Below are positions 1 to 35,097 of a stretch of DNA of 35,097 nt, piece by piece. A program made the position numbers and the translations under genes. This stretch comes from Candidatus Omnitrophota bacterium (GTDB lineage: Bacteria; Omnitrophota; Gorgyraeia; Tantalellales; Tantalellaceae), in the NCBI GenBank assembly GCA_015231405.1, contig JADGBR010000036.1:1-35097 (forward strand). Direction: 5' to 3'. Position 1 is the first letter of the stretch. Each line of letters begins with the position of its first letter. The notes under the pieces are model-generated. The model was not told the origin of the DNA. It did no database searches and worked only from the letters and a program-made list of their open reading frames with translations.

Positions 1-12
1 CGACCCCGTCAG

Positions 13-687
13 TTATGAAACAAATCCGGGTACCCCTTTACGCCTAGGCACCCATCTGCCGGCTTTCTTGCATAATTTTCGTTTAAACTCATCACTACCT
101 ATTATCTCTCGGAATAAACCTTCTTGCCTTGTTTGAAAATTTTCCATTAGAAAATTCAGATATTTTTCTCTTCGTTCTTCGACCGTTTTACCAAATTCGT
201 GGTAATTTCGATCCTCAGTTATAAGTTCATCCGGTTTGCCCAAAATATAATATCCCGCGCTGCTATGCTTGTAATCTTCCGGGCTTTCTACATTCCCAGC
301 ACGCACCGGATTCATTTCTATATATCCTCCGCAGATGATCGAATATTCATTGCTTTCTATAGGCTTCGACGCGAACCTTCCTTGCCATAAATATCCCGAT
401 GTTTTATATTTCCGGTGATAATAGTTTGTATAGCCACGATTAACCCCTCCGATAATAGAAGACATTTTCTCCGGCTCCGGAAATTCTGCTTCGATATGGT
501 AATGATTCCCCATCGTCGAATAATGAAATATCAGTAAATTGCCATTTTTCACATCCCTCATCATTAACTCTTTGTATTTGTAATGATCTTCCTCATCGTG
601 AAATATTTTGAGCTTTCTGTTCCCCCTGTTGTATATGTGGTACATAATCTCATCTTTCAACTGATGATACCTGGCCAATGTCGGCAT
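13..687 (-). CDS. REP-associated tyrosine transposase (RAYT, IS200-like Y1/HUH nuclease)
   Basis: Single-strand DNA nuclease/transposase of the Y1 (IS200-like) family. The start at 687 is chosen because AGGAGG lies just upstream; a longer reading to 756 has no ribosome site. Counted from 687 (224 residues), the HUH motif is H62-x-H64 (MGNHYHIEAE), followed by the typical RAYT stretch SGYLWQGRF and a helix ending YIEMNPVRAG. Candidate catalytic tyrosines are Y115 and Y122. RAYTs are single-copy, domesticated-looking transposases that act on palindromic REP sequences. No flanking insertion-sequence ends were found. The gene is visibly more AT-rich than the genes to its right, consistent with horizontal origin. 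The hairpins near 28.3 kb and 30.9 kb are possible substrates, which is only a suggestion. Confidence 0.92.
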   Translation of the reverse strand: MPTLARYHQLKDEIMYHIYNRGNRKLKIFHDEEDHYKYKELMMRDVKNGNLLIFHYSTMGNHYHIEAEFPEPEKMSSIIGGVNRGYTNYYHRKYKTSGYLWQGRFASKPIESNEYSIICGGYIEMNPVRAGNVESPEDYKHSSAGYYILGKPDELITEDRNYHEFGKTVEERREKYLNFLMENFQTRQEGLFREIIGSDEFKRKLCKKAGRWVPRRKGVPGFVS

Positions 688-881
688 AAACCCTCCTTCT
701 GATCTATATACACACCTACATATATATAGACACCAAAAATGGAGATTATGTTTCAACTTTTTTTATTATTATTTTACATGGCATTGTGGAAGCGATTACT
801 TGCCCGGATTTGTTTTGGAAGTGATTGTTTTATAGATGGTTATACACACTGTCTGCGTGCGAGAGAATTCGCATACATCGG

Positions 882-2819
882 TTATTTTGTATGCGTGGAG
901 TTCAGGAGGCCGCCGGATCTTATTATGTCTTTTTGGCGGGGGGTGAGGTCGTATCTCATTTTTACGGTATTATTCCTAGTTTTGTTCTCGGCTATTATCG
1001 GCTCGTTATTGTCGAGTCGCGCCGAGATGTCTGAGATGAGGATGATGTCGCCCCGGTCGAGCCTGTCGTAGTCGCCGGCGTCTTCGAAAAATAGCGGTAG
1101 TATGCCGAAATTGACGAGGTTCGCGGCGTGGATGCGCTCGAAAGACTTGGCGAGGACGGCTTTTACGCCTAGGTACATGGGGCATAGCGCGGCGTGTTCC
1201 CTGCTCGAACCCTGTCCGTAACTTTCTCCTGCCAGGATGAAGACGGCTTTACTTGAATCGCGCAAGGCCTCCGCCCGTTTCGAGAACCCGGGGTCAACGT
1301 CCTCGAAGACGTATTCGGAATATTTTTTTATGTTCGAACGGTACTTAAGCCTCACACCCGCCGGCATTATATGATCCGTCGTGATCTTATCCCCGACCTT
1401 TATCGCGATCTCCCCGGACATGCGGTCCATGAGAAGCGCCGGACGCGGCGGCTCACCGATATTAGGCCCGCGGATGATGTCCACGGTTTTAGCGCTTGAA
1501 AGAGGAGAGGTTATCATGCTGTCGTCGATATCGAATTTTTCGGTCAAGGGTATCTCCCGGAACGTCTTTGGATCCTGCGTCAAGGGGTCCACGACCTTTC
1601 CCTCTATCGCTGAGAGAGCGGCCGTTTCGGGAGAGACGAGATAAACCCCAGCGTCCTTCGTCCCGGAGCGGCCCTCAAAATTCCTGTTATTCGTCCTCAA
1701 AGACACCGCGCCCGTATGGGGCGCTAAACTGTTCCCGATACAGAACCCGCACGCCGACTCGAGTATCCTGGCTCCGGCAAGTATCATCGCGGAAAGCGCG
1801 CCGCTGTCGACTATCATAGATAATACCTGTCGCGAACCCGGCGCGACGGCGAGCGATGTTCCCGCAGCTATCTTCTTTCCTTTCAGTATATTACCGACGG
1901 TGATAAGGTCTTTAAGGGACGAATTTGTGCAGCTGCCGATAGCGACCTGGTCGACGGGCTTTCCGGCGATATCTTTCACAGGGACAACGTTCCCGGGAGA
2001 ATGCGGCAGCGCTACCATAGGAACCACCGACGAAAGATCGATATTTATAGTACGGTCATAAGCGGCGTCATTATCCGCCGAAAGCTCTTTGAAAACCGAC
2101 TCGCGTCCCTGGGCGCGGAGAAACCCCATGGTGATCTTATCTGAAGGAAAAACGCTGGTCGTAACCCCCGTTTCAGCTCCCATGTTGGTAATGGTCGCGC
2201 GCTCGGGGACCGAAAGCGTCGAAACGCCTTCCCCGGCGTACTCAAGCACCTTATTGACGTTGCCCTTAGTTGAAAGGATGCCTAATACCGTAAGTATGAT
2301 ATCTTTAGCCGCTACGCCCGGCCTTAATTTCCCCGAAAGGACGACCTTGATGACTTGCGGCGCGATGAGATGGAACGCTCCGCCTCCCATAGCTACCGCC
2401 ACGTCGAGCCCGCCGGCGCCGATCGCGATCATACCTATCCCCCCGCATGTCGGGGTATGGCTGTCGCTTCCGAGCAGCGTTTTCCCGGGTGCCGCGAACC
2501 GTTCCAGATGGACCTGGTGGCAAATCCCGTTCCCCGGCCGCGAAAAGTGGACACCGTATTTCGCCGCCGCGGTCTCCAGGTACCTGTGGTCATCAGCGTT
2601 CTCGAATCCCTGCTGGATGGTATTATGGTCTACATAGCTGACTGAAACTTCAGTTCTTACTCTGGGGACGCCCATGGACTCGAACTGAAGGAACGCCATC
2701 GTTCCTGTTGCGTCCTGTGTCAGCGTATGGTCTATCCTCAAGCCTATCTCTCTGCCAGGTACCAGCTCACCCGAAACAAGATGGCTATCCAGTATTTTAT
2801 AGGTCAGACTTTTACGCAT
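882..2819 (-). CDS. Aconitate hydratase, Aquifex-type
   Basis: Interconverts citrate and isocitrate with a [4Fe-4S] cluster in the cytoplasm. Cluster cysteines, counted from the chosen start, are C297 (GSCTNSS), C357 and C360 (SACGFCIG). The N-terminal IDHTLTQDATGTMA and C-terminal swivel-domain motif GQGSSREHAA are typical, and 645 residues matches the compact aconitase type rather than AcnA or AcnB (about 890). The start at 2819 has GAGGAG seven bases upstream. An alternative ATG at 2840 overlaps the thiolase stop as ATGA but has a poor ribosome site. It is the last gene of the operon with the thiolase and the Re-citrate-synthase-like enzyme, which would supply its citrate. A homoaconitase role cannot be excluded. 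An 8-bp hairpin at 870-895 contains the stop codon but has no T-run. Confidence 0.95.
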   Translation of the reverse strand: MRKSLTYKILDSHLVSGELVPGREIGLRIDHTLTQDATGTMAFLQFESMGVPRVRTEVSVSYVDHNTIQQGFENADDHRYLETAAAKYGVHFSRPGNGICHQVHLERFAAPGKTLLGSDSHTPTCGGIGMIAIGAGGLDVAVAMGGGAFHLIAPQVIKVVLSGKLRPGVAAKDIILTVLGILSTKGNVNKVLEYAGEGVSTLSVPERATITNMGAETGVTTSVFPSDKITMGFLRAQGRESVFKELSADNDAAYDRTINIDLSSVVPMVALPHSPGNVVPVKDIAGKPVDQVAIGSCTNSSLKDLITVGNILKGKKIAAGTSLAVAPGSRQVLSMIVDSGALSAMILAGARILESACGFCIGNSLAPHTGAVSLRTNNRNFEGRSGTKDAGVYLVSPETAALSAIEGKVVDPLTQDPKTFREIPLTEKFDIDDSMITSPLSSAKTVDIIRGPNIGEPPRPALLMDRMSGEIAIKVGDKITTDHIMPAGVRLKYRSNIKKYSEYVFEDVDPGFSKRAEALRDSSKAVFILAGESYGQGSSREHAALCPMYLGVKAVLAKSFERIHAANLVNFGILPLFFEDAGDYDRLDRGDIILISDISARLDNNEPIIAENKTRNNTVKMRYDLTPRQKDIIRSGGLLNSTHTK

Positions 2820-2836
2820 GGGGATACTCCTCACAG

Positions 2837-4003
2837 TCATAACATCTCTACCGCTAAAGAAACGGCCGAACCGCCGCCGAGACAAATACTTGTCAAGCCG
2901 ACTTTTTTCTCAAGCTTCTTGAGCGCGCCAAGCAAAGTGACGAGGCCTCGCGCGCCTGAAGCGCCCAGAGGATGGCCGAAAGCTATCGTTCCGCCGAAAA
3001 CGTTAACTTTGGAATGGTCGAGCGCCAGTTCCCGGAGCGTCAAAATGGCCTGCACCGCGAATGATTCTCCTATTTCGAAAAGGTCAACGTCATTAATATC
3101 GATCGAGCTCGCCTTGAGACATTTTCTGACAGCGGCGGCGGCCCCCGTAAATGTAAGAGCGGGTTCGACACCTACCGAAGAATACCCCAGGATACGGGCC
3201 CGGGGGACAAGGTTTAATTCCTTACAGGCTTTTCCTGAAGCTATTATTAACGCGGCCGCGCCGTCGGCCGGAGACGGGGAATTGCCGGGCGTCACCGTCC
3301 CGCCCTCTCCTAAGACAGGTTTCATTCTCGCGAGCGACTCGAGCGACACCGCGGCGTGTTTTTCATCGGCGTCCAGGATCCGATCGGCGCTTATCGCTAT
3401 CGGCACGATCTCTTCTTTAAAATATCCTTTCTCCTGGGCGAGCCCAGCCCTTCTATGGCTTTCCGCCGCGTACGCGTCCTGCTCTCCCCTCGATATCTTG
3501 AACTTTTCCGCGGTACGTTCCGCTGTCCCGACCATATGCTCGCCGTTAAGGCGGCAAAAGAGGCCGTCATTGATAAGGCTGCTCTTCGCTTCGTCCTCTT
3601 TGAGCTTGCCCTCTTTCTCGTCCCATAAGAACAATGAGGGGCATTGCGACGCGCTTTCCGCCCCTCCCGCGATGATACAACCGGCGTCACCGGAGACTAT
3701 TGCCTGTGAAGCCATGATCAGGCCCTTCACTCCTGAACCGCATACCATATCCACCGTGACCCCGGGGACGCCGTGAGGGAGACCTGCCCGGATAAGCGCC
3801 TGCCTCGCGGGGTTCTGTCCCAGCCCGGCGCTTACGGCGTTCCCCAGTATCACTTCATCCACAGAGCCGCCGTCCAGTTTATTGTTTTCGAGAAGTTTTA
3901 GGATAACGGCCGAAGCGAGCTTCACCGCGGAAACATTTTTCAGGGACTTTCCCCGTCTGGCAACGGGGGTCCTTAATCCCTCTACTATGTAAACGTCTTT
4001 CAT
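2837..4003 (-). CDS. Thiolase (acetyl-CoA C-acetyltransferase family)
   Basis: Condenses or cleaves acyl-CoA thioesters, most likely the acetyl-CoA/acetoacetyl-CoA reaction. The 388 residues match degradative/biosynthetic thiolase length. Catalytic residues are visible: nucleophile C88 in DMVCGSGVKG, H344 in FGHPLGASGARG and the second catalytic C374 in CLGGGSA. The usual NEAF water-binding motif is changed to GESF (residues 312-315), so asparagine is replaced by glycine; this may alter rate or substrate. The ATG at 4003 has only a weak ribosome site (GGGA), and the gene lies 33 bp after the upstream enzyme gene, so it is probably cotranscribed. Its metabolic link to the flanking citrate-forming and aconitase genes is not clear; acetyl-CoA is the shared metabolite. 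Confidence 0.94.
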   Translation of the reverse strand: MKDVYIVEGLRTPVARRGKSLKNVSAVKLASAVILKLLENNKLDGGSVDEVILGNAVSAGLGQNPARQALIRAGLPHGVPGVTVDMVCGSGVKGLIMASQAIVSGDAGCIIAGGAESASQCPSLFLWDEKEGKLKEDEAKSSLINDGLFCRLNGEHMVGTAERTAEKFKISRGEQDAYAAESHRRAGLAQEKGYFKEEIVPIAISADRILDADEKHAAVSLESLARMKPVLGEGGTVTPGNSPSPADGAAALIIASGKACKELNLVPRARILGYSSVGVEPALTFTGAAAAVRKCLKASSIDINDVDLFEIGESFAVQAILTLRELALDHSKVNVFGGTIAFGHPLGASGARGLVTLLGALKKLEKKVGLTSICLGGGSAVSLAVEML

Positions 4004-4036
4004 ATGTTTTCCCGGATAGCCGGGGTGAGAAGACTG

Positions 4037-5797
4037 TTAGATCAGGTCGTCAAATTTGATATCTATTCCTAAAACACCGAGGATATTTTTCTTCGCGTCA
4101 AGGATCGGCGCCGAAACGGTTATGCAGAGGAGCCCCGTGACCTTGGAAGTATAGAGATCGCTGAAGTATATCACCTTGTGTTTCGCCGCTTCGATGAACC
4201 AGGGCCGGTCGGAGAAATCACCGAACTCGGCCAATTTTTTCTTATACAATTCGACGTCGTTCTTCTGGGTGATGTTCTTCGTTATCTTATTCCCTTCTTT
4301 GTCCGTAGTATAGATAAGCCTGATGAAAGGGTTATCATCCATTATTTTTTCGAAGAAGGACTCCTGTTTCGCCGGGTCCATCGAAACGACATCCGGCTCT
4401 TTCACCATATCAAGGACGATATGGTACGCCAGATCTTTCGCCTTGGCCTTCAAGCCTTCAAGCTCCGAAATGAATAATTCCGGAAGATATTTTTTTGTGA
4501 GCTCTACCATCTCATGGTCCGAGATGCTCGTTATTCTGTTGCTCTTGTATTCGTTAGTGACCCACTCGCTGATCTTCTCGGCGCCGTGATTCTGCTTATC
4601 GATCTTTTTATCGCCCTTAAGGTCGAAAAAGGTGTTTACCCAGAAAACTACGCCGGCTAACCCTGACTTATCCGTTATCCCTACCCCCATGGGCCGGTTC
4701 AACAGCTTCTTGGTATCGAATATATTATAGATCATCTCGTTCTTCATCCCGCCGTCGGCGTGTATACCGGCGCGGGTGACATTGAAGTCGTCTCCCACGA
4801 ACGGATAATTCTTGGCTATGGGTTCCTTGAGCAGCTTTTTGAAATAGTCGCCGATCTCGGTGATAACCGTGGTGTCAACGCCGTTAAACTCCCCTTTCAG
4901 TGAGGCATATTCGATGATCAGGGCTTCTATGGGCGGGTTTCCCGTACGTTCACCGAAGCCCAGAATAGCCCCGTTGGCGGCCGAGCATCCGTACAGCCAG
5001 GCTATCTCGGCGTTAGCGAGTACTTTATGGAAATCGTTATGTCCGTGCCACTCGAGGCATTCCGAAGGCACGCCCCCTTCGTCGATGAGTCCACGTATAA
5101 GCTTCGGAACTCCACGGGGCAGTTTAGCGTTCGGATGCGGAACTCCGTAGCCCAAAGTATCGCAGGCCCTTACCTTAATAGGTATCTTGCTGTCGGCCGA
5201 CCGTTTCATAAGCGCCTGAACGAACGGTATGACAAAACCGTAGAAATCCGCGCGCGTTATATCCTCCAGATGACAACGGGGTATGATCCCTTCCGCCAAA
5301 GCGGCGTCCACTACGCCCAGGTATTCATCCATGGCCTGTTTCCGGGTCTTATTGAGCTTGAGAAAAATATGGTAATCCGAGGCGGACGTCAATATCCCCG
5401 TCTCTTTAAGCCCCAGCTGTTTCACGAGTTTGAAATCCTCTTTCTTCGCCCGTATCCAGCCGGTTATTTCGGGGAACTTTAATCCTAAGTTTCGGCATGC
5501 TTCCACCGCTTCCTTGTCTTTATCACTGTACAGGAAGAACTCCGTCTGCCTTATTACCCCGTTGGGTCCGCCTAGCCTGCTCAAAAGTTTAAAAAGATCG
5601 ACTATCTGTTCCACAGTGTAAGGCGGGCGGGCCTGCTGGCCGTCGCGGAAAGTAGTGCAGGTGATCCAGAAATCCTTAAGCGGTTTAAATTCCGCGCCTT
5701 TTTCATCAAAAGCGGTCCTGGGGATCATATCGTACCTGAAATCCCCGGGGTACAGCTCAGGTTCTTTTACATCGATAAGCGGATAAATTTTTCCCAT
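4037..5797 (-). CDS. Re-citrate/homocitrate synthase-like HMGL enzyme fused to a C-terminal Cache domain
   Basis: Claisen-condensing TIM-barrel enzyme of the IPMS/homocitrate/Re-citrate synthase branch. Residues 45-400 form the barrel: TTFRDGQQA with R51/D52, the metal-binding WHGHNDF with H251 and H253, and the family signature GFGERTGN near 281-287. The sequence resembles what I recall of Re-citrate synthase relatives in anaerobes, and the aconitase in the same operon supports citrate as product; homocitrate or isopropylmalate synthesis is the alternative. Residues about 455-586 look like a Cache (PDC) sensor: DNPFIRLIYTTD, then DRPWF, YTSKVTG and finally GVLGIDI. Cache domains normally sit outside the membrane in receptors; here there is no membrane segment, so the domain is probably a cytosolic ligand-binding regulator. 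The start has AAGGAG five bases upstream, and the gene has its own sigma-70 promoter. Confidence 0.93.
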   Translation of the reverse strand: MGKIYPLIDVKEPELYPGDFRYDMIPRTAFDEKGAEFKPLKDFWITCTTFRDGQQARPPYTVEQIVDLFKLLSRLGGPNGVIRQTEFFLYSDKDKEAVEACRNLGLKFPEITGWIRAKKEDFKLVKQLGLKETGILTSASDYHIFLKLNKTRKQAMDEYLGVVDAALAEGIIPRCHLEDITRADFYGFVIPFVQALMKRSADSKIPIKVRACDTLGYGVPHPNAKLPRGVPKLIRGLIDEGGVPSECLEWHGHNDFHKVLANAEIAWLYGCSAANGAILGFGERTGNPPIEALIIEYASLKGEFNGVDTTVITEIGDYFKKLLKEPIAKNYPFVGDDFNVTRAGIHADGGMKNEMIYNIFDTKKLLNRPMGVGITDKSGLAGVVFWVNTFFDLKGDKKIDKQNHGAEKISEWVTNEYKSNRITSISDHEMVELTKKYLPELFISELEGLKAKAKDLAYHIVLDMVKEPDVVSMDPAKQESFFEKIMDDNPFIRLIYTTDKEGNKITKNITQKNDVELYKKKLAEFGDFSDRPWFIEAAKHKVIYFSDLYTSKVTGLLCITVSAPILDAKKNILGVLGIDIKFDDLI

Positions 5798-5854
5798 TAG
5801 TCTCCTTTTCGCTCAAAACAGCGACCTTCCCCGATGATTATTTTGGGTCTTTTC

Positions 5855-5882
5855 AGTATACTTATCAAATTAGCGAAGTCAA
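5855..5882 (-). promoter_or_regulatory. Sigma-70-type promoter of the citrate-synthase/thiolase/aconitase operon
   Basis: Read on the minus strand, TTGACT (5877-5882) and TATACT (5855-5860) are separated by 16 bp. The predicted start of transcription near 5848 gives a leader of about 50 nt before the ATG at 5797. It lies in the gap after the response regulator gene, so it starts a separate transcript. Confidence 0.75.
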
Positions 5883-5950
5883 CTAAAATCACTTGCAGCA
5901 GTGTTAATCCGATAAATAGCCTGTGGTAAGAAGTAATGCCGCGAATGGCC

Positions 5951-6331
5951 TCAGGCCTCGATACCCAAAGCGCCCTTGACCTGTTTCATGAGAGTTGTTA
6001 TGGAGTAGGGTTTCGTAAGATAAGAGTAAACACCGAGCCTGCTGATATATTCTACCTCGAACGGCTCATCTTTGGCGGAAAGAACTATGACGGGTATCCC
6101 CCTGGTATCGTCGCTTTTTTTGAGTAAAGACAGCAGGTCGCGACCATCAAGTTCCGGCATGGTTATATCCATGACTACAAGATCGGGATTTTCGCGCTTT
6201 ATTACGCACATCCCGTCTTTGCCGTTATAGGCGAAACTTACATCGAACCCCCTGGGTTCCAAAAACGACTTGAGAGCCCCCACAAGGTCTTTCTCGTCGT
6301 CGATAAGCGTTATTTTAAATATCTTATCCAT
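5951..6331 (-). CDS. Single-domain response regulator (CheY-like receiver)
   Basis: A 126-residue receiver domain with no output domain. The acidic pair D11/D12 (IDDE), phospho-acceptor D55 (VVMDITMP), switch residue S85 (VLSAKD) and K107 (TKPYS) are all present, so it should be phosphorylated and signal by protein contact. Its start codon overlaps the stop of the 50-residue membrane peptide gene by one base (TAATG) and has no ribosome site of its own, so translation is probably coupled. No histidine kinase is encoded in the window, making it an orphan here. The operon promoter at 5855-5882 lies just downstream and separates it from the metabolic genes. Confidence 0.94.
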   Translation of the reverse strand: MDKIFKITLIDDEKDLVGALKSFLEPRGFDVSFAYNGKDGMCVIKRENPDLVVMDITMPELDGRDLLSLLKKSDDTRGIPVIVLSAKDEPFEVEYISRLGVYSYLTKPYSITTLMKQVKGALGIEA

Positions 6332-6483
6332 TATAATTTTGGGACTTCTTTTTTGTCACCGGACCTTTTTCCGATGAAAAAAACCAAGACCCCGCCAAGA
6401 ACGACTAGCGCGCCAACGCTAAGGATCTTGCAGAAAGGACATATCCCAACCGGCGAACATTTGCAGAATTCCCAGACATTCAT
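6331..6483 (-). CDS. Small cysteine-rich single-pass membrane protein
   Basis: A 50-residue protein, not assigned to a family. The N-terminal half has four cysteines as CKC and CPFC (a C-x-C...C-x2-C pattern that could bind a metal). It is followed by one hydrophobic segment (about residues 19-36, rich in L, V and G) and a short basic tail, GKRSGDKK. The start at 6483 is preferred because AAGGTGG lies five bases upstream; a longer reading from a TTG at 6534 would begin inside a heptamer repeat. The stop overlaps the response regulator start as TAATG, suggesting coupled translation. Membrane placement is inferred from the sequence only. It could be a metal- or redox-sensing partner of the response regulator, which is speculative. 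Confidence 0.6.
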   Translation of the reverse strand: MNVWEFCKCSPVGICPFCKILSVGALVVLGGVLVFFIGKRSGDKKEVPKL

Positions 6484-6520
6484 GTGAACCACCTTGTTCA
6501 CAATATAGTAAACCTTCTTA

Positions 6521-6541
6521 GGGGCAGGGGTCAAGGGTCAA
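6521..6541. repeat. Short 7-bp-period repeat (GGGTCAA type)
   Basis: Three heptamers on the plus strand: GGGGCAG, GGGTCAA, GGGTCAA. The same unit recurs at 21513-21614. It lies between the giant gene stop (6554) and the small membrane protein gene. Confidence 0.6.
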
Positions 6542-6553
6542 GATATTAATATT

Positions 6554-9500
6554 TTACAGCGAGCGCACTACCTCCGTCTCAGCTTTAAAGCATTCGGTGA
6601 TAACGTTGAAATCTATCTTGTTTATCGGCGGAAGCTCTATCTGGAATGTTTTACTGATGAAAAGGTCCGGGTCAGTTTTACGGGCCAGCTCCATAAGATC
6701 TTGGGCGACAAGCGGGTTATTAGTCACGACGCCGACGCTTTTCGCCCACGCATAGAACACGCCCCGGTAAGACTCGTCGGTCATCATCTTTTCAGCGGTC
6801 ACCCCGGCCCGTTTACTTGACTCGATATAGTCAGCCAAGTTAAATTTCATGAGCGCCTCGATGGCCAGCCTCCCGTAGGGGAGCGCCACCTGAAGTTTCT
6901 CGCCTTCCGGGCCGTCCTGTACGTCGTTTGTTATGATATTCAGCATGGTGCGTTTACCAAGCTCTTCTTTCAGCGTCGCGAGATCCGTGATATTGAAACT
7001 TTTGAGCTCGGCGATGAACACCCCATCGTCCCGAGAGTTAGCGGCCATGATCCCCGCTATCGCGTCAAGGGCGGCCGTCCCTATGGTGAACCTCGTCCTG
7101 TAAACTGCTTTGACATCCCCTTTATTGAGCGCTTCCAGGATCATTTTTTTCGCGTCATCGATCCCAAGCCCGAATCGCATCATAACGTTCCTTAACCCTC
7201 TTTTCGCCAGAAAAGAATCCATGGCGCTCCGTACCCCGGTCTTCAATGATCTCAAGGTCTCGTCCTCTATCCCCGTAGGTTCAAGGCCCACGACATAGGC
7301 GTCGCATTCCGTTCTTCCGTCGAACAGTTTCCCCTGAAGCGCCTTATCGATCACGCCGCCTAACTCCTTCATATCACGCTTTATCGTTTCAATCATATTC
7401 TCGGCTCCGGCGCCTTCCGGGGTTAAAGTCCCCCCGGCCTGACAATTTACAACATCACCGAAAGTGACTTGAGGACGCGGGACAGCCGCCATAGCGGGCG
7501 CGTTCCTGGATATCGCCCGTGAACGTGCCGATCCGCGTGACGATATCCTTCCATAAACGGAAGCGACGGGCACCGTAAAATTATCCCAATCCCTTCGATC
7601 ATAAGCCCTCTTTAAACTTATGCCTTGTTCGCCGTAAGAAGCCTCGGCTATACCCAGCTTCCTTAAATAATCGATGTAAAACGAAGTTGATCCGTTTTCG
7701 GCCGGTATGGTCGCTTCGGATAAACCGCCAGCGAAAATTTCCGTAAAAAAGACATCCATGAGAAACGTCCCTATGCCTTTGCCCTTTTCATCGTTCATAA
7801 CTCCTAACTGACTCAGATTACCGCTTCTGTTCGTCGAGGACATCCTGAACATCCCTTTAATATCTCCCCCTTCGGTCACATACAAAAAAATCCTTTCGGG
7901 ATTGTTACCGCCCAGGGTTTTAAAAGTACTCATCATTTCCGATACCATCCTGTCAATCGAGTTAAGATTAAGCCACGGCTTGATCAGCGCGACCTGCTTC
8001 GCGAGAACGGCAATCGTTTCTTCGTCGTTCTTTAACAGATCGACCAGGGTTTTAGCGTTAATCGCGGCTCCCCCTCCCGGACGGATATACGCGGCGCCTG
8101 TCGCGTACAAAGAGCCCGTCAGATCTTTAAGGGTTCCGAGAGAGCGCTCATCGGATATCGCCGGAACGGCCAAAGCGGGTGCCGGGGTCCTACGCACTGC
8201 CAGTGGTTTCCCGACCGGAATTTTCGTTTTATCTAAAGCCTCTCCCTTAAGAGTGACGACAGGGTCTATGCCCAGCCGGTGCAGGTTGACCAGAAATTCA
8301 GGCGACTCATAGGATATGGAAAACTGCCGCGCCGCCTGTTTACTAACGGTCCATAGATGCATACGTATAAGGAGTAGCGTCGTTCTTTCCAGACGGGTAA
8401 GCTCCATACCCAGCGATCTTTTCGCAAAAGCGTCCGCCAGGTATTCTTCCAGACGTTTCGGGTACTTTATCCGCTGTTTCCCCAATATTTGGTGCAGAAG
8501 CTCGTGAGCGTGCACAAAACCCGTCACCTTATGCCTGTCCTTCCTTGTATCCAGTCCGGGCGCGATCAACGCGACAACTTTCTTTGCCGAGGCGACATCA
8601 ATGGTTATCTCATCCGTACGCGGGTCATATCTGCCGTATTCGACACCGCCGCGCTCAAGCTGTTTGGTCCGGGCTTCCTCCTCGGCCCCCGGCAAATATT
8701 TACCAACCTGTTTCATGACCTCTACCTCAGCCCTCGCTATCAGCCCCATCATGGCGGCGCGCTTCTCTTTATCCTGGAGGAAAGCCGCCTTAGGCAATAA
8801 CGCCGCGGCCGCTTTCAGCACGGATGGCATGCTTTTCAGATCGTTCGAATCAAGTATCGAACGCATCGCATTTATGAGCCCTACTGTCTTTTCATACACC
8901 TCGCTCTCTTCTTCCGTGTTTAGAAGGACCTTTATCTCGATCGATCTCGCATTGTCCTTTTCCATCCCTTCACGGATACTCCGAAGCGCCGAAAGAATTC
9001 CGTCGAATGTTTCGGATTCGATCGGAAGGCCTATCGCTTTTGATATCAGGGCGGCATATGTTTTATTCTTCAACAGTTCCCTGAGTTTTGCGCAAATGTC
9101 ATCCGCTATCGCCATGAATTCCCCGTCGACCGAGATAACGGCTTCGGTCAGTCTCACCTTTTTCTTCTTTTCCTCTACTTTCTTCGCGGGCTTCTCCTCA
9201 TCTATTCCTATTAAAGGAGCCGTTTCATGGACTTCGGCCGGAACGGCTTCGCGCATTATATCGCCGAAATTCCCGGCAAGCCGCTCTATTACACTGTCCA
9301 GTATGTCTCCCGCCGCGCCTATAAGCCTGAAGAGAGACATGAGCTTGTCCGGAAGGGCAACGTCCACGCGATCGAACGTCTGGAAGACCTTGAGAAGCCT
9401 TTGTATAGTGCTCCCAGCCTTGAGATCTATCCCGGAAAGCAGTTTACCAAGCGCGTCCTTGTCCAGGTCGGGCATGAACCGTTCCGCCCAACCGACGATC

Positions 9501-12500
9501 CCCTGTTTGTCGTCGCCGCGTATAAGGCGTATCAGATTCGCTAGCTCCCCAAGAGTGGCGAGATCCGTTTCCGCCGCCGCGCCAAGATCGATAATATGGC
9601 AATGCACGACCCCGTCCTTAAGCTCGACGAAAATATTCCCGACATGCGGGTCGGCGTGGTAGAAATTATCCACCACCATCTGGCGCAAGAGTTCCACGCC
9701 AACGGCTTCTTTAATGAGGTCGGGATCCATACCGGCGGCCCTCACCTTATCGGGTTTGGACAGGGGTATTCCGCTCGCCATATCCTCAATCATCAGAGAT
9801 TTCTGTTTCATTTTTTTATCGGCTACCTCTCCCGCCACCGGAGTATCGAACTTTATTTTTATCTCTGTCCCCACAAGCGTCTTCGCGGCCTCGGCGAAAA
9901 GCTGATTCCTTATATCCTTTCCGGAATTGGCCAGGGCCAGATTCTTCGATACCCTGTCCTGGTTCCTGGCCTCCAGGTCGAAATCCAACTCATCGTTAAC
10001 GATAGCGCTTATGCGTTTCACAATATTCCTTGGCAGCTGTATCCCTATCGCATTCAGGTCGGATCCCACCTCGCCAAGCACGGTCTCCAGGAAAGCAAGG
10101 TCCGCTCCTATCCGCTTATCGATATCCGGCCTTTTTATCTTCAGGACTTTTTCTTCTCCGGTATCAAGCTTTACCTTGAATACGCATTTTATGGAACCGC
10201 TGCCCAAAAGCGGCCCCAGCTCGCTGAACTTGTTCTCGAACTTGACGTATATCTTCTCTATCATGTCGAAAACAACGCTCCTTGGTATCGGCGGAGCCTT
10301 GTCCTTGAGTTTTCCGAGCTCTTCGCGAAGTTTCACAGGCACGCCTTCCATGGAAGATATGAACTGCCCCAACTTTATCCCGACAAGCCCGAGCGATTCG
10401 AAGAACGCCCTGAAATACATGGCCTGTTGAGTGACAGTATCGGTCACCTTCTCGGAATCTATTCTGGACATATTACTGACCAGCGCGAGGAACAGGCCTT
10501 CGCGCCTCGAGTTATCGGCGTTCCTGAAAGTGCTTGTGAAAACGGCTTCGAGCGCCTTCCTCGCGTTTTTTTCGACGCCGCCGTCATTAGGGCATACCTT
10601 CGCGAAAATGGCCTTTACCATACCGTCGAGCGCTTTATCGTCCGAAAGCACGCCATTCTCGCCTGAAAGGAGCGTGCCGAGGAATTCGCGTCTCGCGCTT
10701 ATCCCTATATTTTTGTAATGTTCGGTCTCAAGCCCCGTAAAAGCGTCCCTTAACCCGTTAAGGTTCACCTGGTAACGGCTCTCGAAGTTTACGAAAAGCG
10801 AAGGCTTGGAAGGACTCATCTTGAAGAACCACAATAAAAGCTCGGCCTTGCTCTTCGCGTCAAAGGTAGACAGGTAAGACCCAAAAGCATCCAGATAGAA
10901 GGTCTTTTTCGCCTGGGCTTTATGCCTTATGTTCTCCGGGGCGTTAAGAAGAAGCTTTTTGACCTCTTTCATCTCTTCGGGGTTCTTTACGGGGATATTC
11001 AAAAGCAAGTCGTCCCTGGTATAGGAAAATTCCGGCAGGTATTTCCCGACCCAGCCGAGCCATCCGTCAAGTGTCTTAAAATCCTCCGGACTCTTTGCCT
11101 GCCTCTTTTCAAGGATCATCACGGCGTATTTTTCGCGTAACAGGGGATTTTTGATCCGGGCGAGGACTATATCCTCCAGGGCCCCGATCTCAAGTTCGCC
11201 GGAATATTTGTCGAGTATATCCACAAGATACCTGTCCCTGTACGCCGAATCGTGGGGCATGATCTTGAGGACGGTTCCGAGCTTTTCCCCGGCCGGCGAG
11301 GAGGAACCCATTACATTTTCAATATGCCTCGAGAGAAGAAGCGGCACGAACGCGTCCATCTGGGAAAGCGGCCCCCCGAGTTCCGCGTATTCGATCTGAG
11401 TGTACGAAGCGTGGGTTTCTTCATAATCCGCGAAATACACGGACTTTTCCTGGGTAAAAGCCCTAACTATTTCGTTTATAGCCGGCTCAAGCCATGAGAT
11501 GTTGGCTCTTTCCGCGTCTTTGTCCCACGCGAGAAGAGGCGCTATTTCGGCGACCGCCTTTATTACTTCCGCCCGTCCGGGTTCGTCAAGCTTGGCTATG
11601 GCTCCCTGAATCTTAACGAGATCGAAGTAATCCTTTAACCCCAGCTTCATCTTTAGTTTCTCACGAAAAACGCTTTCTATTATGAACGCGTAGAGGGTGA
11701 AATTGCGGAACGGACTCGCGGGCATGTCGTTGACTATATCCTCAACGGTCTTCTCTTTTAAATATTCCCCGAAAAATTCCATTACCATCTGTGTGTTCGT
11801 CGTCGGACCGACCCTCGCTGTCCGCTTTCCCCCTGTCGTAACCTCATCGTATTCCGTCTGGACATTGCCCGGGTCAAGGAACCTGCCGAAACAATAGGTT
11901 TTTGTGCTATCACCTTTGCCGTCCTTTACCAGCGCGTGAGCGACGGCCTTATCATACGAGGCGTACAGGGACACAAGAAGAACATATCTATCCCAGGCCT
12001 CTTCCCTGCCCGCGTCATCCTCGGAGTCAAAACGAGGGACTATTGACGAACGCATTTCGGGCGTTTTCATGAGGGATACCAGGAATTTAGCCTGAGGACC
12101 GTCTTTTTCCGGCGACATTTTCTGTACAAGCTCGAAAAGCCGGTTCTCTTCGGGTATGACCCCCCTCACGAGCAGGAACGCCATGCGTTTCCAAAAAGCC
12201 CCGGCTTCGCCGTCTTTTGCTATTATGTCCGCGGCTTTGTCAAGCTCTTTGGACGATAGGGCGAGGACATCTTCCGCAATTCCCCGATATGATCTTTTGA
12301 GCGTTTCCGTGAGCGGCAACTGTTTAAGAGATTCTAACCCGATCTCCATAAGGTTGAAATACCCGTCCTCATCAAGGCCGTATTTTCCCGAAATGGCTTT
12401 AAGCCACTCTACGGGTTTTTCGGGGAAGACATGCCGCGCAAAATAAGCGTTCTTTAAGAGCTCCCTGAGGTCCCCTTCCCCGCTCGCTTCTTCTGCCTGG

Positions 12501-15500
12501 AACAAAAGCTGGATATCCCCGGGATTGCTTTCATATGTCTGGAGCAAAATGGCGAAGAATCCGTCCTTTATCCCGTTCCTCCCGGTCGAAATCAACCCGA
12601 ACTTCTTTTTTAGTTTTTCTTCGGGGCTCATTTCCCGTTTCGCCGACATTACCCCGCGGGAAAGCCAGCTTCTAAGCGCATCGCTTATCTCCGGATCTTT
12701 ATTATTACACGCATAATCGAATAAGGCCTTGGCCGCTCCTCCGTTCAGAGTTTCTTTCAGGCCCGTAGAACTGTCATGCTCGTTAAGCCACTCAAGCCCG
12801 GAGAGGATCCTTTCGAGACAGGCTTTTTTCTCCCCATTTTTTATAGCCCCTCTCTCCGCATCCATTAATATCCTTATGGCTATCATATATTTTTGCGCGA
12901 GCGAATCGATAACGGCTTTGGAGTTTATCTTCCCTTCGCTGCATGATTCAGCCTGGGACAGGAACCTTTTATAATTATCGAGAAAATCCAGCAGTTTCCC
13001 GATACTCGGTGAAACATCCCTGAGAAGCGCCGGATCCACGACATTGTAATGGAACCACGCGATAAAAGAGGAATAATCTGTCGGAGCGAGATATTTCCAG
13101 TTCTCCTTCTTCGTATTCTTGTTTCCCGTGAACGAAAGAGGGAACGGGAGGTCGACCGAAAGCACGGATATGAGGTCCTCAAAACTCATCTCCTTGAGTT
13201 TATTCCCTACAGGCGTGTTCACGAGCGCCCGGCTGCCCATACCCGCTCCGGCCAGCCCGTCCTGAAATGTTTTGGCGTTTATATCATCCTCGACGAAAGC
13301 GAGGAAGATCCCGTAAGCGACCTCCCTGACGGGATCTTTCCCGGCGTAGTTCCATGCTCCGGAGGCTATATTTGAAAGTTTTTGTTTAGGAGCTCCGTAT
13401 ACTGGCCTCCCAATGTTATTCGTGTAAAGCGAGGCTATGTACTCCTCGATCGACCGGGCACGCTCGGCTCCGGGCGCCGGGGTCCCATTCACGAGGTCTT
13501 CCTGGAATTTTCTGTGCCTCCCGGATCTTTTTGCCTGGGCGGCGGCGTTCTCCGAAAAGGCCTCGTCATCCTTGAAATAGTTGCTCCAGAAAATATCGTT
13601 TATGGCCGGCCTCAGTTTCCTTATGCGGTCGAGCGTTTGGGGATGTGTTTTGCTCCACGCGAGAAAAACGTCCGAGTCTTTGTTCTCCTCAAGTATCTCG
13701 AAGAAAAGAAGGGCATTCCTCACGCTGAACCCGGCGGAGTCCACCATGGCCAGAGCGTTATCGGCGTCATATTCGTTCGGGTGGTCGTCGACCATCGAAA
13801 CCGGTCTCCCTTCGATAATATCGTCCACCCATTGGGCAACATGCCTGATCTCATGCGCCAGGACAAAAGCGACGGCGTTCTTCGAGTTCTCTTTCTCGAG
13901 CACCCAGTTGATGAGGCCCCTCGAGACAAAGACACGGTTGGTATATCTCATCACATAAGCCTTGGGCATGTCCGTATCCAGAAGTTCCAGCGAGAACTCA
14001 CTGGGGTCATAACCTTCGGCGGCAAGAAGCCTGTCCAGGATACCCCGCGTTTCGCCGTAAATGTCATCATATTCAGCGTCGTTCTTATCGATGAACCGGT
14101 CCTGAGAAGAAAGCATCTTGAAATAGTCGGCGAAATTATCCCCCAGGGACATGACGCTTTCTATCCGCTCCTCTATCTCCTCATATCTGACGCTGTCAGC
14201 CTTTTTCCAGGAGGCAATATCCCCGGCGCCGGTGGTGGAAAGTATCCTTTCATGTATTCTTTTCTTTATCCAGTCTTTGTCCATCCGGAAAGCTTCGTCC
14301 CTTTCTCTCCGTCCGTTAAACAGCCCCTTATCCACTCCGGTCTCGGCCGGCCTTTCGCATACGACAAAATCGCCCGTACGCTTGTAAAGTTTTACGCCGT
14401 ATTCCGTTATGGCGAGAGCCATCGTTTTATCGGAAAGCGCTTTGACCAGTTCGTCAAACGCTTCACTCTTCTTGACGAGCTTGACCGACGCCACGCCATC
14501 CTCATACTCTGTGGTATATTCCCAGAATTTCATGCTTGGCCTGAACCTGCCCGCGTTCACCCCGAGATCATCTATATCGATCCACGTTGAGACCATGCCC
14601 GTTAAGAAATATTCCCTGGCCAGCTCGGCCGCACGTCGTCCGGTATAATATCTCACTTCTTTCCCTTTATCCTCGGGGTGAGATAGGACTTCGAATTCAT
14701 CGGATGGAGCCGACTGCGACAACCCTGTCTGGAGAACGACCCTTGCACCGGTTTCAGCTTCTCTCTGCTTGTTTTCCATGTTCTTATGCGTCAGGTTATT
14801 ACGCACCTGCAATCGCTCGGAATCTCTCTTCCTTTGCCCGGCTTCGAACTCTTCGTCGCTCCTCCTTTGGTACTCATCATAATCGTCCCTATCCATCCTG
14901 TGATCCCTGTCCGAACCCTGCCCCAGCCGGATGCCTTTGGCGCGGGCTTTCGCGATAATATCCTTCGGCGCCAAAGAGACGTTCTCGGCATGGCTTAAGC
15001 CGTAAGCGGCCCCGACTTCGTGGACTATTATCCGTGCAAATCGGGCTCTGTCCGGTAGCGCTTCCGGGTTCACGTATATGGCGTCAGCGCCTGGATGCCC
15101 CTCTATCCCAAGCCCGAGGGAGGAGTCCCAAACCCGAATATTTTCTTTCAATATGAAATTTATGTCGTCATCCGAAATGCCGAGCCCGGAAAGCGCTAAT
15201 TCAAGGCTTTTTATATCCTCGCCCTTCCCTTCGCCGAAACGGTGCGCGCCTACCTTTTTTCCGACCGTATCTATCCACACTTCCTGCTGTTCCCAGGTCA
15301 TGGCGTCGCCGTCCACGAGGACCGCTTTCACATCCTCGTAAGTTACCCCGGCAGGCAAGGCATTTACAAAGACCCCCGCTTTCCATTCGCCGCTCCCGAA
15401 AACGGCGTCCGCGCCTTCCGGTATGTCGTTCTTTGTTATCAGGATCGCCGCGCCGTTAGTAAGACGCAGCCAGTACCCTTCTTTCGCACCAGGGGAGTCC

Positions 15501-17206
15501 GCGAACAGTTTTGTAATTATATCCACCTCAAGGCCAAGCTCGTTCACCGCTTTTATGTCGTAAAATCCCATTTCGGAAAATAGCGACTTGATGGCAAGGT
15601 TCGACCCGCCTATGGCGGCCCTTATGCCCTGCGCCATCAGGCTCTCTATCCCATTATTTTCACCCGAGAGAAGGCTCTGATACGGGGAAGGCATATTTCC
15701 TGTCTTGAACTTCGGCATGATGCCGACATAAGAGTACCCCTCTTTCCGGAACAGCTCCGACAGATTAGCGGTGTGGAATCCTCCCGTCACCAGGATCGTG
15801 ACTTTTTTCCCGCGGGAATCCAGGCGATCGGCTATATTCGCGACGAAGGCATCGTCCCTTTCCACAGAACATGTAAAGAACTCCTCTATCCTGGCGCGGT
15901 CCCCGTCAAGATGGCCGATCGACCCGTCGATACTCACGGATAAACCGTGTAGCGGAGCTTTATTGTTCACGAAATCGATAAAACGGTCCGCCATGAAATC
16001 ATCGCGCCGGGACATATAATCGTCGAAATCCTCTTTCACCAGAGATATGGAGAACATGCCTTTTATGATGGACAGGTCTCTGTAAAGCCCTATAAGGGCT
16101 CTCTCGTCATCGTTCACCGCCAGATTTTCGTATACAGCCGCCTCGACGGCTTTCATGTCACGCATGATCAGGTTTTTGTCGATACCTTCGTACTTCTCCA
16201 GATAGGCCGAGTATTTAGCCAGGTCCGGGAACGTCGCGAGATCCACACCGCTGAAAGCGGCTTTTTTAAAGAGATACCCGTAAAAAACGGTTTTCTCTAT
16301 CTCTCCCGACCTGAATAAGGCCGTTTTTTCCGCGAGTTCCGCAATATCGTTCTTAGACGCTTTTTCTCCTATCTTGTCCACAAGGACGGACCGTTCCTTT
16401 TCGGCCTTACCGAAATCTATCGCTTTTTCATCAACCAGCGTTCCCAGAAGGATTTCGACGTTCTTATGCCCGGCAAGATCTATTCCGAGGTGCGCCGCTA
16501 TCGCCCCTAGATACAGGATATATTCCTTAAACTCGATACTCCCGTCTTTATACGAACGGACCTTATCGTCAAAAACCGCGAGTTCGGCGCCATAGAACTT
16601 CCCTTTCATGGCCGTCAAAGCGGCATCTATTTCCGCAAGGGACTTTTCGATTTTTTCATTGTTCGAGTGAGAGCTCAAGTATGCGTTCAGGTTCTTTTCA
16701 TATAACGCCTCGTCCTCTATTCCGAACAACTCGACTTTTAACGGATTATTAATGGCGTAAAATTCCGGACCGGTCATCCGCCCTTCCCTTACAAAATAGT
16801 CGCTGACTTTTCTGCGCAGGTCGGGACTGTTTATGGATGTGAATAACGACAGATCGTAACTTCCTTTACCGCCCTCAAGGGATATCTGGTCGATATCTCC
16901 ATAGTTAGTCACAATATGGCCGATAATACCCGCTATAGCATTCTGGGCGGCATAGTTGCAGTGTGCGTCCTGGATATGAATAATGGTCTTGGTGTTATTC
17001 CCTTTCATTGACGTTTTTATCTCGCCGAGGCTGGCTGGAATGATCAGTTCCTCCAAGGAGAACGATTTTGACACCATCGTCCGGGGCAAAAAGACCTTGC
17101 CCCTGCCAAATTCTTCCGAAAAGGTTATGGGAACCGATGAAACAGAGAAGAAAAACAGAGTTAAGGCTGTAATTGTTTTTTTTATCATATTGTTATTATT
17201 ATTCAT
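6554..17206 (-). CDS. Giant exported multidomain protein (UbiB/ABC1 kinase, zinc-peptidase-like sites, GNAT)
   Basis: A single uninterrupted 3550-residue frame. Residues 1-30 look like a Sec signal (KK, then a run of L/F/S/V). Residues 45-530 (IIHIQDAHCNYAAQ, ISLEGG, VTGGFHTANL) resemble the ChaN/TraB/Tiki fold, tentatively. H729-H739 reads HEVGAAYGLSH, a metzincin-like site lacking its second histidine. A charged linker follows at 755-815. An M48-like site is at 1118-1145 (HEIRH, then EYDAD). About 1200-2240 is helical and unassigned. A UbiB/ABC1 kinase fold spans about 2265-2640: KLGQ at K2278, loop GSGS 2335-2338, HADPHVGN 2517-2524 and IIDLG. A Lys-rich linker lies near 2674, a second zinc site HELLH at 2901-2905, a GNAT motif GKGIG at 3142-3146, and an unassigned C-terminus from 3220. 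A 5-bp hairpin touches the start codon; no ribosome site is seen. Confidence 0.92.
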   Translation of the reverse strand: MNNNNNMIKKTITALTLFFFSVSSVPITFSEEFGRGKVFLPRTMVSKSFSLEELIIPASLGEIKTSMKGNNTKTIIHIQDAHCNYAAQNAIAGIIGHIVTNYGDIDQISLEGGKGSYDLSLFTSINSPDLRRKVSDYFVREGRMTGPEFYAINNPLKVELFGIEDEALYEKNLNAYLSSHSNNEKIEKSLAEIDAALTAMKGKFYGAELAVFDDKVRSYKDGSIEFKEYILYLGAIAAHLGIDLAGHKNVEILLGTLVDEKAIDFGKAEKERSVLVDKIGEKASKNDIAELAEKTALFRSGEIEKTVFYGYLFKKAAFSGVDLATFPDLAKYSAYLEKYEGIDKNLIMRDMKAVEAAVYENLAVNDDERALIGLYRDLSIIKGMFSISLVKEDFDDYMSRRDDFMADRFIDFVNNKAPLHGLSVSIDGSIGHLDGDRARIEEFFTCSVERDDAFVANIADRLDSRGKKVTILVTGGFHTANLSELFRKEGYSYVGIMPKFKTGNMPSPYQSLLSGENNGIESLMAQGIRAAIGGSNLAIKSLFSEMGFYDIKAVNELGLEVDIITKLFADSPGAKEGYWLRLTNGAAILITKNDIPEGADAVFGSGEWKAGVFVNALPAGVTYEDVKAVLVDGDAMTWEQQEVWIDTVGKKVGAHRFGEGKGEDIKSLELALSGLGISDDDINFILKENIRVWDSSLGLGIEGHPGADAIYVNPEALPDRARFARIIVHEVGAAYGLSHAENVSLAPKDIIAKARAKGIRLGQGSDRDHRMDRDDYDEYQRRSDEEFEAGQRKRDSERLQVRNNLTHKNMENKQREAETGARVVLQTGLSQSAPSDEFEVLSHPEDKGKEVRYYTGRRAAELAREYFLTGMVSTWIDIDDLGVNAGRFRPSMKFWEYTTEYEDGVASVKLVKKSEAFDELVKALSDKTMALAITEYGVKLYKRTGDFVVCERPAETGVDKGLFNGRRERDEAFRMDKDWIKKRIHERILSTTGAGDIASWKKADSVRYEEIEERIESVMSLGDNFADYFKMLSSQDRFIDKNDAEYDDIYGETRGILDRLLAAEGYDPSEFSLELLDTDMPKAYVMRYTNRVFVSRGLINWVLEKENSKNAVAFVLAHEIRHVAQWVDDIIEGRPVSMVDDHPNEYDADNALAMVDSAGFSVRNALLFFEILEENKDSDVFLAWSKTHPQTLDRIRKLRPAINDIFWSNYFKDDEAFSENAAAQAKRSGRHRKFQEDLVNGTPAPGAERARSIEEYIASLYTNNIGRPVYGAPKQKLSNIASGAWNYAGKDPVREVAYGIFLAFVEDDINAKTFQDGLAGAGMGSRALVNTPVGNKLKEMSFEDLISVLSVDLPFPLSFTGNKNTKKENWKYLAPTDYSSFIAWFHYNVVDPALLRDVSPSIGKLLDFLDNYKRFLSQAESCSEGKINSKAVIDSLAQKYMIAIRILMDAERGAIKNGEKKACLERILSGLEWLNEHDSSTGLKETLNGGAAKALFDYACNNKDPEISDALRSWLSRGVMSAKREMSPEEKLKKKFGLISTGRNGIKDGFFAILLQTYESNPGDIQLLFQAEEASGEGDLRELLKNAYFARHVFPEKPVEWLKAISGKYGLDEDGYFNLMEIGLESLKQLPLTETLKRSYRGIAEDVLALSSKELDKAADIIAKDGEAGAFWKRMAFLLVRGVIPEENRLFELVQKMSPEKDGPQAKFLVSLMKTPEMRSSIVPRFDSEDDAGREEAWDRYVLLVSLYASYDKAVAHALVKDGKGDSTKTYCFGRFLDPGNVQTEYDEVTTGGKRTARVGPTTNTQMVMEFFGEYLKEKTVEDIVNDMPASPFRNFTLYAFIIESVFREKLKMKLGLKDYFDLVKIQGAIAKLDEPGRAEVIKAVAEIAPLLAWDKDAERANISWLEPAINEIVRAFTQEKSVYFADYEETHASYTQIEYAELGGPLSQMDAFVPLLLSRHIENVMGSSSPAGEKLGTVLKIMPHDSAYRDRYLVDILDKYSGELEIGALEDIVLARIKNPLLREKYAVMILEKRQAKSPEDFKTLDGWLGWVGKYLPEFSYTRDDLLLNIPVKNPEEMKEVKKLLLNAPENIRHKAQAKKTFYLDAFGSYLSTFDAKSKAELLLWFFKMSPSKPSLFVNFESRYQVNLNGLRDAFTGLETEHYKNIGISARREFLGTLLSGENGVLSDDKALDGMVKAIFAKVCPNDGGVEKNARKALEAVFTSTFRNADNSRREGLFLALVSNMSRIDSEKVTDTVTQQAMYFRAFFESLGLVGIKLGQFISSMEGVPVKLREELGKLKDKAPPIPRSVVFDMIEKIYVKFENKFSELGPLLGSGSIKCVFKVKLDTGEEKVLKIKRPDIDKRIGADLAFLETVLGEVGSDLNAIGIQLPRNIVKRISAIVNDELDFDLEARNQDRVSKNLALANSGKDIRNQLFAEAAKTLVGTEIKIKFDTPVAGEVADKKMKQKSLMIEDMASGIPLSKPDKVRAAGMDPDLIKEAVGVELLRQMVVDNFYHADPHVGNIFVELKDGVVHCHIIDLGAAAETDLATLGELANLIRLIRGDDKQGIVGWAERFMPDLDKDALGKLLSGIDLKAGSTIQRLLKVFQTFDRVDVALPDKLMSLFRLIGAAGDILDSVIERLAGNFGDIMREAVPAEVHETAPLIGIDEEKPAKKVEEKKKKVRLTEAVISVDGEFMAIADDICAKLRELLKNKTYAALISKAIGLPIESETFDGILSALRSIREGMEKDNARSIEIKVLLNTEEESEVYEKTVGLINAMRSILDSNDLKSMPSVLKAAAALLPKAAFLQDKEKRAAMMGLIARAEVEVMKQVGKYLPGAEEEARTKQLERGGVEYGRYDPRTDEITIDVASAKKVVALIAPGLDTRKDRHKVTGFVHAHELLHQILGKQRIKYPKRLEEYLADAFAKRSLGMELTRLERTTLLLIRMHLWTVSKQAARQFSISYESPEFLVNLHRLGIDPVVTLKGEALDKTKIPVGKPLAVRRTPAPALAVPAISDERSLGTLKDLTGSLYATGAAYIRPGGGAAINAKTLVDLLKNDEETIAVLAKQVALIKPWLNLNSIDRMVSEMMSTFKTLGGNNPERIFLYVTEGGDIKGMFRMSSTNRSGNLSQLGVMNDEKGKGIGTFLMDVFFTEIFAGGLSEATIPAENGSTSFYIDYLRKLGIAEASYGEQGISLKRAYDRRDWDNFTVPVASVYGRISSRGSARSRAISRNAPAMAAVPRPQVTFGDVVNCQAGGTLTPEGAGAENMIETIKRDMKELGGVIDKALQGKLFDGRTECDAYVVGLEPTGIEDETLRSLKTGVRSAMDSFLAKRGLRNVMMRFGLGIDDAKKMILEALNKGDVKAVYRTRFTIGTAALDAIAGIMAANSRDDGVFIAELKSFNITDLATLKEELGKRTMLNIITNDVQDGPEGEKLQVALPYGRLAIEALMKFNLADYIESSKRAGVTAEKMMTDESYRGVFYAWAKSVGVVTNNPLVAQDLMELARKTDPDLFISKTFQIELPPINKIDFNVITECFKAETEVVRSL

Positions 17207-17330
17207 GCTATTTAATAGCTTAATGGATTTTTATTACATGGCAAGGCCGCCTTACTTACTTTTTTATATTTAACTTTAGTTCGTGGGCGGTCTTTCTGGC
17301 CGCCGCTATAATATGTATTTGCCAAACCAT

Positions 17331-17394
17331 CCTGTTAAGGGCGGGCATCCTCCTGCGGCAAACAATAATGTATTATCAGGCTTCGGAGGACAGG
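17331..17394. other. Possible structured RNA or paired element in the 17207-17456 gap
   Basis: The 250-bp gap between the divergent giant gene and ABC exporter gene holds nested complements: CCTGT (17331-17335) with ACAGG (17390-17394), and CCTCC (17349-17353) with GGAGG (17385-17389). The 9-mer GGCAAGGCC occurs twice in the gap (near 17240 and 17393). I could not match it to a known riboswitch class. It is short and could be chance. Confidence 0.25.
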
Positions 17395-17423
17395 CAAGGC
17401 CCCCTACGGTTATTATTTTAATG

Positions 17424-17450
17424 TTGTGTGATGTTCTGATAGGTTATAAT
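17424..17450 (+). promoter_or_regulatory. Probable promoter of the ABC exporter gene, leaderless geometry
   Basis: A perfect TATAAT (17445-17450) ends six bases before the ATG at 17457, so transcription would begin at or next to the start codon. The upstream element is weak (TTGTGT at 17424-17429, 15-bp spacer). There is no ribosome site before the ATG, which fits a leaderless transcript. Confidence 0.5.
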
Positions 17451-17456
17451 TAATCC

Positions 17457-19271
17457 ATGGATAATGCCCGCGTTTTGCAAGTCGTACGGAATGTTCTGTC
17501 GAACCTTAAAAAGATGGTACTCCTGGCGTGGAGGATGGACAAAAAAACCACGCTCGCTTACTTCGCATTCTCAGCCCTGACATCCGTTTTCCCGATAGCC
17601 ACGATGTTCACTCTCAAGTATCTGATAGACAGCATCATGATGACCGATATTCCCGTCACCGGGAATATCCCTATTGTCCTCGCGGCGGTCCTGGCAACCA
17701 GGTACGTAATCGTGCTCCTGGATAAGTACATTACCACCGGGCTTTTCAACGCATTCTATGACACAATTTTCCGCTATAAGCTCCAAAGCGAACTTTTTTA
17801 CAGGTTCTCGGAGAAATCGGCCGATCTTGATATCCCTTACCTCGAGGACGCTGACTCTCAAAACCTTATCACAAAGGCCAGGGAAGGACTTTTTTCGAGA
17901 CCGCCGGAATTCCTCAGACAGTCGTCACTGATGTTCGGCGCCCTCTTTTCGTGGTTAACAGCCTTTTTCGCTCTCGTCCCGTTCGGCATTCTGATCCCGA
18001 TCGTTCTCACTCTGTCGATAACTCCGCGGCTTATACTCAGGCTCCGCCAGGGAGAGATCCTGTGGACCATGTATTCCACCGTCATCCCTCAAACTAAGAT
18101 CTTTTATTCGCTGAACGGCCTTTTCAATTCCATCCCCTCTCTACTCGAGATGAAAATATTCAGGTCAAAGACGATGCTCCTCGAAAAGCTGAAAAGCATC
18201 CAGGATTATTTGTACCGCCAGGCCAGCGGCACGATACTTAAATATCTTAAGCGCCTTCCTCTCCCGACCATCCTGGAAACTTCGGTGCTTGTCGCCTTCG
18301 CCTTTTTAAAACTGCCGACTCTCCTTGCCGGGGCCATCACCCTTGGCGCGTTCACTTTGTTCATCAACCTCATAGACCGCTTCAACGTAAGCGCGATGAC
18401 GATGGTCAGCACTCTCGGTTACATGTACGAATATAATCTCCACGTCAACGATTATTTCAACGTGATAGAACTCCCAAAGCTCATCAAAGAACGGGATAAC
18501 CCCGTGATATTCAAGGACCTCGCCCCTCCGAAAATAGAGTTCCGGAACGTGAGCTTCGCCTACAAGGGCGGCCCCAAGGTTCTTGACGGCGTCTCGTTCA
18601 CGATAGGCGCGGGCGAGAGCATCGCACTGGTCGGGGCCAACGGCGCCGGAAAAACGTCCATAGTAAAGCTCATATGCAGGTTCTATGATGTGACGGATGG
18701 CGAGATACTCATTAACGGTGTGAACATCAAAGACCTTAAATTATCTGAATGGTACAGATTTTTGGGCACGCTTTTCCAGGATTTTGTTAAATATCATCTC
18801 ACCGTAAGGGAGAACATCCTGTTAGGCGACCCGCATAAATCCGACGACGAGCTTATGCGAAAAGCCGCGTCCAGATCAGGGGCAGATGAGTTCATAGAGA
18901 AACTTCCCTCCCAATATGACCAGGTCCTCGGACGCGAATTCGAGAACGGAACGGAGCTGTCAATAGGCCAGTGGCAGAAGCTGGCGATAGCCCGGGCTTT
19001 CTACCAGGAAGCTCCTTTCCTCATCCTGGACGAACCGACGAGCGCCATAGACGCGATAAGCGAGTACGAAATATTCCAGAACATAGAAAAGGTATATAAG
19101 GGAAAAACCCTTCTGCTCATATCACACAGATTCTCCACAGTCCGGAACGCCGACAGGATATTCGTCATAGAGAACGGACGGATAACCGAGAGCGGGTCCC
19201 ACGAGGAGCTTCTTACTTCGAACGGGCAATACGCTGAAATGTTCAGGCTGCAAGCGCTCGGTTATCAGTAG
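17457..19271 (+). CDS. ABC transporter half-exporter (fused permease and ATPase)
   Basis: A 604-residue type IV ABC exporter subunit in the inner membrane, expected to work as a dimer. Hydrophobic helices occupy about residues 25-320 and the ATPase about 345-600. Motifs: Walker A GANGAGKTS (393-401), Q-loop LFQDF, signature LSIGQ (501-505, Ile replacing the usual Gly), Walker B D525/E526 (LILDEPTSAID), and H557 in ISHRFSTV. The LSIGQWQ variant is common in exporters of peptides and unknown substrates; the substrate cannot be named. It stands alone on the plus strand, divergent from the giant gene, without a peptidase domain or accessory protein. A heptamer-repeat hairpin follows its stop and faces the convergent flotillin gene. 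Confidence 0.95.
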   Translation: MDNARVLQVVRNVLSNLKKMVLLAWRMDKKTTLAYFAFSALTSVFPIATMFTLKYLIDSIMMTDIPVTGNIPIVLAAVLATRYVIVLLDKYITTGLFNAFYDTIFRYKLQSELFYRFSEKSADLDIPYLEDADSQNLITKAREGLFSRPPEFLRQSSLMFGALFSWLTAFFALVPFGILIPIVLTLSITPRLILRLRQGEILWTMYSTVIPQTKIFYSLNGLFNSIPSLLEMKIFRSKTMLLEKLKSIQDYLYRQASGTILKYLKRLPLPTILETSVLVAFAFLKLPTLLAGAITLGAFTLFINLIDRFNVSAMTMVSTLGYMYEYNLHVNDYFNVIELPKLIKERDNPVIFKDLAPPKIEFRNVSFAYKGGPKVLDGVSFTIGAGESIALVGANGAGKTSIVKLICRFYDVTDGEILINGVNIKDLKLSEWYRFLGTLFQDFVKYHLTVRENILLGDPHKSDDELMRKAASRSGADEFIEKLPSQYDQVLGREFENGTELSIGQWQKLAIARAFYQEAPFLILDEPTSAIDAISEYEIFQNIEKVYKGKTLLLISHRFSTVRNADRIFVIENGRITESGSHEELLTSNGQYAEMFRLQALGYQ

Positions 19272-19284
19272 GGACTATCTGTTC

Positions 19285-19341
19285 CGTAGGACGTAGGATG
19301 TGGAACGTAGGACGTCCAACGTCTAACGTCCTACGTTCCAC
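19285..19341. repeat. 7-bp-period repeat with a 16-bp inverted repeat (possible bidirectional terminator)
   Basis: Eight consecutive heptamers, CGTAGGA-like in the left half and CGTCCTA-like in the right half. 19300-19315 and 19326-19341 are perfect reverse complements (16 bp) with a 10-nt loop. The element fills the gap between the convergent exporter and flotillin genes. There is no strong T-run on either side, so terminator function is uncertain. Confidence 0.7.
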
Positions 19342-19362
19342 GGAAAATCGCTTCCTTAAATA

Positions 19363-20724
19363 TTACTTCTTCCCGGACTTCCCATCCTCAGCGGACGCGG
19401 GCGAGGTATGCGGCGTATCCTTGACGACCTTGCCCAGGAACTCGGGAAGCTCTACGCCTGCCATTCCGGCGATATCATGGAGCGCGGGGACGGATCTCAC
19501 GAGGTTAGAAAGAAAATTCGCCGTAGAACTGCCTTTTTCCCCTGAGCCATTGTCCCACACGGTGACCTTGTCGATCTTTATGTTCTTTATCGCTTCAACC
19601 TGGAGCTTAACTATTTCCTCGAGCTTCTCGACGAGAAGCATGGTAGCCGCATCCCTGGCGTTACCCATGCATGATGTAACCAGGTTCTTGTACCCTTCCG
19701 ATTTTGCGGAAAGGACTTTCCTTATGCCCTCGGCCTCGGCCTGCCTTGTCGCCACTATGGCGTCGGCCTGGCCGCCCGCCTCACGCCTCAGCTTCTCGGC
19801 CGCCGCGTCGGCTTCGATCTCTATCTTCCTCTTCTGTATCTCTTTAACGACTATTTCTTCCGCCTCAAGCCTCTTCGTCTCGGCCAGGGCCTTGGCCTTC
19901 TGTATTTCGGCGACCGCGTTCTGCCTCGCCACCTCGCCTTTCTGGTTGGCTTCGGCTTCTTTTTCGGCGAGTGTCGCGTTATAGGCCGCTATCATCGCCT
20001 TCGACTGGTTCTCTCCGTCGACGGCCTGGGCGTTGAACGCCGCTACTTTTATCCTTCTTTCCTTCTCGGCCTCCGAGGCACCAACATCTCCCATCTTATC
20101 CTGCACAGCGACGTCTATCTTGGCCTGGTTTATAGCCGTCGACGCGGCCTTTTTACCGATAGAGGCGATGTAGCCGGACTCATCGGTGATATCCGTTATA
20201 TTCACGTTAATGAGGGTCAGGCCAATTTTCTTAAGCTCAGGCTCGATATTATTCCTTATCGCGAGAAGGAACCTCTCCCTGTCCTGGTTTATCTCCTCTA
20301 TCTTAAGCGACGCTACCGTGAGCCTCAACTGCCCGAATATGATCTCCGTCGCCATGGTCTCTATCTGCTGCGTCGGAAGGCCCAGAAGCCTCACGGCGGC
20401 GTTATTCATGGCCTCTTCGGTCGTGTCTATGGCTATAGTAAAAGTGCTCGGGACGTTTATTCTGATATTCTGGAGCGAAAGGGCGCCTTTCAACGGGATA
20501 CTTATAGTCATGGGAGTCAGGTCGAGATATTTGGAATCCTGTATAAGGGGCCAAACCACGGCTCCGCCTCCGTGATAGCATTTTGAAGACTTGCCCTTGC
20601 CTACCTTACCGTATATGACCAGGACCCTATTCGCCGGGCATCGCTTATATCTCGACGCGGAAAATATCAGAAGGAAAAATATAAAAATAACGAACATGCC
20701 TGAACCCAATACCATATAGTCCAT
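19363..20724 (-). CDS. Flotillin-like SPFH/band-7 membrane protein
   Basis: A 453-residue flotillin (FloT/YuaG type), a scaffold protein of ordered inner-membrane domains. It has one N-terminal membrane segment (about 5-24), an SPFH/band-7 domain (about 40-200), then a long Ala/Glu/Lys-rich coiled-coil region (about 205-370) with EAEA-type repeats, and a C-terminal tail ending in a Ser/Lys-rich segment. The ATG at 20724 has GGAGG seven bases upstream. The NfeD-like gene lies 104 bp upstream on the same strand, the classic flotillin/NfeD pairing in bacteria, so the two products probably act together. The gap between them is filled by degenerate heptamer repeats. Confidence 0.94.
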   Translation of the reverse strand: MDYMVLGSGMFVIFIFFLLIFSASRYKRCPANRVLVIYGKVGKGKSSKCYHGGGAVVWPLIQDSKYLDLTPMTISIPLKGALSLQNIRINVPSTFTIAIDTTEEAMNNAAVRLLGLPTQQIETMATEIIFGQLRLTVASLKIEEINQDRERFLLAIRNNIEPELKKIGLTLINVNITDITDESGYIASIGKKAASTAINQAKIDVAVQDKMGDVGASEAEKERRIKVAAFNAQAVDGENQSKAMIAAYNATLAEKEAEANQKGEVARQNAVAEIQKAKALAETKRLEAEEIVVKEIQKRKIEIEADAAAEKLRREAGGQADAIVATRQAEAEGIRKVLSAKSEGYKNLVTSCMGNARDAATMLLVEKLEEIVKLQVEAIKNIKIDKVTVWDNGSGEKGSSTANFLSNLVRSVPALHDIAGMAGVELPEFLGKVVKDTPHTSPASAEDGKSGKK

Positions 20725-20742
20725 TTATTCCCTCCTTAAAGA

Positions 20743-20812
20743 ACCCAACCCCGACATCCCACAACCCGACTCATCCCCACAACACACAACTCGACCCATA
20801 ACTCACAACTCA
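20743..20812. repeat. Degenerate 7-bp-period repeat between nfeD-like and flotillin genes
   Basis: About ten loose heptamers rich in ACCC, CACAAC and AACTCAC, all C/A on the plus strand. The period is less exact than at 19285-19341. It lies inside a probable operon and ends before the flotillin ribosome site. Confidence 0.5.
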
Positions 20813-20828
20813 CCCATATGCATTATTT

Positions 20829-21422
20829 TCAGGACTTCCTTACTGACACCGTATTTTTGTCGATCACCCCTACCACCTCGACCGTCTCGAATGATTTTAT
20901 TTCCTTCCTGTCGGCGGAAACGGCGTCTATCTCCCTCGTCACTCCGTTCTTCACCGATACCTGGATCCGGCCCTTACCCGTTTCGGGGATGAGCTGATAG
21001 ACCGAAGCTTTCTCGCCGACGGTATCCTCTATCTTGAATTCGCATCCCGCGCATGAGAGTTTCCTTACCATACGGAAAACATACACTACGATCACCATCG
21101 ATATGAGCCCCGACGCCAAAGCAACCGTCACTGAGAGAGCGGCTCCCATCGAATACTGTTTATAACACGCGAGCCCCGCCCAGCCGAACATCATAAAGAA
21201 CGCCATTATGGTATTGAGGGAAAAGAACTCGAATGCCAGATCCGAGTAGCCGAGGTCCGCGTTACCGAACCCGCCGTCGCCGTGCCCCGCCACATCCCCG
21301 CCGCCGTGATCGGCCCCGATAAGCATCATGACGAACCTTGAAAGGAAGAGAAGCGAACCTAAAACTGCAAAAACCCAGAAAACCGACTCTAGCGTCATGA
21401 GTTTATCGATAGCGGGCATCAT
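20829..21422 (-). CDS. NfeD-like membrane protein, flotillin partner
   Basis: A 197-residue protein with three hydrophobic segments (about 13-37, 67-88 and 95-118), a Gly/His/Asp-rich loop (GADHGGGDVAGHGDGG, near 37-52), and a soluble C-terminal beta-rich domain from about 125 (GEKASVYQLIPETGKGRIQV ... FETVEVVGVIDKNTVSV) that fits the NfeD OB-fold. It lacks the N-terminal ClpP-like protease of long NfeD proteins, like short YuaF-type partners. The start has AGGAGG six bases upstream of ATGATG. It is followed by the flotillin gene. Assignment rests on fold pattern and neighbour, not on a strong motif. Confidence 0.85.
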   Translation of the reverse strand: MMPAIDKLMTLESVFWVFAVLGSLLFLSRFVMMLIGADHGGGDVAGHGDGGFGNADLGYSDLAFEFFSLNTIMAFFMMFGWAGLACYKQYSMGAALSVTVALASGLISMVIVVYVFRMVRKLSCAGCEFKIEDTVGEKASVYQLIPETGKGRIQVSVKNGVTREIDAVSADRKEIKSFETVEVVGVIDKNTVSVRKS

Positions 21423-21464
21423 TTTTCTCCTCCTGGCGAGTGGTGGATAGTTGGTTATTTGACA

Positions 21465-21493
21465 AGTATATCATAAGCTGTATTGTTTCAGAA
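21465..21493 (-). promoter_or_regulatory. Probable promoter of the nfeD-like/flotillin pair
   Basis: On the minus strand an extended -10 TGATATACT (21465-21473) is preceded at 17 bp by a weak -35, TTCTGA (21488-21493). The predicted leader is about 36 nt to the ATG at 21422. Confidence 0.5.
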
Positions 21494-21512
21494 CTGGAAA
21501 GATGATTCTAGT

Positions 21513-21614
21513 GGCAAGGGTCAAGGGTCAGGGTATTTTCATTATTATGTCTGATGCCGATCCTTATTCAACCCGCCCCCTTTCCTTGACCCTTGCCCCC
21601 TGACCCTTGACCCT
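21513..21614. repeat. Heptamer-repeat arms forming a large inverted repeat
   Basis: The left arm (21513-21533) is three heptamers, GGCAAGG, GTCAAGG, GTCAGGG. The right arm (21584-21611) is four, CCTTGAC, CCTTGCC, CCCTGAC, CCTTGAC. The arms pair in two registers: 21513-21526 with 21584-21597 (14 bp exact), or 21517-21533 with 21598-21614 (17 bp exact). About 50 bp of AT-richer sequence lies between them. The unit matches the repeat at 6521-6541. The element sits between the HD-GYP stop and the nfeD-like promoter. Confidence 0.7.
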
Positions 21615-21619
21615 AAATC

Positions 21620-23008
21620 TTATCCCCCCCCGAGGCTTTTAATAAATATCTCGACCACCTCGGGATTGAACTGTTTGCCGCTGTTCTTCCTTAGCTCGCG
21701 AAAAGCGTCTTCCCGCGACATGGACCTTCGATAGGGCCTGTCGGACGTCATGGCATCGTAGGCGTCGGCTACCGATATTATCTGTGCGATCTCGTGGATC
21801 TCGTCGCCTTTTAAATTGTCGGGATAGCCGGAGCCGTCGTATTTCTCATGATGGCCCCTGATTATCTCCGTCATCTGGTTCTCGAGCTTGATAGGGTTCA
21901 GCATGTCCTCGCCTATTACGGGATGTTTACGTATTTCGTCCCACTCCTCGTCCGTGAGAGAACCTTTCTTCTCGATGATCTCTTTTTTTATGCCGAGCTT
22001 CCCGATATCATGCAGGAGCGCCACGTCCCTTATCAATTCCATCTTTTCCGCGGATATCCCTATGGTCCGCGCCGTCTTTTCCACATATTCCGCCACCCTT
22101 TCAGAATGGCCCTGTGTGTAATGGTCCTTGGCCTCGAGTATCCGGACAAGCGACTGCATGACCTTGTAAAAATAGCTGTTCAGCGCCTTCCTCGATTCGG
22201 AAAGCTTTCCGGCCATAGCGTTGAACTCGCTAGCCAGCGTCGCTATCTCCAAGTTGCCCTCGGGCTTGACCTCGTAATCCAGGTTCCCGCCGCCAAGTTG
22301 TTTCGTGCCTTCGATGAGCCTCTTTATGGGACGTATCAGCATATTCGAAAAATAGAACCCAAAAATTAAGGACAGGATGACGCCGGCCAAAAGGACTATG
22401 ACCGTCCGGATGTGCAGGTCTTTTTGCATGCGGTAAATTTTATCGGCCTCGACGTCCACCCCTATCATAGCGACCGCGTTACCTCCCGCATCCACGACAG
22501 GCGCGTATCCGGACAATGTCGCCCCCCACTCGTCGACTTCGAGTTTCCTGTCGGCCTGGGGCCCGTCAAACGCCTTCGACATCTCCCTGAACCTTGATGC
22601 GTCGTATTTATCCCCGGGATATGAAGTGTACCCTCTCCTCTTTTCTGTTTCGGTAGGCGGCGTCGGATCGACGATAAACTGCCATATCCCGGGCTTGTCG
22701 GTCTTTCTCATAGTGTAAATGTACTTTATCGAAGGGATCGCTTCCTTTATTTTGGACAATTTGCCGTGAATTGCCTTGTAAGCGCCCGTATCGGCTCCTT
22801 TTCGGTCCATGGGAACGCTCATTAAGGTCTCGGCGTCCATCGCGAAAGATGCCACCTTAGCTATGGTCATGAGCTTATCCCTTATATAGTTAAATTGGAC
22901 GTCGAACGAGTATTTATAAATGAAAAGGTTCCCCGCGCTCGCGACGAACAGTATGGAAAATACCAACGCGGATATGATCTGGTGCTTGAAGCTTTTAAGC
23001 AGTCTCAC
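21620..23008 (-). CDS. Membrane HD-GYP c-di-GMP phosphodiesterase with sensor and HAMP domains
   Basis: Predicted to hydrolyse cyclic di-GMP in response to an external signal. Counted from the GTG at 23008: membrane helix about 11-33, extracytoplasmic Cache-like sensor 34-200 (ending MIGVDVEADKIY), second helix 202-224, HAMP about 225-275, HD-GYP 290-462. The metal site H333-D334 (LLHDIGK) and H386-H387-E388 with G394-Y395-P396 (DGSGYP) are intact, so activity is expected. The GTG start is chosen because AAAGGAG lies five bases upstream; an ATG at 23023 and a TTG at 23041 are alternatives with worse ribosome sites. A strong promoter lies upstream. The neighbouring PilZ gene and the GGDEF gene at 31.8 kb belong to the same second-messenger system. 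Confidence 0.94.
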   Translation of the reverse strand: MRLLKSFKHQIISALVFSILFVASAGNLFIYKYSFDVQFNYIRDKLMTIAKVASFAMDAETLMSVPMDRKGADTGAYKAIHGKLSKIKEAIPSIKYIYTMRKTDKPGIWQFIVDPTPPTETEKRRGYTSYPGDKYDASRFREMSKAFDGPQADRKLEVDEWGATLSGYAPVVDAGGNAVAMIGVDVEADKIYRMQKDLHIRTVIVLLAGVILSLIFGFYFSNMLIRPIKRLIEGTKQLGGGNLDYEVKPEGNLEIATLASEFNAMAGKLSESRKALNSYFYKVMQSLVRILEAKDHYTQGHSERVAEYVEKTARTIGISAEKMELIRDVALLHDIGKLGIKKEIIEKKGSLTDEEWDEIRKHPVIGEDMLNPIKLENQMTEIIRGHHEKYDGSGYPDNLKGDEIHEIAQIISVADAYDAMTSDRPYRRSMSREDAFRELRKNSGKQFNPEVVEIFIKSLGGG

Positions 23009-23069
23009 AGCTACTCCTTTCATTACCCGATGATCTGTCAAACCGATCTGTTATGAAACTTACCTGAAA

Positions 23070-23098
23070 ATTATAGATGTTGCAAGGGCTACTCTCAA
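23070..23098 (-). promoter_or_regulatory. Sigma-70-type promoter of the HD-GYP gene
   Basis: TTGAGA (23093-23098), 17-bp spacer, perfect TATAAT (23070-23075) on the minus strand. The predicted transcript begins near 23063, giving a leader of about 55 nt before the GTG at 23008. Confidence 0.75.
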
Positions 23099-23135
23099 TT
23101 GCTAACGGCGTTTGGCGTGAAAGCAAAAGAAATGT

Positions 23136-23522
23136 TCATGAATGGATGGCTTTCCGGAGGGCACCGTTGATACTGCGCACTTTATTGTCTACGTAATCGG
23201 CAATAAGATTCCTGCTCTCTTCCGACATTTCGATGAACTTCCCTCCGACAACGTAATAGTCTCCGACAGGGATGCGGTGCATCCATTTCACCTGAAAAAT
23301 GGTCTTGACCGGCCTTTCGGTATTCGGGATATCGAACTCGAGCAGAAGTTTATGCGATATGGAGACGAAACCGTTCAGAAAAATACACATTCCCTCAATG
23401 CTCATATTTTTGGCTACGGTCGCGTGCTTGAGTCCCTCCTCAAAAAGCTCATGACATTTAACTTTAATCCTCACGCTTACCCTGGGGAACTTACGGTTAT
23501 TATGCAAAATATTCATCATCAT
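23136..23522 (-). CDS. PilZ-domain c-di-GMP receptor
   Basis: A 128-residue stand-alone PilZ protein that should bind cyclic di-GMP and pass the signal to a partner. Counted from the ATG at 23522, the RxxxR motif is R10-KFP-R14 and the second motif is N39-M-S41-I-E-G44 (the usual D/NxSxxG). The rest is beta-rich with a C-terminal helix. The start at 23522 is chosen because AAGGTG lies six bases upstream; a GTG at 23531 is possible. It lies just upstream of the HD-GYP gene on the same strand, but each has its own promoter, so they are probably separately transcribed. Confidence 0.9.
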   Translation of the reverse strand: MMMNILHNNRKFPRVSVRIKVKCHELFEEGLKHATVAKNMSIEGMCIFLNGFVSISHKLLLEFDIPNTERPVKTIFQVKWMHRIPVGDYYVVGGKFIEMSEESRNLIADYVDNKVRSINGALRKAIHS

Positions 23523-23597
23523 ATTTCTCACCTTCTTAGTTTTATGCTATCTTTGATTTTATTTTACTAACTATTTTATTCATCCTTCGACACAGCA

Positions 23598-23606
23598 ATT
23601 ATAACA
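23598..23606 (-). promoter_or_regulatory. Extended -10 promoter of the PilZ gene
   Basis: TGTTATAAT on the minus strand, a perfect extended -10 in an AT-rich gap; no good -35 is seen. The predicted leader to the ATG at 23522 is about 70 nt. The rest of the 23523-23744 gap holds no gene I can support. Confidence 0.6.
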
Positions 23607-23744
23607 TTCTGTCTTTTTATTTTCATTATTATTATCTTGCTTTTTTATATTTAACGGAAACTGGACTTTCCCTCGTTACCGATGTTAAGATGATAATTTA
23701 CTTTCGCGAAAACAGTCAGCTCTCTCTATTAACAACTGCGCCCG

Positions 23745-24749
23745 TCAACGGGCTTTTAAACCATAGTGAGCGATCTTGGCTACTATCTGATCATAGGTGA
23801 GACCCTTCAAATTTGCCTGTCTTACGAACCCGCTGTCGGGACTGATGTCTGGGTTGGGATTTACGTCTAGGATATATAACTCTTCGCCTTTTTCCCTGCA
23901 ATCCACGCGGAAATAACAGGAGCATCCCAGTATTTTTGATGCTCTTCTGGATATCTCCACGACCTCATTTTTGTACCTTGCGTCTTTCTCATCGAGAATG
24001 TCGGGTATCAGTTTTTTATACTCTTTTGTCCTCGCTTCCCATTTCGCCTTGAAGCTTAAAAAATTATCGCACTCGGGATACTGCCCGTAATCCAACACTG
24101 AAAGGCCCACCAGTTCGTACGGATGGCCGCCGATAAATCCGGCATTATACTCTCTTCCGGGAATGAACTCTTCGACTATAAGTCCCCTCGGGAACTGACG
24201 GAGCTTATCCTCAATGGCTCCTTTAAGCTCTTCCTTGTCAGCCGCCAGGGATTTTTTATCTATGCCCAGGCTTGCGTCCTCGAAGATAGGTTTTATGAAA
24301 ACGGGAAAGTCTATCCCGTTCTTTTCGATATCCGCCGGGTCTTTCACCTGTATACCGGAAGGAACTTTAATGCCGTTCTCCCTGAGAAGTTTTTTTGTCG
24401 TGAATTTGTTAAGGCATGTCTCGAGGGCGGAAGAACCATTCCCGGTGAAAGGCATCTTCTCCTCTTCCATGAGCCTCACGAGATCAACTTCAGTTTTTGA
24501 GTCGCCGCAGAATCCCTCGAAGAGGTTGAAAACGCAATCCGGGCTTAATTTTTTTATCTCGGATATCGCGCCGCGCTTGTCCTGGAAGAACTCATCCTGG
24601 TAGATCTCGAAATACTTCACGTCGTATCCCGATGCCCGGAGCCCTTCCGCGACGGCGTCCCGCCGCTTGAGTACCGCCTTTATCTCCGAGGGCTTGAAAT
24701 CCCCTATACCCGTAACTACAACTATCCTTTTCGAATCGCCTTTCACCAT
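23745..24749 (-). CDS. ATP-grasp ligase of the D-alanine--D-alanine ligase family
   Basis: A 334-residue ATP-dependent carboxylate-amine ligase. N-terminal substrate domain (about 8-95), then the linker GNGSSALETCLNKFTTKKLL and the ATP-grasp domain, with lid-type motif DASLGIDKKS and C-terminal metal-binding LDVNPNPDISPDSG (Asp-Asn in place of the usual Glu-x-Asn). These differences from housekeeping Ddl suggest a related ligase with another substrate, so D-Ala-D-Ala specificity is not claimed. The start at 24749 is fixed by a strong promoter whose predicted +1 is the A of this ATG; a longer reading to 24905 would run through the promoter. No ribosome site is present, consistent with a leaderless message. 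A small GC hairpin overlaps the stop codon without a T-run. Confidence 0.88.
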   Translation of the reverse strand: MVKGDSKRIVVVTGIGDFKPSEIKAVLKRRDAVAEGLRASGYDVKYFEIYQDEFFQDKRGAISEIKKLSPDCVFNLFEGFCGDSKTEVDLVRLMEEEKMPFTGNGSSALETCLNKFTTKKLLRENGIKVPSGIQVKDPADIEKNGIDFPVFIKPIFEDASLGIDKKSLAADKEELKGAIEDKLRQFPRGLIVEEFIPGREYNAGFIGGHPYELVGLSVLDYGQYPECDNFLSFKAKWEARTKEYKKLIPDILDEKDARYKNEVVEISRRASKILGCSCYFRVDCREKGEELYILDVNPNPDISPDSGFVRQANLKGLTYDQIVAKIAHYGLKAR

Positions 24750-24755
24750 GCCCAA

Positions 24756-24784
24756 AGTATAACCTAACTTACGCGCGCGGTCAA
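24756..24784 (-). promoter_or_regulatory. Strong sigma-70-type promoter with leaderless start for the ATP-grasp gene
   Basis: TTGACC (24779-24784), 17-bp spacer, TATACT (24756-24761) on the minus strand. Six bases separate the -10 from the ATG at 24749, so transcription should begin at the start codon. Confidence 0.75.
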
Positions 24785-24930
24785 TAAAAGTGAAGAGAAG
24801 ATTCTGATCAAAAGCGTGCTGACTTCCAAAGTGTTTCTTGTTTTCCGTGGCGAAGGCGTGAAGAGGATGTCCACACCTTGCCGATCGCCCGACGGAATTC
24901 AGCATGGATGGCCACGGTAACGAAATAATT

Positions 24931-26217
24931 TCATCGGACGAGGCGGAGTCTCGCGTATTCCGCTTCGGGGCTGTCGGGATATTTTTCCAGTATTTTCCGG
25001 TAAAGCTCGCGGGCTTTATCGGGGTCAGCTAAAGGACCTTCGAAGATGACCGCTATCGCGCAATCGGCGAGGCTCAGAAGAGCCGAATCGGGATGTTTAC
25101 GGGATATGTCGCCGAAGACCGCTATACTTTTCGCGTGCTCGCCTATCTTTTCGTAATACGCACCGATGAATAAACGCAGTATGACGTCATATTTAGGATC
25201 GGGGTGTTCATCCAGGAAAGCCTCGAAACTCGCGATGTTCGAGAGATATTTATCTTTCCTTCCCTCGACGAACGCTTCCTTCAATTCCCCGAGGATCTTA
25301 CCCATCTCCCGGATAAGAGCGCTTGAGCTTTTATCGGATATGTATACAATGGGCATCTCAAGCATTTCTTTTACCCTTTCGGTGCCGCCCGAAATGATAA
25401 GAGCTACCTGCTCCTTATTCCCCATGCCGTAGAGCTCGCTCATATCGGCTATTTCCCCGCCCAGCATGCGCGAAGGCTCTGGTGGGTTTTTACCCTTATC
25501 GATAACTACTTTCTCCCCGGGGTTAACTAGTATACCTCCGTCTTTTTTTATCCGGCCGTCAATATCCTTACCATCGATCCTCACCGCCCCGGTCAATACC
25601 CCTACCCAGGTGTTCGCCATGGACGGAGCGGACTTTACCATAAAATCCGTCCCTACCACTGACACCAGGGCGCTCCCGGTCTCGAGGCTCATCTTGTCAT
25701 GGATCGGCAAAACCTTCCGGAAATATGTAAGGACATCCCCTTTATCCATGACGTATTTTATTTCCGACCGGAAGATCTTTGACGGAAGTTCCTTGATCAA
25801 AAGCTCCGATCCGCTCCTCAGCCTCATATAGTATTTTCCGTCCGATACAAGGTCACACTCTCCGTCGTCGAATGTTTTTATGATATCTCCCTCGCCTAGA
25901 CCCGGGTAACCCTCGCCGGCGAAGTACCACCTATTCGCGGAACTGTCGAATATTTTCACGGTCCCCTTCGCGTTAGAGACATGCGGCCGCGCCGGGGTTA
26001 CCAGCAAATATAGGGCCACGCCTATAACAAGCGCCAGGGCCGCGGCGAAATATAATCCGTGGTTACCGCGGTCCGGGGAGGGCGTCTGGGAAACATCAGC
26101 CAGCCGGCGGGAGAACTTATCCCATACTCTGTCGTCCGGAGCGATATCCGGGGAATCATCCCGAAGAAGGCCGCGAAGCCGCTTTTCCATATCATTGCCT
26201 GAATAGCTTCTCGTCAT
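24931..26217 (-). CDS. FecR-domain membrane anti-sigma regulator with TPR-like C-terminus
   Basis: A 428-residue probable partner of the ECF sigma factor. Residues 1-50 form a short cytoplasmic part (VWDKFSRRLADV) that could bind sigma. One membrane helix spans 55-74 (YFAAALALVIGVALYLL). An external FecR-type domain covers about 80-260 (GEGDIIKTFDDGE, LETGSALVSVVGTDFMV, VLTGAVRIDG, VNPGEKVVI). Residues about 320-428 are helical and TPR-like, ending KILEKYPDSPEAEYARLRL. The start overlaps the sigma stop as ATGA, so the two are translated together. FecR domains usually relay an envelope signal to release the sigma factor. No TonB-type receptor is nearby, so the sensing route differs from the classical Fec system. 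Confidence 0.9.
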   Translation of the reverse strand: MTRSYSGNDMEKRLRGLLRDDSPDIAPDDRVWDKFSRRLADVSQTPSPDRGNHGLYFAAALALVIGVALYLLVTPARPHVSNAKGTVKIFDSSANRWYFAGEGYPGLGEGDIIKTFDDGECDLVSDGKYYMRLRSGSELLIKELPSKIFRSEIKYVMDKGDVLTYFRKVLPIHDKMSLETGSALVSVVGTDFMVKSAPSMANTWVGVLTGAVRIDGKDIDGRIKKDGGILVNPGEKVVIDKGKNPPEPSRMLGGEIADMSELYGMGNKEQVALIISGGTERVKEMLEMPIVYISDKSSSALIREMGKILGELKEAFVEGRKDKYLSNIASFEAFLDEHPDPKYDVILRLFIGAYYEKIGEHAKSIAVFGDISRKHPDSALLSLADCAIAVIFEGPLADPDKARELYRKILEKYPDSPEAEYARLRLVR

Positions 26218-26828
26218 AGACTTCCTTTCCTCGCTCGTTCTATGAGCTTATATAACGCCTCTCTGGCCCTTGAAAGCCTCACACCCAGTGTGTTTTCGCT
26301 TATATCAAGTACTTCTGAGGCTTCCGCGTAAGAGAGCCCCTGGACATCGCATAGAAGCAGCGCCTCGCCGTATTTTTTATCCAGGCGCCTTATCAGTTCA
26401 TACAGGTACTCCTTAAGATCTTCCTTTTCAACCAGCCCGTCAGGCCTGTACGAATCGTCACCGATCATACTGTGCAGCGTGGCGCCTGTCTCTTCATCGA
26501 CGGGCCTATCCATAGAGGTGAGCATGGCTCTTTCTTTTTTTCGGCTATTGTACGCTTTCCTGGCGCAATTGGTCGCTATCTTGTAAAGCCAGCCCGTGAA
26601 CTTGCCCCTTTCGTCATATCCTTGAAGGTTCCTGTACGCCTGTATGAACACCTCCACGGCAGCGTCTTCCGCTATCCCGTGATCCATCAGATAATGCGTC
26701 AAATACCTGTGGATCCTGGAATAATACTTTTTAAAGATCACGCCGAACGCGTCCTTGTCGCCTTTCGATGCCTTTTCTATGAGTTCTTCGATAGGCGTAT
26801 CTATATCTCGCGAACGTCGGACGTCCAT
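26214..26828 (-). CDS. ECF (sigma-70 family, RpoE-like) sigma factor
   Basis: A 204-residue sigma factor. Region 2 (about 12-90) includes AFGVIFKKYYSRIHRYL, DAAVEVFIQAYRNL and FTGWLYKIATNCARKAY. Region 4 (about 135-195) includes YGEALLLCDVQGLSYAEAS and a recognition helix ENTLGVRLSRAREAL. It would direct RNA polymerase to a specific promoter set. The start at 26828 is preferred over the ATG at 26846, because 26846 lies within the conserved box at 26844-26875 that looks like its own promoter. The downstream FecR gene overlaps by 4 bp. It is likely autoregulated, judging from that box, which recurs before the secreted protein gene at 28367-29500. Confidence 0.93.
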   Translation of the reverse strand: MDVRRSRDIDTPIEELIEKASKGDKDAFGVIFKKYYSRIHRYLTHYLMDHGIAEDAAVEVFIQAYRNLQGYDERGKFTGWLYKIATNCARKAYNSRKKERAMLTSMDRPVDEETGATLHSMIGDDSYRPDGLVEKEDLKEYLYELIRRLDKKYGEALLLCDVQGLSYAEASEVLDISENTLGVRLSRAREALYKLIERARKGSL

Positions 26829-26843
26829 TCCCCGCCTTACTAT

Positions 26844-26875
26844 CATAATCTAAAAAAAGCCGGATTTATTACACG
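26844..26875 (-). promoter_or_regulatory. Candidate ECF-type promoter box, copy A (before the sigma gene)
   Basis: On the minus strand, CGTGTAA (26869-26875), 13 bp, then TTTTAGATTATG (26844-26855). The same two elements with the identical 13-bp gap occur at 29554-29585. The intervening bases differ. Confidence 0.6.
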
Positions 26876-26881
26876 TTATTT

Positions 26882-28198
26882 CTACCGGACCCTGTCGTCA
26901 AGGAAGAACAGGTACCGTGTCCTGTCCTTTTCTTTTGAGATGGAAACTGGAAGAGCTTTCTTGAGGTCGCCCTTAACGGACCCGATAAAAAAGCGGATAA
27001 GACTTTTGACCTCTTTAATATACTTAGCCCTCACGGCTTCTATCTGCTTATCCGTCTCGAGCGCTTTTTTTTCGTCATCGCTCAATTCATCGTATTTTTT
27101 TGCCTTCAGCTCAAGTATCCTTTCGTCCACTTTATTCATAAGCTCCAGAGGGTCTTTCTCATCCTTCAATTTCAGGATGCCCGAGATCTTGAGATAATAC
27201 CCTTTTGTAATGGCGAGATACCCTTTCACGAGAGCCAACTGCTCGTTCCTCAGCCATTCGAACTTGGAAGCAAGCATGACGAGATCTACGCCTTTCATAA
27301 AGTTGTTCTTTCCATGGGCAATTTTTATGAAATGTTCCAGGGCATCCATCATTCCCTGGATATCCGTATCGCGACCTTCGTTGATATCCCTCATTTTCTC
27401 GAGGCTCTTAAATATGTAATATTCCTCCAGTTGCGTTACTTTTAACCCGCCGGTCAAGTTAAGCCCAAGGCCCTCCTGGCCTGGTCCGCCATCCGCTATG
27501 TCCCCGAGCGGGTTTTCTTGATAATTTGGCCCGAGCTCCGGATATTCGGCGTCCGAAAGCCGATCCTCTCTCTCCTGGTCCGTAAATATGTCCGGCGCTA
27601 ATGGATCAGCCGGCAGATCTTCGTCGTCGGCAAAGGCGGCATGTTTACGTTTACCGGGCATTTGCTCCTGGGTATACACTGTCTTCTTCCATAAAGTCGG
27701 CGGGCCCGGCGTCCGGTCGGGATCTTTCCACGTTGACCCCGTTTCGGGTCTATGCATAATGGGTATCTCTCCCGTAATAGCTATTATCATCGGTTCATAG
27801 TTTGGATTATAGGTACCATTATAATAATCGCTTTCCCCCGATGATTTCCCTACTGAAAGAGTCCCGATATCCCCCAGCCGGGCGATCAACGCCTGGTCAA
27901 AATCATGTGAAAAGACATACGTGTCCGTATCGGGATAATACGTCAGCGTATTTTCGCTCATCGGGTCCTGGACCGTCATCGCCCCGTTGTTACCGGAAAG
28001 CCCAGGAACTCCCTGAATTTGTGAGACGCCGTTCTTTGTCGCGATCAGGTCATTCTTAGTGTCCGCCTGGCCTTGGGAAAAAACCGGCTGCTGCAAAAGC
28101 GGATCGTTGATAGTAGTTGTCAGGCTATCATCTTTCCCAAATGAATAAGGGTTCTCCGCTAAAAAGATAATAAAGAGTATAAATCTAAAAATCTTCAT
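26882..28198 (-). CDS. Uncharacterised secreted protein
   Basis: A 438-residue protein not recognised as a known family. An N-terminal signal (MKIFRFILFIIFLAENPYSF) implies export. Residues about 25-250 are low in hydrophobics and rich in P, D, G and N, with strand-like pieces. Residues about 255-438 are helical and charged (KLKDEKDPLELMNKVDERI, KKYDELSDDEKKALETDK). It is not a lipoprotein, because no cysteine follows the signal. The stop is only 35 bp before the sigma-gene start region, and it has its own sigma-70-type promoter, so it may be cotranscribed into the sigma operon or independent. Position between the sigma gene and the beta-solenoid gene suggests a shared envelope role. No reliable function. 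Confidence 0.85.
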   Translation of the reverse strand: MKIFRFILFIIFLAENPYSFGKDDSLTTTINDPLLQQPVFSQGQADTKNDLIATKNGVSQIQGVPGLSGNNGAMTVQDPMSENTLTYYPDTDTYVFSHDFDQALIARLGDIGTLSVGKSSGESDYYNGTYNPNYEPMIIAITGEIPIMHRPETGSTWKDPDRTPGPPTLWKKTVYTQEQMPGKRKHAAFADDEDLPADPLAPDIFTDQEREDRLSDAEYPELGPNYQENPLGDIADGGPGQEGLGLNLTGGLKVTQLEEYYIFKSLEKMRDINEGRDTDIQGMMDALEHFIKIAHGKNNFMKGVDLVMLASKFEWLRNEQLALVKGYLAITKGYYLKISGILKLKDEKDPLELMNKVDERILELKAKKYDELSDDEKKALETDKQIEAVRAKYIKEVKSLIRFFIGSVKGDLKKALPVSISKEKDRTRYLFFLDDRVR

Positions 28199-28237
28199 TT
28201 TTTCATGTCATTTGTTGGTCTAACGCTACCGAGAATT

Positions 28238-28265
28238 ATTATACCTGTAAAAATCCAATAAGCAA
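28238..28265 (-). promoter_or_regulatory. Sigma-70-type promoter of the secreted protein gene
   Basis: TTGCTT (28260-28265), 16-bp spacer, perfect TATAAT (28238-28243) on the minus strand. The predicted leader is about 33 nt to the ATG at 28198. No clear ribosome site follows. Confidence 0.6.
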
Positions 28266-28305
28266 ATTTTTAATAATAAAACATCCAAGATCGTCCGAAA
28301 ACATT

Positions 28306-28340
28306 TGGGACATCCCATTTTTTCACAATGGGATGTCCCA
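28306..28340. terminator. Perfect 14-bp hairpin after the beta-solenoid gene
   Basis: 28306-28319 and 28327-28340 are exact reverse complements (core GGGACATCCCATT), with a 7-nt loop. It lies 27 bp after the stop of the gene ending at 28367, where a terminator is expected, but the following minus-strand sequence has no clean T-run. It may instead be a mobile REP-like hairpin. Confidence 0.5.
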
Positions 28341-28366
28341 TACGTTTAACCGTTACATTCATTCCT

Positions 28367-29500
28367 CTATTCCGCGCTAAACTCACTTCGGACGGTAAGA
28401 ACGCTTCCTCCCCTCAATGCCGGATTATCCTTTATCGGATTAAACCCGCCGGCGGGCGTTCTGTCAAAAATAGAGTTCTTATTTGAGACCTCTTGTATTA
28501 TTCTCACCTGATAACCCGACCTGGGCGCGGGATCCCCGATCTTGTTATCTATGACATTTGGCGGGATCGACCCGGTGATCTCAATGGTATTTACAGGGTC
28601 GGACACTACTTCACCCACAGTGCCGTTACCTCCCGCGGAACCGATAGTTCCTGTGAAATACTCCGGACCGCTAACGACAATGGCAGGTCCGCCTGTGACC
28701 GGGGTGTTGCTGCCAATATTTATGGTGCTTCCTATATTTATTAAGTCGCGGGAGCTGATTATTGATGTTCCTCCATTATCAATGATCGATGTCACCGTTC
28801 CGTTCCCGTTCCTAATGACCACATCACCGATCCCCGGGTCGACCTGTAGCCCGTTATTCAATTCCAGGGCTATCACATCGATCGTACCGGAGTTGCTGAC
28901 GGATGTTGAGTTCACCTTCAGCGTCCCTCCCGTTATACTCCCCTGATTAACGAAATTAACCGCCTTGACCGAAAGCGACCCGTTTATTTCGATCTTACCT
29001 TTAATAAGCATATCCCCCGCGACAGAAATGGACACGTCCCCGTTTATCTTCCAAACGGTGTTCACCCCTATGTTCAGGCTATCATAGTTGTACCGACCCG
29101 ATGATAATTCCAGCACGGTAGTACCTATGAGGGTCCCGCCGACCGAACTTCCCTCTATTCTCCTGTCTATTTCCTTTATCAGCGCCTGCAAATTATCCGT
29201 TTCCGGCAGCTCTTTTTTCTTATCGGCCTTTTTTAGAACGACGGACATATCGGCCGGCTTTACCTCACCATTCTTCCTCTTGCCCTCTTTTTTTATACCC
29301 CTGATATCCCAGATGCCGAACACATTTTTTCTGCCCAGATCGTATTTGCCTCCGACCAGTAAGTCCTGACCATAAAGGTCAAAAACCCCCTCACTATTGA
29401 AATCCCGCAATGCACTTCCCGCAAAAGCTTGGCTAGCCCCGAACGCGATCAAACCCGCTAACAATATCCCGCAGAACGCTATCTGCTTTCCGTTCTTCAT
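28367..29500 (-). CDS. Secreted beta-solenoid-like surface protein
   Basis: A 377-residue protein with a clean signal peptide (cleavage probably after AFA, about residue 27). Residues about 120-300 consist of short repeated strands of the N/G/S/V/I type (VWKINGDVSISVAGDMLIKG, SVKAVNFVNQGSITGGTLKV, SVSNSGTIDVIALELNNG). This pattern fits a right-handed beta-helix such as those in adhesins and filamentous surface proteins. No hemolysin-type secretion tail, anchor or catalytic motif is seen. The ATG at 29500 has GGGGGAG four bases upstream. The upstream region carries copy B of the ECF box and a dyad, so it is a likely target of the ECF sigma factor encoded 2.5 kb away. Function is unknown. Confidence 0.84.
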   Translation of the reverse strand: MKNGKQIAFCGILLAGLIAFGASQAFAGSALRDFNSEGVFDLYGQDLLVGGKYDLGRKNVFGIWDIRGIKKEGKRKNGEVKPADMSVVLKKADKKKELPETDNLQALIKEIDRRIEGSSVGGTLIGTTVLELSSGRYNYDSLNIGVNTVWKINGDVSISVAGDMLIKGKIEINGSLSVKAVNFVNQGSITGGTLKVNSTSVSNSGTIDVIALELNNGLQVDPGIGDVVIRNGNGTVTSIIDNGGTSIISSRDLINIGSTINIGSNTPVTGGPAIVVSGPEYFTGTIGSAGGNGTVGEVVSDPVNTIEITGSIPPNVIDNKIGDPAPRSGYQVRIIQEVSNKNSIFDRTPAGGFNPIKDNPALRGGSVLTVRSEFSAE

Positions 29501-29523
29501 ATTACTCCCCCTTTTCTGGTTTT

Positions 29524-29556
29524 ATGTAAGCGCTGGAATCACCTGATTACTTACAT
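29524..29556. promoter_or_regulatory. Dyad overlapping the ECF box of the beta-solenoid gene
   Basis: ATGTAAG (29524-29530) and CTTACAT (29550-29556) are exact reverse complements around a 19-bp spacer that itself contains AATC/GATT. The right arm overlaps the end of the box at 29554-29565. It could be an operator or, if transcribed, a leader hairpin. Confidence 0.4.
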
Positions 29557-29585
29557 AATCTAAAATAAGAGAGGATCCTTACACG
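29554..29585 (-). promoter_or_regulatory. Candidate ECF-type promoter box, copy B (before the beta-solenoid gene)
   Basis: On the minus strand, CGTGTAA (29579-29585), 13 bp, then TTTTAGATTATG (29554-29565), matching copy A at 26844-26875 in both elements and in spacing. Transcription would start near 29547, giving a leader of about 47 nt to the ATG at 29500. Confidence 0.6.
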
Positions 29586-29640
29586 ATTTTACTGGCTTTT
29601 TTATTATTAACGAAAATTCTGGGTAGGAACTCATACCGAA

Positions 29641-29668
29641 TCACGAAACACGAACCACGAATCACGAT
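29641..29668. repeat. Four 7-bp tandem units (TCACGAA type)
   Basis: TCACGAA, ACACGAA, CCACGAA, TCACGAT in exact 7-bp register on the plus strand, just after the SIMPL gene stop at 29677. Confidence 0.65.
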
Positions 29669-29676
29669 CGTATAGG

Positions 29677-30408
29677 TCACTTGACAAAGTACTTGATCTC
29701 GACGACGCTCTTTATCTCTTTCTCTATGCTTGTAGTATCGTTGTAGCCATAGTCAGAAACATCGGTCGAGTTCTTGGGGGTTATCTGGAAAACGCCGACC
29801 CTAACGTCGGCGATCGAGCCGAGTTTAAATTTGCCTTCTTTCGCTATTTTTATCGCCCTTTCCCTGGCGTTGGCAGTGGCTTTACCTATCATTTCTATCT
29901 TCAGACCCTCGAGAGCTGTGTAGTGGTATTCCGGGCTCATGATGTCGAGCTTCACACCCTCGTCCAGGAGTTCTATCATTTCCGATGATATTTTCTCGAC
30001 TTTTTTCACGTCTTTCGTCTCGACCCTTATGGTCTGAGAAAGCACGTATTTGACGAGTTCTTCGGTATCGAACCCTCTGTCGTTGATCTTATAAACTTCC
30101 TGTATAGAGGCCGGCTTCACCACAAGTTCGCCGGAAGTGACAGTATGCTCCTTTCCCAGATATATCCTCAGCTTGTCCCTGTCTGCGGCCAGTTTTTTAT
30201 AACATTCTTTTATGTCCGGGCTTTCCGTCTTTATGACGGCCTCAATGATACCCAGGTCCGAAAGTATTTCCTGTTTGGCGTAACCCGTAACCTGTACATA
30301 TCCTTTATTCTTGATGCTCACCGCCGTGTTAGAGAGAATATTCGCGGTAAAGATAAGCGCCATGCCCATAATAACGGCTATAACTATCGCGACAAGCCCT
30401 TTATTCAT
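29677..30408 (-). CDS. SIMPL-domain (DUF541) periplasmic protein
   Basis: A 243-residue protein with an N-terminal signal or membrane anchor (about 5-26, VAIVIAVIMGMALIFTANIL), followed by a SIMPL domain. Typical features are the early VTGYAKQEI..DLGIIEAVIKTE strand pair, the long helix with repeated K/R/D, and the region GKATANARERAIKIAKEG followed by a short strand. The family has varied envelope-stress-related links but no defined reaction. The start at 30408 has AGGGGGA just upstream, and the first 8 bases overlap the end of the STAS gene, so the two genes are cotranscribed and probably translationally coupled. Why a periplasmic SIMPL protein pairs with a cytosolic STAS protein is unclear. 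Confidence 0.89.
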   Translation of the reverse strand: MNKGLVAIVIAVIMGMALIFTANILSNTAVSIKNKGYVQVTGYAKQEILSDLGIIEAVIKTESPDIKECYKKLAADRDKLRIYLGKEHTVTSGELVVKPASIQEVYKINDRGFDTEELVKYVLSQTIRVETKDVKKVEKISSEMIELLDEGVKLDIMSPEYHYTALEGLKIEMIGKATANARERAIKIAKEGKFKLGSIADVRVGVFQITPKNSTDVSDYGYNDTTSIEKEIKSVVEIKYFVK

Positions 30409-30787
30409 TTTTCCCCCTTTTAGCCATCGCTTTTAACGCGGTCTCTTCGCACTTATAGGAACACACTACGCTTTTTATCCGGAGTACCTCGACTATGGCT
30501 TTCGCTTCCTTGTTAAGGTTTATCGCCCCTACTTTCAGCCCCTTTTTCAAATGGTCCTTCATCACGCTTATGAGACACGCGAAAGCCGAGGAATCCACCC
30601 CGGTGACTCCCTTAAAATCGAGGATGATCCCTTTTATTTTATGTTTGCCGCTTGAAACTTTAACCTGCCTGCATATGTTAGGGGTCGTTTCCTTGGTGAA
30701 CACCCCCGCTATGCGGATCATCATGACCCCGTCAACTATCTCCCGGTCCTGTACGTACCCCGCCTGTTTTTTCGCCGTCATTCCCAT
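30401..30787 (-). CDS. STAS-domain protein (anti-sigma-factor antagonist-like)
   Basis: A 128-residue single STAS domain, SpoIIAA/anti-anti-sigma type. The strand IKGIILDFKGVTGVD leads to the phospho-acceptor site D65-S66-S67 (VDSSAFACLISVM), and the basic helix RIKSVVC..EETALKAM closes the fold. Such proteins are switched by phosphorylation of the serine and bind anti-sigma kinases. No RsbW-type kinase or PP2C phosphatase is encoded in the window, so its partner is elsewhere. The ATG at 30787 has no strong ribosome site; ATG at codon 3 is the alternative. It is the first gene of a two-gene unit with SIMPL, divergent from ispH. I could not identify a clear promoter in 30788-30860. Confidence 0.91.
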   Translation of the reverse strand: MGMTAKKQAGYVQDREIVDGVMMIRIAGVFTKETTPNICRQVKVSSGKHKIKGIILDFKGVTGVDSSAFACLISVMKDHLKKGLKVGAINLNKEAKAIVEVLRIKSVVCSYKCEETALKAMAKRGKNE

Positions 30788-30860
30788 TTTTAGTGTTTTC
30801 TTTCTCCCTAATGTATTTTACAATGAATACTGCTAAATAGACAGATAAAATATTTTAATT

Positions 30861-30931
30861 GGTGTCAGGCCTCCCCATTGGACAAAAGAGGCGAAGATAA
30901 GAGAATATGTCCAATGGGGAGGCCTGACACC
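30861..30931. repeat. Perfect 24-bp inverted repeat in front of ispH
   Basis: 30861-30884 and 30908-30931 are exact reverse complements (arm begins GGTGTCAGGCCTCCCC), with a 23-bp loop rich in A and G. It ends 13 bp before the ispH start and lies between ispH and the divergent STAS gene. It looks like a REP/MITE-like palindrome or a leader hairpin. Confidence 0.85.
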
Positions 30932-30944
30932 GCTACTTACTCGT

Positions 30945-31811
30945 ATGAAAATATCGGTCGCCAAATCCGCGGGGTTCTGTTTTGGGGTTAAAAGGGCTAT
31001 AGATATAGCCCTCGATACGGCAAAAAATGCTTCAAGCGTCCTCATGCTTGGAGATATCGTCCACAACGAGAACGTTATTTCGGAGATAAATAAAGCCGGG
31101 ATAAAGAAGATACGGACACTTTCTTCCGGTAAAGGCAAAACCCTCCTCATCCGCGCCCATGGGACTGCCAGATCAACCATTGAGAAAGCACGGAATAAGG
31201 GATACACGATAGTCGACGCCACCTGCCCCATGGTCAAGGAGATACAGAAAAAAGCCGTGCAGATGGAAAAAGAAGGCTATACCGTAATAGTTATCGGCGA
31301 AAAAAAGCACGACGAGGTAAAGGGCATAATAGGGCAGCTCTCGAAAAGACCCGTAGTTATAGACGGTCCGGCGAGTCCGTTCTTCGCTAAGCCCCGCAAA
31401 CTTAAAAAGGCAGCCGTTGTAGTCCAGTCCACACAGAACCCCGAGACTGTTCGCGCAATCGTGAAAAAGCTCGCCCCGTACGCCGGGGAACTTCTTTTCA
31501 ACGATACTATCTGCAACCCTACGAAAATAAAGCAGAAAGAGGCGAGGATAATACCCCTCGAGAACGACGTCGTCATCGTCATAGGGTCGAAAGCGAGCGC
31601 CAACACTAAAAGGCTTTACGAGATATCCAGGGCCCTAAATCCAAGGACGCACTGGATAAATTCCGACGGCGAGCTCGACCGGGAATGGTTCCGGGGCGTT
31701 TCATCGGTAGGAATAACCGCGGGAGCGTCTACGCCTGATCCGACAATACGAAAAGTAATAGCGGCTATAAAGGTTATCGGGGGGGGAAACTTGAACTGGA
31801 GTGGAAGTTAA
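30945..31811 (+). CDS. ispH: 4-hydroxy-3-methylbut-2-enyl diphosphate reductase
   Basis: Last enzyme of the non-mevalonate (MEP) isoprenoid pathway, reducing HMBPP to IPP and DMAPP with an iron-sulfur cluster. Cluster cysteines are C12 (AGFCFGVKRA), C94 (DATCPMVKE) and C190 (NDTICNPT). Substrate-binding H40, H72 (AHG), H122 and E124 (KKHDEVKG) match the family. The 288 residues are normal length. The ATG has no ribosome site, and a 24-bp inverted repeat ends 13 bp upstream, so its expression signal is unclear. Its stop TAA overlaps that of the convergent diguanylate cyclase gene within the palindrome TTAA. No other isoprenoid gene is nearby. Confidence 0.97.
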   Translation: MKISVAKSAGFCFGVKRAIDIALDTAKNASSVLMLGDIVHNENVISEINKAGIKKIRTLSSGKGKTLLIRAHGTARSTIEKARNKGYTIVDATCPMVKEIQKKAVQMEKEGYTVIVIGEKKHDEVKGIIGQLSKRPVVIDGPASPFFAKPRKLKKAAVVVQSTQNPETVRAIVKKLAPYAGELLFNDTICNPTKIKQKEARIIPLENDVVIVIGSKASANTKRLYEISRALNPRTHWINSDGELDREWFRGVSSVGITAGASTPDPTIRKVIAAIKVIGGGNLNWSGS

Positions 31812-33076
31812 GTCTTCTTTCTCTTTTCCAGATACATTTTCCGATCCGCGGATTCAAGTAGCTCCTGCACCGTCCTGATCTCCGTCGCGATAATGTTCGT
31901 CACGCCTATGCTCACGGAAAGTTTGAAAGGAAGTATCTTCTTGACGTTCAGTATATCCATACATGTCTTGATCCTGTTCACGAGCATTATGGCGTTATTC
32001 CCTTCGGCGACCGACGCGAAAACAGTGAACTCATCTCCGCCGATACGGCCGAGTATATCGGACTCCCTGAAAGTCCTTTTAATAGCGCTGGACACCTCCA
32101 AAAGCGCGAGGTCTCCTTTCATGTGCCCGAATTCGTCGTTAATTAACTTGAGGCCGTCCAGATCCATAAAAATAAAACAGATATTCTCCCCGCGCCTCTG
32201 GAACAGCTTAAGTTGCTGCTCGGCGAGCGTCAGGAACCCGCGGCGGTTGTAGAGCCCGGTCAGCTCGTCCGTGACGGTGTATTGCCTGAGCTGCTCCCGG
32301 AGCTTCACGCTCTGTGTATGGTCCCGGAGCGAGACCAGTATGGATCCCTTATCTTCCCACAAGACGCTTTTGACTATGGATTCGACCACTATGACTTCGC
32401 CGTTCTTTTTCTTTATCTCGATCTCGGAGATCTCGCCGGGCTTGAAAGGGTATTCCAGTTTTTTCCCGACGATGTCGCCGTAGCCTTTGTCGAACATGGC
32501 GAAGGCGGACTTGTTGGCGAATACCACATTCCTGTCCTCACCGATGACCACCACTCCGTCGGGGTCCTCGTTTATGAGGTTCATAAGCTCCTTCCCGGTA
32601 GACTTGAGATGCTCTTCCAGGCGCAGCCTGCGTGTAATATCCCTAAATATCCCTACGGCCCCGAAATATTCTTTCGCGTCCTTATTCGGGGCTTTGTCCC
32701 AGACGCCGGCAGAGTGCACCTCAACGTAAAAACAATCTTCTCCCGAGCCCTGCGCGTTCTTGGGAATGATCCTTACCTCCAGGTTCTTAGTCATCCTATC
32801 GCCTGACCGTCTCTCGTTAAAAAGCTTCGGGGCCGTCTCATCGCCGGTTTCTTTGCCCTTGAACCTGGGCAGAACAAAATATCCGTCGACGCGCTCTATG
32901 TCGTCGGGATGTATCATAACGCTGAAATGCTTCCCTTCCAGGTCCTCGGCCTTGTACCCCATGAACCTTATCCCTTCGCTTATATAAGTGAACCGGCCTT
33001 CCCGGTCCAGCTCATACAGAACGTCCGGTATATGTTCCATGAGCTGCTTGAATTTAAGGTCCATATCTTCCGCCAT
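31808..33076 (-). CDS. PAS-PAS-GGDEF diguanylate cyclase
   Basis: A 422-residue cytosolic sensor that makes cyclic di-GMP from GTP. An N-terminal PAS domain (about 8-150, PDVLYELDREGRFTYIS ... GIFRDIT), a second PAS (about 165-255, EDPDGVVVIGEDRNVVFAN) and the GGDEF domain (about 268-420). The active-site motif is GGDEF at 346-350 and the inhibitory RxxD site is present (RESD, five residues before), so it should be active and product-inhibited. The ATG at 33076 is preferred to a GTG at 33085 because GGAAGG sits eight bases upstream. It is the third gene of the operon begun at the promoter near 34267, 15 bp after the preceding gene. No membrane segment. Confidence 0.95.
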   Translation of the reverse strand: MAEDMDLKFKQLMEHIPDVLYELDREGRFTYISEGIRFMGYKAEDLEGKHFSVMIHPDDIERVDGYFVLPRFKGKETGDETAPKLFNERRSGDRMTKNLEVRIIPKNAQGSGEDCFYVEVHSAGVWDKAPNKDAKEYFGAVGIFRDITRRLRLEEHLKSTGKELMNLINEDPDGVVVIGEDRNVVFANKSAFAMFDKGYGDIVGKKLEYPFKPGEISEIEIKKKNGEVIVVESIVKSVLWEDKGSILVSLRDHTQSVKLREQLRQYTVTDELTGLYNRRGFLTLAEQQLKLFQRRGENICFIFMDLDGLKLINDEFGHMKGDLALLEVSSAIKRTFRESDILGRIGGDEFTVFASVAEGNNAIMLVNRIKTCMDILNVKKILPFKLSVSIGVTNIIATEIRTVQELLESADRKMYLEKRKKT

Positions 33077-33091
33077 GCCGCGCACCTTCCT

Positions 33092-33613
33092 TTATTTCAC
33101 TTCCTGTATCACGAAATCCACCGATAGAACATGCCTCCCGGCATTGTACACCATCAAACCGTAGTTCTGACATGCTCCTTTCATCGGTATCTGCTCTTTT
33201 GCTTTATTGGAATAGTTCTTAACCTTATCCACGGTGACTTCGGCCTGGTCGACCTTCCCGAGCTCGGCTTTGAAAGCGCCTACCATGGCCGTGCAAAGCC
33301 CGCCGCAAAGCCCGGATATCTCCTCATCCATCGACCTTTCCGTTACCCCGGAATTCCTGAATATCTCGACAGCCTTGGCTTTGGAGATATATAGTATGCC
33401 GATGTTCTGGTATTCCCTGCCGGATATCGTCCTCGTGAACTGGAGCGACGAGACGAACATCCCGGGAGTATCCATTATTATCCACACGTTATTCTGCGAA
33501 TTCTTCTCGACCACTGGAAGATCGGTCACTGCCATGGCGCATTTCTCCTCAAGGCCCTTTGCGACCCCTTTCATCACGCATGTCGCCATCTCGATAATCG
33601 ATATATCCGCCAT
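33092..33613 (-). CDS. Uncharacterised protein, possibly CheC/CheX-like
   Basis: A 173-residue soluble protein. A stretch near residues 95-118 (DEEISGLCGGLCTAMVGAFK) resembles the E-x2-N helix of CheC/CheX chemotaxis phosphatases, but the key asparagine is not in place, so phosphatase activity would be doubtful. The rest mixes helix and strand (VTVDKVKNYSNKAKE, LSVDFVIQEV). The start has GGAGAG three bases before the ATG. It follows the similar-sized gene at 33652-34245 and precedes the diguanylate cyclase, so it may regulate that enzyme or a response regulator. The family call is weak. Confidence 0.8.
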   Translation of the reverse strand: MADISIIEMATCVMKGVAKGLEEKCAMAVTDLPVVEKNSQNNVWIIMDTPGMFVSSLQFTRTISGREYQNIGILYISKAKAVEIFRNSGVTERSMDEEISGLCGGLCTAMVGAFKAELGKVDQAEVTVDKVKNYSNKAKEQIPMKGACQNYGLMVYNAGRHVLSVDFVIQEVK

Positions 33614-33651
33614 ATTCTCTCCGTAGTTTATTGATCACACAAGATCTTCGA

Positions 33652-34245
33652 TCATGCCGGGATCGGCATAACGATATCCACGTACACACTCTCTTTCTCC
33701 CTGACGGGGAAAAGGAACTCATATTTCTCGGTAACATTCTCGTTATACGGCAAAAGCACGTTCTTGGGCTCCGTTATATTTTCCGGATCGGACATAACGA
33801 GCCCCTCGTGGCCTAACCCTTTCATCTCGGCCACCACCCTTTCAGCGATCGACCGTGCGAGATCCCCGCACCCTTTGACGGCGAACCCGCGCATGCTCTC
33901 CTTATCGACGACCTGCATGCTTTCAGTGGAAGGCAAAAGCCTCATCATGTTCAATATCGACGAAGCCGTGCCCTTATCCACATAAGTTATGACGATCCCA
34001 AAAGGTGAGCCGGAAGCCTTCTCCCTCTCGCTCTTATATAGGTTCACTACGGACACATAGGTGGGTTTATGGAACTTCTCCAGGACGAACAATTTCATTT
34101 TACGGTACCAGGTGATTATCTCGCACCTGGACGCCTCGGCCCCGGCCTCGAGTTTACGTTTGCAAAGACCTACTATAGTCTCCTCCAGGGCGTTCATCAA
34201 TTTGGATATATTCTCGTTCAACCGTGCGGAGGTGACTCCTCTCAT
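33652..34245 (-). CDS. Uncharacterised protein, possible distant paralogue of the next gene
   Basis: A 197-residue soluble protein, first gene of the operon with the 173-residue protein and the diguanylate cyclase. The N-terminal helix (ARLNENISKLMNALEETIVG) is followed by strands (TYVSVVNLYKSE, GIVITYVDKG) and a helix ESMRGFAVKGCGDLARSI, then GLVMSDPENI. Layout is roughly like CheC/CheX-type domains, but no catalytic motif is visible. A clear promoter (TTGAAC/TATACT) lies 20 bp upstream, and AAGGAAAAGG precedes the ATG. Function cannot be stated. Confidence 0.79.
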   Translation of the reverse strand: MRGVTSARLNENISKLMNALEETIVGLCKRKLEAGAEASRCEIITWYRKMKLFVLEKFHKPTYVSVVNLYKSEREKASGSPFGIVITYVDKGTASSILNMMRLLPSTESMQVVDKESMRGFAVKGCGDLARSIAERVVAEMKGLGHEGLVMSDPENITEPKNVLLPYNENVTEKYEFLFPVREKESVYVDIVMPIPA

Positions 34246-34266
34246 ACCTTTTCCTTGGTTGTAAAT

Positions 34267-34294
34267 AGTATACCGCTAAAATAGCCTTGTTCAA
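34267..34294 (-). promoter_or_regulatory. Sigma-70-type promoter of the CheX-like/GGDEF operon
   Basis: TTGAAC (34289-34294), 16-bp spacer, TATACT (34267-34272) on the minus strand. The predicted start near 34260 gives a 15-nt leader to the ATG at 34245. Confidence 0.7.
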
Positions 34295-34310
34295 ACCGTA
34301 ACACGCCCTA

Positions 34311-35097
34311 TCATTCCCCGGCTGTTTTTCTCTCTTCGAGCTGTTGGGTAAGGTCCGTGATTATCTCGTCCTTACCCTCCTGCGAAGATTCCGAAAGCTC
34401 AAGCTTCATCTTTGTCATGTTGAGCTCCTTAGAAAGGCGCTGTATCTCGGCCTTGTATTCCGCCGAGGCCTTCTCTGCGATAGAGCTGTCCCCGCTCACC
34501 GCCTTACCGGACGTCTTCTTCTTAAGCTCGTCGTATCCCAGCTTCAGGCTTTTAATTTCCTGCTCCAGCTTCGCCTGCTCCTGCTCAAGAGCTTCCGCGT
34601 TGTCCCTGGACTTCGCCAGCGCCTTCTCGGCCTCCGAGGCTTTCGATTCGTTCGCCTTGGCTATTTTTTCCAGCCTGGATATTTCAGTGTCTTTGGCCTT
34701 AATGGTGTTCTCCGATATCTCAGCCGCTTTTTTCTGGTCGCTGATGACCTTTTTGTCCTTATCTATCTCCCGATTAGCCGCCTCAAGATCCTTGTCGCGC
34801 GTCCCCCTGGACTCCAGGGCCTTGATCTTCGCGCTTAAATTATCCGCCTGGGCCCTATACTCATCTCTTTCTTGTTTCAGTTCAGTCAGATCGGTTTTGG
34901 AATTGCCCATTTCAGCCAGTTCTTTCGCCATCCTCTCTTTTTCAGCCTGAAGCGCTGCGAGTGTCTCTCCCTTATCCTTGATCTCTTTCTCGAGAGACGC
35001 GATCTTCGCGTCCTTTTCCTTTAGCGGCTTATCGCTCAGCTTCAGCTCTTTTTCCATGGCGCTTATCTTCGCGCCCAGGTTGAGAGCCTCCGTCTTA
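34311..35097 (-). CDS. Coiled-coil protein, 5' part beyond the window
   Basis: The open frame continues without a stop to the right edge, so the N-terminus is missing; the ATG at 35057 is internal, since upstream codons keep the same heptad pattern (EALNLGAKISAMEKEL). About 262 residues are visible, almost entirely charged Glu/Lys/Ala/Leu coiled coil with no globular motif except a Gly/Ser break near KKTSGKAVSGDSSIAE. It could be a structural, filament or Smc-like arm protein; no ATPase motif is in view. The stop lies 17 bp from the operon promoter region at 34267-34294, so the two transcripts are adjacent. No assignment to a family. Confidence 0.85.
   Translation of the reverse strand, partial: KTEALNLGAKISAMEKELKLSDKPLKEKDAKIASLEKEIKDKGETLAALQAEKERMAKELAEMGNSKTDLTELKQERDEYRAQADNLSAKIKALESRGTRDKDLEAANREIDKDKKVISDQKKAAEISENTIKAKDTEISRLEKIAKANESKASEAEKALAKSRDNAEALEQEQAKLEQEIKSLKLGYDELKKKTSGKAVSGDSSIAEKASAEYKAEIQRLSKELNMTKMKLELSESSQEGKDEIITDLTQQLEERKTAGE

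What the first reader, a model, noticed from the sequence alone, without database searches (positions are those of the whole stretch)
6554..17206. A 3550-residue exported protein that joins kinase-, peptidase- and acetyltransferase-like domains
The sequence shows one unbroken frame with a Sec-type signal, a UbiB/ABC1 kinase fold, two intact HExxH zinc sites, one degenerate one, and a GNAT motif. Kinase and GNAT domains need ATP and acetyl-CoA, which are cytosolic, yet the N-terminus predicts export. That conflict suggests either a new cofactor use, an N-terminal anchor with a different topology, or loss of catalysis. Such giants are reported in Omnitrophota-like genomes, but I know of no function for this combination.
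Basis: partly seen in the sequence, partly recalled or inferred. Interest (0 to 1): 0.8.

Follow-up and report, generated by a model that had tools for sequence, protein, structure and literature searches.

The report
Exported multi-enzyme giant protein family
This gene is one of roughly 40 giant genes in a single Omnitrophota genome that all start with the same exported enzyme domain and mostly end with the same C-terminal domain but carry different, often cytosolic-type enzymes in between, which makes them candidate tools for acting on other cells.

Summary
The 3550-aa open frame is real; it lies on the MINUS strand (17206 to 6554) and is unbroken. The UbiB/ABC1 kinase domain (E 2e-29) and an M48 metallopeptidase (E 1e-8) are firm. 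GNAT is borderline. The second HExxH is a motif without a significant family match. The 'degenerate' HExxH is a motif conserved in paralogues. After the signal the protein has a ~470-aa TIKI/EreA/ChaN-fold domain (AlphaFold pLDDT 89) with the superfamily's H-E-R-H residues at canonical spacing, and it ends in a ~135-aa C-terminal domain. About 38 genes of this genome start with the same domain. Complete ones mostly end with the same C-terminal domain, while their middles differ: 171/171 pairs share the N-terminus, 22/171 share anything in the middle. The family takes at least 8.4% of the genome. The N-domain occurs in 143 of 285 Omnitrophota genomes. The signal-M48-UbiB kinase core recurs in five other genomes with kinase residues retained in 11 of 12 homologues, so neither misassembly nor loss of catalysis is supported. 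Best explanation: Sec-exported multi-domain giants whose ATP-dependent modules act outside the producer, most plausibly in a host or prey cell. Delivery and activity are inferred, not shown.

The parts
17117..17206 (-). Sec-type signal (residues 1-30)
   Evidence: Only hydrophobic segment of the protein, KK before it; similar signal in nearly all paralogues with an intact 5' end
15653..17056 (-). TIKI/EreA/ChaN-superfamily domain (residues 51-518), shared N-terminal domain of the family
   Evidence: AlphaFold pLDDT 88.9; Foldseek EreC, BcR135, ChaN, HopBA1; H82-E111, R450-H478
14942..15610 (-).
   Evidence: Conserved in paralogues L053 and L062 and, at the motif, L041
13577..14080 (-). M48 metallopeptidase domain (1043-1210), HEIRH at 1118, third ligand in EYDAD
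   Evidence: Pfam PF01435 E 1.2e-8; HExxH kept in 11 of 11 homologues
10520..11746 (-). Region preceding the kinase (1821-2229), conserved with the ABC1 domain
   Evidence: Full-length 751-aa matches in G185, G036, G313
9497..10453 (-). UbiB/ABC1 atypical kinase (2252-2570): IKLGQ (KxGQ) 2277, GSGS loop 2335, K2356, E2406/E2412, HADPHVGN 2517, D2540
   Evidence: PF03109 E 1.9e-29; motifs invariant in six paralogues
8306..8518 (-). Second HExxH region (HELLH at 2901, EEYLAD downstream), possible metallopeptidase
   Evidence: Motif; PF06114 E 0.3, below cut-off
7673..7909 (-). GNAT-like acetyltransferase region (3100-3178), KGKGIG at 3141
   Evidence: PF13673 E 8e-4, below the curated cut-off; in no other ABC1 giant of this genome
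6557..6970 (-). Conserved C-terminal domain of the family (3413-3550), ending ETEVVRSL-COOH
   Evidence: Leave-one-out HMM E 8.8e-9 at the exact C-terminus; 27 convincing loci in own genome

Best explanation
The gene encodes one member of an Omnitrophota-specific family of exported, modular giant proteins with two conserved ends. Proposed working: (1) the Sec signal takes the chain out of the cytoplasm [shown at sequence level only]; (2) the TIKI-fold N-terminal domain is a hydrolase (peptidase or esterase) at the head of the protein [fold and catalytic residues shown, activity inferred]; (3) the C-terminal domain, which seems to need a free C-terminus ending in [SA][LAV], serves targeting, outer-membrane passage or surface docking of the giant forms [conservation shown, role inferred]; (4) the exchangeable middle is the payload, here an M48 metallopeptidase, a UbiB-like kinase with all catalytic residues, and perhaps a second metallopeptidase and a GNAT, which works where ATP and acetyl-CoA exist, i.e. 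inside or in open contact with a host or prey cell [inferred].
For: About 38 own-genome loci share the N-domain. All 171 pairs of 19 complete members match there, only 22 match in the middle, some modules at different positions. Leave-one-out recovery of the C-terminal domain in 22 of 26. In other genomes 34 of 41 N-domain frames end in [SA][LAV] against 34 of 301 other frames; the seven exceptions look broken, truncated or gap-containing. Six stand-alone N-domain proteins (518-561 aa) are signal-headed but lack the C-terminal motif, while three 10-12k-aa giants have it, so the C-domain goes with the giant payload. The M48-ABC1 core recurs in five other genomes, signal-headed in at least four members. 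Kinase residues retained in 11 of 12. Payloads elsewhere in the family are ATP-, SAM- or sugar-phosphate-dependent. Literature: Omnitrophota are predicted host-dependent or predatory with giant ORFs of unknown role (PMC10066038); open cytoplasmic contact between predator and victim reported for Velamenicoccus (PMC13153191); a TIKI-fold domain is an effector in MARTX toxins (PMC6254334).
Against: No secretion system, receptor or immunity gene was linked to the locus; neighbours are ordinary metabolic and signalling genes. No RTX repeats, pore or translocation domain seen. The ATP/ADP translocase marker gave no hit in this genome, though that search rang in no control either. The C-domain has no recognisable fold match. 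Nothing shows the protein is expressed, leaves the cell, or is active.
Confidence: 0.42

Rival explanations
1. Periplasmic or surface-bound envelope protein: M48 and TIKI domains do proteolytic quality control or remodelling of the producer's own envelope, and the UbiB-like and GNAT-like domains are nucleotide- or lipid-binding scaffolds rather than working kinases.
For: Canonical UbiB proteins act in lipid/quinone metabolism, and ADCK3 is inhibited as a protein kinase and prefers ADP (PMC4718504); M48 peptidases often act at membranes (own knowledge); neighbouring genes are housekeeping; diderm secretins and TolC-like proteins present.
Against: Catalytic residues kept in divergent homologues; a family of about 40 with exchangeable middles is unusual for quality control.
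Confidence: 0.25
2. Polyprotein: the exported chain is cut by its own TIKI and M48 domains into separate mature enzymes, so the giant is only a precursor.
For: Two to three protease-like domains inside the chain; the N-domain exists as a free-standing 518-561 aa protein in other genomes.
Against: No cleavage linker was recognised (not searched systematically); the C-terminal domain stays attached to very different middles.
Confidence: 0.13
3. The signal is not used: the protein stays in the cytoplasm, where ATP and acetyl-CoA are, and the N-terminal hydrophobic stretch is a membrane tether or a mis-called start.
For: All cofactors are cytosolic; the signal is modest (peak hydropathy 1.64 over 19 residues).
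Against: Signal-like N-termini with cleavage-like motifs (e.g. AWA-G, ALA-E, AHA-Q, AYA-Q) occur in nearly all intact-5' paralogues and in homologues lacking the TIKI domain; positive charge before the stretch predicts export.
Confidence: 0.1
4. Misassembly or frameshift joined separate genes.
For: The genome is a draft in 93 contigs, and some other family genes are broken at assembly gaps.
Against: Same domain order in four paralogues with the TIKI head and in G236; M48-ABC1 order in further genomes; the window frame has no gap or stop.
Confidence: 0.02

Closest known systems
TIKI / EreA / ChaN / TraB superfamily (EreC, BcR135, ChaN, HopBA1, MARTX effector RRSP)
   Same: Predicted alpha/beta core with strands around a long helical insertion; H82-E111 and R450-H478 at spacings 29 and 28, as H50-E78 and R261-H289 in EreC (28, 28; PMC7979712) and H3902-E3930, R4001-H4030 in RRSP (28, 29; PMC6254334)
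   Different: First Glu of the 2His/2Glu motif is Gln here (Q79); Pfam ChaN matches only 2 of 32 members, weakly; large helical insertion; heads giant proteins
UbiB/ABC1/COQ8 (ADCK) atypical kinases
   Same: KxGQ, beta3 Lys, ExD, HADPHxGN and metal-binding Asp present
   Different: Sits at residue 2250 of an exported 3550-aa chain; Ala-rich AAAS loop replaced by GSGS, with Gly at the position equivalent to ADCK3 A339, whose Gly mutant gains ATP preference and autophosphorylation (PMC4718504)
Omnitrophota giant ORFs (Velamenicoccus 39,678-aa protein and others; PMC10066038)
   Same: Phylum, giant size, predicted export, unknown role, suspected symbiosis/predation
   Different: Reported examples are adhesin- or carbohydrate-rich with many transmembrane helices; here one signal, no further TM-like segment, enzyme payloads and two conserved ends
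MARTX toxins and polymorphic toxin systems
   Same: Conserved ends with exchangeable effector modules between; TIKI-fold domain among the modules
   Different: Sec signal, TIKI domain fixed at the N-terminus, no RTX repeats, no cysteine protease domain, no immunity gene; not filed as a member

Membership tests
TIKI/EreA/ChaN superfamily | Alpha/beta core fold | tested here: met
   AlphaFold pLDDT 88.9; among the best Foldseek matches are EreC 6xcs (prob 0.60), 2rad/3b55, HopBA1 5t09, ChaN 2g5g. E-values 0.2-2.3 are weak singly but point to one superfamily
TIKI/EreA/ChaN superfamily | Catalytic His-Glu ... Arg ... His | tested here: met
   E79, R418, H446 of A1 invariant and H50 above 90% in 32 paralogues, spacing as in EreC and RRSP
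TIKI/EreA/ChaN superfamily | Second Glu of the 2His/2Glu motif | tested here: not met
   Gln at the EreC E47 position; an adjacent Asp is conserved
TIKI/EreA/ChaN superfamily | Hydrolase activity | not testable with these tools
   Needs assay
UbiB/ABC1 kinase | PF03109 above cut-off | tested here: met
   103 bits against cut-off 22.9
UbiB/ABC1 kinase | KxGQ, beta3 Lys, ExD, HxDxHxGN, DxG | tested here: met
UbiB/ABC1 kinase | Ala-rich loop | tested here: not met
   GSGS instead of AAAS
UbiB equivalog (ubiquinone biosynthesis) | NCBIfam TIGR01982 cut-off | tested here: not met
   126 bits against 487.6
Peptidase M48 | HExxH plus Glu ligand in ExxAD, PF01435 | tested here: met
   35.5 bits against 20.3; HEIRH...EYDAD
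GNAT acetyltransferase | Pfam cut-off and Q/RxxGxG/A loop | tested here: inconclusive
   19.8 bits against 23.6; KGKGIG present
MARTX / polymorphic toxin | RTX repeats, autoprocessing protease, or C-terminal toxin with downstream immunity gene | tested here: not met
   None in Pfam scans of the protein or neighbours; variable part is in the middle, not at the C-terminus
Omnitrophota giant ORFs | Giant ORF in Omnitrophota | tested here: met
   All 79 loci kept of N-domain relatives in the genome collection are Omnitrophota records. The reported 20-kb threshold is not met by this 10.7-kb gene; the largest of the relatives listed is 12,701 aa

The most novel reading that the evidence does not exclude
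An undescribed class of exported multi-effector proteins in Omnitrophota: a TIKI-fold hydrolase head, exchangeable ATP-dependent payload, and a C-terminal targeting domain read from its free end, delivered by an unknown route into host or prey cells; about 40 per genome, at least 8% of its DNA.
Probability: 0.3. Interest if true: 0.88.

Novelty: new variant of a known kind. Interest (0 to 1): 0.68.

Why it matters
Giant ORFs in Omnitrophota have been called functionally opaque because they share few annotated domains. Two conserved ends give a handle: they define a family across half of the sampled genomes, separate payload from head and tail, and make the question testable (does the head-and-tail pair export a chosen payload, and to where?). 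It would also add exported UbiB-like kinases, for which I know of no precedent.

Tried and rejected
Profile search of the N-domain against PDB sequences returned troponin/calmodulin; rejected as a helical-composition artefact, since the matches fall in the helical insertion and the TIKI structures came up by fold. Pfam on the N-domain members gave only scattered weak hits. The single-sequence genome-contig scan found nothing; the alignment scan worked. C-domain fold search: no meaningful match; NCBIfam on C-domains: only scattered single hits. Plasmids: none; viral contigs: one locus (L186), probably a mis-binned chromosomal piece, so not treated as a viral gene. TLC ATP/ADP translocase: no hit, but uninformative because the control rang nowhere. 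Mis-framed or over-long queries failed. Considered and dropped: peroxisomal-type SKL targeting (residue order differs, no peroxisomes), OMP C-terminal signal (no aromatic end), assembly artefact.

Full report
WHAT IS IN THE WINDOW. The 3550-codon frame at 6554-17206 is real, uninterrupted and on the minus strand. The window is the whole of contig 29 of a 3.66-Mb draft genome, 96% complete. Pfam finds ABC1 (2299-2570, E 1.9e-29), Peptidase_M48 (1056-1125, E 1.2e-8) and a sub-threshold GNAT (3102-3178, E 8e-4); a second HExxH at 2901 has only a sub-threshold M78 hit. HExxH would be expected 0.04 times by composition, and two are present. The 'degenerate' HEVGA at 729 is a conserved motif of a module (533-755) shared with at least two paralogues, HE[VLI]xx-x-Y...H..N, not a decayed HExxH.

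Residues 51-518 match about 38 other places in the same genome at 24-44% identity over most of their length, nearly always at the start of a long frame (up to 8035 aa), the rest being fragments at contig edges. An alignment of 32 of these gave an AlphaFold model with mean pLDDT 88.9. Foldseek against PDB returned, among weak matches, EreC, BcR135 (twice), HopBA1 and ChaN, which the literature groups as one fold, the TIKI/EreA/ChaN superfamily (PMC7979712, PMC6254334). The E-values are poor, probably because of the ~300-residue helical insertion, so I tested the active site. The nearly invariant or invariant residues are H82, E111, R450 and H478 (window numbering), at spacings H-29-E and R-28-H. 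EreC has H50-E78 (28) and R261-H289 (28); RRSP has H3902-E3930 (28) and R4001-H4030 (29). The second Glu of the 2His/2Glu motif is Gln here. I take fold and site as supported, activity as untested.

THE TAIL. Complete family members end alike even when their middles are unrelated: a strand-like stretch, a P-h-[DN] turn, a helix, and a C-terminus [SA][LAV]. Leave-one-out HMMs recovered 22 of 26 proteins at the exact C-terminus, the window protein at E 8.8e-9. A scan of the genome found 27 convincing loci plus one weak hit. In other Omnitrophota genomes 34 of 41 N-domain frames with a 3' end end in [SA][LAV], against 34 of 301 other frames; the exceptions look broken, truncated or gap-containing. 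The six stand-alone N-domain proteins examined (518-561 aa) have a signal but no such tail, while three 10-12k-aa giants have it. The tail therefore goes with the giant payload, not with the N-domain. Its model is all-helical with moderate confidence (pLDDT 75) and matches no known fold.

THE MIDDLE. Among 19 complete members all 171 pairs match in the head and only 22 match anywhere in the middle, several with modules at different positions, e.g. L046 1942-2180 against L054 644-905. Middles include Ser/Thr kinase, phosphoglucomutase, PRK/uridine kinase, SAM methyltransferase with ARMT1-like phosphatase, HSP90-type ATPase, AAA_5, FHA, SecA-like and WD40 modules. The family occupies at least 309 kb, 8.4% of the genome (truncated members included).

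THE M48-KINASE SUBFAMILY. Four paralogues (L040, L042, L044 and the window) have head-M48-ABC1-tail; two more are partial or headless (L043, L039). G236, another genus of the same family, has the full order in 3942 aa; G036, G114, G185 and G313 have related cores. Several headless members are still signal-headed (L039, L181, L182, L183). The kinase residues (KxGQ, beta3 Lys, ExD, HxDxHxGN) are essentially invariant in the six own-genome members and kept in 11 of 12 homologues over six genomes; L183 has lost the lysine, and some members vary at the DxG glycine. The UbiB Ala-rich loop AAAS reads GSGS here. By the pattern G-T-G-S of PKA, the Gly before Ser stands at ADCK3 A339, whose Gly mutant gains ATP preference and autophosphorylation (PMC4718504); this is a suggestion from alignment only.

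DISTRIBUTION. 143 of 285 sampled Omnitrophota genomes carry the N-domain (only the best five candidates per genome were scored, so per-genome counts are lower bounds). A conserved-peptide scan of the GTDB contigs confirmed 217 places; all 79 loci kept are Omnitrophota, including Ca. Omnitrophus magneticus and Ca. Aadella gelida. None in plasmids, one in a viral-contig collection, probably mis-binned.

HOW IT MOST LIKELY WORKS. Shown: two-ended architecture, signal-like start, conserved catalytic residues, exchangeable middle. Inferred: export by Sec, cleavage, outer-membrane passage with help of the tail, action on another cell. The inference rests on the cofactor argument (kinases, methyltransferases and GNAT need cytosolic cofactors), on expansion and module exchange typical of conflict proteins, and on published evidence that members of this phylum are predators or parasites with giant proteins (PMC10066038) and that Velamenicoccus has open cytoplasmic contact with its victim (PMC13153191). 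Main weakness: no linked export or immunity gene and no experimental data. The envelope-maintenance and polyprotein rivals remain open.

VERDICT. I found no earlier description in the library searched, which lacks preprints and most subscription papers, so prior description cannot be excluded.

Noticed in passing
window 4040-5797 (-): HMGL-like domain (46-316) fused to a C-terminal PDC/dCache sensor-type piece (478-585) in one 586-aa frame: an unusual combination.
   Followed up: no
window 17457-19268 (+): ABC transporter gene (NBD at 376-529 of 604 aa) divergent from the giant gene; not known whether it is functionally linked.
   Followed up: no
window 5954-6331 (-): Single response-regulator receiver domain directly downstream of the giant gene on the same strand.
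   Followed up: no
own-genome giant tails scanned in alignment A7: Signal-headed giants also contain SecA_DEAD and SecA_PP_bind domains and WD40 propellers; which member carries the SecA-like module was not resolved.
   Followed up: partly
L187-L192: Stand-alone signal-headed TIKI-type proteins of 518-561 aa in other Omnitrophota, without the C-terminal domain.
   Followed up: partly
L186 (IMG/VR contig): N-domain relative (41% identity) in a contig classed as viral, probably mis-binned.
   Followed up: no
L064, L048, L049, L055: Several family genes of this draft genome are interrupted by N-gaps or contig ends, so the gene count is a lower bound.
   Followed up: partly
window 16-756 (-): IS200-like (Y1) transposase at the contig edge.
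   Followed up: no
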